A DNA stretch of 64,000 nucleotides, from NCBI GenBank assembly GCA_963971285.1, contig OZ020247.1, forward strand, positions 15,520,614 to 15,584,613, written 5' to 3'. The DNA comes from Astropecten irregularis. Taxonomy: Eukaryota; Echinodermata; Asteroidea; Paxillosida; Astropectinidae. Below, one piece after another: positions 1 through 64,000 of this stretch. Under the pieces are notes generated by a model. That model saw only the letters and a program-made list of their open reading frames with translations, did no database searches and had not been told where the DNA came from. Every line of letters starts with the position of its first letter. Position 1 is the first letter of the stretch. Made by a program: the position numbers and the translations under genes.

Positions 1-369
1 GTACAGTATAGGATTGGTAACATATCCAAACAGAAATGTTCACAGATTAACGTATAACTTTCAGGGTATAAATATGGTGCTTGTAAAAACATACCGTTAA
101 AATATTTCCGCCTGAAATGGTGTATTTGTCCAGAATTTGTCAAACAAAGACCGAACATAATTTTGATCTCGGGGTAAGATCAAAACCATTCTTTATGTTT
201 CATAAGAAAAATTGAGTCTGGTGTAAGTGGTGTTCGCTATTTTCTTATGACTCAGATGTCCGATTGAGCTCAAATTTTTTACAGGCTTTATTAGTTCATG
301 TACATGATGGATCAGACAAAGTGTGAGTTCTGTTCTGTGACCATTACCAATCATGTATCATACCTTTAA
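1..369 (+). mobile_element. Family B TIR element, left end cut by window edge
   Basis: Starts inside the repeat (TACAGTATAGGATTGGTAAC) and ends ACCAATCATGTATCATACCT plus TTAA. The first ~160 bases match family A subterminal sequence. The second half, with TTGAGCTCAAATTTT and TGATCAGACAAAGTGTGAGT, is specific to family B. Confidence 0.7.
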
Positions 370-1115
370 GACAGAAAGAAGACAGACTTCTAATTCTAAA
401 TATCAAAATCAAGCTCGTCCAACAGGACACTAAATTTTCCCAAAACAAAAAAATCCCAGAGTATCATGCATGTCGCACTACAAAATGCCTGACATTAAAT
501 TCACTTACGCCTTCCTAAATGGAGGCGTCAAGTTATAACTGTATCATCAAGTTATTAAATCATGGGTGCTTAGCCCACCAACTGTTTCCAGGGATCACCA
601 GGAGTTGGATAAATGTTTATGCAAGGGGAAACGGGAGACTGACCCCACGGGTGAACAGGGTCAATGATACAACAACTGGGGCGATGACTCTGTTGTTATT
701 TTTTGATAAAATGCGCTCTTTTTTTTGTCCCACCGGGGTTATCCTCCTCTGTTGCTATTCAGCTGTCCCATATTTTATGTGAGCATGAACTTGTGAACAT
801 TTTAGGGTTTTTTTGTGTGAAATTTGACCGAATGAAAGACTATGGCACAGCTTAGGATAACGCAACCATACTTGACTGTGCCACGAAATGGAATGCGGTA
901 GTTTATAGGGTCATCACAGAGTGTCTGGATTTGATAGTTTATAACTACATACATGTACGGGTCTACAGAAGCAAGCCAGATGCTCAGTGTTGAAATGAAC
1001 AAATCAGAGATATACAGCGTAAATGTAATTGAAGACATAAATTAACAAATGTATGCAGAAAAAAACATCTACTGGCCTACTTGTTCTTCTTATTGTGTCC
1101 ACACACATCAGATGA

Positions 1116-1389
1116 TCAACTCTTTTCACACTTTCAACACCGGTATGACGTACGGTCTAACCGGATCAAAACCAACCCTGGTAGGGACAAGGGTTGAAAA
1201 TCTCAACCCGGTTCCAAACTGCATTTTTTGCCGTGATCTGTGGCGTATGAGCCAGCTCACTAAAGACATAGTGTGAACGTTAACATCACTTTGATCTGGT
1301 TCAAAAACTTGCCGGGCTAAACCAGGACAGATCTGGGTTGATTTCAACACGGATCGAAAAGGAGATACATGTCGTGTGAAAAAGGCCTC
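1116..1389. mobile_element. CTTTTCACAC family TIR element (family D)
   Basis: Left CTCTTTTCACACTTTCAACA, right GTGTGAAAAAGGCCTC. The interior has TTGAAAATCTCAACCCGGTT and CAAAAACTTGCCGGGCTAAA. The overlapping opposite frames here are shadows of this repeat. Confidence 0.65.
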
Positions 1390-2090
1390 ATGTGGGTCAA
1401 TGGGGGTCTACTCTCAGTCTCAGCAGTTCACGTGTAGGGTAGTACATTATATTAAGCTCAGCTTGTCTGTACCTGTGCTATGTGCGTGTCTCCACACTCA
1501 GACAATTGTTGTAAATTCCGAACACCATCAGCGGTTAAAAAAATGCTCAGGCAGGTGCCAACCACAATGCACAGCCCTCGGCACCTTTTAGCACACTTTG
1601 CCAAAATATACAAATCTGGTTACTGACACTGCACCCACAATGGGCAGCACAATGGCCCAGGATTGCAGGAATGGTGGAAAAGAATAGTACCAGGCGTTGT
1701 GTATATAAACCGATCACAATATCAGTTATTCTTCAAGCTGGAATGCTGTAAACAGAGCGAGTGAAGAGGGAGCTAATTAATTTAAAGTGGTCGGGTAGAA
1801 TATAGAATGACCTGGCCCTATGGTCATCCAGCTCAGTTCAGACGAGTCCTGCAACAATCTTTTTTACAAGTTACAAAAACTAAGCATTAAGCACTCCCAA
1901 TACAACTGGCGACATTTGTCCTTTGGAAATGGTTGACAGGCTGGGCCCTTTATACTTTGTCATTTTTCTTTGGCAGCCGACTGATACAGTCAGCTGTATT
2001 CATGTCTGAATACCCACCCAGTCTGATCACCAAGAGTTACAATGTATGATACATTATGAGAGAATCCATCTTGCTGTGATTCTGATACTT

Positions 2091-2313
2091 GGCGGTTTAC
2101 GAAATGGAGGCTTGGGCTTGGGTTCCATTTCATAAATTTGAATATCAAAACAGAGGCTTTTGGCTGTGGCTCGGAAGTACACGTACATGTAGATTCTCTG
2201 GTTTGAAATGGAAAACAGAGCGTCAGCTCCAATGAAAAACCACAACCTATATTTGCAGCATATGGATGACAGAGCTAGAGCCTGTGCCTGAGCCTCCATT
2301 TCGTAAACCGCCT
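2091..2313. mobile_element. GGTTTACGAAA family TIR element (family C)
   Basis: Ends GGCGGTTTACGAAATGGAGG and CCTCCATTTCGTAAACCGCC. The interior has AAAACCACAACCTATATTT and GCTCAGGCTC-type hexamer runs. Confidence 0.75.
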
Positions 2314-3149
2314 ATGCACCAACTATACATGTATGAGCCAGCACAATAATGTACATGTACATGTTTATACCGGTACAGAGAAATGGAAAAAGAGACCAAC
2401 AAACAATTTCTAGCTTATTTTCTGCATCATACTGTACATAAAGTAAAATGTGCATGGTTTCCTGCCAGACTTTTATCAAAGACAAGAGAGAGAGAGAAAT
2501 ATCAGACCACCGTGGATGAAGTGTCAATCTTTATTCCAGCTACCACAAAAATCAAGAGCAGCAATCAGATCCCAAGTGCACTTCATCCATTGATGGGATC
2601 ATTCATTCACGTTATTTATTCACCAGAAGTTAGATACACACATCCAATACTCTATTCAATAGGCCTGTTAAAGATTGAAGATTGAGTGGCACTTAGAATG
2701 TATTACAATATAACTGTATTGCAATTATCACCTCATTCATTTGACCCATATCACACTCAACCAATAGGGCATGATTATCCAATGCACATTGTAATCAGCC
2801 TTTAGAAATCACTAGGTGTTAATATTCACACCACAACAGTTCACTGCAGGGTGCTAATTGTGCATGATGTTGGGGCTGTATAGTGTTGAATGGCTGAACT
2901 ATTACAACAAGGAGCAAGGGGCAACTTCATACTGTGTGGTAATGCACAGGAATATTCAGCTTAGCAGTAAAAACAGGGTACCAACTGAATTTCTAATGCA
3001 ATGTGTGTTGTTTGTGACTGGTTCCACGGCTGATTTGTGCTAAGCATAGAAATTTGATCAGCAGTACTGCTGGTGAAGCAGCTATGTATGTACTGTCAAT
3101 GGAAAGCTTGACAGAAACAGTAATGCCATGCAAGGCCTAATTGGCTAAG

Positions 3150-3385
3150 TAGGCCTACAAGGCTTCTGCGATATTATGTTTTTGAAGTCAGTATATAACT
3201 GAAAGTTTTCTAAGCCAAGTGTGGCTTGTGCAATGCAAATCAAATCGTAGGTCGTTGGTTCGAATCCCGCCTGAGCCAGCATGTGATTTTGTTCACATGC
3301 ACTCACTCGCACAGAGTAACAGTGCTCGTCCACATCGGTGAAGGGCAAGCCTAATTTGCATATTATCACTATTTCCCGACCAAAA
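3150..3385 (+). repeat. tRNA-derived SINE fragment
   Basis: Carries a B box in GTTGGTTCGAATCCCGCC, preceded by a degraded tRNA-like body, then a tail with CATGCACTCACTCGCAC. Non-coding. Confidence 0.45.
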
Positions 3386-4284
3386 TAATTTAATATTCAT
3401 GATCAAATCAATACAGTTGAGCAATTCTGAGAAACTGGTCTCAGTGAATCAATGCAAGAGAGGTGTTTGTGCTAGTAACTTTCCTTCAGGCACAATAACT
3501 TATAAGCACCTGAACTTTATGCACACACTTTAGTGCTAATTCCTGCAGAGTCAGACACAATGCAACAGTAGGAGGCCCTCTATTGGCCAATACAAAGCAA
3601 ACTCCAGGATCACATTCTAGGTCACACAGCCAACAACGCGGGGACTTCTGTTAGTGTTAGTGTTAGTGCACACAATGTCCCTGTCTTCGACAACACAGTC
3701 CCTGCACAATGTTGGCACTGAACTATAAATAATGAGTAGGTATAGGGAACACTGGAGGTTGCAAAGATCACACCTTACCCGTGTGACATAGGAGGGTGTA
3801 TGAATCAATCTGACTATGTGTCGTACATTACAGACCTACATGTAGCTGTCCTCCCATCCAAAAAATGCCTGCTTGAATTATCGGTCTAGGTTTGGGCCAT
3901 GTGTTCTGCAATCACACCAGGGGTCTTGATACAAAGCCACTGCACAACCACTTAGGCAAAAGCCATTGTGAGTGGCAAGTGGAATTTGTCTTTAGACACG
4001 AGATGGGGGAACAATTCTGACTACGAAAATGAGATGATTGGTTGACAAATCTGGCTTGCCTGCTTTCCGGAATGTTTCAATGGTTTTTTTTGTTTTTTTT
4101 GCCAGATGGTTTCCTACATTATAAAAAAAGGTTTTTATCTCAAACATGACCCTGTTAATTTGTCTCCACTTTAACCAATACATGGTCAATTGGAGGTAGG
4201 CCTAATTAAAACAGTTATTGATTCCAATCTTTTTTCAATAATTCATTAAGGAAATATTTTTATTAATTATGATCATGAATTGTT

Positions 4285-4654
4285 AAAAAACAAACAATAT
4301 ATTCATGAAATAACCACAAGGGAAACTGACTGAGTTTTAAGTCATTTAAAAGTGAACAAAGAAAAATTGACTGGAGCGGGATTCAAACCGGCGACCTCCT
4401 GAATACCGTACAGGCGCTCTACCAACTGAGCCATCCAGCCCTACATTGGTGGTGACCCCCAATAGTTCGATCCCTGGGGTGTGGCGGTGTGTACGTGGTT
4501 TCATGGCTTCTGACTGCCAAGCGAACAAAGGTAGTTGACTATTGGGGTCACCACCAACGTAGGGCTGGATGGCTCAGTTGGTAGAGCGCCTGTACGGTAT
4601 TCAGGAGGTCGCCGGTTCCAATCCCGCTCCAGTCAATTTTTCTTTGTTCACTTT
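4285..4654. mobile_element. Composite element with inverted tRNA-like arms, copy 1
   Basis: Left arm 4,350-4,450 and right arm 4,550-4,654 are inverted tRNA-like sequences: GGCTCAGTTGGTAGAGC (D arm, A box), an anticodon-like arm, then GGTTC-AATCCCGCTCCAGTC (T arm, B box, acceptor 3' side). GGCTGGA and TCCAGTC can pair. The spacer ends CCAAGCGAACAAAG. An outer flank (4,285-4,349) also recurs, inverted, beside copies 2 and 3. Confidence 0.65.
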
Positions 4655-5938
4655 TCAAAAAACAAACAAGAAATATGCAGCAAATACACCTCTTCAATTT
4701 TCATAACAGGAAGCATACAATAATCTTTTTACCAATATACAAACGTGTACATCATAGTCCTGTCACTGAATTTCAGAATATGTACATGCATGGTAGTGCG
4801 AGGACACACGATTATACATACGTGATACATACGTACATGTAAGTATCAGAACCAGGAATTACAGTGTACATTTGGTAAACTGAAGAGTAGGCCTAATACT
4901 GTGAATTTGATTTGTTTTGCTTTTTGACACAGACGTACTGTAGGCCCTACAAGTACAACACAATATGTATGTTTGGAGTAGTGCTGGGACCCACTGAATT
5001 ATAAATTATTCCCAATAACTGTAAGTTTTGGGACTGGTTATTCGGATAAATATCCCTTGAAAAATTGTGGCTTACACATTATGAAGGGAAACACTCTGCA
5101 TACACAAATATCTAATCATTCATCAAAGAAAAAACTGTCAAGAATAGTTAACACCTTAACAAATTAGGCTTTGCTTTCAGGAATAATGCTTCATCAAAAC
5201 CAAGTAAAACAAAATGTACAGTCCAATTTTTTAAATTTTGATTTTGGATATTTGGTAACTTTGGAAATTCCAAAAAGAAGGTAGGTTTGCGGTGACACCA
5301 TGTACAGTAATCTCTTCTGTGAGAGAGTGTGGTTCTGTGAAGAACCGTTGGTATTATCTCAACATTCCAAAAGAGATAAATTGTATTTTTGTTTGCTTAT
5401 AGGCTTACTATACTGTACAGAATATTTAAATATGTGTTATGATCCCACCGCTAGTTCAGACTTCATAGCACTTGACATATCAAGATTTCAAGAGAATATT
5501 ATTATGTGCACAGTAATATTACAGGTGGTCATAAATATTTCAATCAGGTAATATAAAGACATGCGTGACAAGATCGCATACTCTACATAATTAGGGTTAC
5601 TGTCTCGGCCAAATACGATCAGCTTACAGTATTAACAAAACATTCAATGTCGGAGGATAACGACCTCTAAAAGTACAGACAACGCAAGCATAAACCATGG
5701 CGTTTCTCCACGCATAAACCAACAAAAAGAACAAGAGTGAAATCTGGTTTATACAAGTGTGTAAGTTCAAGCATTTGAACAAGGGATGTTTAGACGTTGC
5801 TCATTGTGTGTACTAGGGGGGAGGTGGTGGGTCCGTACAGATGTTTCAGACTGAGGCAAATCGGGGATTAGTTCCACTTGGTTCTTGTTTTCTTTTGACG
5901 GCATTATTTGAATGAATAATGGTATCTGATGGAGGTGA

Positions 5939-5956
5939 ACCACACACACACACACA
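5939..5956. repeat. Short CA dinucleotide run
   Basis: About eight CA units. Confidence 0.8.
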
Positions 5957-6271
5957 CGATGCCATTGATATGAATAGACGGACCTGCATCGTCGCGGTTG
6001 TCGCCCATCTTACAGGACACTAGGGCACCCCACAAGGGCACAATGAATACACCGTGATTCATATTTTGGGGGGGAATTGCCATTGATTAACATTGAATGC
6101 ATCTGACATACATGTACATGTATCACAGGGCTCGCACATACTTCTATTTGCAACTATCTCAACCAATTGTGGAACTATTACACTGTACTTGGACCTAGAA
6201 GGGCAAGGATATTCTTCTTTCCATTCCATTTTTGATTTTTGAATCTCAGTATGGAAACCATGCAGGGAAAC

Positions 6272-6444
6272 AATAGGGCTCAGCGCTCGAGCTATTTATA
6301 AAATACGCCCTTTGTTATCAACAGCTATATAGTTACCCGGATGTTCGGACAAATATCACAACGTTTAGGTGTAAATTAATGGGGCCACGTGCGACTCGTT
6401 TGTCCGAACTTCTGAATGTGACGTCACAAGCGCAGAGCCCTATT
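6272..6444. mobile_element. Short TIR element (AATAGGGCTC ends)
   Basis: Left AATAGGGCTCAGCGCTCG, right AGCGCAGAGCCCTATT; the internal pair GTTCGGACAAA/TTTGTCCGAAC is also inverted. Confidence 0.6.
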
Positions 6445-7642
6445 CAAGGGGCCACAAAAGCCATTTGCCCCCCACTCCCATTTTTTTGTTTGTAGGCTGT
6501 TTTCGTTAACACAAGCATTTCAAGGGCCAGTGAGGCATTACATCTATTTCTTTTTTGTTCAAGGTGAATGAACTTCCACTTAAAAACAAACTGAAAAAGA
6601 AATTCACTTAAGGTGATTTAACTTAAGGTCACGGAAGGCCGGTTCTGGCAAAAAAAATTGAGCACGTTTTGGAGTTGAAAGTTGATAAATGACTGGTGTC
6701 TGCAAACGATGGCCTTTCTGCTTTGGCCTTGTCTGTTGTTGTTTTTTTTTTTTTAGTAGCAGTTGATAATCGCAAGTGCCAATCTTTCCTGCAATTCACG
6801 CAAATGTCTCAATATATTTGTACCTAATTTATAAACTCATCCAAGCTTTAACTCCACATTAGGGGCTATATATACATACACTGTAGGCCTACATGATGCA
6901 AAATCACCATCTCCATGTACTCCCCATATCCTCCCCACCCAGGGCTCCAAATAGTACCGGTACTAGCCCGGCATACAATGTCTAACAAAAAACAATGTGG
7001 GCTAGCTAGATTCAGTTCCTTGGACATAAAAAAAATAAGAACCTACCTATTAAGGTACTGTATACATGGATTGTCAACATATGTACGGGCTAAGTAAAGC
7101 GAGACCGGCAAGTAAAATCTGAAGTAAGCTGGCCCGGTGAAAGCTGGCCAGGACAAAAAGGTAGCAAAAGGTCTGCTCCCCCTCCACCCAAAACAAATCT
7201 AATTATAATAATTACAGATATGTATTACTAATTCTCTTATTCATTACCTTTAAAGATTCCATTTGGTGTCAGTTGCTTTTATACCTACTCTTGACTTTAA
7301 GTAGTATAGGAATATTTACAAGAGGTTATGCACTTTATGGTTCATTGACCGGTACAGTGGGTTTGGATGTCAGAGCAGTGTTTGGTGCCTACGAGCAGTG
7401 TTTGGTGCCTACGTGCATTGAAACAGGTATAAACCACAACCTGTCAAACTTGCCATTTCTGCCATTATGATACTGCAGGCCTATTGTTGCATCATTTTAG
7501 GAGATTTTATGAAAAGTTTAGAAATTCTCTCCACAAAAAATAAAATTAATAAATACCCCCTCCCCCCAAAAAAGAAAGACAAATCAGCAATTGACACCCC
7601 CTGCATAAGACTATCACAATCAGAATTCCTCAGGATTTATCA

Positions 7643-8265
7643 CCAGGGGCCAATTTCATAGAGCTGCTTACATTTAAGCACAACATTTGCTTAAAGGTAC
7701 AATACATGATTGGTAAAGGTCACAGGACTGCACTCATACTTTCTCTGATCAAACATGTACATGAAAATTTGAGCTCAATCAGACATCTAAGTCACGAGAA
7801 AATAGCGAAAACCCGACTTGAATTTTCTTATAAAACATGAAGAATAGTTTACTTTATGTTTGATCCAAAAATCGTTCGGACGAACAATTTTTGGAAACGA
7901 CACTGAATCTTGATTTGCTTGAAAAACCCAGCATCTTATGAACCAAGATTTCCCATGGTGACTAGTTTGCACTGTTTACGATCAACTGTTGAGTCCATTT
8001 TCTGTCTCAAACTCAATAATTTGTTTTTTGGAGGCTTTGCAAATCCTATATGCTCCCTTTAAGCATGAAAAGTCTTCCTTGATCAAACAGGATTTACCAA
8101 CCCAATGTTCATGTGATGTTTTACTGCTTTTGATTTGTATTCGGTCATTGTTTGCTGAGCGTAACATTCACAAGGAATTTTGCCTGGCTTACTGATTTTA
8201 TTTACCAATGCTTTAGACATTTTTTGTGCCTAAACAGCTCTAACTTCTAAGAAATTGGCCCCTGG
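7643..8265. mobile_element. TIR element with CCAGGGGCCAATTTC ends, containing family B sequence
   Basis: Ends CCAGGGGCCAATTTC and GAAATTGGCCCCTGG, with the palindromic GAGCTG/CAGCTC just inside. From about 7,692 it carries family B half sequence (GTACAATACATGATTGGTAA, TTTGAGCTCAATCAGACATC), suggesting nesting. Two overlapping opposite reading frames at 7,982-8,195 are shadows. Confidence 0.6.
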
Positions 8266-8899
8266 AAAAGCTACCCTTCTGATCATCATACCTTTACATA
8301 TGTCCTAATGAATTGATTTATTGATAACTGGATGACTGGAATTTTCAAAATGCTGATATTTCTTTAAACACCTGATTCCTCTATAGATCATGCATGTTGG
8401 ACTGTGACAGTAATTGGACCTGCACTGCACACTATCAACTTAAATTAATATTGATGTACAATGCACCTCATGTTTCACGCAAGAGAAAATGGTATTTGGC
8501 AGTTTTAAGCCAAACCTTGAATAGGCCTACACATTCCACTGAAGTGTATCTTTGACCTACAAAAAGGCTGGTAAGAAAAACATGTTCCATTCCACCCTCC
8601 TACCACATTTTAGACCATACACATTTATAATGCATAAATGCCCTTGGGTGTTGATCAGTTCTGGCAGTGTACATTATTGGTGCATTGAGGTATCCAGTGC
8701 AGTATGTGTGCGTGTGTGTGTCACATGAGCCAGTGGCAATGAGGTTGTTACAGGGGCTGAACTGTCTGCTTCCTATGGACCATTTGATAAGACCTACAAA
8801 ATCATATAACCATGATTGACAGCCTCGGCCTCTAAAACTGGGAGTTCTGTATCTAGCCTACACATGTGAACTTGCAAAAATATGTGTCTTATCTCTCAG

Positions 8900-9181
8900 C
8901 ATGGCTCGAAATATCCACTAGACCGTGGACCAAGTCTAGTGATTTCAGTGTTGGTCTAGTAAAGTTTATTCTGCGCTAGTCCGGCTGTCTAGTGATTTTC
9001 CTTTCCTTACACAATTGAAATGGTGCCTAAATTAATGATTTTTGACACAATATTGCATACAATTAAGGTTTTTCTATGTACATGAATGCCACAGGTATAG
9101 TGGAAAAAGTTCAGGTCTAGTAAAATGCTTCAGTTACTAGACCTGCTGTCCAGTGCCCTTTTTCACAAAATTCGAGCCCTG
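8900..9181. mobile_element. Short hAT-like element (CTAGT words)
   Basis: Terminal repeats CATGGCTCGAA and TTCGAGCCCTG, with 5-bp direct repeats CTCAG at 8,895-8,899 and 9,182-9,186. The interior repeats the word TCTAGT in both orientations. Non-coding. Confidence 0.6.
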
Positions 9182-10449
9182 CTCAGTGGAACATCAAAGA
9201 CATACTGTACTTGAACTATTAAAATTTCAGCAGCTGAAATGTCGCCACCAGCAACGCAACATGTATGACTTTTATCACCTTTTTTTCCTTTATACATGTA
9301 GGCCTTAGATGTAGGCCTATACGCTTTGATAAATAACCCAAGGTTTCCTTTCTAAAATTTCAGATAATCTTCATTTTTCCAATTAAAATGTGTACATGGG
9401 TTGACATATAAAGTACAACTTGTTGATGAGTTTAAAACACATGACATGCACAACATATTGGATAGGACAGATACCTGTACATTACCATCAGCTTTATACA
9501 AACAGACATACTCAAAAATTGGTGTAAATACATATGTATAGTACATGTATGTAAAACTAAAACCATGCTAGATATAAAGTAAAACCTTGAGAGGAAGCTC
9601 TCTTTGCAAAACATCTACTACAAGTACATGTAATACACAAGTACATGTACAGTATGTGAACAAACTGTTGTACATGTAGGCTATGGATGCAATAAATCTG
9701 GTTGTAAGCAACTTTATCATTGCATTACATACATGTACATGTACAATGTGTACACTGTACAGTAGTTGCAAATTGCTACAATGTTATGTGAATTGCTACA
9801 ATGTATCGGTATGTAAAACTAATGTAGAAATCTGTAGGAGCTGAGTTCATAAAAACCTGTTGGTGAAGTGTGAAATTTTCTGCACAATTAACTGTGGATG
9901 ACCTTAAACCTGCTGATACTACACATGTACTGTACATGTATAATTTACTAACTCATGCTTCACTTCACATTAAAAATTTACCCATTAAAGCTGTGCAATA
10001 GGAGGAAACAAACTCAACTACAAATCCTGACATTCCATCAAACAATCGTCCCCCAACAATTTTAATCTTGTTATTGCCACCTTGCCATACAACAAAACAC
10101 AAGAAAATCCGACTGCCAACTGGGGTGGAACGCTTAGCTCCAGACATATTCTGGCCCAGCGCTACCAGTATATATCTCGCTGCCTTTGCCTGCATTGCAT
10201 TACAGTTGGCAGGCGACAGAGCAAACCCACACTGGATAAACAGCTTTTGACGGATTGACCCTACGACTCCCGTAAATACCTATTGAGAGAGGTCGCTGGT
10301 GCATTCTAAATGCTGAACCATATGAGCTGCCACTCCAGAAAAAAGTCAACCATTCTTTTACAACAATGGCACAGGTTTTTTTTTTTAGGTGTTCGGGTTC
10401 AAGCCGAACACCTATTGTTAGGTGTTCGGGTTCAAGCCGAACACCTATT

Positions 10450-11447
10450 GAAATTGTTCGAGTTTTTTTTTTCCATTTTTTTTCCACCCAAACTTGTCAG
10501 CAGGACTTCTATATCACGGTTACAAGATATTGACCTGAAACTTGGTGGGAACTTCGGTAGTGATGCCAAGTTGTACCTAGAAGATTGACGTCACGATGAC
10601 GTCATCGGGTATCAAATTACACGCGTTTTTAGGAAAAACTTTGGTGCTTTATAACTTGAGAACCACATGACCTATGATTTTGATATTGACATATGTTACT
10701 CAACACGTAAATGTCAACAATTAATATATTCATTGTTGTGTACAAATGACCTTCACTTCCGGTGTTACCGGAAGTTGAAGTTTGACTCAAAATAACTCGA
10801 AAACGGAAGGTTTTGGGCACATAAAACCTCAATGGGTCAAAGATAGAGTAGGTCTTAGGCTTTCAGAAAATATAAACGATGACGTCATACGGGCTATATA
10901 GCGCCCTCTACGGTGGATTAAAGATATACAGTGATTACGTAATCCAAAAGTAAACAACGGATTTCCGCCAAATTTTGTGAGTTTGAAGCACTATTGCACC
11001 TTGACATATGTGTGAAGTTTGAAATCTGTGACATCATTAAACCGGAAGTTATGCGTTTTTAAAGGAAATATTATGTAATTATTCAAATACTGTTTATTCA
11101 GTAATTACATGACGTACATCAGTGCAAATTGCAAATTGTTTACATTGTACGCATTTGATGATTTCTGCAAATTTTCAGTTGTTTGTGATTAACTAAACGG
11201 AAGTTATCGTTCGGGCAATTTTACATTATTTAAAGGTGACACGATTTTCTATACGCTATCAGTCAGTGTACATGTGCGAATACACTGTGCAATCAGCATG
11301 ATCAGTACTTGCTCAGTCACACAGTCAACTTAAGTGTATTTCAATAATTATGCCATACACGCGTTCCATCAAACATTCTCTTAACAGTTCCAGTACGAAA
11401 TGAGACCCCGAACACCTAGTGGTTGTTCCCACAACCACAATGTCTAG
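10450..11447 (+). mobile_element. Helitron-like non-autonomous unit, copy 1
   Basis: The 3' end has a perfect hairpin GTGGTTGT-TCCC-ACAACCAC (11,419-11,438) followed by AATGT and CTAG at 11,444-11,447, with T next: the usual Helitron 3' layout. The body is about 90 percent similar to copy 2 by eye. Just before it lie two tandem 33-bp units (10,387-10,450), each a palindrome AGGTGTTCGG...CCGAACACCT. The exact 5' end is uncertain. Confidence 0.6.
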
Positions 11448-12443
11448 TTATTGTTAGAGTTTTTTTTTTTTTTTTTATTTTTTTTTCCCCAAACTTGTCA
11501 GCAGGACTTCTTGGTCACAGGTACAAGATATTGACATGAAACTTGGTGGGAACTTTGGTCATGATGTCAAGTTGTATTTAGAAGATTGACGTCATGATGA
11601 CGTCATCGGGTATCAAATTACACGCGTTTTTAGGAAAAAGTTTGGTGCTTTATAACTTGAGAACCACATGACCTACGATTGTGATATTGACATATGTTAC
11701 TCACCACATGAATCTGAATAATTAATATATTCAATGTTGTGTACAAATGACCTCCACTTCCGGTGTTACCGGAAGTTGACGTTTGACTCAAAATAACTCG
11801 AAAACGGAAGGATTTGGGCACATAAAACCTCGCGGGGTAAAAGATAGAGTAGGTCTTAAGCTTTCAGAAAATATAAACGATGACGTCATGCGGGCTGTAT
11901 AGCGCCCTCTATGGTGGATTAAAGATATACAGTGATTACGTAATCCAAAAGTAAACAACGGATTTCCGCCAAATTTGATGAGTGTGAAGCATTGATGCAC
12001 CTCGACATACGTGTGAAGTTTGAAAACTGTGACGTCATTCAACCGGAAGTTATGCATTTTTTAAGGAAACATGATGTAATTATTCAAATACTGTTTATTC
12101 GGTAACTACATGACGTACATCGGTGCAAATTGCAAATTGTTTACATCGTACGCATTTGATAATTTCTGCAAATTTTCAGTTGTTTGTGATTAACTAAACG
12201 GAAGGTATCGCCCTGACAATTTTACATTTTTTAAAGGTGACACGATTTTCTATACGCTATCAGTCAGTGTACTTGTACGAATACACTGTGCAATCAGCAT
12301 GATCAGTATTTGCTCAGTCACACAATTTAAGTGTATTTCAATATGCCATACATGCGTTCCATCAAACATTCTCATAACAACAGTTCCAGTACGAAATGAG
12401 ACCCCGAACACCTAGTGGTTGTTCCCACAACCACAATGTCTAG
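11448..12443 (+). mobile_element. Helitron-like non-autonomous unit, copy 2 (head to tail)
   Basis: Starts immediately after the CTAG of copy 1 with TTATTGTTAGAGTTTTTT. It ends with the same hairpin (12,415-12,434) and CTAG (12,440-12,443), then T. Both copies contain GACGTCATC-type CRE-like words and short frames that are not real genes. Confidence 0.6.
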
Positions 12444-13226
12444 TTTGTCTGTCGATTTCTCCCACCTGAAGCCTTCGAAGGTCAAATGCAGAACAGGAGA
12501 ATGCTCTACCTGTCTCCTTTTTTTTTGATAGAGGCAATCGATGGAACAATAGATGTTGTGGAACATTTTGGTTTTTGAGGATCGACTAATGCCCGTAATG
12601 CACAAACTACATTGTATAATACATTTATAATGTACGCATATATGTTAGTCTCTAGTCGTACCGGTGCATGAACACAAGGGCAACCTGCCTATTGGTGTGC
12701 AATGGGGGTCTTATTCTAGTGGGGATACTGTGGCATGTACATGTAAGGTGAGAAGCATGACATGGAAATGGTGATTCAATTGGCAGTCAGGGTGCCAACC
12801 TGTTATTCACACCAACTGGGTTTTTTTTCTTCTGTTGTCTTCTTTTCTCTGCATGGCAGATTACAATACGTGCGGCTGTAACTTCAGTAAAGCATGCGTG
12901 AAAAACCGGCAACATGAGCTATTCTTTGTGTTCGATCTGAATTGCCTACATGTACACGACATGTAGGCCTACACATTGAATATGAAGCTTTGAGCCGACT
13001 TTATACTTGGTTATAGGCCTAACATGTAGGCTACATGTACAATGGATATGTACATGTACCTGCAATTCATTGTTGTACTGCAACACTTTTACTAACAGTT
13101 GACCTACAGACTACTGTGACACAACAAACACCACTGCATATGTAGTGAAAGTAGTTTAACATACATGGACATACTGTACCAGTACATATGCATTTCAGTT
13201 GGGTCTACTACACCTGTACTTGTAAG

Positions 13227-14208
13227 TAAGCTTGTTCGATATCCAGTTTTGGGCATATCGAAATATCGTGAAGAAAATATCGCGATATTCGATATTATCG
13301 TGGTGACGTCATCGTTTTCTTTTCTTAACTTTTTCATTATGTAAGCATGCACGGCGACCGATCGAAACGAGATCTCCGAAAAAATATCCTTCCAAAGTAC
13401 CGTAAAATACATTTTCCTGACCAACTAAATCTTACTTGAATTTCGGCCGATTATTTTGTCCATTTGTCCAAGTAGAAACACACTTTTACGAACTTCATCT
13501 GAAAATATATCGCGCAAAAACCTTCCAAAAGCAACGACCACTTTGAAGAAGACGTAAACAATCAGCGCGCTGACTGGAAATTTCCATAACTGGTACCCAA
13601 GCCCAACGTAATAGCCACGATAATTATCGTGCGCTTAGTGAATGTATATATATCAGATCTTACTCCATGTAGTCTGGAATTATTGCGCCCGAACCGTGAG
13701 TCCAATACGCTGCTAGCTTCAGTCATGTTGGCCGGAAGCGGCAAGCATACATGGCACAATGCGGCATGCACGTGCTCACAGCATGTAGTGAAGTCAGCAC
13801 AGTCAGCGCACGTGTAGGCTTCAGTCATGGAGACCGGAAGTGCAGCGTACAGCTAGTACAGTAGCACACGCAGCGTCGTTCTGGACTGCAAATGGATTAC
13901 TGTCGGCTTCGTTCGGGTGCAGATTTGCACGGTAAGAAATCTGCTTTTAGCGTCTCAACCAGCTACAAATTTTGCAGTAATCTATTTGTTTTGGTCGTCG
14001 CAAAAAGTGTGTCAAGCTTTACATGTACGTCCGCTCATGATCTACTCTGATTTTTTGGTATAAAGTTGCGCTAGCATATAAATATCGCGATACTGCCGAT
14101 ATTCCTGATGTTGCCGATATTTCGATATTTTTTTCGGGGCCCGATACGATTTTCGATATGAAACATATATCGCGATATCGATAAATATCGTCATATCGAA
14201 CAAGCTTA
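13227..14208. mobile_element. hAT-like non-autonomous element 1 (GATATCG words)
   Basis: Flanked by the perfect 8-bp duplication CTTGTAAG (13,219-13,226 and 14,209-14,216). Termini are TAAGCTTGTTCGATAT and its reverse complement. Subterminal regions (13,240-13,320, 14,080-14,200) are dense with variants of the word CGATATCG. The centre (13,660-13,960) is CpG-rich. No transposase frame. An 8-bp TSD and TA.NG-type ends are typical of hAT transposons. Confidence 0.85.
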
Positions 14209-15428
14209 CTTGTAAGTTGTAAAGCTACATGTACAGTATAGGCCCTAGACCCCACAGTTTTTCTTTTACCATCTGCAATTTCACTTTTGATGGGGCAGAG
14301 CCGTTTGTCTTTTGCACTCCCACTGGAAATACTAAATGTCTTGGGGGATCTTTGAAGTGGTACCACCAAGGCCAAGACCAAGGCCAAGACCACGGCAATA
14401 ATTGAAGGTCACGCCTCCTACAACCTCTGTGGCATTCCAGGCCTGTATGATTGAGTTTCAACTACATTTAAATGTTCTTATGATCTTATCTTATCAATCA
14501 TCTGAAAATGTAGGTGCACTGTACTTGTGCTGACAACCTATCTCACAAACAAGTTTAGAAATAGGCCTAAATGAAATGCAAAATTTTAAGTTTAGAGCCA
14601 GAGCTTTAACCCCCGACCTACATGTAGTTCATGCATTTGGGGCAGGGAACCTTTCAAGATCAGTCAAAATCCAACGCTGTGCAGCATTTCCTACAGCACA
14701 TTACGAATACGTACATCATTTTGGACAAAGTTGGACCAAGTTGGACCACAGTGTGCGACATGTGTAATATGGCAACATCCTGTTGGGTTAAACTAGGGTA
14801 CACAGGAGCCCTTGGTTACATAAAGTACAATGTACTACATGTGCGTGCTAAAGGACAATACAGCTATCCCCCTGCTCCTTCCAAAAGCATTTGTCTGGGA
14901 TGGAAATCGCCGTTGGCAGTCATTTTTTATCCATGGCGCACAATACACATCATTGCCTATTATACCGAGCGACCACTGTATCTGAAGATTTGAATGGATT
15001 GAAGGAAGTTCATATTTCACAAAAGATGAATCTGCTTTGATTTGTCAATATGTACAGTGTATCTAATGTATTAACCTGTGGAGACGAGTAGTTACCATAC
15101 CAAATGACCAGTGCAGCATTTACAACGTATGCCGATACAAAAACATATTGACTAAACTGTACTTTTAGATTACAATCTTCTTTTAGGAAGTGTTCACAAA
15201 GGGATCTTTTACATGTAGGACATGTTCACACAGTCACAGGGTTCTTCAAAAACGTGTTCACATAGGGTCCTTTCAGGACGTGTTCACACAGGGTTCTCGT
15301 AGGCCGTGTTCACACAGTGTTAGATCTCACTAGTACTGTTTTGTTGAGAATACCAAAACCTTCCATCGGAGCCGATAAACCTGCTTGGAATTGAGTTATA
15401 ACCAAAGTACGATGGAGTGGAGACTCAC

Positions 15429-15785
15429 CTTAGACCACTTGGGGTTCAGATCCCTGGCCTTAGCCGCGTCATGTAGAGCCTTCTCATACTGCTTCAGCTT
15501 CATGTGGGCCGCCGACCGATTGCTGTACAGGATGTGATTGGCCGGATCCAAGACCAACGCTTCCGTGTACAGGCGTATGGCTCGCTCAAAGTCAGAGTTC
15601 TGACAGGCCTCATTGCTGAGTCGCACCTTCTCTTGGAAGAGCTGCCGCTTGTCCTCAAGGGGCATCGAACCTCCTCCTCCTCCTCCTACATGCTGTGCAG
15701 CATTGGTGAGATTTGAACCTGGGACGGTGGTTTCTTTGTTTGCAGCTTGCGGTGGGTTGCTTTGGGGGTCTTTGGAAGGGGGCTT
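15429..15785 (-). CDS. TTC28: TTC28-like exon 2 (first TPR)
   Basis: 119 codons, phase 0 both sides. Acceptor CCTCTCTTTCACAG|AAG, donor TCTAAG|GTGAGT. The frame is open from the acceptor through KPPSKDPQSNPPQAANKE, a six-Gly run and MPLEDKRQLFQEKVR to the TPR, so the internal Met is not the start. Confidence 0.92.
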
Positions 15786-18700
15786 CTGTGAAAGAGAGGA
15801 AAAGGAAGGATTAAATTTTTCATGAAATGTAATTCAGAAAATGAAAATTAAATTTTCCATGGTATTCAATGCTTGAATCAACAATACTATTAGTACAGTA
15901 CCGGTACTACCATAGTTAAATAAAACAAAAACTAGAGTGCGTGCTTCGTATTCAATGTGCATGTTGTCTGCACTCCAGCGTTGATGCGAAGCCGCCATCT
16001 TTCCTGGTGTAACTTCGTAGACGCAGTAGAGTCAAAATACATGTACCTGGATACTACTTCGTGAACTATGCGCACTGTGTGTGACACGACGGGCGGTACA
16101 ACGTGTGGAACATCCCGTACCAGAACCAAACGAACCGGGGTATGAATATGTACGCAAAATTTGAAACAGGACGCGCGCGTTTGCCCTTGTTTGGTTTTAG
16201 ACAATGACGCCGGCCATGATTCAAGGTATCGCGCACAGTGTGCAGTACTGTGCACACTCTAGTTTATATTTAACTCTATGGGTACTAGCTATTAACACAT
16301 ACAGTATGTACAAACTTCTATGGAGCCATTCATGAAACTACTTGACTCAACAGGAGTGAAACAAAAACACGAATTCAATAAACAACATGACCAAAACACA
16401 CTATGAAAGACACCAACGGTAGAGCAGCATATTGGTGATACAGTGTGTGTACAAACATACCTGAACCATCCGACATGCGTACGTAAAACAGTTTCCATTT
16501 TGGTTTCCGACATAAATGTACATGAATGGATCATAAATCTCCCCAACACACACAGGCACACCCATATGGACCATTCCTGAAATCTCCACAGCACAACCAG
16601 CACAAACAGCTGCTCAATGACTTACGTGCACATATTATGTATCGACTTGACACAATCATTTTTCAGTAACAAGTTTTATGATTCAATAACTTCAGTTAAT
16701 TTCCAGACCCTTCCCTATTACCGTATCAAATAAATAGTCTCACTGTACACTGTACTTTTTTTCTTTTGAACAATGTCAGTGGCTGGCACAAACACCCTTA
16801 GGCTAATGAGGTTTTTTTTTTCTTCTTTTCTATAAAAATCGTGTCCCCATCTACTGTGCGTTGCACAATAACCGTCGCCCTCCATACCACCGCATGCGCC
16901 CTGCACGTAGGCAGGTTTTGCACTGTTTTCCTTTAGAAAAACTCCGGGGTTATTTATGGGATGAATAATGATTCAGACCAATATTTTTTTTTTTTTTTGG
17001 AGCACTGCACCCAACAGCCAATCTAGATAACCGTGAAATTATAACTTGGCCGCTTCACGGGCCCCCACTTTACCCCTCGGTGATTTTTATCGCGGGAGCT
17101 GGCATGATATATCTAAAAGAGGAACGACGACAAAAAGAATGCTTGTTAACGACCTAGGTTTGAAACTAAGCTCCGTTTCACTTGTCCTCTCGGTCAATTC
17201 CTTTTTGAATCTGGATTAGCCCACTTACGCATACGTACCTTTTAATTTACATCAAACCCTGATTTCTCATTTAATATCACATTCATTGGTGTAGGTTCTT
17301 TTTAAGGTATCTGATTCACACTTTCACAGTTCATGAAAGTGGGTCAAAAATCAATTCTACCATAACTGATTCTTTTTGTTGTATTATACAGGCAAATGTC
17401 TGGGGCCGTGGCTTTATTACCTGCTTTTTTCCTTTCTTCAACGGATGTGAAGTCAATACATTGTACTAAATGTTGCCCTATCAGGATACGTTGAACTATT
17501 TAGCATATTGTACAGTGTACTTGTGGGCTGCCACCAAAAAAAGGTTTTAGTTACACCGCCACGTTCAATGACATTCGCTTGTTACAGGGAAACTTCTTTT
17601 GTAAACGATGCTCCTTACTTCTCTTCCTACATGTAGCTCCATGCTTTTTCTTGGTAATTCACTTGTCTAATATCATCTAAAACTTTAGATCATGTACATG
17701 TAGGCCAACATGTAGGCCTATGTATTTCAGCCTAATTGCCATGATAGTTCCTTTACAAAAAGCTGGCTGAAATTTTGTTAGACTTCATGGATCTGAACGG
17801 CTGGATGATATTCAGGTGCTGTCAAATTTGACTGGACTGTGTGTACTGTAACCACTAACTGGCTACATGTACAAGTGGGGGCTACGACCATACATTTTGT
17901 ACAGTAACTTTACCACTCGAACCACAACCCCCACTTATCCAATTGGCTAGTTAAAACATTTTTTTCAAGGGAAACCCCTGTTATTGGACTGCAAGCCAGA
18001 GAGTTAAGCCCTGTCCGCACTGGACTTTTTTTTCCGGGGATTTAACCGAGCCGATGGGTAAATGAAAAATGGGCAAATATTACCGGTGTCCGCACTTGGA
18101 CTTTTGACTCGGGTAACTTACCCGTGCACGCACGGAAGAATTACCGATCTTTCAATACTACAGTGTGTAGGGTCATGCGGGTACCCGACTCGCTCTGTCC
18201 GCACTGGACTTTTCGTCTCGGGTAAAGTGTCTCGGGCATTCTACCCGGGCAGAAGTTGGCCGGTAGAAATACCCGCGCGGCTCGGGCAAAGTAACTGAGA
18301 GGTAGACTTCCTGAGACGTCCGCACTGGACTTAAAATGGGTAAAGTACCCAGTGTCTCGGTTACTTTGCCCAAAAAAAGTCCAGTGCGGACAGGGCTTTA
18401 GTTGTTTAACGGTTTACTCAAGACAGACAGATAATACCAGCTCATTCAAAGCAGCTTTTCCCAAGGCAAGGCAAGGCAGGCAAAGCCCCTCTTGTTTGCC
18501 AACATGACAAAACCCGGCAATCCCAGAGCTGACCCAATACCGATTAACCAGGCCGGCTTTGCTGGCTCCCTCGCCTAAGCCAACGGTCTGGTGCAGGGGT
18601 CTGTTCCCCTCGTACAACCAGTGGTCAATGCACTCGATTCCCAAGAGAGTCCCGTTTAAATGAGCACATCCCAATGGATCAATAATGTTTCACTCCCAGT

Positions 18701-21700
18701 TTGAATGAGACCTGTTTGGGTGAGGGCACTTAACTGTCCGTTATTACGTAAGTGGTAAAACGGGAAGAATTGTCCGTTGGCTTCAACAGTGGGAGGGTGT
18801 ATTTAAGGATGTGCCTCTCACAATCTTTGAATGAAGGGATAACAAAAGACATTGAATAAACGATGGAGGAAAGGAGGAGTAGGGAGAAAAATACATTGAA
18901 GGTTAACGTTTATGGAGCTTCTCTCTGAAATTTCATGGTCACATTTGAGCTCTGGGTTTTAAGAAAAACAGTTATGTGTGGTGATACATTGTCTTTGTTT
19001 TGTCCTATCTTGGTGGTATTGCACTGAGGAGTGTCCATTTTGGCTAGAACTGTCCCAACATGTTGGTCTAGTGTCCAGAATGAATGGCATGCTGATCACA
19101 TTATGAATGAAAATTAAAGAAGAACATAATACACTAAGCGAAGCAAATGGCCAGCAAAATGTTCATTAGCTAAGGGTTACAAAACTTTACGTGTAGTTTT
19201 AGTGATTTCAATTCATTTGTTTACAAGTTACAAATTGTATGTACATCTATATGTACCTTGATTTGATGGGTAATTTTGCAATTTTGTAATGCAAGTAATA
19301 CAGAAAACAATACATTTATCAGAAGCCAGTTAACGTACAATGTACAGCTGACATACATATAGGCCTATATGCACAATGGTACATGTGTACACTGTACATA
19401 TAAAATTATGTAAAATGTACATAATACCTACACATTTCTAAGCAGTTCCTCTTTTCAAGCCTGTCATTGTTCCACCCACGCATAAAATTATACCAACCTG
19501 AAGGCTTGAACTTTATGGAGGCAATTATGATAAGTTCAAGCACTCAGTCTTGATACTTCGTTGAGTCAGACTGTAATTGTTTCATTCTTCATTCTACATG
19601 GAATTCAAGGTTGACAATAATTTATGTCAGTTTTGAAGAGAAGTTGTGTTGTTTTTCTCTCTCCCAAATTCATGATTTAAGAAAGCCAACTCATAAAGTC
19701 TGCATTCTAGTACTACACTTAAGTCATCGAGGACTTCTGGAATAAATTGCTTGAAGGGTCAAATCAATAATGGATCTTTCAGAGAAATCCCCAGATAACT
19801 GAGATGATTGCTGAATGTATCATGGGATGATAAATGTGTCAAGTCTGCACTGGCTTTATAGGGAATCAAGGCAAAGTGCACCTATTTATAACCTTGGGGA
19901 TTGGAATTGGAGGACCACTGTGGCCAGGTGATGGATGCAGAGTATGTTAGACCATGGAGCTAGGAAAGGGCTTTTCACACTATCCAAAATCTCGGGGTTG
20001 GAACCGGATCGAACCCCGATATTTTTTTCAACCCTTTTCACACTTGAACATTTTCAGCCCCGAGCCAACCCGGGTAGGACGGCCTAACCGGATCGAAATC
20101 AACCCTGGCAGGGTTGAAAATCTCAACCCGGTCCCAAACTGCATTTTGGGCCGTGTGATGCGTGATCTGTGTTGTATGAGCCGGTTCACCATAAACGTAG
20201 TGTGAATGTTGCGTCTCTTCGATCCAGATCAAAAACTTGCCAGGCTGAACCGGGGTGGATTTCAACACGGATGTAATTAAGAGATAGTGTGAAAAGGCCT
20301 GAAGAGTCTCTTCCTAGCTCCATGGTTCGACATTAGACCACAACATTTGCCTGATTCTGTAGGACACAGGTTGACAACCTTGGCTGGTCTACTTCACAAA
20401 GTGACGTTAATTAGAGCTGCCAGGCAGGAGTCTGGTCCACTTTCTGGTTTCACCTCCTTTGTGTGTGTATGTCCATGTCCTTGTTGTTTCAGAATAACCC
20501 ACAGAAAGAATTCCCAGCATTCAGGCCATTCAACACTCCTCACCTTGGCTCAAAAGCATGTCAGGAAGCGGCACAAGTTCTCATTCCAAACTCCATGATA
20601 ATCTCTAACACTCTAAACGTAGTAACTTTGAGAACTCAGAGGGTATCCATGCAACTTTGTAGGCCTACACGAATAGGTCCCTTCATTCCCCATCAATATT
20701 TTCAACGGAAAATCTAGAACACCCACAATAGAAGTTCTCAGTGCCACAGCTTTACGACATCATCAGGTAATCCAGTAATATGAGTGTTCTCATATTATAC
20801 ATGTACATGTACCAGAATTTTTTAGGAGGGGATTAAAGTTTGTATTTTTTTTCCAGTGGCTTACAATGTTTTATTATTTGTCATGTGGACTACACAGACA
20901 GCTCTCGAGGGACCTAGGATCAGAGGTAGTTGGTGGGCTACACGTTACGGTACTCCGGCATTATAACTTCTTACCTCTTTGCGCTTTTCAAGTTTCAACT
21001 TCAGCAGAAATAATTCACTTCCTCCTGGGAGTTGTACACAGTGGAAAGAGTTTGGAAACCCAAGCTGCTAGGCATGGCATGCTGTCTGGCCAAATCTCTC
21101 TCAAAACTCTTTTGTGGCAAAGACTTATAGGGGGAATTTTTTTTGGGCAGTGACTTCGGAATTGATTATATTTAGAGTGAACCAGACTACCGTATGCGTA
21201 GACCAGGTCAGTCCTGTTTGTTCCTATTGACCTACTCACGTGAAAACTTCCAGATTTTTAAAAGGTATATGAAAATCGTGACACACATGTACCAGCCGGG
21301 CCGGGTAGCATACATTTAATGCCAAAAGGAACATTATTGGGAATCTGAACTCGAGAATGGTCACTACAATACAGACAAATTTCAAGGCTACATATTTGTT
21401 TTTTTCTCAAACCTCTTCAGGGCAAATTCACAGGGCAATAGAGTAAATAGACTACACTGCCCTGTGACAGTGAGATTTAAGCTTTGGACTGGCACTTACA
21501 TTGTACATGTACCAGAGTTGTAACCAAGTCAAATTTTCACAAGTCAAGTCAAGTCTCGAGTAATTTTTTTCCAAGTCAAGTCAAGTCAAGTCACAAGTCA
21601 AATTTTCACAAGTCAAGTCAAGTCTCGAGTAATTTTTTTTTCCAAGTCAAGTCAAGTCACAAGTCATTTTTTTCCAAGTCAAGTCACAAGTCATTGCGTC

Positions 21701-24700
21701 TGCGGCAAGTCAAGTCACAAGTCACAAAAATTGGTGACTAGAGTAAACAACTCTGGCACTATACATACATGTGCACCATAGAGTAACTAATATCAGGCAA
21801 TATCACACTGATTTCAAGACCACTTTTCAAGATCTCTTTTCATCAAGCTCGCATAACAAGTGCAGCACAGTTGAACTCCTTAGGATGAGAACATTTGATT
21901 TATATTCAGGCCTTGAAGTCTTTTCCGAGTAAAAACAGGTGAAGGAAAATGCATGCATAAGGCTGGTCCATATACTGTACACATATAGTGCCTATCCTCA
22001 ATATGATTTTACAGTGAAATGCCACTATAACGAACGACCATTATAACAAATAATATCTGTGGATCCCATCATGTTCATTATAGTGGCATTCCAGTGTAAT
22101 CATCATGTAGGCCTCAATGAAACCAATCATAGTTGTAGCGTACACGTACATTAGTTTGACATTCTACAATATTGTACACAATTCACGGGTCAGCTTTTCT
22201 GGAAACTTGGTCACAGGCATGGATGATGAATGGGTTTATTATACATGTACTTCTTATTGAAAGTATGACCCCATGATGTCACAAAACATTCCGTGAGGAT
22301 TACCGACTTAGCCCCTCCCCTCCCCCTCCCCCTTTGCAACGGTGGCGGATTCTGCAAGTACCATTTCACAGCAACACAAGGGACCGAGCGAGCAAGGTTT
22401 GTGTGGATCGTACCCATAATGCCTACCACAATTGCACACACATGTCCTGCATTGCCTGTGTGCACAACAACAGAAAGTCATGGCCAATATGCTTTCCCAA
22501 CAAAAAGATCCGTCTGTGATTCTGTGTGAGGAATCGTGCAAAACAACGGTCTTTCAGAATACTGGAGATGGAATGACTCAAACTCACTGCACTTTTATAC
22601 TGGATAATAATAAAAACACAGACAATGATTGGGGCCTCCCGATAGCTCAGGCTGGAACAATCTCAAAGACACTGTAATCAATCATTACAGTTTTCTCTTT
22701 ACATTGTACAAATACACCTGTACACTAAATGCCACCTGTTGCAAAATGACAAAACCATACATTGTTGATGCTCTGGAAACATCAAACCACACATGGAATG
22801 CTGTGTTACATGTACAGTGTAAAGGTTTCACTATTAACTACTATCTATATTCCAGGAAGCACAATATCAGCCAGTCAAAATCTGTCATTTGACCACATGC
22901 TTGGCCCTTACATTCCAATCACACCAAAGCTGACAATTGATGAAAAGATGATTTTTATAAATGCACATGGCTATTATTAACTATGTGCATGCACTTTATC
23001 ACACTGGTTGCCTGTCCATGCATACATGTAATTTATGTGTATATACAATGTACTATATCACTTCAATCTTGCCTCATTTTATATACAGTAACAATAATAT
23101 TAATTTAATAATCTTCTTATTTTATATCTAGGGAATAATATTCAATTCTCAATGCACTAATTATTATCCATGTTCATCTAGCCATAATTTACATTCCTGA
23201 AACCATCTCAACTAGAGGAGCAATATGTGACAAAGCATCTTGCCCAAGGATGCAAGCACCACTAGCCCATGGCTTGATTCGAACTCACAATCTGTAGATT
23301 AACCACAAGATCTTGAGTACAACATGCCAAGAGGAGCAATAATGAGACAAAGCATCTTGCCCAAGGATGCAAGCACCACTAACCCATAGCTGGATTCTAA
23401 CCCACAATGTTTAGATTGACCACATGACCTAGAGTTCCACAAGTAACACCCCAGACCACTAGGCTACAGTACCCTAACTAGAAGTAGAACTGATTGCTTT
23501 TGACTGCTGCAGCACAAACTTTGTAACACTCCACAATGAGTTCTGGCCAAAAATCCATGACTACATTTTATAAAAATTGGTTGAACGAAGTGGCAGACTG
23601 AGTAGCATTTTTACATGTACATGTACTTCAAAGTTCAATATCAAAATACCCTAGTGACCACTAGTTGACCTTTTCCCAAATTGTGTGTACACATGATAAG
23701 AGCCTGGGGCTTGGTCCAGGGATGGTCTGATCTACATGTTCATGTACATGTACATGCACTGTATGCATGGTCTGACCTATAGGCCTGTACATGTAGGCCC
23801 TACATTGCTTTAAGTTGATGGATTATGCAGGAGAACTTCTTCACATTTTTGTAATTTCAACAAAACGACCCCAAGTGACCTCTAGAAGACCTTTGACCAT
23901 GATTGAAGTACAGTACAAGCACACCACACGATATTAAGTTTGATCATTTATCCATATGGGCCAAGTTTTGTGGTACTGGCAGCTGGCCAAAGCATTTGGT
24001 AGATATACTGTATCCCCACTATTCCCCAGGTAGTATTTCAAGGTTTATTAATATGAGAAAGAAAAAGATACATATGTAGGCCTACAGAAAAATATATCAG
24101 TGTCCCAATCACTCTAGGGCTGATAAAGTGCATGCAGCCAAAATAAAATGCATGCATCCAGTACAAGTCATGTACCAGTACAACATACATACATGTACAT
24201 GTACACTTGTACATGTAGGCCTACAGTGTATGTCATCATTTCATTCCCTTTTAAAACATCATTTTATGAACTTCTAAAGCTCCCTGCAAGACATTTTTCA
24301 TACATGTGAGCACTGGCCGAGACGAGTTCAATGACCGTACTACTTGAATCAAGGCAAATCTACACATACCACCACAGGGTGCGGTTTATTCCCACAAACA
24401 GAAACTGGATCACTAGGAACTTCTTGATGAAAAAGTCCTGAATGTACCATCCAGGAGCGCACCCTAGTACCTTCCCCCTTTACTGATGAATTTATGAGGC
24501 ATGAAATGGGTGTCTGGGGCTCTTGGTTGAAGGCACCAGATCCTGCAGTGCCATGTTGACACAAAGGGCGCCTGGAGAGACAACATGACGTGTCAAATTT
24601 CTGGAGTCACAAAGTGTCATTTGTAACATACATGTAGGAAGTGCAATGACGTATGTATCAATTACAACGTTGGTACACGTATGCATGTTCATGTACATTA

Positions 24701-27700
24701 GTTAATGCATTATGTTGTACAAACTATAGTAGCACCATCATTGTGCATACATGTAGGCCCTATGTATCGTGAACATACACATGACGTACTGTATACTGCA
24801 CAAGTTACATATGTAGGCTACATGTAACTTTTACTGTACGGTATGATTACAATCAACATTGCAATGCACTGAATCTTTTATCTGAAGGGGATTTGCCAGG
24901 CATCCATCAATCAAACATTGATACCAAAACCATCAAAATATAGAATAAAAGATCTATCAACATAAAAAAAATATTCCAAAATGCCACTGCCAGAGAAACC
25001 TGTCAGTCTTTGTGATTTCCTGGCCTTTTTGTTATCAGCTTCTGAAAACAGAAATGCTGTGAAAACACTGGTTAAAATCCCATCCCGACCATCACAAAAA
25101 CAAACGGTGGCTTGATCAAAAGAAACATGTTTCAAGAGCCTGTCAGCTTGTCAGAATCGAGGCTCATGCAGTCATTGACAGTGTGCATGGGTATCTCAGT
25201 GGTTTTGATACACAATTCAACTTGAAGTTGAGGGTTGGCGTGATATGGGTTAAGTTCTGGTTAACCATTAACGAGCCATTTAGGGTGCTTTGGAGTGGAT
25301 ATGGGTTATGTATTGAAGTAGTCCTATCAACAGTGGAGTGTGTGTATTACACAACTTGGAAAACATTTGACAACCTAGACATTGTAAGGCCTACACTGTA
25401 ACTGTACATGTACTACAGATGCCCACACTTAACTGTTTTAAACTGTGCAGCTCAATATGTAGGCCCTATTAACTTCATTTCACCCTTGTCTGTTTTGGTT
25501 TTGGGGTTTTCAAGACAATTGGATTATTCTATAGTATCAGGTTGAGGTATGAGATTGATCAATGATAAAAATGTCTGAAAACAGCTGACAGGGAGCATAA
25601 AAAGTCTGAAATCTGAAAATCTCCTATACATTTGTACACAGCCTGTGAGGAAAAACAAATCTGAAATCCAAATTCAGACCTCAGCTGGTGGTCTGCTTCA
25701 TATTCAAGGAGTTCCTGCATTTATTTGCTTGTTAAATTGGGAGTAAATTGATCCCATGTGTGAACTGGTACCCAGTACACATGTACTATACAGAGTATGT
25801 GGTGGTTCATCAATGATCAACAGTTTTACATGTAACTGACATGCCTGAGGTGATATGGTGCTGTATGTGCAAGTAGACTTTTGTTGAATTGTAAGCAGGT
25901 ATGGGCTGGCCATGGAGCAAGGGTATGATGGAGGTTAAATAAGGAGCAAAAGATCCTCTGTTGTGACACAAAGTGAAGCCTCAAGGCACAGTCTGGCCCT
26001 GGTGATGGCATGTCATGTCATGTGAACACATACCTGTGTACCTGTCCAAGAACCGCTCAAGATAAGAGCCCCTTGGCAATGCTGTGCCCCAGACCAGATT
26101 TTGTTTGACTGCAACTTCGCACCACAACTAAAATTTGCAGAGAAGCCCCACAAAATCACAGAGTAAGCACAGTGCAGGTCTGAAATATGCGCATTTCACA
26201 GGGCTCTGTCTAAAACCGGACAGTTTTTACAAATGGTGACAACTTTGATAGGCTAATGCATGACACTATGCTGATTTTGGAGGCACATTCACGTGTACCA
26301 TACTTTGTACATATATGGTGTGTCGGTATGACTCACATACATGTACCTCAACAACTCTGGTACATGGAGCACAATGATATACAGTACACTGTATGACGGT
26401 ACATGTACGGTAGTCACATTGGCTGGACGTACATGCACCTCTGTGTTAACCAAACTTGCTTACAAAATTTACAATTAGAGTATGCCACATACTTTTTGAA
26501 GTTTCCCGACAATTAATACAGGCCTGTGTTTATTAAAAAGACAACCTTTCCAAATGGAAAAACCTGACCGATTTAATGTTTGGTGTATGTTTACACCAAC
26601 CTTACAACAATACAAGTCAAGATGGATGGAATTATGTAGGCGTACACTGTACATGTATCAATAAATGTACCATAATTTGCTAAACCTACCGATGTACATG
26701 TATCCCTATTGCTGTACGTGTACTGGGTAATGTTTTCAATAATGATGGAAGCTCAGCAATGTCAATGGATGTTATTAGTTTGAGATTGAACAAAGTCTTG
26801 TTGTCATTACAAGGTTGGCCATTTCATTTTACAAGTACTGCAACATTTGTTTACAGCAGAATCTAATTAATCAATCCTAGCAAAAGCTATTTGTACACAG
26901 TAGGCCTATTGGGGCCTACTGTACAGAATACAAAACCCTTCTGCAATATATACCTCATGCTGTCTTTTGTCAGGTTTGTCTGGAGCACAGGCAGAATACA
27001 GGTGTTCTTGTATTCATTATTGTGGTCAAGGATGGACTTGAATGGAAGAGAGCCTTGATTAATTTTACCTGGAGTCAGTAGGGGAGCCCTCTACTCTGGT
27101 CAAGTTCCTAAATTTGGCAGGGGAATCTTGCTGCTGGCATAGGCTTGGCATGGTGCAAGATATAAACATGTACACATGTGTACACTGTATCAAAGTGTCC
27201 CTATTGTAAAAGGTGTACCAATGTACAGGTAACCAAGTACTTTAAAAGCAGATTTTTCATGGTGTGCCTTAGTGTGCATGTTTCGTGTACAAAACTTACC
27301 AATTTTATTCAATTATTCATAATCTCTGTAATTTAGTATACCCTATTCTGTTAAACAGGCAAGAATATGATGAGAGGAACACATGTACGGTATTAAATTA
27401 TTTCACACTAATTTATGGTATTGCACTATTGCTTGATGTTAGAATTACACTGCAAAACATCTGCCTGTATATTGTACAAGTGTTTTGACAGAGCTAAAAT
27501 TTTACATGTCTAGTTTGTGGTGTAACTTGATAAAGTCACAAGTTTCAGGTTGAGTTTCTGTCCCGTCTAATGTCATTTGCTTGAAAACATCACATCAAAC
27601 AACTAAACATGAACTGTAGGATAGGTTTGCCCAACCACCATTTGAATGTAAATTAACTCTTGTGTCATTTAAAGTTTAGTTTCTAGTTAATTTTCATGTT

Positions 27701-30700
27701 GAAAATCTTTACACTCAGGTATAAAGTGTACATAACATACATGTACTGTACACTGTTCTTGTACAGGTACGTACATATATATACAATTGAACCTTCGTGT
27801 TGCAGGCCTTAATGCATATAATGCGAGCTAATTATTTCCAACATCAAACAAACAGACTTGACACAATTGCTCTTTCAATTTGAATTTTGGAATTTCAATT
27901 TGGAAACAGTCTGTAGTAGGCTTGGGCGGTTTACCGGTTTTTGGTTTAAACCAATTTTATTTTCAACTGGCATGTTCCTTATGTTCCAAGCAGGAATGAT
28001 TTAATAAATATTAGGTGGATTCTGCCCCTGGGTGAATGTAAGGTATTGTTGTTGACAAGCCGGAAATTTGCAAATTTTGAACAACACAGGGCTGTAAATT
28101 GAGGACATTTGAGATTCCCGGTTTTCAATGTTCTTTTGATGAAAAATCTGAATGCATTGAAGAAAAAAAAAAAGGCAATTGTGATCTTAAGTTCTACACA
28201 AATGTTATTAATCATACGTATGACTATTTATCTATAATCGCTCAAAAACATGCAAAAACCCATTTCACACTGAAAAGTTGGAATTTAATTAGTGACAGTC
28301 ATAGGGGAAAAAGATCATACAACTCTGCAAATGACCTAGGGGATTCCGGCAATAACAAATGAAAGCAAACGTTAAACATTATCACTTTTTTTTTTCCTTT
28401 TTATGAAAATAAAATAAAAATCATCACTCCTCCATTATTGAGAAGACAATCAACCACAATTTGTTACCCCGTATTTTCTTCACTTCAGAAAATGTATAGG
28501 TTGTGCCACAATCTTGCTAAAAAAGAACTGTACTACCAGTATTCTGCACAATACAAAGGAAATTGACGCTTGATGCAGTTAATAGTTAAATGTATTGACC
28601 GCAAGGGTAATGGTACTGGGGAGAGATGTATTGAGCCTTTCACAGATGAAATTGAATTTCATTGAAAAAAAAATAGACGAGAGAAAAAATGAACAGGCTT
28701 ACAAAGATGGGTAGCGTTCTGGAACTTTTTTTGAGGGGCATTCCATTGCATGGGGTGGAGGGAGACGGTATATGTGATCTGTTTGTGTGCGGTTTTGTTC
28801 GCTTCTCCACAGGTTCACATGCAAGGGTTGTAATTGAGCGGTTGGAGTGCCAAAATTGAAAGGTGACGGGTGGAGAAGGGCAGGATTATTCAAGTTCGTC
28901 ACGGTTTCACCTGTCATAACTCAGCCGACAAGAATTTCCGTTCAAGGCAGATTGAGCGCCTATTGGTGCCGCTGGAAAATTGAATTGCCTTGGAAAGAGC
29001 TCTTTTGTAGTTTTGGTATGAAAGGATTAGCATATCAAACAACATTGGGGAGATTTATATACATATTGGTGATATGGAAATGGGGCTTATAAATATTGTA
29101 CTTTACAATACTGGGGTCATGGATGGTAAGCTTGCCAGAACATGTATAGTTCTACTACAAGTACGTCTACATTTACTGGTATGTACTACGGTATATTGCA
29201 CAACAATGTACACTTGTGCTCACCACAACCCCTTTCTTCATAGTACAGTATATCTATGATCTAATGCATCAAGTACATTTACAAGCAATAAGCATTTTGA
29301 AATTAATTATCTGTCCCAGGTGTTTTCTTCTTCTTTTTTCATTCTTTTAATTTATACTTTAGACAACAAGCTACAGTGTACATGCAGCTGTAGCTCGGTA
29401 CTACTACTGTAGGTTTTCAAAAACAGGGATGTGAGTGGCCACACAAAATAATATTCTGAAAACACCAAGGAAAAGCTGAAATTCCTATACTTTTGTACAG
29501 AGCAGGTTCACAAAATACCTAAAATTTAAATTTTTAGTTAAAATATAAACAAAAATCGGAATTCAGATCTAAATCTGAAATCTCACATCCCTGCAAAAAG
29601 GTCTGTCGAAACTTCAGCTTTCTAAGCCTCTAAGGGACCACTCATCAAATGTTTGATACTTATCTACATGTTCAATCAGTCTTGACTTTTGACAACTTTT
29701 GGAAACATGAAAATTGAAAAACATGTCGTGAACAACACTCAAGTTGACTCTACTATTCAGCAGAACGTGTTAAAATACAACATACATGAAGCATGTAATC
29801 CAGTATACCAACAGTTAAACGTTTTTATCAACAACTTGGCAAAATGTTTTCCCGCTCCAAAAAATGTTTCCCTGACTCACAGACAGTCTGCCAACACAGC
29901 CCCTAAAGCCTTGTTAACTATTTTCCTTCCTTTCACTCCTAAAATATTGACACAACAAAAACTGGTGCTGCTGTGCCAGGTTGGTGGGGGGATTACTGCC
30001 ACATGACAAAAAGCTGCTTTGGCACAACAAAAGGCCCCAACAACTGGACAGTCCTATTGTGCCTGGCTTGCAACCTTGTGGTCAAACACAATATGATCTG
30101 TCAGCCTACCAAGTAGCCCTGAGCCTTTTTGTGTCTAGAGATTGAAAGAGGGGGTTAAAACTTTATAAAAGGAGAATTTTACACTGAGGAGGAATGTCTT
30201 CAGGGGTTTGAAACAAGAATATTAGGGGATTTGAACTGGCATGTTTGGGCCAGTGGTGGCTTTAGTAAATGGGAATTTGCAATTAATTGATTTTTATATT
30301 ATGAGAAGGAAGCTAAGTACTGGCAGAAGCTTCTGGTTTATGAATGGGGGTTAAGTGATGGGACTTTGATCCCATCCTTCCATTGAGGAATACATGTGGG
30401 CAACATGCATGGCTTCTGCTTGTGTTGGCTTATACCTTGCACAAGCACTCATCACTATTACTGATAGTAAACGATTCTGATATTCAAAGAGAGGAATGTC
30501 TCGTGCTTATCAAGCAGATATGATAAATTGGCAGATTAGAGATAGGACATTACTTTACATATAATATAAAAACAGAGTATTTGTATTCTGTTAGTCTGAA
30601 CTACTCGGCTTTTCAATGTGCATTGTGCACACAGTATAAACGGCCCTTGTTTTCTACTGATCGCTTGGCACATTTTTACTTTTCTTGACAAAATCAGCTT

Positions 30701-33067
30701 TGCGGCAACTGTATTTAGAAATCCATTGTACAGACTACAGGAATAGTTTCAACATGCAATAGGCCTAATACACAAGCGGTTTATAAATATTCACACCTTC
30801 TTTTGATTCTCTTGGCTTCTAAATGAAAATGAGTAATTAGTAAGTGTTTACTGGTTTGTGGTAGACTACCAGACATATTGTGTACTAGTAATAGTATAAT
30901 GTGTAGCACATGGCCATCTGTGTGTCTGCTGGTTTATATACGTTGCTTTGAAATGAACGCCCTATTTCCATAGCAATGAATCAATATAACAAATAATAAT
31001 GCAAATGAAATACATGGCCAACCCATTTCAGAAGCCAAGCCCTGCACATTGTTATTTTGAGTAACACTGTGGGAAAATAAAAACCCATGGGCTGACTCAG
31101 GCCTTGAAGCAAAACTTAGTGTGATGTGCAGAAAATTGGAATAGTCTGTGTTTTTTACAAGTCTCATCTCATCAATTGAACTTGAAGCAAAATATGTTGT
31201 AATTTTGTAGTTGTTTACAATTTTAATACAATGAGACTTCAAGCAGCTCCATTGAGTATGTGGAATTGTTTATGGAAAAACAAGTTGTCTGCAACGAGTG
31301 AATGGGTTTTTGGTGACAATACATGTAATCCGGATCACTGAGGCGCATCATTGTTTTCATTTCATGAGCTCTTTTCGGGAGTTTTTACTACACACCAAAA
31401 TTACTGATGTATAAAATGAAATACATGTAAAGCAACCAAGTATGTACTGTACAAACCCAGGGACTCCAACAATCCATGTCCATGTTTTTGATAAAAAAGA
31501 AAAACCTCGACAAATATGCAAGCCACAAAAGAATTATTAGTCAATTGAGATACATAATTTCATGAGCATATTATTAACTGATTCCGTCAACACATTTCCT
31601 GCAAATAAATAAAACACCATTAACTCCTTGTAAATAAATTTGTAGGTATTCAAAAGACTTCTTTTGGCAAAACAATGACATTTTATATAATTAAGAAATA
31701 AGAACAATAATGGTCTTTTGGCAAGTGGTGTGATCCCAACATTTTTTTTTCTCGAGTTGTGTGTTGTGGGTCAATTTTAAAAACAAACAAATGCATTGTC
31801 AGCAAAACCGATGTATGGGGATTAGGTGGCAGGTCAATTCATGTTCTAGAACTTATGTTTCACCAAAATGTTATCGATAGTGTTTTGTAGTAATGTTATG
31901 AATTATTTTTTAGCTTTAAAAGATCTAAATTGTTTTTAGACATTTGTGTTACTCTTTTCTGGATAAATACATCATTTCAGGCAGACAAATTTTAACAGTA
32001 GGCCTATCCCACATGCTTCTACCATCACCATCTGCATACCCTGTGAGTTATCTAGGTAAATCTGTGAAGATTTGTTTCGCCGAGTTGGTATGCTACCAAA
32101 GTATGATATTGATCTAGTACCTTTAATACAGCATCCCAAAAAGTCAATCTTAGAATTAGATGATGCTAGGAAAAGGCTCAAGGAAGAGGCTACTTTTTCA
32201 AAACATTAAATAAGAAAAAACTATAGATAAATCCTCACAAAAATGGTTATAGTTTTGAAAAAAACACTGTACATACCAATTGTGGCTACCGTAATCTAGT
32301 ACTAGTGGGCCTAGCAGTTAACTACAGTGTAGTACTAGTAGTACTAGTTTCTCGTACTACTACTTCACTTCACTTCACTTTACTAAAATTAGCCAAACAA
32401 CCATCCTAGCCTATTTTTAGTAGGCCCCCTACTCCCTTAGGCCTAGGCCCCTAGTATTTCCCAAACAAATTTATGGCTAAACAAACAATAACAATTTGAT
32501 GACTATTTCCCTAAATTCAAGGGAATTATAATGTATTATTTATCATTCTGAATATTTAAATATGATAAATTCTGAAAGTAAAATTTTACTTTTTGTTTTC
32601 TTTTTTTGGCCTGGTTGGGGCTTCTGCCAAAAAAAACCACCCAACCACCAAATAACAATTGCAAAACAAACGGCAAAACGCAAGTAAAGACAAAGTAGGG
32701 GCCTAGGCCAGGCGCGTACAGCTGTATTTTTAGTTTTTTTTACATCACTATTTTTGTCTTCTTCAAGAAAAAAGACGCAATACATGGCAATTTAATCATT
32801 TTAACGATTTATAATCTGATCGCAATTAAAATGGTATCTTGCCAAATGCCACTGCACTGATAAAAATATTGATAAGCAATGCACACAATGCACAGCACAC
32901 GCGTAGGCAAGCGTATTGTGTACACGGTAATCGTGTACACAATACGCAACCACACACGGACACACCAAACGATATACAGTTGTCAAGTCAATAATACTAC
33001 TCAGCTTCTTGACAATTTTGCTCTTCAAACTCACCTTATCCTTCCCCTTGCCCGCTGATTTTTCCAT
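15429..33067 (-). CDS. TTC28: TTC28-like tetratricopeptide repeat protein, 5' end only (2 exons)
   Basis: Two minus-strand exons join in phase 0 to give 130 residues: MEKSAGKGKDK, a Ser/Pro/Asn-rich linker with a Gly run, and the first TPR, whose key stretches are EKVRLSNEACQNSDFERAI, LYTEALVLDPANHILYSNRS and AHMKLKQYEKALHDAAKARD, ending LNPKWSK. Vertebrate TTC28 begins with a very similar TPR (SNEAC...LYTEAL...ILYSNRSAA...KAR.LNPKW). TTC28 has many TPRs followed by a CHAT-type domain and is described at the midbody and mitotic spindle. The next exon should start with an AYFRQG-like sequence; I found none in 1-15,428, so the gene runs off the left edge. Confidence 0.85.
15931..16262. mobile_element. 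CpG-rich short TIR element
   Basis: ACTAGAGTGCGTGC on the left and GTGCACACTCTAGT on the right. The interior is CpG-rich (GACGCGCGCG). It is 145 bases upstream of TTC28-like exon 2. No target duplication found. Confidence 0.4.
18006..18399. mobile_element. TIR element with internal copies of its own end
   Basis: Terminal inverted repeats AAGCCCTGTCCGCACTGGAC and GTCCAGTGCGGACAGGGCTT. The word GTCCGCACTGGACTT recurs at about 18,088, 18,197 and 18,318, each followed by CTCGGGTAA-like sequence. Non-coding. In TTC28-like intron 1. Confidence 0.75.
19951..20326. mobile_element. Family D TIR element, best copy
   Basis: Ends ACCATGGAGCTAGGAA and TTCCTAGCTCCATGGT, then GGGCTTTTCACAC/GTGTGAAAAGGCC. 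Interior as in the copy at 1,116. In TTC28-like intron 1. Confidence 0.75.
21513..21755. mobile_element. hAT-like element with CAAGTC repeats
   Basis: Ends CAGAGTTGT and ACAACTCTG enclose nearly uninterrupted CAAGTCAAGT words interspersed with TTTTTTCC. No convincing target duplication was found, so the boundaries rest on the inverted ends only. Confidence 0.5.
22008..22098. repeat. Short inverted repeat (AATGCCACTATAA)
   Basis: TGAAATGCCACTATAACGAA is mirrored by TTCATTATAGTGGCATTCCA; about 90 bases in all, MITE-like. Confidence 0.5.
23205..23470 (-). repeat. SINE-like repeat in two tandem partial copies
   Basis: The block CAAAGCATCTTGCCCAAGGA is repeated 122 bases apart (23,231 and 23,353). 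Each copy is followed by a degenerate minus-strand tRNA-like GGATTCTAACCCACAA or TTGATTCGAACTCACAA. Confidence 0.5.
29424..29593. mobile_element. Short TIR element (CAGGGATGTGAG ends)
   Basis: Ends CAGGGATGTGAG and CTCACATCCCTG, flanked by the 6-bp repeat CAAAAA on both sides. The interior carries repeated AATCTGAAAT words. A diverged relative without clear ends lies at about 25,570-25,680. Confidence 0.6.
31950..32128 (-). mobile_element. Family A element, half copy
   Basis: Only the half from TCTGGATAAATACATCATTT to CCAAAGTATGATATTGATCT plus ACCTTTAA is present. It is in TTC28-like intron 1. Confidence 0.6.
33035..33067 (-). CDS. TTC28: TTC28-like exon 1 (start codon)
   Basis: Encodes MEKSAGKGKDK. 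The ATG (33,067-33,065) sits in ACCATGG, a strong initiation context, and the exon ends GATAAG|GTGAGT, an excellent donor at phase 0. Reading past the donor gives an 88-codon frame that is an intron artefact. Confidence 0.8.
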
Positions 33068-33187
33068 GGTACGTCTTCAGGGAGAGTACCACTACCAGCT
33101 TTCACTTTCTGCATCCACATGCGGGAACAAAATCGAGGATAAATCCAAGGATGCGTCGCCGTATAATCCGACTAGTTGCAGTCAAAG

Positions 33188-33201
33188 ACGCCGCCATTTT
33201 G
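33188..33201 (-). promoter_or_regulatory. YY1-like site upstream of TTC28-like start
   Basis: On the minus strand this reads CAAAATGGCGGCGT, close to the YY1 consensus CAAGATGGCGGC that often lies just inside the 5' UTR of housekeeping genes. It is about 120 bases upstream of the ATG, in a CpG-richer stretch (33,140-33,300). A promoter/5' UTR here is inferred. Confidence 0.45.
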
Positions 33202-33775
33202 AACACATAATGGAACAGCCTGGCTGCGTCAACTTACTCCCTCTGCGCAGGCAAAACTTTTTGATCTCAAAACATCCTCGTTCGTCGCATTCCGACCTAA
33301 AACCAATCTCATCAATCAATATTCGACAGCATGTTTATATTTAGGTGTTAAATTCCAGATGTATTGATTCTAAAGATGCATTTTATTCGTCTTTTGGTGT
33401 AATTTATGGGGATTAGCTATTAAATTACCGGTAGACCTAAACCACTCCAGCGTAGTGTTAAGTGAAAGCGTTTGTATGGCGTTGAGCCTAACACCTGTAC
33501 ACACAAGTATCATGATCCTGCCGAAAGGGGCGCCATACAACTCATATCTCGTACCCTAAAGATTCAAAATCAAATAACGATGAAGGAAAGAGATAACGTC
33601 TAAAACAATAGATGCATTCAAATAAAAATCAATTATTCTTGATCTTTTGTTTTATTCCAAACTTAGAAAATAAATTTTAAACGAGTGATTATTTAGTCTG
33701 GTTGCAAATTAATACAAAACATAACCCTGGAAATGATCACAAAAAAAGAAACATTTTGGAGAAAAAAACACTCCT

Positions 33776-34147
33776 TTAAAGGTAGTATCATATATACTTT
33801 GGTAAGAAACCAAAACAGAAATGTTCACAGATTTACGTATAACTTACAGGGTATGGAGATGGTGGTGGTAGAAACATACAGTTAAACATTTTCCGCCTGA
33901 AATGGTGTATTTATCCTGAAATTAGTAAAACAACGACCAAAAATATTTTTGATCTTTTAAAAGAACAAAAATAAAAGAGAAAAAAAATGAAGAAATACTG
34001 TGGCCGTTTTTCACTTTTTTTCTAAAAAAAGTGGGCATCGGGTATGGAACTGTCATTTTCACAGATGACTGCTATTGTATCTTCCTTGATATTTTTGCCC
34101 ATGAATCTGTTTTCTTTGACAAAAACCAAAGTATGATATTACCTTTA
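33776..34147 (+). mobile_element. Family A TIR element, full copy
   Basis: TTAA-flanked ends AGGTAGTATCATATATACTT and CCAAAGTATGATATTACCT. Subterminal blocks include CAGAAATGTTCACAGATTTA and a central GATCTTTTAAAAGA. About 370 bases, non-coding. It lies between the TTC28-like start and the SMYD4 stop. A TTAA flank would suit a piggyBac-type origin, but this is a guess. Confidence 0.75.
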
Positions 34148-34627
34148 ACAATATCACAAGGACAGATTTGTGATTCATTGTTCTTTCAAGTAAATCTTTT
34201 CATCACAAGTGTAACTATTCAGTGGTATAATTATATAATCCAACATTGATTTTGCATCACAGCTGTTAAATACTGAATGGCCTTGAAAAGGAATCAAATG
34301 TTAACAAAACACAAAATGGTTATGAGTGGCATGGGGAACCTGAACAAAATATAATTGTCCCATATTATTATTATTACAACAAGGTCATATGAGTTATGAC
34401 AATGATTTATGATGTCAGTGAATTGTGGTTTTATGCAATAAGGCAATTATTACAATAGTTCCCAGATGTTGGCACAAAATTCGAAAACATTTTCCACAAA
34501 ATGTGTGAACGTATGTAAATGCATGCAAAATAATGACACCCTAAACATCCATTATTGTACTATTAATGACCAAACAATTATGAAAACTGCTATTGTTTTT
34601 TTTTGCAGCAAATGTACTGAAACTGTT

Positions 34628-35008
34628 ACAGGTAATATCATACTTTGGTTTTTGTCACAGAAATGCAGATTCAATGGCACAAATATCAAGAAAGATACAG
34701 CTATAGTAACAGTCGTCTGTGAAATTTTCAGTCCGATACGGTGCCCACTATTTAAAAAATACAGTAAAAAAAAAATTCCCCCAGTATTTTCTAAATCTGT
34801 TCACCATCATTTTTAATCTACTAAAAAAATCTAAATTTTTTTGGTAATTGGTTTTACACTTTTCTCGATAAATACAGCATTTCAGGCAGAAAAATGTTAA
34901 CAGTATGTTTCTACCATTACCATCTTTATACCCTGTAAGTTATAGGTAAATCTGTGAAGATTTATATTCCAGTATGCTACCAAAGTATGATACTATACTA
35001 CCTTTAAC
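34628..35008 (-). mobile_element. Family A TIR element, full copy
   Basis: Reverse-oriented copy. It starts GGTAATATCATACTTTGG and ends CCAAAGTATGATACTATACT plus ACCTTTAA. Intergenic. Confidence 0.7.
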
Positions 35009-35702
35009 CAACATACTGTATTATTATGAATAATGGTGAAATTGTATAGTATTGGAATTTAAAAATATTGGCTTTAATAAAAACTGAGACCATGACACTG
35101 TGATTTATCCCTTTCCCTCAAGTAAAAAGAAAACACACAAATAAGAAATAGAAATGTTTCTATTCTTGTATAACTTGACAAAGTACACAAACCTAAGCAC
35201 CATTATTGCAGGCACTTTATTGACTCATAGTCCATTCCAATTGTTAGAACTTTTCTGATAACCTCATTTTCATTCACGACGGATCTAAAAGCATTCTAGC
35301 AGACCAATAAATACCACCACATCTGATACACAACATTAGGGACCTTGGTGCCAGGGATATGCCCATACACAATCAAAAGGTGATCACAGGGCCATTTTCA
35401 TATACAGTACCTATTTGTAGTCACCCCATTTTTATCACAAAATGGAAAGAATCTGGATCAAAGACCCTGTATCCAAACTCTGTATAACTCTTAACCTGGT
35501 TTTTCTTTTATTTGCTGGAGTAATGCCCGATGGCAACTCTTGATTATCAAACACGATTGTGGGATTTTGTGTAGCCATATTCTATTTTCCAGGTCAACCA
35601 TAGGCCTATTTTAAACTTTTTTTTTTATTTCGCAGCAAATGTAAATACAAACTGAAATGACTAGCTTTATAAGTTATTCTGGTAGTTTTACTTTACACTT
35701 CA

Positions 35703-35821
35703 TAAGTGAACAAAGAAAAATTGACTGGAGCGGGATTCGAACCGGCGACCTCCTGAATACCGTACAGGCGCTCTACCAACTGAGCTATCCAGCTTTACGT
35801 TGGTGGTGTCCCCAATAGTCA
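35703..35821 (-). repeat. Solitary tRNA-like arm
   Basis: One arm of the composite element (minus-strand GGTTCGAATCCCGCTCCAGT) followed by ACGTTGGTGGTGTCCCCAAT, without a partner arm. It is not a credible standalone tRNA gene: the anticodon stem has a mismatch and the sequence occurs as a repeat. Confidence 0.6.
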
Positions 35822-35992
35822 ATATAAGTATTTCTTAAATAAAAGATATATGCGACACTATATAAACAAATAAACATAAAAGAAAAGGAACATTTTAATA
35901 AATGGAGTACTAGTATAAACACTATAACAATTGGAAAATTAATACAAGCAATAAACTGCTGCAAAAATAATGACCCGAAATTGATAAAATGC

Positions 35993-36087
35993 TTGGAGTA
36001 AGGAGGCCTGATGCGTTTCGATCCTAGCAGGATCTTTATCGAACTAGGATTGAAACGTGTCAGGCCTCCTAACACCAACTCCAAGTA
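35993..36087. repeat. Foldback containing GTTTCGATCCTAGCAGGATC
   Basis: CTTGGAGTAAGGAGGCCTGA is inverted as TCAGGCCTCCTAACACC..., and CGATCCTAG pairs with CTAGGATTG. A second copy is at 51,004-51,112 and a half copy at 51,393-51,445. It may be the terminal hairpin of a larger element; identity unknown. Confidence 0.55.
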
Positions 36088-36275
36088 ATTACAAAATCAA
36101 ATATAACCAATAATATGAACATTAAGTAAATAGATAGAAAAAAAAAATCAGGGAGGTTTGAAACAAGGTTCAAGTAAAAGTGCTAAACTCCAAGCTCCAC
36201 AAAACATAGGGTCTGTATAGATCTACTTTACAAACATTTAACTGTAAATTTGTTTGAAGGTAATTTTCTAAAAGG

Positions 36276-36640
36276 TTAAAGGCATAATACAGGATTGGTA
36301 AAGGTGACAGAGCAGCTGCAAACTGCTCATAATTTGATTTGTCATGGGCTAAAAAACAAACTTGCGAAATTTTCAGCTCATATCAACAACGGAAACTGTA
36401 GAAAACATTGAAAAGCGCTCATTGTATTTTCAAATCTATTCACAGGAGTTTTGATCTCACCCCGAGACCAAAACTGTTTTCAGTCTTTGTTTGACTAATT
36501 TCTGCATACATACAGCATTTCAGCCGGAAATATTTTAACGGTATGTTTCTACCAGCACCATCTTCATATTCTGAAAGCTATATGTAAAACTGTGAACATT
36601 TCTGTTTGCGTATGTTACCAATCCTATACTGTACCTTTAA
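36276..36640 (-). mobile_element. Family B element near the SMYD4 3' end
   Basis: Ends TTAAAGGCATAATACAGGAT and CCAATCCTATACTGTACC plus TTTAA. It ends 140 bases beyond the SMYD4 stop codon, so it may be within the 3' UTR. Confidence 0.65.
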
Positions 36641-36779
36641 AGAAAAGGAATGGCAGTATTGTGTTGCTCCAGAACGAGATCCTGACAGGAAACTAGCACC
36701 AAGAAAACAAAATGAACAAAGGAAAAACAATTGTGACTTTAAGTGGCCTCCAAACCAGCCCCGCCCGTGTCTGAACAGG

Positions 36780-36904
36780 TTACAAAGATAATAGGCATAA
36801 TCTCATTTGTGTCAGTTCTTCCACGTCTTGGTGATGAGGTCCGTAATGCAGTCTCAGAAGCTTAATGGCTCGCTCTGTGATGGCAAGGGTGTCTTGTACC
36901 TCAC
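36780..36904 (-). CDS. SMYD4: SMYD4 exon 18 (C-terminus and stop)
   Basis: The acceptor is the second AG of ...ACATGACAGAG|GT; the first AG would break the frame. It encodes EVQDTLAITERAIKLLRLHY and GPHHQDVEELTQMRLCLLSL, then TAA at 36,782-36,780. Human ends ...VLSLHCGPWDDEIQELQKMK with a short tail. No clear polyadenylation signal was picked out; a family B repeat lies just downstream. Confidence 0.9.
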
Positions 36905-39900
36905 CTCTGTCATGTGTAAAATAAATAAAAAAATAGACAGGATTAATAGAGCCCTAGCCGTTACTACTGGGTAGCCTTTACTGGACATCCACTAATAAAG
37001 TGGTATCATTTATAGTGCAGTGCATACGGAAAATGAATTGCTATGTCCGGCACAACAAGTATTGAACAATTCTCAAGGGAAAAATTATGTTATTTGCTTC
37101 AACCAAGGATCAACCTTCACCCAAGGATTGATTTGCATGGTATGATCATTGCATATAATTATGCACTTATAAGTTTTTAGACATAAGGCCTTTTCACACT
37201 TTTCACACTTTTTGATCTGTGTTAAAACCAACCCGGATCCACCCCCGTTCAACCCAGCAAGTTTTTGAACCAAATTGAAGAGACACAAGGTTCACACTGC
37301 ATTTATGGTAAACCTGCTCATACAACACAGATCATACGAAATATGCAAATTGGAACCAGATTGAGATTTTCAACTCTGGTCTTTACCAGGGTTGATTCCG
37401 ATTCGGTAATTAGGCCGTCCTGCCTGGGGGTAACTCTGGGTTGAACATTTTCAAGTGTGAAAAGGGTTGGAAAAATCATTGATCCGGTTCCAACCCCGGG
37501 ATTTTTGGATACTGTGAAAAGCCCTCTAGCACCATCATCTGCGACTTCTGAGTTTCCATGGTGAATTGAGATTCAAAAACCAAATGGAAGTAGTCACCCC
37601 TTCAATCCCAGAGTGGCTACAGAGGTTTACGAAACGGAGGCTCAGGCTCAGGCTCTGGATCCGGTTATGTCATGCATATGTTGAAAATATAGGTTGTGGT
37701 TTTTCATTGAAGCCGAAGCTCTGTTTTCCTTTTCAAACCAGAGAATCTACTTCCGAACTGCAGCCCAAAGCCTCTACTTTAATACCTGTTATATTACAAT
37801 GGATTCAAGAAATGGAGCCAGAGCCGGAGCCGGAGCTGGAGCCCGAGCATCCGTTTCGTAAACCCCCTATGTAAATGTATTAAACTTGCCAATCCTGTGA
37901 TGGATCATTCTACTTACCCATTGAAGAGGACTTGGGCCAGTTTGTGCAGCTCATTAGCCAGCTCGATACTGTCTGAACCAAACTGTTTCTCCACTGTAGC
38001 TACGCTCAATCTGAGATACTTCCCAGACTGCTTGAAATCACCTGGAGATAGGGTGTAGAAGACATTTCCCCAAATACATCCTTGAGATAAAATTCGCTAC
38101 GATCAGACCATCAATATGGCCACAATGCTTGATCAATGACTTCCCTGTCACTATAGGAGGGTTAGCTAATAATGCATCAGGTAGTGTGTATTAAGGTATT
38201 GTAGGGTCAGACTACTTGCTCAATAACTGCCCTGCCACTAGGAGGGTTACCTCATGCAGCAGGGTGTCTGTAAGGTATTGTAGGGTCAGACTACTTGCTC
38301 AATAACTGCTCTGCCACTTGGAGGGTTACTTCATGCAGCAGGGAGTCTGTAAGGTATTGTAGGGTCAGACTGCTTGCTCAATAACTGCCCTGCCACTAGG
38401 AGAGTTATCTTATGCAGCAGGGAGTCTGTAAGGTATTGTAGGGTCAGACTGCTTGCTCAATAACTGCCCTGCCACTAGGAGGGTTACTTCATGCAGCAGG
38501 GAGTCTGTAAGGTATTGTAGGGTCAGACTGCTTGCTCAATAACTGCCCTGCCACTAGGAGAGTTATCTTATGCAGCAGGGAGTCTGTAAGGTATTGTAGG
38601 GTCAGACTGCTTGCTCAATAACTGCCCTGCCACTAGGAGGGTTACCTCATGCAGCAGGGAGTCTGTAAGGTATTGTAGGGTCAGACTGCTTGCTCAATAA
38701 CTGCCCTGCCACTAGGAGAGTTATCTTATGCAGCAGGGAGTCTGTAAGGTATTGTAGGGTCAGACTGCTTGCTCAATAACTGCCCTGCCACTAGGAGGGT
38801 TACTTCATGCAGCAGGGAGTCTGTAAGGTATTGTAGGGTCAGACTGCTTGCTCAATAACTGCTCTGTCACTAGGAGGGTTACCTCATGCAGCAGGGAGTC
38901 TGTAAGGTATTGTAGGGTCAGACTGCTTGCTCGATATTGCTCTGCCACTAGGAGGGTTACCTCATGCAGCAGGGAGTCTGTAAGGTATTGTAGGGTCAGA
39001 CTCAGACTGCTTGCTCAATAACTGCCCTGCCACTAGGAGGGTTATCTTATGCAGCAGGGAGTCTGTAAGGTATTGTAGGGTCAGACTGCTTGCTCAATAA
39101 CTGCCCTGCCACTAGGAGGGTTACTTCATGCAGCAGGGAGTCTGTAAGGTATTGTAGGGTCAGACTGCTTGCTCAATGACTGCCCTGCCACTAGGAGGGT
39201 TACCTCATGCAGCAGGGAGTATGTAAGGTATTGTAGGGTCAGACTGCTTGCTCAATAACTGCCCTGCCACTAGGAGGGTTACTTCATGCAGCAGGGTGTC
39301 TGTAAGGTATTGTAGGGTCAGACTACTTGTTTGATAACTGCTCTGACTAGCAAGGTAACCTAATGCTGCAAGCAGTACGTAAGATACTGTAGGACCTGGG
39401 GCCGATTTCACTAACGTTTTGCGATCATCGCTAGGCCCAAATCCATCGCTAAACGGAAAATTCCTACACAAAGTAGCGATCAATTTTCCGTTTAGCGATG
39501 GATTTGGGCTTAGCGATGATCGCAAAGCGTTAGTGAAATCGGCCCCAGGGCCCAATTTCATGGAATCCGTTACCGTTAGCAAAAATTCTTTGCTTAGTGT
39601 AGCAGACTTTTATTTGGTTACGGTTAGCGTATTTCACAGAAGAGTTTCATTTTTGGTTAACGGTAAGCAAGGAATTTCTGCAGAATGCACACGACAGCAC
39701 GTTAGCAGAAAATGATCACAGTTACCCTAGAAATTCTTCGCTAACCGAAAGGTCTTGCTTAAGGATTCCATGAAATAAATTTCACGCTTAGCGGTGCTCG
39801 TAATCACAAAAATAGGCCGTAACGGATTCCATGAAATTGGGACCAGATTGCTGTGCCCATATAATCACCCTTCCACTCATCTGACCAGTGATCAATACAA

Positions 39901-42900
39901 TCCTGTTTGTGATGAGTGTTGACGTACTGGAATGACCTACCTAGGAGGGAGTAGCATTTGGCCAGGCAGTCCTGTGTCTCACCCAGGGACTGATGGTGCT
40001 TGTACAGAATCTCTCGTTGGACGTTATAGCACTGATGCAGGATAGCAAGACATTCTACAAGACAAAAACAAAGTTAAAAGGTCAAAGGTCACTATCATAC
40101 ACTCTTGAGTCAAACAGAACTTGACCGGGATAGGTGATGTTTTTTTTTAAAGAAACAAATGACACTCAAAAGTTCAGTAAAGCATTATTTAACAACTTCA
40201 ATTACAAGTTGTCCATGGAATGTTAATGCTTGACTGAATGTAAACATCTGAGTATGTAGCAAGCAGTGTTGTATGACTTGAGGCCGGCCTCGGCTTCGAG
40301 GCCGGTCTCGAGGCTGGAAATTGCTGCCTCGGCCTCAGCCTTGTGGGTCCATGACTTGGCCTTGGCCTTGGCCTCAAAGAATTTTGACTGATGACTTGGC
40401 TCGAGGCCGGGACATTTTTTATTTAAATCCTATGTTTCCAAACATTTTAGGGGGGGACAATTTTACATTTTTCATTAAATAAACACTTAAAGAAAGAAAT
40501 TTAGTGTGTAATTCATCAAATGTCATGACTTGAGAGCATGGTGAACCATGCTAGTGCTCCAGCTCCGGCTCCAGATCAGGCTCTGTCATCCATATGCTGA
40601 AAATATAGGCTGTGGTTTTTCATTGAAAATGAGGTTTTCCTTGGAGCCTGAGTCTGAGCTCGGGTTTCGTAAACCCCCCCTATCATGCCTATGATTTAGA
40701 CGAGAAGCTAATACTTTAAATCCCTGTGGTTTTAATCAGTACTACAGAGTACTCAGCATAAAGAGCAACATGTATTTGATATGTAATGACTGTCACCATG
40801 TTACTTACCCTCAATGTGCTTGCACTCCATAAAATGCCGAGATAATTTGAACAAGTTGCCAGCCCTCTCTTTCTCCTACAAAGAAAAAGAACAAGAAAAG
40901 ACATCAACAAGGAGAAAGAAATCATAACATTCATGAAATGCGCCTACCCTCACCTTAAAGAGTATTAAGTAGGATGTCTCCTGGGATTATGTATCTCCAC
41001 TCCATGGTAAAGATTTGAAAACTGCCCATCCAGAACAAGACGGGATTTGGAATTCTGATGATACCTTTTGCTCCAATCCAAGCTTATAGGCCTTATTCAC
41101 GGTGCATCGATCCATCCTACATTCCAAGCAGTGCAATCAAACCAAGGCTTGGATTCAAAATAGTCTGGTACCTGTTTTCTTTTTAGAATTGGTGCTATGT
41201 TTTCTGAAGGATATACAAGCCCTTATATTTAATACAAGCCGTAATTAGTACTTCTCCCAAAAGAGTTTTTACTTTTCAATTGGCGAAGTGGCTGATGGAT
41301 ACAATAATGCTTTATGGAATAGTGTCAAACACAATGTTCTAAAGAAAACTACCGGTAGTAATTTTTTCCAAAATTCTCCAACATTATTTCAATGTTTTGA
41401 TCACTACATCTTCAAAATGTCTTCCATTTGTGGCGATTCCAAATACTGCATCCCCAAGATGATTGGCCAATCGCAGTTCACAGAATTTGTTGACAAAATG
41501 CGCATTTGGAATGAGTTGACAGATTCCGTACATTGCGATTGGCCAATGCGTTGCAAACTCTTGGAGGCAAACTGTTTGGTATCGCCCAAATTTAAGACCT
41601 CTTATGTACCTAGTGTGACAGGCATTGTCCATCCAACTAATATTCAAATTTGAAATATGCCAATGATAAATATTCAAATTACCTTGGATAGAGCTTTCAG
41701 ACTCTGCGTGTTTCTGCATTGTGGGTTTATGCAGAGGCCCACTGTCCTCTTGTCCAGCCTCGGCATAAGAGGATGACCACATTTTGAACATCTGTTTAAC
41801 ATCAAATTAAAAAAATCATTTATTCAAAGAAAAGTGAACAAAGAAAGAAATTGACTGGAGCAGGATTCGAACCAGCGATCTCCGGAATACCGTACAAGCG
41901 CTCTACCAACTGAACTATCCAGCCCTATATTGGTGGTGTTGAGTGATCCCCCAGGTTGCAGCATTGCTGTGCATATTGAAAAAATGATCCTTGGGATATG
42001 GCGGTATCTGCGTGGTTTCATGGCTTGTGACTGCCAAACAAACAAAGAATAATTGACTATTAGGGACACCACCAACAAAGGGCTGGGTAGCTCAGTTGGT
42101 AAAAGCCCTGGTACAGTATTCCGGAGGTCACCGCTTCGAATCCCGAACCAGTCAATTTGTCTGTTTTCACTTTTCAATGACTTTAAAATCAGTCAGTTTC
42201 CCTTGTGGTTATTTGATGATTATAAAAAAAAAATCATTTAGAATAAATTTTCCAGTGATTCCTTTGTGTAAATCTTTTTTGAACCTGGTGATAACTGTCC
42301 AAATACTTGTTCTATCAATTGAAACTGCACATATCTTCTATATACCTGACAAGTGGCAAAATTTGGGCTTTTATTGTAATTTTATTGTGATTCAAAGGGC
42401 TGTTTTAAATAACATTTTTATTACTAGGTAAATAATATAACCGTTACTCAATTTCATGTTGACTTGTAAATACTAAATAAATAATGAGTATATAGAATTA
42501 CAATATTAATACCTATGAATTGTGTATGAGAGTCTGCCGTCAATCTATACTTACCCATAACAGTTTGACCAATCACCTGTCTGCATTTCATCAGGGGGTG
42601 TTACTGTGCATGCATTACAGGTGCAGGTGAAGAAGTACTGTTCCTGAAGCGCCCTCTGTCTCTCGTCTCTGCTCATGTGCTTAGAGTGAGGTCCTGAAAA
42701 AAAAATCGCAAAAGACCAATTTTAAAGAATTGTTGGTGCTATGATGTAAAATTCTAATTGTTAAGATTTGCAGTTATGCGGCCTGAAGAATCATAACGTG
42801 CAACCACAATATATGTGAAGTGACAAACTGGTGAACCAAAGCACTTCAAGAAATAGGAATGTGACTTATAAATATTGTGTAGCAATTTTATACAATACAG

Positions 42901-45900
42901 ATTTTGAGCTTCAAAATAGCTACTTATCTTTATAGATTTTACATGATTTCTGATTTCTTTCCAATATTTCAAAACATTTTGTGTCATGAAGGATATTTGC
43001 TTACTAAATCTTAAAAAAAAATATTACGGTAATAAATTGCCATTTTATTACAAAATTGCCACACAATAATAATAATAATAATTTGGGAGGCTTATCATCC
43101 TTACTCGCAAGTCGCAACTAACGTGCTGAATTGTGAAGGATGTGGCTACAACGTGATCGAGTTGGCAGCGGCGCCCTTGGCTGCCAGCCACATCAACCCA
43201 TATATGACAACTGAGTACAGCCTGAGATCGAAAGTGTTTGTTTTTTCTGGAGGGAGGAAAACCGGAGAACCTGGAGAAAAACCCTCGTAGCATAAGAGAG
43301 AACCAACGCACAACACTATACACAAATGAGACCTTTACAACAATACTGCAAGCAACAGTGTGCCTTTTACATATTTTTCATTTTTTACACAGGCTTCCCA
43401 ATATAAAAGTATAAAAGGAACCTAGCCCTTCCTTGTCAATCCCCTAAGGTTAAAAAAGAAAGAAACAAACAAAAAGTGATATAAGAAATAGAACCATTAC
43501 CATAGCAATGCAAGAGCTCCTGACCAACTTGAATATCTCTAGTGGCTCTTATCATCAACACTGCACCATGGAAACTAAATGAATAAACAAGAATATAACA
43601 GAATTCAGATAATAACAATAACCAAGGATGGGTAGGGAGACATTCCCATAGGGTCGTGAAGAAAACTTAACTTTAGCTAACCTTACCTAAACATCCTCCA
43701 AACCAATGAACTTAAAACTGACACATGTTCATATTGAGAATATTGAGAAAAGTATGTCTTTAAAAGGTGATACCTTAGGGCACTTTGAAATGTCTCCCTG
43801 ATTCCTGATGTGTCCAAAATGTTCACTATCAGGCCTGTCTCTCTAATACAGTATTAAAGGTAGTATCATACTTAAGTTTTTATCAAAGAAATACAGATTC
43901 ATGGGCAAAAATATCAAGACAGATACAGTAACAGTCATCTGTGAAAATTTCAGTCCCATACGGTGCCCACTTTTTGAAAAAAAAAATGAAAAATGCTCTT
44001 TTATTTTTGATCTTTTAAAAGATTGAAAAGATTTCCGGTCGTTGTTTTACTAATTTCTGGATAAATAAACAATTTCAGGCGAAACAATTTTAATGGTATG
44101 TTTCTACCAGCACCATCTTCATACCCTTTAAGTTATATTTAAATCTGTGAACATTTCTGTTTTGGTTTCTTACCAAAGTATGATACTACCTTTAAATACC
44201 TGAAACTCCCAGAAAGATGAGTGATTAAATGTAGCCTTTTAAAAGGCCTTTTCACATGATGCTAAAAACTCTCAACCATTGAGAAATCCTCTCATTGGTC
44301 TGTACCTCGGTCAAAATCTCTCAAGGATTCACCAGGGACGTCGGTCACTCTCAAGCATTGGTGTCCTTTCGCATGATAACACTTTTGCAAAATTTTGCAA
44401 CCATGCGAGAACTTCTCAATGGTTGAGTTTTCTTTTCAGCGTTGTGTGAAAAGGCCTTTAATAATTGCATGCGATGACTTCAATCTCATGCAGGTTTTTT
44501 ACTCCATACATGTACGAATGAAATGTGGCCAATACACCTTTACCATTAAAAGAAACAAGCCACGAGGGAACTTAAACTTACTGCAGTAATTTTAAAGGTC
44601 ATTTGAGGGTGAGCAAAGAATAAAAGCAGCCACAAGGAGATTCGAACCCTATGACCTCCAAATTGCAATGCTAGTGCTCTAGTAACTATTAGAATAATTA
44701 TATTCCTTCATGACAAAAACTGGCTTATTTTTCTGGTATAAATCATTCATAGCCACAAAACTAAGCATCACTTGTTAAAGGTAGTATCATACTTTGGTAA
44801 GACACCAAAACAGAAATGCTCGCAGATTTACGTATAACTTACAGGGTACGAAGATGGTGGTGGTAGAAACATACCGTTAAAAAATTTCCACCTGAAATGG
44901 TCTATTTATCCAGAAATTAGTAAGACAACGACCGAAAATCTTTTTGATCTTTTAAAAGATTAAAAACAAAAGAGAAAAGACTTAAGAAATACTGTGGCAG
45001 TTTTCACTGTTTTCTCAAAAAGTGGGCAGCGTATGGGACTGAAATTTTCACAGATGACTATTGCTGTATCGTCCTTGATTTTTTTACTCATGAATCTGCA
45101 TTTCTTTGACAAAAACCAAAGTATGATACTACCTTTAATAATATGCAAAACTAACACCTTTAAGATCAGAATCCAGATAACTTTGTGCTAAGTAACCCAT
45201 TCGGTGATACCCATTCCTTTTCCCCCCTTCAAATTTCTTACATCTTCACCAATTGTCAGTTTATGACTGGGTTTATGATTAGGCCATGCTGTTATGATGT
45301 CATAATTCTATCAACAAGTCCAATTGAACGACCGCCGTCACCCACAGCTGGGTCCTAAGCAACCCTTTCTCTCTTCAACCTCATCCAGTCGGATCTGAGA
45401 CCCCTCTCCGGGAAAATATGAGTCCCATGGCGCTGCCAGGAGTTTGTAGTCACGACGGATTGGAGGCCATTCAAAGGTGAAGGCAAATATCTTCATATGA
45501 AACTCACTTGTGTTTTTTCTTCTAATATTCTTTATAATTATTCTGTTTATACACACCAATTTTTGGTTTCTATAAACAAAATATGATATATGCATACATG
45601 ATATTTTTTTTTCATAAACTACCTTTTATTTGGGTATAATTATGGGTAGCCGTGTCAGTCAGATAACAATAGAAAATAGAAAAATACAAATAGCACTTTA
45701 TTGACTAACTAGATATAAAATGTGCATAAGCTTTCGTAGTTTTACTTCATCAAATGCAATGAAGTGGCATCATCAGGCAAGGTATATACTGTATATGGGG
45801 GCCAAGTCTGTGGTCTAGACAAAAGGTAATGATGAGTCACTGATGTAGTGTGACAAAAAGCCAGAGTCCCTGTTTAATCCTCTATTGATACAGTCTAGTC

Positions 45901-48900
45901 TTTGGATGATCTTTTGTTCAGCTGCTTCTCTCTCCATCCAGTTCTTGAATCTTTTATTTGGGGTATTTATTGTTTACTTTATTAATGTATATGTTCTGGG
46001 ACTTGATGCCCTGTGATAAGCTTAGGCCAGTTAAAGAGGCAAGCCACAAGATGATTATGAGGTTTTGCGTGGTAAAGAAAGACATATTATAGTGAGGTAT
46101 AATAACAAGGTTCATGGTTCAATTTGTGGATCAATTTTCCGTGAAAGAGGCCAAAAGAGGCAGGACGATGCCATCTGGCCCCGGAAAGTTAAGTTCAGGT
46201 TTTTTGGTAACCACAGTTTAAGTTCCCCCAGAAGGGTTTCTCCCATGAGGCTTCTATATTTATATGAGTCAACAGCTGACAATTTGTGAAAAGAGACTCA
46301 AATTTAGAGAAGGGGTGGGGGTAGTTGACATGTGGCTTCTGAGTATACTAGGCCTCTATAAGGCAGAGATAAGTTTTGCTTTGCTTAACAGCAAACACCA
46401 GGTTACCAACCATTCTCATTTTGTGAACTGGTTCCTCAATCCAGGCGATTCACAATAGTGCGCCATCCATGAGTTTGCAACACGCTGGCCAATCACAATG
46501 CGCAGAATTAAATTTGTCAACAAACTGCACATGTGGAAAGATGCGCAGTTTGTCGACAAATTGGCCAATGCGTTGCAAACTCATGGTGGCGCACTATTGT
46601 GGAACGTCCATATTGGTCTGCTTTACCAGCATGATGTATAAATATTGAAGTGCACAAGAAGTTCTTGCTCGGCAAATACAGGGTACCAGCCAAACCTTTC
46701 ATGCGATTCATTCTGTGTATGATAAATGAATTTTTACTGAAAAGCAGCTTGATTAAATTAGGCCCAGAGAGAGTAAGGGGGTTTACGAAACGGAGGCTTA
46801 GGCTCAGGCTCCGGCCCTGTCTTCAATATGCTGAAAATATAGGTTGTGGTTTTTCATTGAAGCTGAAGCTCTGTTTTCCTTTTCAAACCAAAGAATCTAC
46901 TTCCAAACTGCAGCCAAAAGCCTCTATTCTGATACCCATTATTTTAAAAAGAATTTACGAAATGGAGCCAGATCACTGATGAACCTTTGGCTCTAGAACT
47001 TAAAACCTCACCTTGCTATGACATTGGGCTCACAGGCGTGGTTCAAGAGGCTGGCTGTAGAATAGACTGCAGTGGCCAGCCGCACCTGCTTGGTTGTGTC
47101 TACCACTGCGTCCACTATCTTGTCACCCTGTTTGTCCACCCTTGTGTCCATCGGCGTGGCAGATTGTGTCGTGCCACGGGATGCCCCTGAGGCTGTGTCC
47201 ACGTGGGTATTTTGGTGTCTTGAGTTTGTCATCTCAGAGATGCTTTTGACGCTGGAGTGTATGTCTTGGGAGGTTGTCTGGATGGTCGTTACAGCATGTG
47301 AGTTGCATTTCAGTTGCTGCAAATGCCGCAGCAAAACTGCAGCAGTCTCCTCAGCTACTGGCAAACTGCTACTGTCGCACAGACAGCCGCAGCGATCACA
47401 CTTACATTTGTGGTCCCCGCCGGCAAAATAATGTTTGCTTGATGCAGTTCTGGACGTGTCGTTGTTGTGGAAGCTATCAGGCATGCTTTGGTTCCTCTGA
47501 TCTGGATGGCTTGTTGCAGAATCTGTACAGGTGGCTCCTGGTACCTTGCTTGAGTCACCTTGTCCATGGTGCGTCCATTTTGGGGAGGCTTCAAGCTTGT
47601 TCTGGATGCATTTGGACAGCAGGAGGGCAGTCTGCAGGAAAGTAGGAGTAAAAATTAAAAAAAGCATCTGTCAGTGTAGAGAGAGGAGTGAAGCGCCCTC
47701 TACTGGTGATAATGCGCCAAGTTCATGAGTAGTGGCATAAGGTCACTAGTCTTATATAGGGCGTTTACGAAACGGAGGCTCAGGCTCCAGCTCCATTTCG
47801 TAAATCCAATCTGAAATAACTGGTGGAGGCTTTTGGCTGCGGTTCTGAAGTAGATTCTCTAGTTTGAAAAGGAAAACAGAGTTCCAGCTTCAGCGAAAAA
47901 CCACAACCTATATTTTCAGCATATGGATGTCAGAGCTGGAGCCTGAGGCGGAGCCTGAGCCTAAGCCTCCATTTTGTAAATGCCCATAGACCCTATTCAT
48001 GGCGTATCCATCTTGTCACCTTCCTTGTATCCCCGTTGGAAAAGGAAACACCAATTCTAAAAAGAAAAAAAGATACCAGATTACTTGGAATCCAAGCCTC
48101 GGTTTGATTGCACTGCTTCAAATATAGGATAGATGCCCATTGTCGTTTTAGAATTGGTGTCATCTTTTCCAACGGGAATATAAGGAAGGTGACAAGATGG
48201 ATGCACCGTGAATAGGGCCTATGGTTGGTGAATACCCTGCACATCTTTGTACTAATTTGAGGCTCAATGACTCAGGTTGCTCAAATCACCTACCATTGTC
48301 ATGTTGAAGAGTTCCTGTTCTGTGTGGTTCTCAGTGTGAGTCATGAGGTGGTAGACAGCTTGGTAGTCATTCCGATAGATGCCATCCCTCCCGCATCCAC
48401 TGGGTGATGCCTCAGCCTCATCGGGAGGTGCAGTCCGGTCTCTTACATCGCTTATTGCTGAGGTTGTGTGAGGTTCTGTATCATGGAGGTGTTTGCTTGT
48501 GCAATCATGAGGCGAGCCTATTACCTCCTCCATTTCAGCATGTACCTCATGAGGTTCAGGCTTCCGGCCTCCTGCACATGCCAGTCCTGAGGTGTGAGCC
48601 TCAGCTCTGAGGTGTTCAGAATGTGAGGTTCCATCAGCCTCTTTATTCATCACTGTACTTGCTGAGGTTGTGAGGCAATTTTCGCATTCTGTTGATGAGG
48701 TCCCCTGAGTATCAGCTTCTCTTGCGACACGTTGAACGTGGCACCATGATTTGACATGAAGGAGCAGGCGAAGACTAAGCAATGCCTGGGTGCCGATCTG
48801 AATAGAAATTTGTAATGAAAGAATATCCTATAAAGATATATGAAAATATCAATGCAACATTGTGAAATGCAATCTTGTGAAAAAAAATACAAAATATAAT

Positions 48901-50015
48901 GAAACATGCTCTACACGTTATTTTCGTTGACTATTTTAAAGGTAGTATCATACTTTGGTAAGAAACTCAAACAGAAATGTTCACAGATTTACCTTTAACT
49001 TACAAGGTATAAAGATTGTGCTGGTAGAAACATTCCAATAAAATCTTTCCGGTGTATTTATCAAGAAATGAGTAAAAGCAACGGCCGAAAATATTTAAAT
49101 AGTTAAGTCGGCACCGTATGAAACTGGGAATTTTACAGATGACTATTTATAGTCAACCAACTATCTTTGCTCAGGGTGCCAGTTAGGTTCAATAACTTAT
49201 TAACTGCCACACCAGTGCTCTACCATCTGAGCTATCCAGCCCTATGATGGGGCCTCCCTATAGTCAACTATCTTTGCTTAGGGTGCCAGTCAGAAGCCAC
49301 ATAACTCATTAACTGCCACACCAGAGGTTGATTTCACCAAACTCATCGTAGCGTACTATCAATCGCACGACTTGGGATGCATTGAAACCCCACGTAGCAT
49401 AAGTAGGGTACGATAGATTATCCTTCGTAACTTGAGTTACGATCAATCGTATGGCTTCATGAAATCGACCCCAGTACTCTTACCATCTGAGCTATCCAAC
49501 CCATGATGTTTTAGTGATCTTAATTCTTTCATAGTTCAAAACGATAAAAAATACTGACCACATAAAGTTCATTCGTGAGACCACACTCCAGCCAATGGTG
49601 TGAGTCCTGAGCTGATTGACAGCACCGGTCACTGCAGTAATGGACATCAGCACAGTCTGGACAACTGCAACAAACGACAGGGGAGGACTTAACATTTCAG
49701 AAAAGTACCCTCTGATCTGTCCTTCATCAGGAGACTGTGTCTATCATGACGGACAGAGTATACTGTTTCGTCAATCGGTTCTCCTCAGAACCACATAATA
49801 CTCACAAAAAGAGGTAAGCATAGGCCTTTTCGGAACGGAGGCTCAGGCTCAGGCTAAGGCTCCATTCTAAGGCTCCATTCTAAAATAACACATATCAAAA
49901 TAGAGGCTTTTGGCTGTGGTTCGGAAGTAGATTATCTGGTTTGAAAAGCGAAACAGAGCTTCAGCTCCAATGAAAAACCACAACCTATATTTTCAGCATA
50001 TGGATGGCAGAACCG

Positions 50016-50057
<42 letters not shown>

Positions 50058-53000
50058 AATTAAGCCATCATTTTGAAAAGGCCCATAGTGTCACCGTACA
50101 CAATCCCTGAATGTGAAATGCCAACTTGCAAATGAAACTGGGTGTCGAAGACTGCACCCAGTCACTCCTCCGAGTAAAACCCTACAAAACATCTTCACGA
50201 TGTTGGGCCAAAAATGCAAACTTACGGGATCGGGTTGAGTGTACTCCTGCAGCAGTAGTGGCAGTGAGTGGCATGGTAGTCTGGTAACAAGACCACTGCA
50301 TATGGAATCTCCTTGATGACAAGTTCACCCGCACTGACTATTGTATTGGCCTATGAGCAAATATAAACAACAAAGAACAATATGAAAGTTAACATGAAAG
50401 ACCTGTAACTTAACTGAATTTTCTGTCAAATCTGTTTTTTTTTTAGTCTTTTATATCAACATTTTTTAATGTTAAACATAATTTTGGGGTTTTAAAATGG
50501 TTTTCAGCAAGAAGAACAAGTTCATACAAATGACTGATTGTTGGTTATAATACACGATTAGTTAAGGTCACAGAACAGCACTCACACTTTGTCTATCCAA
50601 CATGAGCTCAACATGTACATAAAATAACACACCTGCAAAACATTTGAGCTCAATCGGACATCTGAGTCACAAGAAGATAGCAAAAAACCTGACTCAAGTT
50701 TTCTTTTACCCCGAGATCAAAACTGTTCTTGGTCTTTGTTTGACTATGGATAAATAGGCTTTTAATACAGCATTTCAGGCAGAAACATTTTAACGGTATG
50801 TTTCTACTAGCACCATCTTCAAACCCTAAAAGTTATATGTAAATCTGTGAACATTTCTGTTAGGGTATGTTAATACCAATCCTGTCCTGTAATTTTAACT
50901 TTGTGGAGTTTGTGCCACGTATTATCTATAAAACAATACAAGTAATAAACTGCTGCAAACTGCTCATCAGCCCAAATAATGACCTGAAATATATCACATG
51001 CTTATGAGTTCAATAGGAGGGCCTGACGCGTTTCGATCGTAGCAGGATCTTTCTAGCCTTTGAGAAAGATCCTGCTAGGATCGAAATGCGTCAGGCCCTC
51101 CTAACTCTAAGCATCTATAAAAGAAGATTTCTTGTCAACACTGGGCAAGTGAATAAAATGAAAATGCAGAAAGTATTTTTCTGTCTGGAAAAGATTTGCA
51201 TCTGAAGTCTTACCACTAGGAACCTGCCTTTGTCTTGAAAGCAGCTCAGGCTGAGGGATGGAGATGCACTGGCGAGATAGCGAGAGGACTCAGTGAGCTC
51301 ATCTACCTCCATGGGCTTGCTGATGATGGATGGACTGCCCTCAGTACTACAAAGATGAAACAAGGTCTTTTATAAAGTCACAATACTTTGCTGAGAGTTA
51401 GGAGGGCCTAAAGCGTTTCGATCCTAGCAGGATCTTTATCGAAGGCTATATGAAGGACAGGAACAAGTGAATAGAAAAACAAATGGACAGATGAGGGAAT
51501 CAGAACAATAGGAGGGCGGATTGGTCAGACAAAGAGGGTAAGGTAGGCAAGATCAAAGTTGCCAGACTACAAAGGGGTGGGAGTATGGGGCTAGGGGAAT
51601 AGGGATAACAAAGAAGGTAATTAAAGATCAAAATGGAGAAGTGGAGTACAAAAAGCAGGAGGGATTAGAGAGCACCTGTAGATGAATGAAAATGAGACAA
51701 CCAAGCATTAATATTAGCCATTTCCTTCCTGGAGATTAAGTCCATGAGGCTGAAAAGTTTGTAATATTTTGATCCAAACTTTCTCCCTGCTCAACCGGAC
51801 CAAGTCCCTGTGGTGGCCAAGTCATTCAGTGCCCTGCAAGATCATGTCAGAAATTGTGTGGTTAGGGAGATTGAAGTGGAGACCCACTGGGGTGTCAAGT
51901 TTCTGAGTTTTGACTGTGGACCTGTGACCATGAAATCATTTCTTAAGGGTACCGGTATTCTTAGTTTCACCGACACACTGAATGTTGCATACGTACCCTG
52001 CAAGAAATGAGATAGATGACATTAGATGTCATAAGATGACATAATACTTTGATTGGAAATACAATACAAGCAGCTTGGTTGGCGATGAGAAGGGGAGAAT
52101 CATTCCTTCCTTAAAGTACAGGATTGGTAACATACTCAAACAGAAATGTTCACAGATTTACGTATAACTTTCAGGGTATAAAGATGGAGCTGGTAGAAAT
52201 ATACGGTACCATTAAAATATTTCCGCCTGAAATGGTGTATTTATCCAGAAATTAGTCAAACAGAGACACAGAAAACAGTTTTGATCTCGGGGTAAGATCA
52301 AAACCATTCTTTATGTTTTATAAGAAAAATTGAGTCGGGTTTTTCGCTATTTTCTTGTGACTCAGGTGTCGGATTGAGCTCAAATTTTCACAGGTTTATT
52401 ATTTCATGTACATGTTTGATCAGACAAAGTGTGAGTGCTGTTCTTGTCTATAATTGTTAGATATTCCTGTATGCAAGATGTACACACTTTCCAAGTTCGC
52501 GGGTGCATTTGCTGCTCATCACGCTTGAAGAAACACACACAGTCATCACCCATTGTATGATTGTATTTACTGAGCATGCTCATTGTATCATGTTTATTCA
52601 TGAGGTTCATTACTCTGTGAGTAACTGTGTGGTCTGGTTAAGTTAACAAACATTATTCTCACCAAATAGTATCTTTTTATGTTTAATTCAACAGATAAAA
52701 GTCAGGAAAACTATATTACAGCAAAGCTTTTCTATCAACCATCTTGTTCAGTTGGCAAATTGTAAATTATTCAGAGGACTATTGCAATTTGCTTAAAATG
52801 TATTTGTGTAACTGCGGTTGTGTAAGTACTCACCAAACATCATATTGTGTCCTACTTTTTTGTTAAGTATCGCTTCTCGGCCTTTTGGCTAAGATCAAGT
52901 GTAAGAACTGTTCTTTTCAGATTGAAATCTGAAATGCTGCCCATTGGGTGGCTTTTCTTTCAATTTGATTTTTGTAATATTGGCCAGATTTTTAGGAGCT

Positions 53001-56000
53001 AGCTCCTTCCTGGTCATGGGTTGGCCTGGTATTGCACTGCTACCAGGATATGGCCCTCTCCCTTCGGGGAAATAAATAAATCCAAAGATAGACATAAATA
53101 TGATTTAAAATGCTCATGGTAGAAAGAAACATTCTTATGATATGGATTGATTTGCGAAAACACCATATAATAATTGTTCGTACTTTTCAGTTCTGTATCG
53201 TTCGCACTTCTCGCAATCTCAACTTTTCGACTAGTCTGCTCTAGTCCTCATCAGGAGAAGGAGAATTAACATTCTTGTGTTTATTATTTCACGCACATGT
53301 TTGATCAGACAAAAGTGCGAGTGCTGTTCAGTGACCTAATACCATTCATGTATTGTACCTCAATAAATCCTAAACAACCTAGTTTGGGTTTTTTCACATC
53401 TCGTTCTTACCTTGGTTGAGAACAGCTGTGGATGAGTTTCTCCATGTCAGACTTCAATGAATCTGAAAGAAAATGACAAGAAGGTCAAGGATCATGAATA
53501 ATGGGGACAAACAGGGGAATCTGCCAGTGTTGGATTACCGTAATTTTCGGAATATTGGCCGGGGCTTAAACATTGTTTTTCACCCTGAAAAATGTCGGTG
53601 CGGCTTAAAATCCAGGCGGCAACATCTGAAGAATAAAACCAACTTGAGGGTATTCATAGATTATATGTAGTTTAACCAACAAAAGAACCCAATCAACAAT
53701 GTTTTAATGTCGCCGCGGTCGTAATAATCAATGGTATATGTAACAAAACCACTAACAGGAAAAAAACAAACCTACAGCGATCGACAGTTGGTACGTATGC
53801 ACATTAATACTTGTATTCTTTGGTTGGTGTCGTACTGGTACTCGATTACAACTTGAGTACATGCAGAAACTTGGCTCTTACTTGATTAAAAGAAAAGTAC
53901 TCGAGAATAAAATGTACTTAATAGCCAATACTCGATAAAAAGTACTCAAAATAAAATGTACTGGGCCAGTACTCGATAAAAAGTACTCAAAAAATAAAAT
54001 GTACTTGGCCCGTACTCGATTCCAAGTATTTCAATTTTGGGAATACTCGACCATTTAGTGTAAATTAAATTTTCGTTACAATTTCACGGTTGATTATGCT
54101 GCCGTTTCCAATAAATTTTAAAATGGGTGTGTAAAGATCATTGGGAGTTAAGTATCAAGAGGAGTACAGTGTCATTTGCAAGGTTTAAAAAAACATTTGT
54201 TTCTGAGAAAAGTGGTACAGATCATCCAATTATAAACATCTCAGGAGAAACAAATTGCATTTTGTGGCACTGTGCGTTGGTACTCTGTACTCAGACGTAG
54301 TCTCAGACTTTGGTACTTGGACTCGGCCCCGTACTCGTCCTTGAATGCACTCGGCCTTGAATGTACTTGTACCCGATACCCTGGACTTGGACTCGGATCT
54401 GAGGACTCGACTCCAACACTGGAATCTGCCACAAATAGCGCTCCGCACTTGCACTAAAAATAGCACCAGATCTCAGACAAACATTGCAACCATGCAAACG
54501 TGTGTGCGTGTGCGCGTCCATGTACACTACGTGTATGAGACAATGTTTGTCTGACATCCGGGGATTTTGTGAAGTCATTAGTGCGGAGCGCTATTAATAG
54601 CTGAAGCAAAAACAGAACATCTGAAGCAAACTGCTAGATATGAGCAAAGGCAGACAAATGGACACCAACCTTTTCTCTTTGCATCGAGATTCACTGCACC
54701 GTCTAGTGCAAGTGATGCTTCTCTCAAAGCTGAAAGGTATTAAAGAGGGGAGTAGATATTGATGATGAGTTCACTATAATCAAAAGGATGTGAATGGATG
54801 TAAGCTGCTCATCAACTGGGATGGCAGCCATGATGATATCAAATGCACAAAATTAGGAGGCTCTGACATTTAAATGACAGCGGTATGAAAACAAGTGCAG
54901 TCAAAATAGACACATATGGATGACGGAATAACATCAGAACAGATAAAAAGTTTGGAGGTTCGAACCCATGTCAAGCCAGGGGTACAGTTCTTATCATTGG
55001 CACTCATTAGAAGTGGTTTAACTCTCAGATGACCAATCGGTTCTTCTCAGAACCATACACTCTTACAAAAGAGATTAAATGGTGTCACCCACCACAAGCC
55101 TACCTCAATTAGTACTTCCACCATGCATAGCTTTAAGTCTTATTTAAATCTGAATTGATTTACACAAAATGCTCATGCAAATCATATTGTCCTTGGTCAG
55201 TTCATATTCCAAGCCTTGAATTAAACGAAGGCCACGGAGGCCATGGTAAGGTTGGGCGGTTTTGAAAAAAATAAAAACCGACAAAACCGTGAGACCCTGA
55301 CTCGGTTAAACCGTAAAACCGTAAAACCGTAGGCTAGTAAAAAACATAACAAAAATAATAAGCGGGCCTAACGCAAATTCACAGACGCAGGAACGTTACA
55401 ACTTGTCTCCAAAGATCACCATTCAAATTACAAAACGATCAAACGAAAATATGAACGAACAAACGAAATAATGAATAAACTTGATGATGTTGACCCTAAT
55501 TACCGGTATTTTTTCAGCGAAAACGCTCGCTGAATTTGACGTATGCTCGCGATCATTTCGACTTCGAATTCACCCGACCGCATGGTCAGCCATTTTGTAC
55601 ACAAATAGTCTTGATCCAAAACGTTCGATCGCTGTTCGTAGTGCGCCCTCACACGACTGATTTGCACCATCACAATTACCCAATAGGCGTACGTACGTAA
55701 AAAACACATCTAAAGTATTGCAAGGACCAAGACAAGTCTATTAATTCCTGGTATTCCGACCGCAACAAACCATGCATCGTGCACAGCACTCAGTACATAC
55801 ACCGCGTGGTCGCTGTGTAGTCACCGTGCGATCGAGATTGTGTGTGCCGTCGAGTGAGCTCTATTGCCCGTGTACGCTGTGTTTTTTTACGCTACAGTAC
55901 CGCGGTGTTTCGGCGCTTTACGACCGAAAAGGTGGCCTTTTCCTTCGCTTTTATCTGTCTATATCTCGGTGCCTTTTGCAGTAATTACAAAGTTTACAAA

Positions 56001-59000
56001 GTAATTACGATTTTCAGCATGATGTATAATAAAATATGTTGCAGACGGTTTTGCGGTTTTCGTAAAATGCCGACCGAAAAAAACCGACAGAAAAATATAA
56101 CCGAGTAAAACCGTAAAACCGGTAAACCGCCCAAGCCTAGGCCATGGCCTACATTGCCCTGGTTCTTGGCCTTGGTGCCCCTTCAAATTTTTCCATAGAC
56201 ATTATGATTTTTTGATGGAAGTGCCTCTTGCAATGGAAAAATGGCCTTGCCCCTTTCAGAACTTAATTCCTGATATTCACCACAATATGCATGATTCAAA
56301 TAGTTGCCTTGCAGTATAGCTTGGTGGCCTATCTGGTAGGATGTCTTCTATCTCCAGCCTTAGTAAGCTGGCAGTTGGGAATTTGGATTCAGGGCCAGCG
56401 TCTTTGAACTGAACTTACCGTCCATAGCCTGATCAAGTTGACCCATCTTAACAAGACACTGCCCTTTCCTATGAAGCACCTTGTAGAGGGAGCTACTGGG
56501 ATATCCACAGCCAATGGCAAGATCACATTCATGAACGGCTAGCTACAGAGGGCGACAATCAAATGAATCTGTGGGCGTTTCAGTGGACACTGACTACGGC
56601 CGTGGCTATAACTGCGCCTTTGAACTGGATTCAGCCAGTAGAATCGGGACGCGCCTTTGGCCGTGTAGGCGCGCCCTCAATAGATGATTTGAATCCATAT
56701 GAACAGCTGAGGTTATGGCAAGCCAAATGATAATCAGTCTTTATCGAGATAAACTTTGTTTATCAAGTGATAAAGAGTTTTTCTCGAAAAACAGAGTTTA
56801 TCTTGTCGGAAACAACCAGTGTTTATCGCCGATAAATAGTGTTTATTGAGTTATTGCCCATTTGGCTTGCCATATGAGGTTGGCCCGGCCACAACAAAGT
56901 CACCTTCCTTTGTGGCTTGATATTTGTGACAAATGGGATGCGGCAACAAAATCACCACGCTGCCAATTGCCACAGCCGCTGCCAGTCAAATGGGACACTG
57001 CCTTACAAAATGAGCCTGAGACATGATATTAGTGCAATTCACAATCTATGTCCATTATTGGGTACAACACTACAATTACAGAGCACAGTAACAATAGGCA
57101 TAGGGGGAGGGTACTGGACTACTGGTGTCATGGTGGAGAGCAGGGTGGGGGGAAAGGAACAAAGATTTACCCAGAAAGATATCTGGACATCCTTCGAGTA
57201 CTGTAAACTTTAACATTTTCCCCTCAATGCTCTGTGATCTGATATAGGAAACAACCCGGTTACAGAAAACAATGGGAGACTTTTGAGATATTGGTGGCAG
57301 CAGACTAAAGTCTAATTTTGCTATCACTGAGCATGCGCGCGCAAATGTGAGCATGCACGCTGATGCACTACCAACTTGAAGACCAGCTCCAAAGTCTCCC
57401 GTTGAATTAATAAATAAAGTTGTCCAATTAGCATTAAGTTACCTCATAATGGCCAAGATGATGAAGTGCTGCTGAACGGTTTGCAATGGCCAGAGCTAAC
57501 TGCACTCTCTGTGAGATATGATTCTCATTATTACCATTCAGACTTCTTGGCGGACACTGGGGTGCTATTTTAATGCTCTATTTTAATAAAGAGAAGAATT
57601 AAGAAATTGGTTCAATCAGTCACACAATCATTGTAGCAAAACAAATGTTCCTTTTTCATATTTAAAATCTTAATTTTGTTAAAGGTAGTATCATACTTTG
57701 GTAAGAAACCAAAAAAGAAATATTCACAGATTTACGTATAACTTACAGGGTATGAAGCTGGTAGTGGTAGAAACATACCGTTAACATTGTTCTGGCTTAA
57801 ATGCTGTATTTATCCAGAAAAGAGTGAAATCAATGACCAAAAACAATTTTGATCTTTTTAAAGATAACAAATTATGGTAAAAAGATTTTAAAAAATACTG
57901 TGGGCATTTTTCACTGTTTTCCCAAAATGTGGGCACTACTTTTTGACAGATGACTGTTACTGTATCTGTCTTGATATTTTTGCCCATGAATCTGTATTTC
58001 TTTGATAAAAACCAAAGTATCATATTACCTTTAATATCAATATTCATTTGAATTTTTTTTTTAAATACATTGAATTTGATTAAATTTTTAAAGGGTGGCA
58101 GAAGGTTTAGTTAACAATTTGCATAAATGTTATGAAAGAAGAGAAACTTCATATGATGTGACTCTGCCCACAACTAAAGATGCTAGATGTATTGGCATCA
58201 TTAGGTTTCCATGACAAAATGAAAGCAACAAATCAACTAAGTAGACAAGATCCGCAAGATGGGCCAATGAGCTCTTTGCATAGTACTTTAAAGGTAATAT
58301 CATACTTTGGTTCATGGGCAAACATATCAAGGAAGATACAGTAACAGTCATCTGTGAAGATTTCAGTCCCATATGGTGCCCACTTTTTGAGAAAACAGTG
58401 AAAAACACCAACGATCTTCAAAAGATCAAAATTGTTTTTGTCATTGGTCTTACTCTTTTGTGGATACAGCTAGTGCTGTGCATTTTCTGAGCTTTTGAAA
58501 ACCGGAAAATGCTTTGAAAAAATAAGCGGTTGCCCGAGCTCCGATTCATAAAAATGAATGATAGCACTATATTACGCACGTGTCGATAATGTGCACGATC
58601 AAATGATGCATAACGCTGTATGTAGGAGTGTGTAAAACATGCTACAAAGATTGTTGCGCCGACGTATACATTCAGTTTTTGGTCTCGATCTACGTTCGTG
58701 TTTGGGAATCTTGCAATGATTTGGTGCCGGCTACCTTACAGAATATTCAGTCAGAATCTTTCATAACTTGCTCAGCGTGACATGTCACATTTCTTACCGA
58801 AAAATCTGCATTGAAGCCGGCTGAAATCCACGGTACCGAGCGCAACTTGAATGCATGCACCAAATACACACGTTGTACGTACGACATGTAGGCTTCCACT
58901 TCCGGCCCGATTGCGAATTGGCGACTGTGTACTGGTGAACAACGTATGCTTTGAATGGTGCGGCGCACATTTTTCTGGATGCAATGCTGCTGCTGCATGG

Positions 59001-60821
59001 TCCGGGCCATGCGGCCACGTGGTGGGCATGCGGTCTGCATGATGCATCGTACGCGATATGTTTACGTCTTCTTTCGAGCGATCGTCGCGTTCGGAAGGCT
59101 GTCCGAAATATTTGTTTAATCAAGTTTGCGAAAAGTTTGTTTCTGCTTGGCAAAATGGACCCAAAACGACTGAAATTCAAGTATGTATTATACAGTCTAC
59201 ACTTTTGGGGTTGTTTATTTATTGGGCAAATGTCAGTCTACTTTTTAAAATGTTGGTTTCGTATACCGTTTTTGAAATTTTGAAACCGGATGGCAAGATT
59301 TTAAGCGGGAGCCCGTAAATCTGTTTTTGATGCACAGCACTAGATACAGCATTTCACTTTTCAGGCAGAAAAATGTTAACGGTATGTTTCTACCATCACC
59401 ATCTTTATACCATGTAAGTTATAAGTAAATCTGTGAAGATTTCTGTTTCGGTATATCACGGTATGATACCAAAGTATGATACTACCTTTAACCGCAAGTA
59501 GAGGGCGCCCTTTGGAAATGGCATCATATGCATCAGGTTTGTTTACCTGTGTATAACAAGCCAATGCCTCGTTATATTCTTCCTTCTGGAACCAGGCATT
59601 TCCTTTTTGTCTCCAGGATATACTCTGCTCATCACATTTACCATTGCGTGTTCCTGTACAGCATTTCTCTATGAAAGTGAACACATTATCAGCTCTGGAA
59701 GAGAACAAATTACAATTGGGTTAATTCTAGGCAGTGTATATTTTGCCGGCATCAGCAATCTTCCTACAAAAGCTATTTTGCCGTTCCCATTGGCTAAATT
59801 GCAGTATTCGCACATACCTCCGGCAAAATAACCTTTAGAGAAAGAAGGCCGGCACGGCCAACGAGAAGAATGCATGACGGTGCCGGCTAAAAAATACAGG
59901 CGTTACCTCAGTTTAGTACACTCAGGTTAACCCAGTCGTATTTAGGTAAGTTAGTTTACTGTAGAAGCTGGGTACCAGCTACCCTGAGTGTACAAAACTG
60001 AGGTAACCCCAAAATACACTTCCTTCATTCAATATGAGGCTAAGGAAGACTAACCATAGCTTTTCAAAAGTATCTCATCATTACCACTACCAGAGTCCTT
60101 TATGATGTAGTTGTGATGATTGTAACCCTTGGTTTCTCATGGTCCACTCCATGTCACCATGTCAGATCAAAGGTTACGACCATCGCAACAAAGTCCTTGA
60201 TTCATCTTGGCTTTTTTTCAACACATAGTTAGTGACCATCTCTGGTTTTAATTCTAATGAAAAAAGTGTTGGCAGTCTGCAGAACCCTTTCCTTATTTCC
60301 TTTTTCTATACAATCTTTTGAATAATATTTCAACAGGAATGTTTGATGAGTTTTGCACACAAAAAATGGGAGTCAAAGATGATGTTCGGTATAGCCAAGT
60401 CTCTGGACAGTTTGGTATAGGGCCGAGGCCTAGCGGTGTTTGTTGCATTAATTATAATTCCGCTGGCCTGGCACTGAAGTCTGTAAGTTATAACTGTTTA
60501 TGTTAGGACGAAGGCCTACAGTACTACTAGTAAAAGAGAAACTTTAAAATATGTAAAATCCTTAAAATCTCTTTTTAAAAGCATGCAAGCTGGTAAGTTA
60601 GGCCCTATCAATTTTTTTTTTCACTTAATAGATGCAACATGCAGACATAGAAACAAAATAATACAAAACCTCCAAATTGGCAGGCGGCTGCAAAACGTCA
60701 CACGTTCGGCATCTGAATCACAATCTCTGAAAACCTTGAAATCTTGGCCTTTTCCCAAACATTCTTGGTAGGTGACTTTCAGAAGCGATTTCCAGTCAAA
60801 AGAATTGGCCATAATTTTCAT
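36780..60821 (-). CDS. SMYD4: SMYD4-like SET and MYND domain lysine methyltransferase, complete gene, 18 coding exons
   Basis: Joined minus-strand exons give about 969 residues, against 804 in human. Each junction is GT/AG and every phase matches. Order: TPR-like helices (about 70-205), first part of SET (about 262-295), MYND finger (C298, C301/302, C311, C314, C320, C324, H333, C337), SET core (about 481-745) with NHACEPN at 710-716 and ELLHCY at 739-744, post-SET cysteines C768, C770, C773, a further CxxC pair, then a C-terminal helical/TPR-like domain. From family knowledge, SMYD proteins transfer methyl groups from S-adenosylmethionine to lysines; SMYD4 is linked to chromatin repression and heart and muscle development. 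The extra length comes from low-complexity insertions in exons 10 and 11. The start could be either of two in-frame ATGs, residue 1 or 4. The matching region of human SMYD4 was recalled, not searched. Confidence 0.93.
37184..37528. mobile_element. Family D TIR element
   Basis: Starts TAAGGCCTTTTCACACTTTT and ends ACTGTGAAAAGCCCTCTA, reverse orientation relative to 19,951. In SMYD4 intron 17. Confidence 0.7.
37622..37867. mobile_element. Family C TIR element
   Basis: Ends GAGGTTTACGAAACGGAGGC and CGTTTCGTAAACCCCCTA, with GCCGGAGCCGGAGC hexamers inside. It lies about 50 bases downstream (intron 17 side) of SMYD4 exon 17. Confidence 0.75.
37919..38041 (-). CDS. SMYD4: SMYD4 exon 17 (C-terminal TPR-like)
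   Basis: Acceptor CCCTATCTCCAG|GT, donor AATG|GTAAGT. It encodes GDFKQSGKYLRLSVATVEKQ, FGSDSIELANELHKLAQ and VLFNG. This aligns with VEVRHGPSSVEMGHELFKLA in human, including the final FNG. Confidence 0.93.
38112..39395. repeat. 79-bp minisatellite, about 16 units
   Basis: The unit contains GGGTCAGACTGCTTGCTCAA, CTGCCCTGCCACTAGGAG and TTCATGCAGCAGGGAGTCTG. The period measured at 38,362 and 38,441 is 79. Units at 38,320-38,800 alternate between GAGGGTTACTTCATG and GAGAGTTATCTTATG forms, a 158-bp higher-order dimer. Outer units are degenerate. One unit has an extra ACTCAG (39,000) and one a deletion (38,930). In SMYD4 intron 16. Confidence 0.92.
39395..39549. repeat. Foldback (near-perfect 150-bp palindrome)
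   Basis: CCTGGGGCCGATTTCACTAA on the left is mirrored by TTAGTGAAATCGGCCCCAGG on the right. Nearly the whole element pairs with itself around a short loop near 39,470. In SMYD4 intron 16, right after the minisatellite. Confidence 0.75.
39547..39843. mobile_element. TIR element with GGGCCCAATTTCATGGAATC ends
   Basis: Left GGGCCCAATTTCATGGAATC, right GATTCCATGAAATTGGGACC, with several internal GGTTA(A/C)CGGT words. It abuts the preceding foldback. Confidence 0.6.
39941..40054 (-). CDS. SMYD4: SMYD4 exon 16 (C-terminal helices)
   Basis: Phase 1 in and out. Acceptor TTTTGTCTTGTAG|AA, donor CTAG|GTAGGT. It encodes ECLAILHQCYNVQREILYKH followed by ETQDCLAKCYSLLG, equivalent to the VVGEIADGLARACAALGDW segment of human SMYD4. 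Confidence 0.9.
   Translation of the reverse strand, partial: NVLLSCISAITSNERFCTSTISPWVRHRTAWPNATPS
40266..40420. repeat. GGCCT/CTCGG word array, hAT-like fragment
   Basis: Begins CAGTGTTGTATGACTTGAGG and is followed by repeated GGCCTCGAGG and CTTGGCC words. The CAGTG start resembles the hAT-like element at 53,525. The other end was not found. It is in SMYD4 intron 15. Confidence 0.4.
40556..40681. mobile_element. Family C element, half copy
   Basis: Core AATATAGGCTGTGGTTTTTC and right end GGGTTTCGTAAACCCCCC only. In SMYD4 intron 15. Confidence 0.6.
40809..40875 (-). CDS. SMYD4: SMYD4 exon 15 (C-terminal helices)
   Basis: 67 bases. Acceptor CTTTTTCTTTGTAG|GAG, donor GAGG|GTAAGT. It encodes EKERAGNLFKLSRHFMECKH, an amphipathic helix region similar in position to VAQKLLRDGELERAV in human. 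Confidence 0.87.
41683..41791 (-). CDS. SMYD4: SMYD4 exon 14 (zinc-ribbon-like CxxC pair)
   Basis: Acceptor GTTAAACAG|A (phase 2), donor TCCAAG|GTAATT (phase 0). It encodes CSKCGHPLMPRL...VGLCINPQCRN, two cysteine pairs corresponding to CCNSCGAPMQ...CGSRSC in vertebrate SMYD4. The correct frame is not the longest open one here; phase decides it. Confidence 0.9.
41831..42225. mobile_element. Composite element with inverted tRNA-like arms, copy 2
   Basis: Arms at 41,831-41,930 and 42,060-42,174. The same spacer includes ATCCTTGGGATATGGCGGTA and GTGGTTTCATGGCTTGTGAC. The right flank TCAGTTTCCCTTGTGGTTAT matches the inverted left flank of copy 1. In SMYD4 intron 13, within about 40 bases of exon 14. 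Confidence 0.65.
42555..42693 (-). CDS. SMYD4: SMYD4 exon 13 (post-SET)
   Basis: Acceptor with a T-rich tract ending TTTTCAG|GA; donor TATGG|GTAAGT. It encodes GPHSKHMSRDERQRAL, then QYFFTCTCNACT, the post-SET CxCxxC that helps build the active site. This aligns with QYFFDCACPACQ in human. Confidence 0.93.
43065..43082. repeat. Short AAT trinucleotide run
   Basis: Six AAT units beside SMYD4 exon 12-13 intronic sequence. Confidence 0.8.
43501..43574 (-). CDS. SMYD4: SMYD4 exon 12 (SET C-part)
   Basis: Acceptor TATTCATTTAG|T (phase 2), donor TATG|GTAATG (phase 1). It encodes FHGAVLMIRATRDIQVGQEL followed by LHCYG. Human has IRASQRIRKGQEILHCYG. The tyrosine of LHCYG is the conserved catalytic-site Tyr of SMYD SET domains. 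Confidence 0.93.
43854..44195 (-). mobile_element. Family A TIR element, full copy
   Basis: TTAAAGGTAGTATCATACTT ... CCAAAGTATGATACTACC plus TTTAA. In SMYD4 intron 11, about 280 bases from exon 12. Confidence 0.78.
44241..44460. mobile_element. AAAAGGCCTTTTCACA element with a different core
   Basis: Ends AAAAGGCCTTTTCACATGAT and GTTGTGTGAAAAGGCCTTTA resemble family D. The core (CTCTCAACCATTGAGAAATC and its inverse) is unrelated. In SMYD4 intron 11. Confidence 0.65.
44775..45138 (+). mobile_element. Family A TIR element, full copy
   Basis: TTAAAGGTAGTATCATACTT ... CCAAAGTATGATACTACC plus TTTAA. In SMYD4 intron 11, opposite orientation to the copy at 43,854. Confidence 0.78.
46451..46601. repeat. 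Foldback MITE (CACAATAGTGCGCCA ends)
   Basis: CACAATAGTGCGCCATCCAT and ATGGTGGCGCACTATTGTG are inverted over about 50 bases, including GAGTTTGCAAC/GTTGCAAACTC. A shorter relative lies at 41,452-41,575. Confidence 0.65.
46777..46975. mobile_element. Family C element, right end degenerate
   Basis: Left end GGGGGTTTACGAAACGGAGG and the conserved core AATATAGGTTGTGGTTTTTC; the right end stops at TTTACGAAATGGAGCC. It ends about 35 bases from SMYD4 exon 11. Confidence 0.7.
47012..47631 (-). CDS. SMYD4: SMYD4 exon 11 (SET core with NHxCxPN)
   Basis: The largest exon, 206 codons plus two bases. Acceptor ACTTTCCTGCAG|ACT, donor GCAAG|GTGAGG. Conserved parts: LRHLQQLKCNSHAVTTIQ, and TKQVRLATAVYSTASLLNHA, which leads into the cofactor-binding NHACEPN. 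Between them are two Ser/Thr-rich insertions. The first holds a dense cysteine patch at residues 589-598 (C589, C591, C594, C596, C598), absent from the human sequence as I recall it. Confidence 0.93.
47758..47987. mobile_element. Family C TIR element
   Basis: Ends AGGGCGTTTACGAAACGGAG and CTCCATTTTGTAAATGCCCA. It directly abuts another TIR element on its right. Confidence 0.75.
47987..48221. mobile_element. TIR element with TAGACCCTATTCATGG ends
   Basis: Left TAGACCCTATTCATGGCGTA, right reverse complement CCGTGAATAGGGCCTA; 35-40 bases of inverted repeat including ATCTTGTCACCTTCCTT. A related, less complete copy lies at 40,960-41,215. In SMYD4 intron 10. Confidence 0.7.
48294..48797 (-). CDS. 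SMYD4: SMYD4 exon 10 (SET insertion and SET-I start)
   Basis: 168 codons, phase 0 at both ends. Acceptor ATTTCTATTCAG|ATC, donor ACAATG|GTAGGT. It starts IGTQALLSLRLLLHV and ends GIYRNDYQAVYHLMTHTENH, the counterpart of NNYNAVFNLLPHTENH in human. The ~100 residues between are low-complexity, rich in Glu, Ser, Thr, His and Ala, and probably a disordered loop longer than in vertebrates. Confidence 0.93.
48936..49160 (+). mobile_element. Family A element, truncated
   Basis: Left end TTAAAGGTAGTATCATACTT and first subterminal blocks are present; the right TIR is missing and the interior is shortened. In SMYD4 intron 9. Confidence 0.65.
49320..49473. repeat. Foldback-like repeat ending GAAATCGACCCCAG
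   Basis: Left CCAGAGGTTGATTTCACC and right GAAATCGACCCCAG are inverted. The interior has GATCAATCGTA-type words in both orientations. In SMYD4 intron 9. Confidence 0.5.
49559..49664 (-). CDS. SMYD4: SMYD4 exon 9 (rest of MYND finger)
   Basis: Acceptor TCGTTTGTTGCAG|T (phase 2), donor TATGTG|GTCAGT (phase 0). It encodes CPDCADVHYCSDRC followed by HHWLEC. This completes the MYND pattern CxxC...CxxC...YCSxxC...H-x3-C with all expected ligands present. Confidence 0.93.
49822..50087. mobile_element. Family C TIR element
   Basis: Ends ATAGGCCTTTTCGGAACGGA and TTTTGAAAAGGCCCAT. The GAGCCT hexamer has expanded to about seven units at 50,015-50,055. In SMYD4 intron 8. Confidence 0.72.
50226..50350 (-). 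CDS. SMYD4: SMYD4 exon 8 (SET N-part, start of MYND)
   Basis: Acceptor TTGCTCATAG|GCC (phase 0), donor ATCCC|GTAAGT (phase 2). It encodes SAGELVIKEIPYAVVLLP, the conserved (P/A)GE(L/V)x(V/I) segment of SMYD SET domains, then THCHYCCRSTLNPIP, which carries the first zinc ligands of MYND. Confidence 0.93.
50546..50900 (-). mobile_element. Family B element, diverged copy
   Basis: Recognisable by AATCGGACATCTGAGTCACA, TACCCCGAGATCAAAACTGT and CCAATCCTGTCCTGTA. In SMYD4 intron 7. Confidence 0.6.
51004..51112. repeat. Foldback containing CGATCCTAGCAGGATC-like core
   Basis: GAGGGCCTGACGCGTTTCGA and TCGAAATGCGTCAGGCCCTC are near-perfect inverted arms, with TAGCAGGATCTTTCT inside. In SMYD4 intron 7, about 100 bases from exon 7. 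Confidence 0.6.
51214..51346 (-). CDS. SMYD4: SMYD4 exon 7 (linker and first SET strand)
   Basis: Acceptor CATCTTTGTAG|T enters at phase 2; donor CTAGTG|GTAAGA leaves at phase 0. A Ser-rich stretch ends in SCFQDKGRFLV. This is equivalent to the vertebrate segment DPLKGRCLVAT, which opens the SET domain. Confidence 0.9.
52111..53362 (+). mobile_element. Family B element interrupted by the U2-containing segment
   Basis: Left part 52,111-52,443 starts TTAAAGTACAGGATTGGTAA. The right part resumes at 53,280 and runs to the ATGTATTGTACCT end. About 50 bases (52,395-52,443 and 53,280-53,329) are present on both sides of the inserted segment, as a long direct repeat. Confidence 0.65.
52869..53056 (+). 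ncRNA. U2 snRNA-like sequence, diverged variant or pseudogene
   Basis: The first 35 bases from ATCGCTTCTCGGCCTTTTGG are identical to canonical U2. After GTGTA the branch-site recognition bases differ (GTAAGAAC in place of GTAGTATC). Downstream sequence diverges but the folds persist. Stem IIa is TTTCAG/CTGAAA where U2 has TATCAG/CTGATA, a covarying pair change. IIb is GCTGCCC/GGGTGGC. An Sm-like site GATTTTTG follows. Stem III contains AGGAGC/GCTCCT. Stem IV is CCTGGTA/TACCAGG around TTGCACTGC. AAAGATAGA at 53,084-53,092 fits the AAARNNAGA half of an snRNA 3' box. It lies antisense in SMYD4 intron 6. It may be a functional variant, a pseudogene, or a U2-derived repeat. Confidence 0.75.
53411..53462 (-). 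CDS. SMYD4: SMYD4 exon 6 (linker)
   Basis: A 52-base exon, phase 1 in and phase 2 out. Acceptor TTTTCTTTCAG|AT, donor CCAAG|GTAAGA, both strong. It encodes DSLKSDMEKLIHSCSQP, a charged helical linker between the TPR part and SET. Confidence 0.8.
53525..54421. mobile_element. hAT-like non-autonomous element 2 (ACTCGA words)
   Basis: Perfect 8-bp duplication GAATCTGC at 53,517-53,524 and 54,422-54,429. Termini CAGTGTTGGA and TCCAACACTG; CAGTG is the canonical hAT end. The interior holds many copies of the words GTACTCGA and ACTCGGA (53,830-54,060, 54,280-54,415). No coding frame recognised. It lies in SMYD4 intron 5, starting about 60 bases from exon 6. Confidence 0.85.
54670..54729 (-). CDS. 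SMYD4: SMYD4 exon 5 (linker)
   Basis: A 60-base exon, phase 1 in and out. Acceptor ATACCTTTCAG|CT, donor AAAAG|GTTGGT. It encodes ALREASLALDGAVNLDAKRK. The donor is mediocre, but the phases require it. There is little similarity by which to judge it other than position and frame. Confidence 0.75.
55247..56139. mobile_element. hAT-like non-autonomous element 3 (AAAACCG words)
   Basis: Perfect 8-bp duplication GGCCATGG at 55,239-55,246 and 56,140-56,147. Left end TAAGGTTGGGCGGTTT; right end reverse-complements to TAGGCTTGGGCGGTTT. Both subterminal regions carry repeats of AAAACCGT. The middle (55,600-55,880) is CpG-rich. A matching terminal fragment, TAGGCTTGGGCGGTTTACCG, occurs at about 27,917. 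It is in SMYD4 intron 4. Confidence 0.85.
56419..56542 (-). CDS. SMYD4: SMYD4 exon 4 (TPR)
   Basis: Acceptor CTCTGTAG|CTA (phase 0), donor GACG|GTAAGT (phase 1). It encodes VHECDLAIGCGYP, then YKVLHRKGQCLVKMGQLD, continuing the TPR array just as human SMYD4 does (DINRAQTHGYPE...RKAECLVALG). Confidence 0.92.
56714..56874. repeat. Short TIR element (TATGGCAAGCCAAATG)
   Basis: Ends TATGGCAAGCCAAATG and CATTTGGCTTGCCATA; the interior is a series of GTTTATC/GATAAA words. In SMYD4 intron 3. Confidence 0.6.
57443..57577 (-). CDS. SMYD4: SMYD4 exon 3 (TPR)
   Basis: Acceptor with pyrimidine tract TTCTTCTCTTTATT and ...AAATAG|AGC; donor TATGAG|GTAACT. It is 45 codons, phase 0 at both ends. It contains ALAIANRSAALHHLGHYE, matching the ANRSAALFHLGQYE motif of TPR helix pairs in SMYD4. 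Confidence 0.92.
57679..58034 (+). mobile_element. Family A TIR element, full copy
   Basis: TTAAAGGTAGTATCATACTT ... CCAAAGTATCATATTACC plus TTTAA, in SMYD4 intron 2, about 100 bases upstream of exon 3. Confidence 0.78.
58288..59491 (-). mobile_element. Family A TIR element interrupted by a hAT-like insertion
   Basis: Left part 58,288-58,470 starts TTAAAGGTAATATCATACTT. Right part 59,343-59,491 ends GTATGATACTACCTTTAA. The two together make a normal-length family A copy once the 872-bp element and one GATACAGC are removed. In SMYD4 intron 2. Confidence 0.8.
58471..59342. mobile_element. hAT-like non-autonomous element 4, nested in a family A repeat
   Basis: Perfect 8-bp duplication GATACAGC at 58,463-58,470 and 59,343-59,350. 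Termini TAGTGCTGTGCAT and ATGCACAGCACTA. It splits a family A element (58,288-59,491) whose two halves continue across the duplication, so it is the younger insertion. The CpG-rich core (58,800-59,100) has several overlapping frames, none recognised. Confidence 0.88.
59547..59694 (-). CDS. SMYD4: SMYD4 exon 2 (first TPR helices)
   Basis: The acceptor TTGTTCTCTTCCAG|A enters at phase 2 and the donor ACACAG|GTAAAC leaves at phase 0. It encodes ADNVFTFIEKCC... followed by WRQKGNAWFQKEEYNEAL, the classic start of a TPR unit (small residue, G-N, F, Y, A-L). This is the region equivalent to YREEGNKKFQ in human SMYD4. Confidence 0.9.
60670..60821 (-). CDS. SMYD4: SMYD4 exon 1 (N-terminus)
   Basis: Begins MKIMANSFDWKSLL and ends ...SRLPIW plus two bases of an Arg codon. 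The first ATG (60,821-60,819) has G at -3. The second in-frame ATG (60,812-60,810, MANSFDW) has A at -3 and G at +4, the better context. FDWKSLL resembles the DEWKSYLL start of the human protein. The donor AG|GTTTTG is weak, but it is the one that gives phase 2, as exon 2 needs. The frame stays open upstream for about 150 bases without another ATG. Confidence 0.8.
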
Positions 60822-60936
60822 GACCGTCTGCACTTTTTTTTGCAGACGACTTCCCAAAAAGTTCCCAGGCGACTTGTCACTCCGCGTCGGTAGAGGGCGC
60901 AATACACAAATTGTGAGCTGGGCACTGCAGAATTTT

Positions 60937-60944
60937 GGGCGGGG
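60937..60944 (+). promoter_or_regulatory. GC box upstream of SMYD4 start
   Basis: GGGCGGGG, an Sp1-type GC box, about 120 bases upstream of the first SMYD4 ATG, next to a small cluster of CpGs (60,880-60,905). No TATA box is evident. Promoter role is inferred from position only. Confidence 0.3.
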
Positions 60945-61879
60945 TTTGACTATTTTTTTTTTGAGGGCCGACAAGTTGGTTGGTTATTTTGATGTTTTTT
61001 TAGTAACAGCGTGTCTAGAAGCAAAAGATCAAACTTCCCAAAAGGGAAGAACCTACTCACGCTGTCATTTTAAGATTCCATTTCCTCTTGTCTTTGCCTA
61101 CTCTCGTTTGCAAGATAATTAGGGCGCCCCTTTTTATTACTGTGGTTCTCATTTCCGACCGACCCATATTTTGGGCTCCGACCGAAGAAAAAAAACTTTT
61201 TTTGCCGCCGACCCTGTCCAGAATGACATAATATAAATTCACGAAAAAAAGAAAAAGAAAATTATAGAATTTCCGGGTGACAAATTAATTGCCAATAGAC
61301 CTACATTTTTATACTTTCTATCACAGAAATAATAAAAGATATTCAAACGAGATTACAATGAATACAATGAACATTTCCCATCATTTTCGTTAGGTTTTTG
61401 TGTATTCAGCCAGATTTTGTTTTCCACGTCCAAACTTTTTTTTTTGACCGACCGATCCTCCCTCAAGGTGGAAAAGAAAATAGGTTCTAAAATAATAATA
61501 ACAACTTGGATCTCTGATGATTTGACTTTTTTTGTAAAGCTGATGGAAAGTTAAAACAAAATTACAGAGCACGGGATGAGTTGTAAAAAAATTAAGTTTG
61601 TTTAAATCAAACAATTTAAAATTTGAATTTTTCTTTGCTTGTTCATTGGATTATATTTCAAATAAATTCAACAGTAGTCTACAGCTACTTTAAAAAAAAT
61701 GTTTGTTTTTTCTTCACGGTTTTTGCAGTATGTTTCTACTATCACCATATTTATAGTTATACCCTGTAAGGTACAGGTCTGTGACGATTTCTATGTCGGT
61801 ATCCTACCAAAGAAAGATACATGTAGTTTCTTTAACTTTAAGAAGTATGAACAAATTTAGGAATCTAACTACGTATTCA

Positions 61880-62235
61880 TTAAAGGTAGTATCATACTTT
61901 GGTAGCATACCGAAACAAAAATCTTCACAGATTTACCTGTAACTTACAGGGTATAAAGATGGTGATAGTAGAAACATACTGTTACAATTTTTCTGCTGTA
62001 TCTATCCAGAAAAGAGCACAACCAGTGACCACAATTATTGTTGATCTTTTAAAGATCAAAAATAAAAGAGAGAAGACTTAAGAAATACTGTGGCCGTTTT
62101 TCACCGTTTTCTCAAAAAGTGGGCACCGTATGGGACTGAAATTTTCACAGATTACTGTTACTGTATCTTTCTTGATATTTTTGCACATGAATCTGTATTT
62201 CTTTGACACAAAACAAAGTATGATCATCCTTTTAA
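61880..62235 (+). mobile_element. Family A TIR element, full copy
   Basis: TTAAAGGTAGTATCATACTT ... AACAAAGTATGATCATCC plus TTTTAA. Upstream of SMYD4. A further half copy, ending near 61,842, lies immediately to the left (61,725-61,842). Confidence 0.75.
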
Positions 62236-62723
62236 TGTTCCTAAATGACAGAGAAATAATGAATGTAGAATAGGAATATTCATTAAGCTGGGAATCATCT
62301 TGGACAAGTGTTCTGAATTGATCCCATCAAAGGAGTATTCCTAACTGGTATGAAATAAAAACAAAATATCCAAATCACACGATAGTAAGCTTTCAATATT
62401 TTATTAATTATATAGCAAGTGACAAAATTATAATACTGAAGAGGTGCTGCACAACTTGAAATTCTCAATAAAATGGAGAGAAATACAATGTACAAGTTTT
62501 TGTGGGCTACGTAGAGGTTAAATTGAATGATCTCTATTTATTTCCGTTCCTTTTTAGGGGGTGGGGGGGGGGGTGGGGGCAGGGTAATAAGAAGGTATTC
62601 AACAGCATTTGGATAAAAGTTGTAGATTATTCAGTTTATTTAGATAATTAAGTTTGACTCTTAAAGCAGAATGTTTTCTATTAAATGAATTTTATTTTGT
62701 TTCATTTGAGAACACCTGTCAAC

Positions 62724-63032
62724 TTAAATGTACAGTACAGGATTGGTAACATACCCAAACAGAAATGTTTACAAATTTCTGCCTGAAATGGTGTGTTTAT
62801 CCAGAAATAAGTCAAACAAAAACAAGGACAGCTTTGATCTCGGGGTAAAATCAAAACCATCATTTATGTTTTATACAAAACAATATTGAGTCATGTTTTC
62901 GCTATTTTCTCATGGCTCAGATGTACGATTGAGCTCAAATTTTAACAGGTTTATCATTTTATATACATGTTTGATCAGACAAAGTGTGAGTGCTTTTCTG
63001 TGACCTTTACCAATCATGTATTATACCTTTAA
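62724..63032 (+). mobile_element. Family B element, internally shortened
   Basis: Ends TACAGTACAGGATTGGTAAC and ACCAATCATGTATTATACCT plus TTAA, with part of the first subterminal block deleted. Upstream of SMYD4. Confidence 0.65.
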
Positions 63033-63335
63033 ATAACCCCCCCAGCAATATCTTGTTTTATTGCTGGTTTCATTTCTCTTACATGTACATGTATCTTTAA
63101 ATAGATGTACGTAGTTTTTTTTGTTCCATAAGTTTCAATTTGATTTTGAAGAGTGTGAAGGCAATATTGACCGAGACTGGATTCGAACCCAATACCTAAT
63201 AAATGCACCATTTACTAAAATGGCAGAACACTGGGTTGTAATCCAGAGTGTAGATGCAATTCCCAGTAGATACAAATTGTCTTTCTATTTATAGCATGAT
63301 CATTACTCACTTTCTCAAGTCTCCAGAAAGTTGAA

Positions 63336-63735
63336 ATGTGAACAAAGAAAAAAATGACTGGAGCGGGATTTGAACCTGCAACCTCCGGAATACAGTGCTG
63401 GGGCTCTACCAACTAAGCATCCTGTTTGAGATATCCCCCATGGATATATAAGGTCTCAGGTTGCAGCACTGCTAATGTTGCATGCATCTTCAATGATCCT
63501 TGGGATATAGCAGTATGTGAGTGGTTTCATGGCTTCTGAATGCCAAACGAACAAAGAAAATTGACTATTAGGGACACCGCCGACATTGGACAGGATAGCT
63601 CAGATGGCAAGAGTGCTGGTACAGACTGGGTATTCTGGGGGTAGCAGGTTCGAATCCCGCTCTAATTAAGTTTTCTTAATTCACCTTTCTATGACTTAAA
63701 ATTAATCCAGTCAGTTTCCCATTTGATGATTGAAT
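63336..63735. mobile_element. Composite element with inverted tRNA-like arms, copy 3
   Basis: Arms at 63,336-63,430 and 63,575-63,690, same spacer (ATCCTTGGGATATAGCAGTA), and the same right flank (CCAGTCAGTTTCCCATTTGA). More diverged arms. A further degenerate tRNA-like arm lies at about 63,160-63,240. Confidence 0.6.
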
Positions 63736-64000
63736 TGAAGTTTTGACATTTTTTTCATTTAAATGAGGTTGGGGCTGGGGTAAAAGCAAACAGGTAACCT
63801 GCCCTCAATCCGTGCGGACAAAATGCTGTGAAGCAAATGACACGACTTTACAGAAATCCAAATTTGTTTCTTTTGCACTCTTTTTATGACTGGAAGTATC
63901 ACTGTCACAGTGTTTTTCAACAGTTATAAATGGAAATGTGTGGTAGCCCACCCCTTTGTCCCAAGGCAACGCTCAAAATGTTCCGACTGCCTAGCTATAC

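Follow-up and report, generated by a model that had tools for sequence, protein, structure and literature searches.

A dispersed class of U2 snRNA genes with altered branch-recognition sequences in the sea star Astropecten irregularis

Our analysis points, with moderate confidence, to the U2-like gene in the 64,000-nt stretch of Astropecten irregularis DNA analysed here (the window) being one of six retained variant U2 snRNA genes, called class C, whose branch preference has probably shifted. These genes have the anatomy of snRNA genes, bear signs of constraint as a class, and have changed the branch-recognition sequence (BRS) in three ways, the rest of their 5′ part being nearly constant. Few stretches of any RNA are as constant as the U2 BRS.

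Results

Identity and anatomy of the window gene

The window gene matches RF00004 from model position 1 to 192, that is, over the whole 192-position model, at 155.5 bits (E 3e-32; gathering score 46), and the initial annotation of a full-length U2-like gene is thereby borne out (Table 1). The Sm site and stems IIa, IIb, III and IV are all present. Among 45 Rfam-structure pairs checked, 43 are standard, in line with the earlier proposal that the stems can still form, and both exceptions fall within inner stem III. Shuffled sequences fold less stably (z -3.41; 1 of 200 shuffles as good). The Sm-like site was likewise correctly recognized, and the 3′ box, previously described as a possible half, is complete; it also occurs in ordinary U2 copies and fits the 3′-box core AAARNNAGA. 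The proposed 5′ identity stands insofar as U2 sequence is kept through GTGTA, with a single mismatch, at nt 30, to the arrays of this species. After GTGTA the window gene reads AGAAC where the ordinary arrays read GTATC, and GUAGUA is absent, with GTAAGA at 52901-52906 instead. The argument from stem IIa did not survive: TTTCAG/CTGAAA, read earlier as a change compensatory on both sides, is found in 17/17 aligned U2 copies, ordinary arrays included. It is the normal stem of the species, compensatory only relative to U2 of other species, and uninformative about the window variant; we dropped it as evidence.

Table 1. Features of the window gene and its surroundings (window coordinates)
Feature	Position	Strand	Basis or remark
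Left copy of ~51-bp direct repeat	52394..52443	+	92% over 51 columns with 53279-53329
Putative distal promoter: distal upstream region common to all six variant genes	52453..52808	+	BLASTN
PSE-like element TAACTGCGGTTGTGTAAGTAC, 60 nt before RNA start	52809..52829	+	word TAACYGYGRYT
Conserved block AAACATCATATTGTG between PSE and start	52835..52849	+	six-gene alignment; partly changed in C27c
Variant U2 snRNA body	52869..53063	+	RF00004 155.5 bits, full model
Altered BRS GTAAGAAC	52901..52908	+	U2 nt 33-40; ordinary arrays read GTAGTATC
Stem-loop IIa TTTCAG/CTGAAA, species standard	52915..52934	+	17-copy alignment
Stem-loop IIb GCTGCCCATTGGGTGGC, double-sided change relative to ordinary copies	52936..52952	+	alignment
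Sm-site-like GATTTTTG	52967..52974	+	identical in 16/17 aligned copies; C27c ends in A
Stem-loop III	52982..53015	+	RF00004 model, fold
Stem-loop IV	53018..53056	+	RF00004 model, fold
3′ box AAAGATAGA	53084..53092	+	sequence match
Right copy of ~51-bp direct repeat	53279..53329	+	pairs with 52394-52443

Six dispersed genes with three types of BRS

The genome search for further copies that had been suggested returned at least 46 U2 matches. Full U2 copies fall into three classes: two array classes with the ordinary GUAGUA, and the six dispersed, complete or nearly complete genes of class C, window gene included, one of which (C27b) lacks about U2 nt 1-8. The remaining 27 pattern matches comprise 26 canonical sequences and one retrocopy fragment. 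In a tree of 17 chosen U2 copies and the Rfam consensus, class C forms a single clade (99/100 support), which groups with one of the ordinary array classes. Ordinary U2 also occurs outside the arrays, in three dispersed copies (C11 twice, C28) that are intact and keep the ordinary BRS site.

The BRS is altered in 6/6 class C genes and reads, in the registers chosen, GUAAGA, GUAAUU or AUAGAA against GUAGUA in ordinary U2; among the three changes are a net insertion and a net deletion. Each pairs 4/6 with UACUAAC and 6/6 with its predicted site, the latter by construction because the predicted sites were derived from each BRS, and the third type pairs only in a shifted register. In these registers the U and A that pair beside the branch adenosine are kept in all six genes, so that degenerate branch sites could still serve. 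Branch-loop hairpins come to -2.8 and -3.4 kcal/mol for two BRS types against -0.8 kcal/mol for the canonical loop; that of the C27 type is weaker than canonical, at -0.1 kcal/mol. One exact pattern of the window gene's BRS type had 0 matches in viral contigs and 0 in prokaryote contigs.

Promoter region and comparison with U12

About 300-450 bp of upstream sequence is common to all six class C genes, with BLASTN homology of the window gene to the other five starting at -350 to -416, and similarity within the class mostly ends past the 3′ box. The word TAACYGYGRYT, which was written after inspecting these promoters, occurs, allowing up to one mismatch, 59-61 nt upstream of five of the six class C genes. 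It also lies 59 nt upstream of six class B copies and, at a distance of 62 nt, upstream of the U12 gene, with 23 further matches elsewhere in 488,102 bases on both strands. In five of the six class C genes, a PSE-like word is present at the distance expected of the PSE that the initial annotation had proposed to look for. Only the position-tied scan separates the U12-like promoter word from background; with position left free, likeness to the U12 promoter showed no excess (in the rows compared, 20 to 57 of 60 shuffles scored as well).

The U12 gene itself is separate: RF00007 scored one place, C10:17349432, and gave no match within the window. Its BRS, GUAAGG, has five of six bases in common with the window gene's GUAAGA, a likeness that may be chance because only two of the five differ from ordinary U2; unlike U12, the remainder of the window RNA matches U2. 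We set aside a U12-like function, since only those two of the like bases are changed ones.

Constraint on class C

Mean pairwise distance within class C is 0.059 over transcript nt 1-32, 0.000 over nt 40-66 and 0.094 over nt 67-195, and 0.343 in the BRS. Outside the body it is 0.196-0.245 in the upstream region and 0.386 for the -19..-1 spacer; on the other side it is 0.169 for the 3′ box stretch and 0.556 downstream. The window gene and C10b differ at 7/195 transcript and 81/307 upstream positions and have the same BRS, and C22 and C27c have identical BRSs despite 65/318 upstream differences; two of the three BRS types are thus the same between sisters 20-26% apart upstream. For the C27 type, whose copies differ at 21/306 upstream positions, retention is not demonstrable because the two copies are too recent.

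The random scatter of changes that had been named as the mark of a retropseudogene family was not found: variable columns avoid stems (7/90 stem against 24/106 unpaired columns; Fisher p 0.0055, C27b left out). In stem IIb a U-A to C-G change (columns 74/80 of A1) sets the six variants apart from 11 ordinary aligned copies. In a covariation test two of five measures were not above shuffles (448/500 and 500/500), on an alignment that fails to match up outer stem III of class C with that of the ordinary copies. For the window gene alone, four changes private within class C and a fifth common only to C27b are near the neutral expectation of about 6, derived from 3 substitutions in the 50-bp flanking duplication; the signs of constraint belong to the class. 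The BRS together with alignment columns 30, 108, 164 and 183 of A1 tells the window gene apart from its sisters.

Insertion setting and interruption of the ordinary arrays

The direct repeats that flank the window copy differ by 3 substitutions and 1 gap over 51 columns and look like a target-site duplication within a frequently occurring interspersed repeat. A mobile unit that includes the neighbouring repeat was ruled out, as this repeat recurs at many other places across the 64-kb window and represents the landing site. A retrocopy at C22:243123 starts at +1, carries an 11-bp target duplication and has a class-like BRS, and it therefore indicates past transcription of a related RNA. When three window open reading frames were compared with Pfam, two had no family and one had a TPR match below the cut-off; one compared with the PDB gave nothing below E 0.65.

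The ordinary arrays are interrupted by retroelement-like sequence at about nt 38/39, inside the BRS. At 14 of the 37 BRS sites found in two arrays, foreign sequence runs up to about nt 37-39, and the interruptions show at least four different foreign ends. In the C29 array one open frame of 1192 aa matches reverse transcriptase (RT; 1.2e-35), with C2H2 and zf-RVT matches below Pfam cut-offs. Utopia is described as having zinc fingers, RT, a C-terminal zinc finger and a restriction-like endonuclease, with its 3′ flank beginning at U2 nt 39 (PMC4640811). By that description, the interruptions lie at the same U2 nucleotide as those of Utopia and Keno, and the C29-array frame may be laid out like Utopia, RT and site agreeing and the zinc-finger matches falling below cut-off (PMC4640811). 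Class C genes, in contrast, hold no element and lack the target sequence.

Discussion

Class C genes resemble ordinary U2 genes, including those in tandem arrays, in their full-length match, stems I-IV, Sm site, 3′ box and 5′ part, and differ from them in their altered BRS, their dispersal and a conserved upstream region of their own. Several U2 sequence classes per genome are also described for fly, sea urchin and silk moth, whose U2 isoforms are reported to be developmentally regulated; the legend for fly U2 gives four variable positions, their locations being unstated there (PMC4291461). A parallel in another snRNA is offered by planarian U1C1 and U1C2, variant U1 snRNAs with an altered 5′ splice-site motif and measured expression, which like class C are paralogues changed in intron-recognition bases. 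They are U1 genes changed at one base (PMC6312358), whereas class C consists of U2 genes changed at several bases with indels.

In the scenario that we envision, RNA polymerase II would transcribe class C genes using the PSE, the transcripts would be processed at the 3′ box and assembled with Sm proteins, and the RNA would pair with U6 through its unchanged 5′ end. Base pairing predicts a different branch-site preference: the resulting U2 snRNP would favor UCUUAAC if its RNA came from the window gene or its sister, AAUUAAC with the second BRS type and UUCUAAU with the third, compared with UACUAAC for ordinary U2. Class C RNAs could then be minor isoforms favoring a subset of introns.

Between the two alternatives originally put forward, a variant U2 gene family is supported by the six members, the stem bias and the PSE-like word, and a U2-derived repeat is not. 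We rejected a retropseudogene or U2-headed repeat in view of the six members, their single clade and the conserved upstream region. Stems are favored across the class, and the ~51-bp duplication at the window gene surrounds a promoter-bearing segment; the common upstream sequence, PSE-like word, stems, BRS retention and retrocopy together make a plain retropseudogene family unlikely. It is also highly improbable that class C consists of dying DNA-level duplicates, with promoters that no longer function and bodies kept alike by gene conversion. The lost 5′ end of C27b, the location of the window copy in an inserted segment bounded by a 92% identical duplication, and its near-neutral number of own changes fit such decay. 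Against it stand the conservation of the PSE-like word, of the 3′ box and of the stems, together with the stem/loop bias; gene conversion by ordinary U2 would, moreover, be expected to bring back the ordinary BRS.

Two further explanations concern the BRS. If elements of the Utopia/Keno type cut ordinary U2 genes at nt 38/39, class C could be insertion-proof U2 genes that the element no longer recognizes, derived either from copies with repair scars of failed insertions or by selected site loss, with the BRS change a by-product and RNAs that may or may not splice. We consider this unlikely, although the interrupted array sites and the possibly Utopia-like C29 frame are in its favor, as is the loss of the nt 38/39 site in 6/6 class C genes in three ways. 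The contrast of 0/6 class C genes with 14/37 array sites does not reach significance (p 0.078), array copies moreover not being independent, and the dispersed ordinary copies are intact with their site, so dispersal alone may protect. Less probable still is a splicing-inert decoy or non-splicing U2-like RNA that assembles into an snRNP and is kept while its BRS drifts free of branch recognition. Three BRS types in six genes alongside an invariant nt 40-66, and retained biogenesis signals, fit such a model; a BRS unchanged between diverged sisters in two of three types, and the U and A adjoining the branch position kept throughout in the registers chosen, argue against it. We favor retained variant genes with a probably shifted branch preference.

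The overlap of the BRS with the retroelement site suggests a testable cause of the rewriting. In a more speculative and quite improbable extension, a site-specific retrotransposon that cuts U2 drove escape by BRS rewriting, and the survivors went on to form working snRNPs with new branch preferences; if true, a genomic parasite would have reshaped a recognition code of the spliceosome. If class C is indeed retained and promoter-bearing, a U2 family with rewritten BRSs would suggest that several U2 specificities exist side by side in one organism, as has already been proposed for variant U1.

Results

By structure the window gene is a U2 snRNA gene, and its sequence fails one defining U2 feature, GUAGUA in the branch-recognition sequence (BRS). 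The covariance model RF00004 calls a complete U2 snRNA here, the 5' part is intact, and shuffled sequence folds less well. The BRS stretch reads GTGTAAGAACTG versus GTGTAGTATCTG in this genome's ordinary U2, with nucleotides 36, 37 and 39 changed, and thus bears out the initial annotation of a full-length U2-like gene with altered branch-site bases. The window also holds two histone 3' stem-loop matches that barely exceed the gathering score, with no ORF of at least 90 aa in the window's ORF list overlapping or adjoining them; five similar tRNA-like matches, perhaps a tRNA-derived SINE; and an ORF with a TPR match under the Pfam cut-off (E 7e-5), possibly an exon of an opposite-strand gene.

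All comparisons were made inside one genome (475.7 Mb, 168 contigs). The search for further copies suggested at the outset found at least 46 places scored by RF00004, at least 43 of them over the cut-off, genome-wide counts that include fragments and are lower bounds. The full copies make up three classes, A, B and C. In a tree of 17 chosen copies and the Rfam consensus, the six variant genes (class C) form a single clade (99/100), with which one ordinary class, B, groups (90/96). The exact pattern of the BRS region occurs at 33 places genome-wide, 26 of them canonical; the others are GTGTAAGAAC, GTGTAATTC and GTTGATAGAAC, at two places each, and GTTGAAGAAC, at one place that is a fragment. 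By these counts the BRS is changed in 6/6 class C genes and in no other pattern-found U2 gene. In the class B array (loci L019-L022) the stem I loop is TGAT instead of TTTT in 6/6 aligned copies.

Locations of U2 copies and other features
Feature	Location	Description
Class A U2	C16, C11, C28	array on C16, two copies on C11, one on C28
Class B U2	C29	array
Class C U2	C10:15573482	window gene
Class C U2	C10:16126101	
Class C U2	C27:14151058	
Class C U2	C27:14144901	
Class C U2	C22:14895441	
Class C U2	C27:12461881	
U2 arrays (L009-L022)	C16:8377443-8453410; C29:11245472-11289833	many copies broken at about U2 nt 38|39
Open frame in C29 array	L018:3762-7337 (minus)	reverse transcriptase match
U2 retrocopy fragment (L031)	C22:243123-243308	about 49 nt from U2 +1, 3' side cut short
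181-bp direct repeat around C27a	-1449..-1269; +1025..+1205	part of C27 tandem duplication
Inserted segment	window ~52444-53278	carries window gene
Histone 3' stem-loop matches	window 49772-49818; 55034-55078	
tRNA-like matches	window 4368-4440; 4563-4635; 35722-35794; 41852-41924; 63355-63426	
ORF with TPR match	window 59376-59708 (minus)	

The retrocopy fragment on C22 has a class-like BRS of a fourth type, GTTGAAGAAC, identical to none of the six class C genes, and lies between the two copies of an 11-bp direct repeat, TTAGTGTGTTG. Its form is what is expected of a copy that derives from RNA and is truncated at the 3' end. Tailless retropseudogenes are reportedly the subject of one published study (PMC5322556). 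The fragment implies past production of a class C-like RNA in the germ line, and it bears on past transcription, not on present expression of the window gene.

The window gene arrived as a promoter-bearing DNA segment, since the segment splits an interspersed repeat of a common type, about 51 bp of which is duplicated on either side of it (92% identical); copies of that repeat elsewhere run on uninterrupted across the insertion point. Around the other five class C genes, compared over about 1.4-2.3 kb per side with the limit set at 1.5 kb, no flanking direct repeat was reported besides that at C27a. Three substitutions in 50 bp of the duplication give a neutral expectation of about six changes per 195 nt on the window branch. 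Within class C the window gene alone differs at four columns (30, 108, 164 and 183), its base at 108 and 164 also being present in an ordinary class, and the change at column 88 is common only to C27b; all five are unpaired. Because these four or five changes compare with about six expected, constraint on the window gene itself is not established.

Constraint on class C as a whole is supported by sequence comparison. In an alignment extended by 420 bp on the upstream side and by 250 bp on the downstream side, nt 40-66 are unchanged and the rest of the RNA has few changes, while the upstream and 3' box stretches are moderately diverged and similarity past the 3' box is near random. BLASTN similarity among members starts between about -280 and -460 and in most cases stops at +223 to +236, the exceptions being the window gene versus the two C27 tandem copies (to +270), C27b versus C22 (to +255) and the C27 tandem pair. 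The BRS is identical between the window gene and C10b despite 81/307 upstream differences, and between C22 and C27c despite 65/318; the C27a/C27b pair (21/306) is too recent to be informative. Against retention, C27b is without about nt 1-8, the BRS is the RNA's most variable part between class C types (0.343), and two covariation measures are not above shuffles. As for pairing, changes favour unpaired columns (with C27b left out, 7/90 columns vary in stems versus 24/106 elsewhere, p 0.0055) and stem IIb is changed on both sides relative to ordinary copies in 6/6 genes.

The expectation of an upstream PSE common to canonical U2 genes fits class B and not class A. With one mismatch or none, the PSE-like word TAACYGYGRYT, picked after inspection of promoters, is located 59-61 nt ahead of five class C genes, 59 nt ahead of five full class B copies and a broken sixth, and 62 nt ahead of the single U12 gene found, an unrelated RNA; C27b keeps it at a distance shortened to 49. 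A further full class B copy, C29:11276299, is absent from the matches, 23 more occur across 488,102 bases on both strands (some being the palindromic reverse), and a free-position promoter test gave no excess. Class A upstream sequence differs, the C16 array genes (L009-L016) having TATATATCCCC, unlike the PSE-like word.

Discussion

Escape from a retroelement, or the scar of a repair, is a serious rival explanation for, or a possible cause of, the class C change, because the changed bases straddle nt 38|39, the point at which array copies are interrupted; of the other two BRS types, one has a net insertion and the other a net deletion. At 14/37 BRS sites found in the two arrays, foreign sequence reaches roughly nt 37-39, the foreign ends being of at least four kinds. 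One open frame in the C29 array carries a reverse transcriptase match and weaker zinc-finger matches. The C29 array also holds frames that by eye resemble APE-type elements. The retroelements Utopia and Keno are described with a U2 flank from nt 39, and Utopia hosts as including sea urchins and starfish (PMC4640811). The absence of interruptions in class C (0/6 versus 14/37 array sites) is not significant (p 0.078), and three dispersed ordinary copies have stayed intact with the site retained.

U2 isoforms have been reported from several animals (PMC4291461), and planarian U1 variants with a changed 5' splice-site motif are described (PMC6312358). Titles and abstract starts on U2 variants and branch recognition, in a collection lacking most subscription papers, gave no family of U2 genes whose BRS is replaced. 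Gene anatomy, the BRS change and class-level signs of constraint are observed; from established snRNA biology we infer that the class C genes would be transcribed through the PSE and their RNA processed at the 3' box, assembled with Sm proteins and paired with U6. Predicted branch-loop hairpins can still form, two types being more stable than the canonical one and one weaker. On base pairing, the window gene RNA would prefer the branch site UCUUAAC, and the other types AAUUAAC or UUCUAAU.
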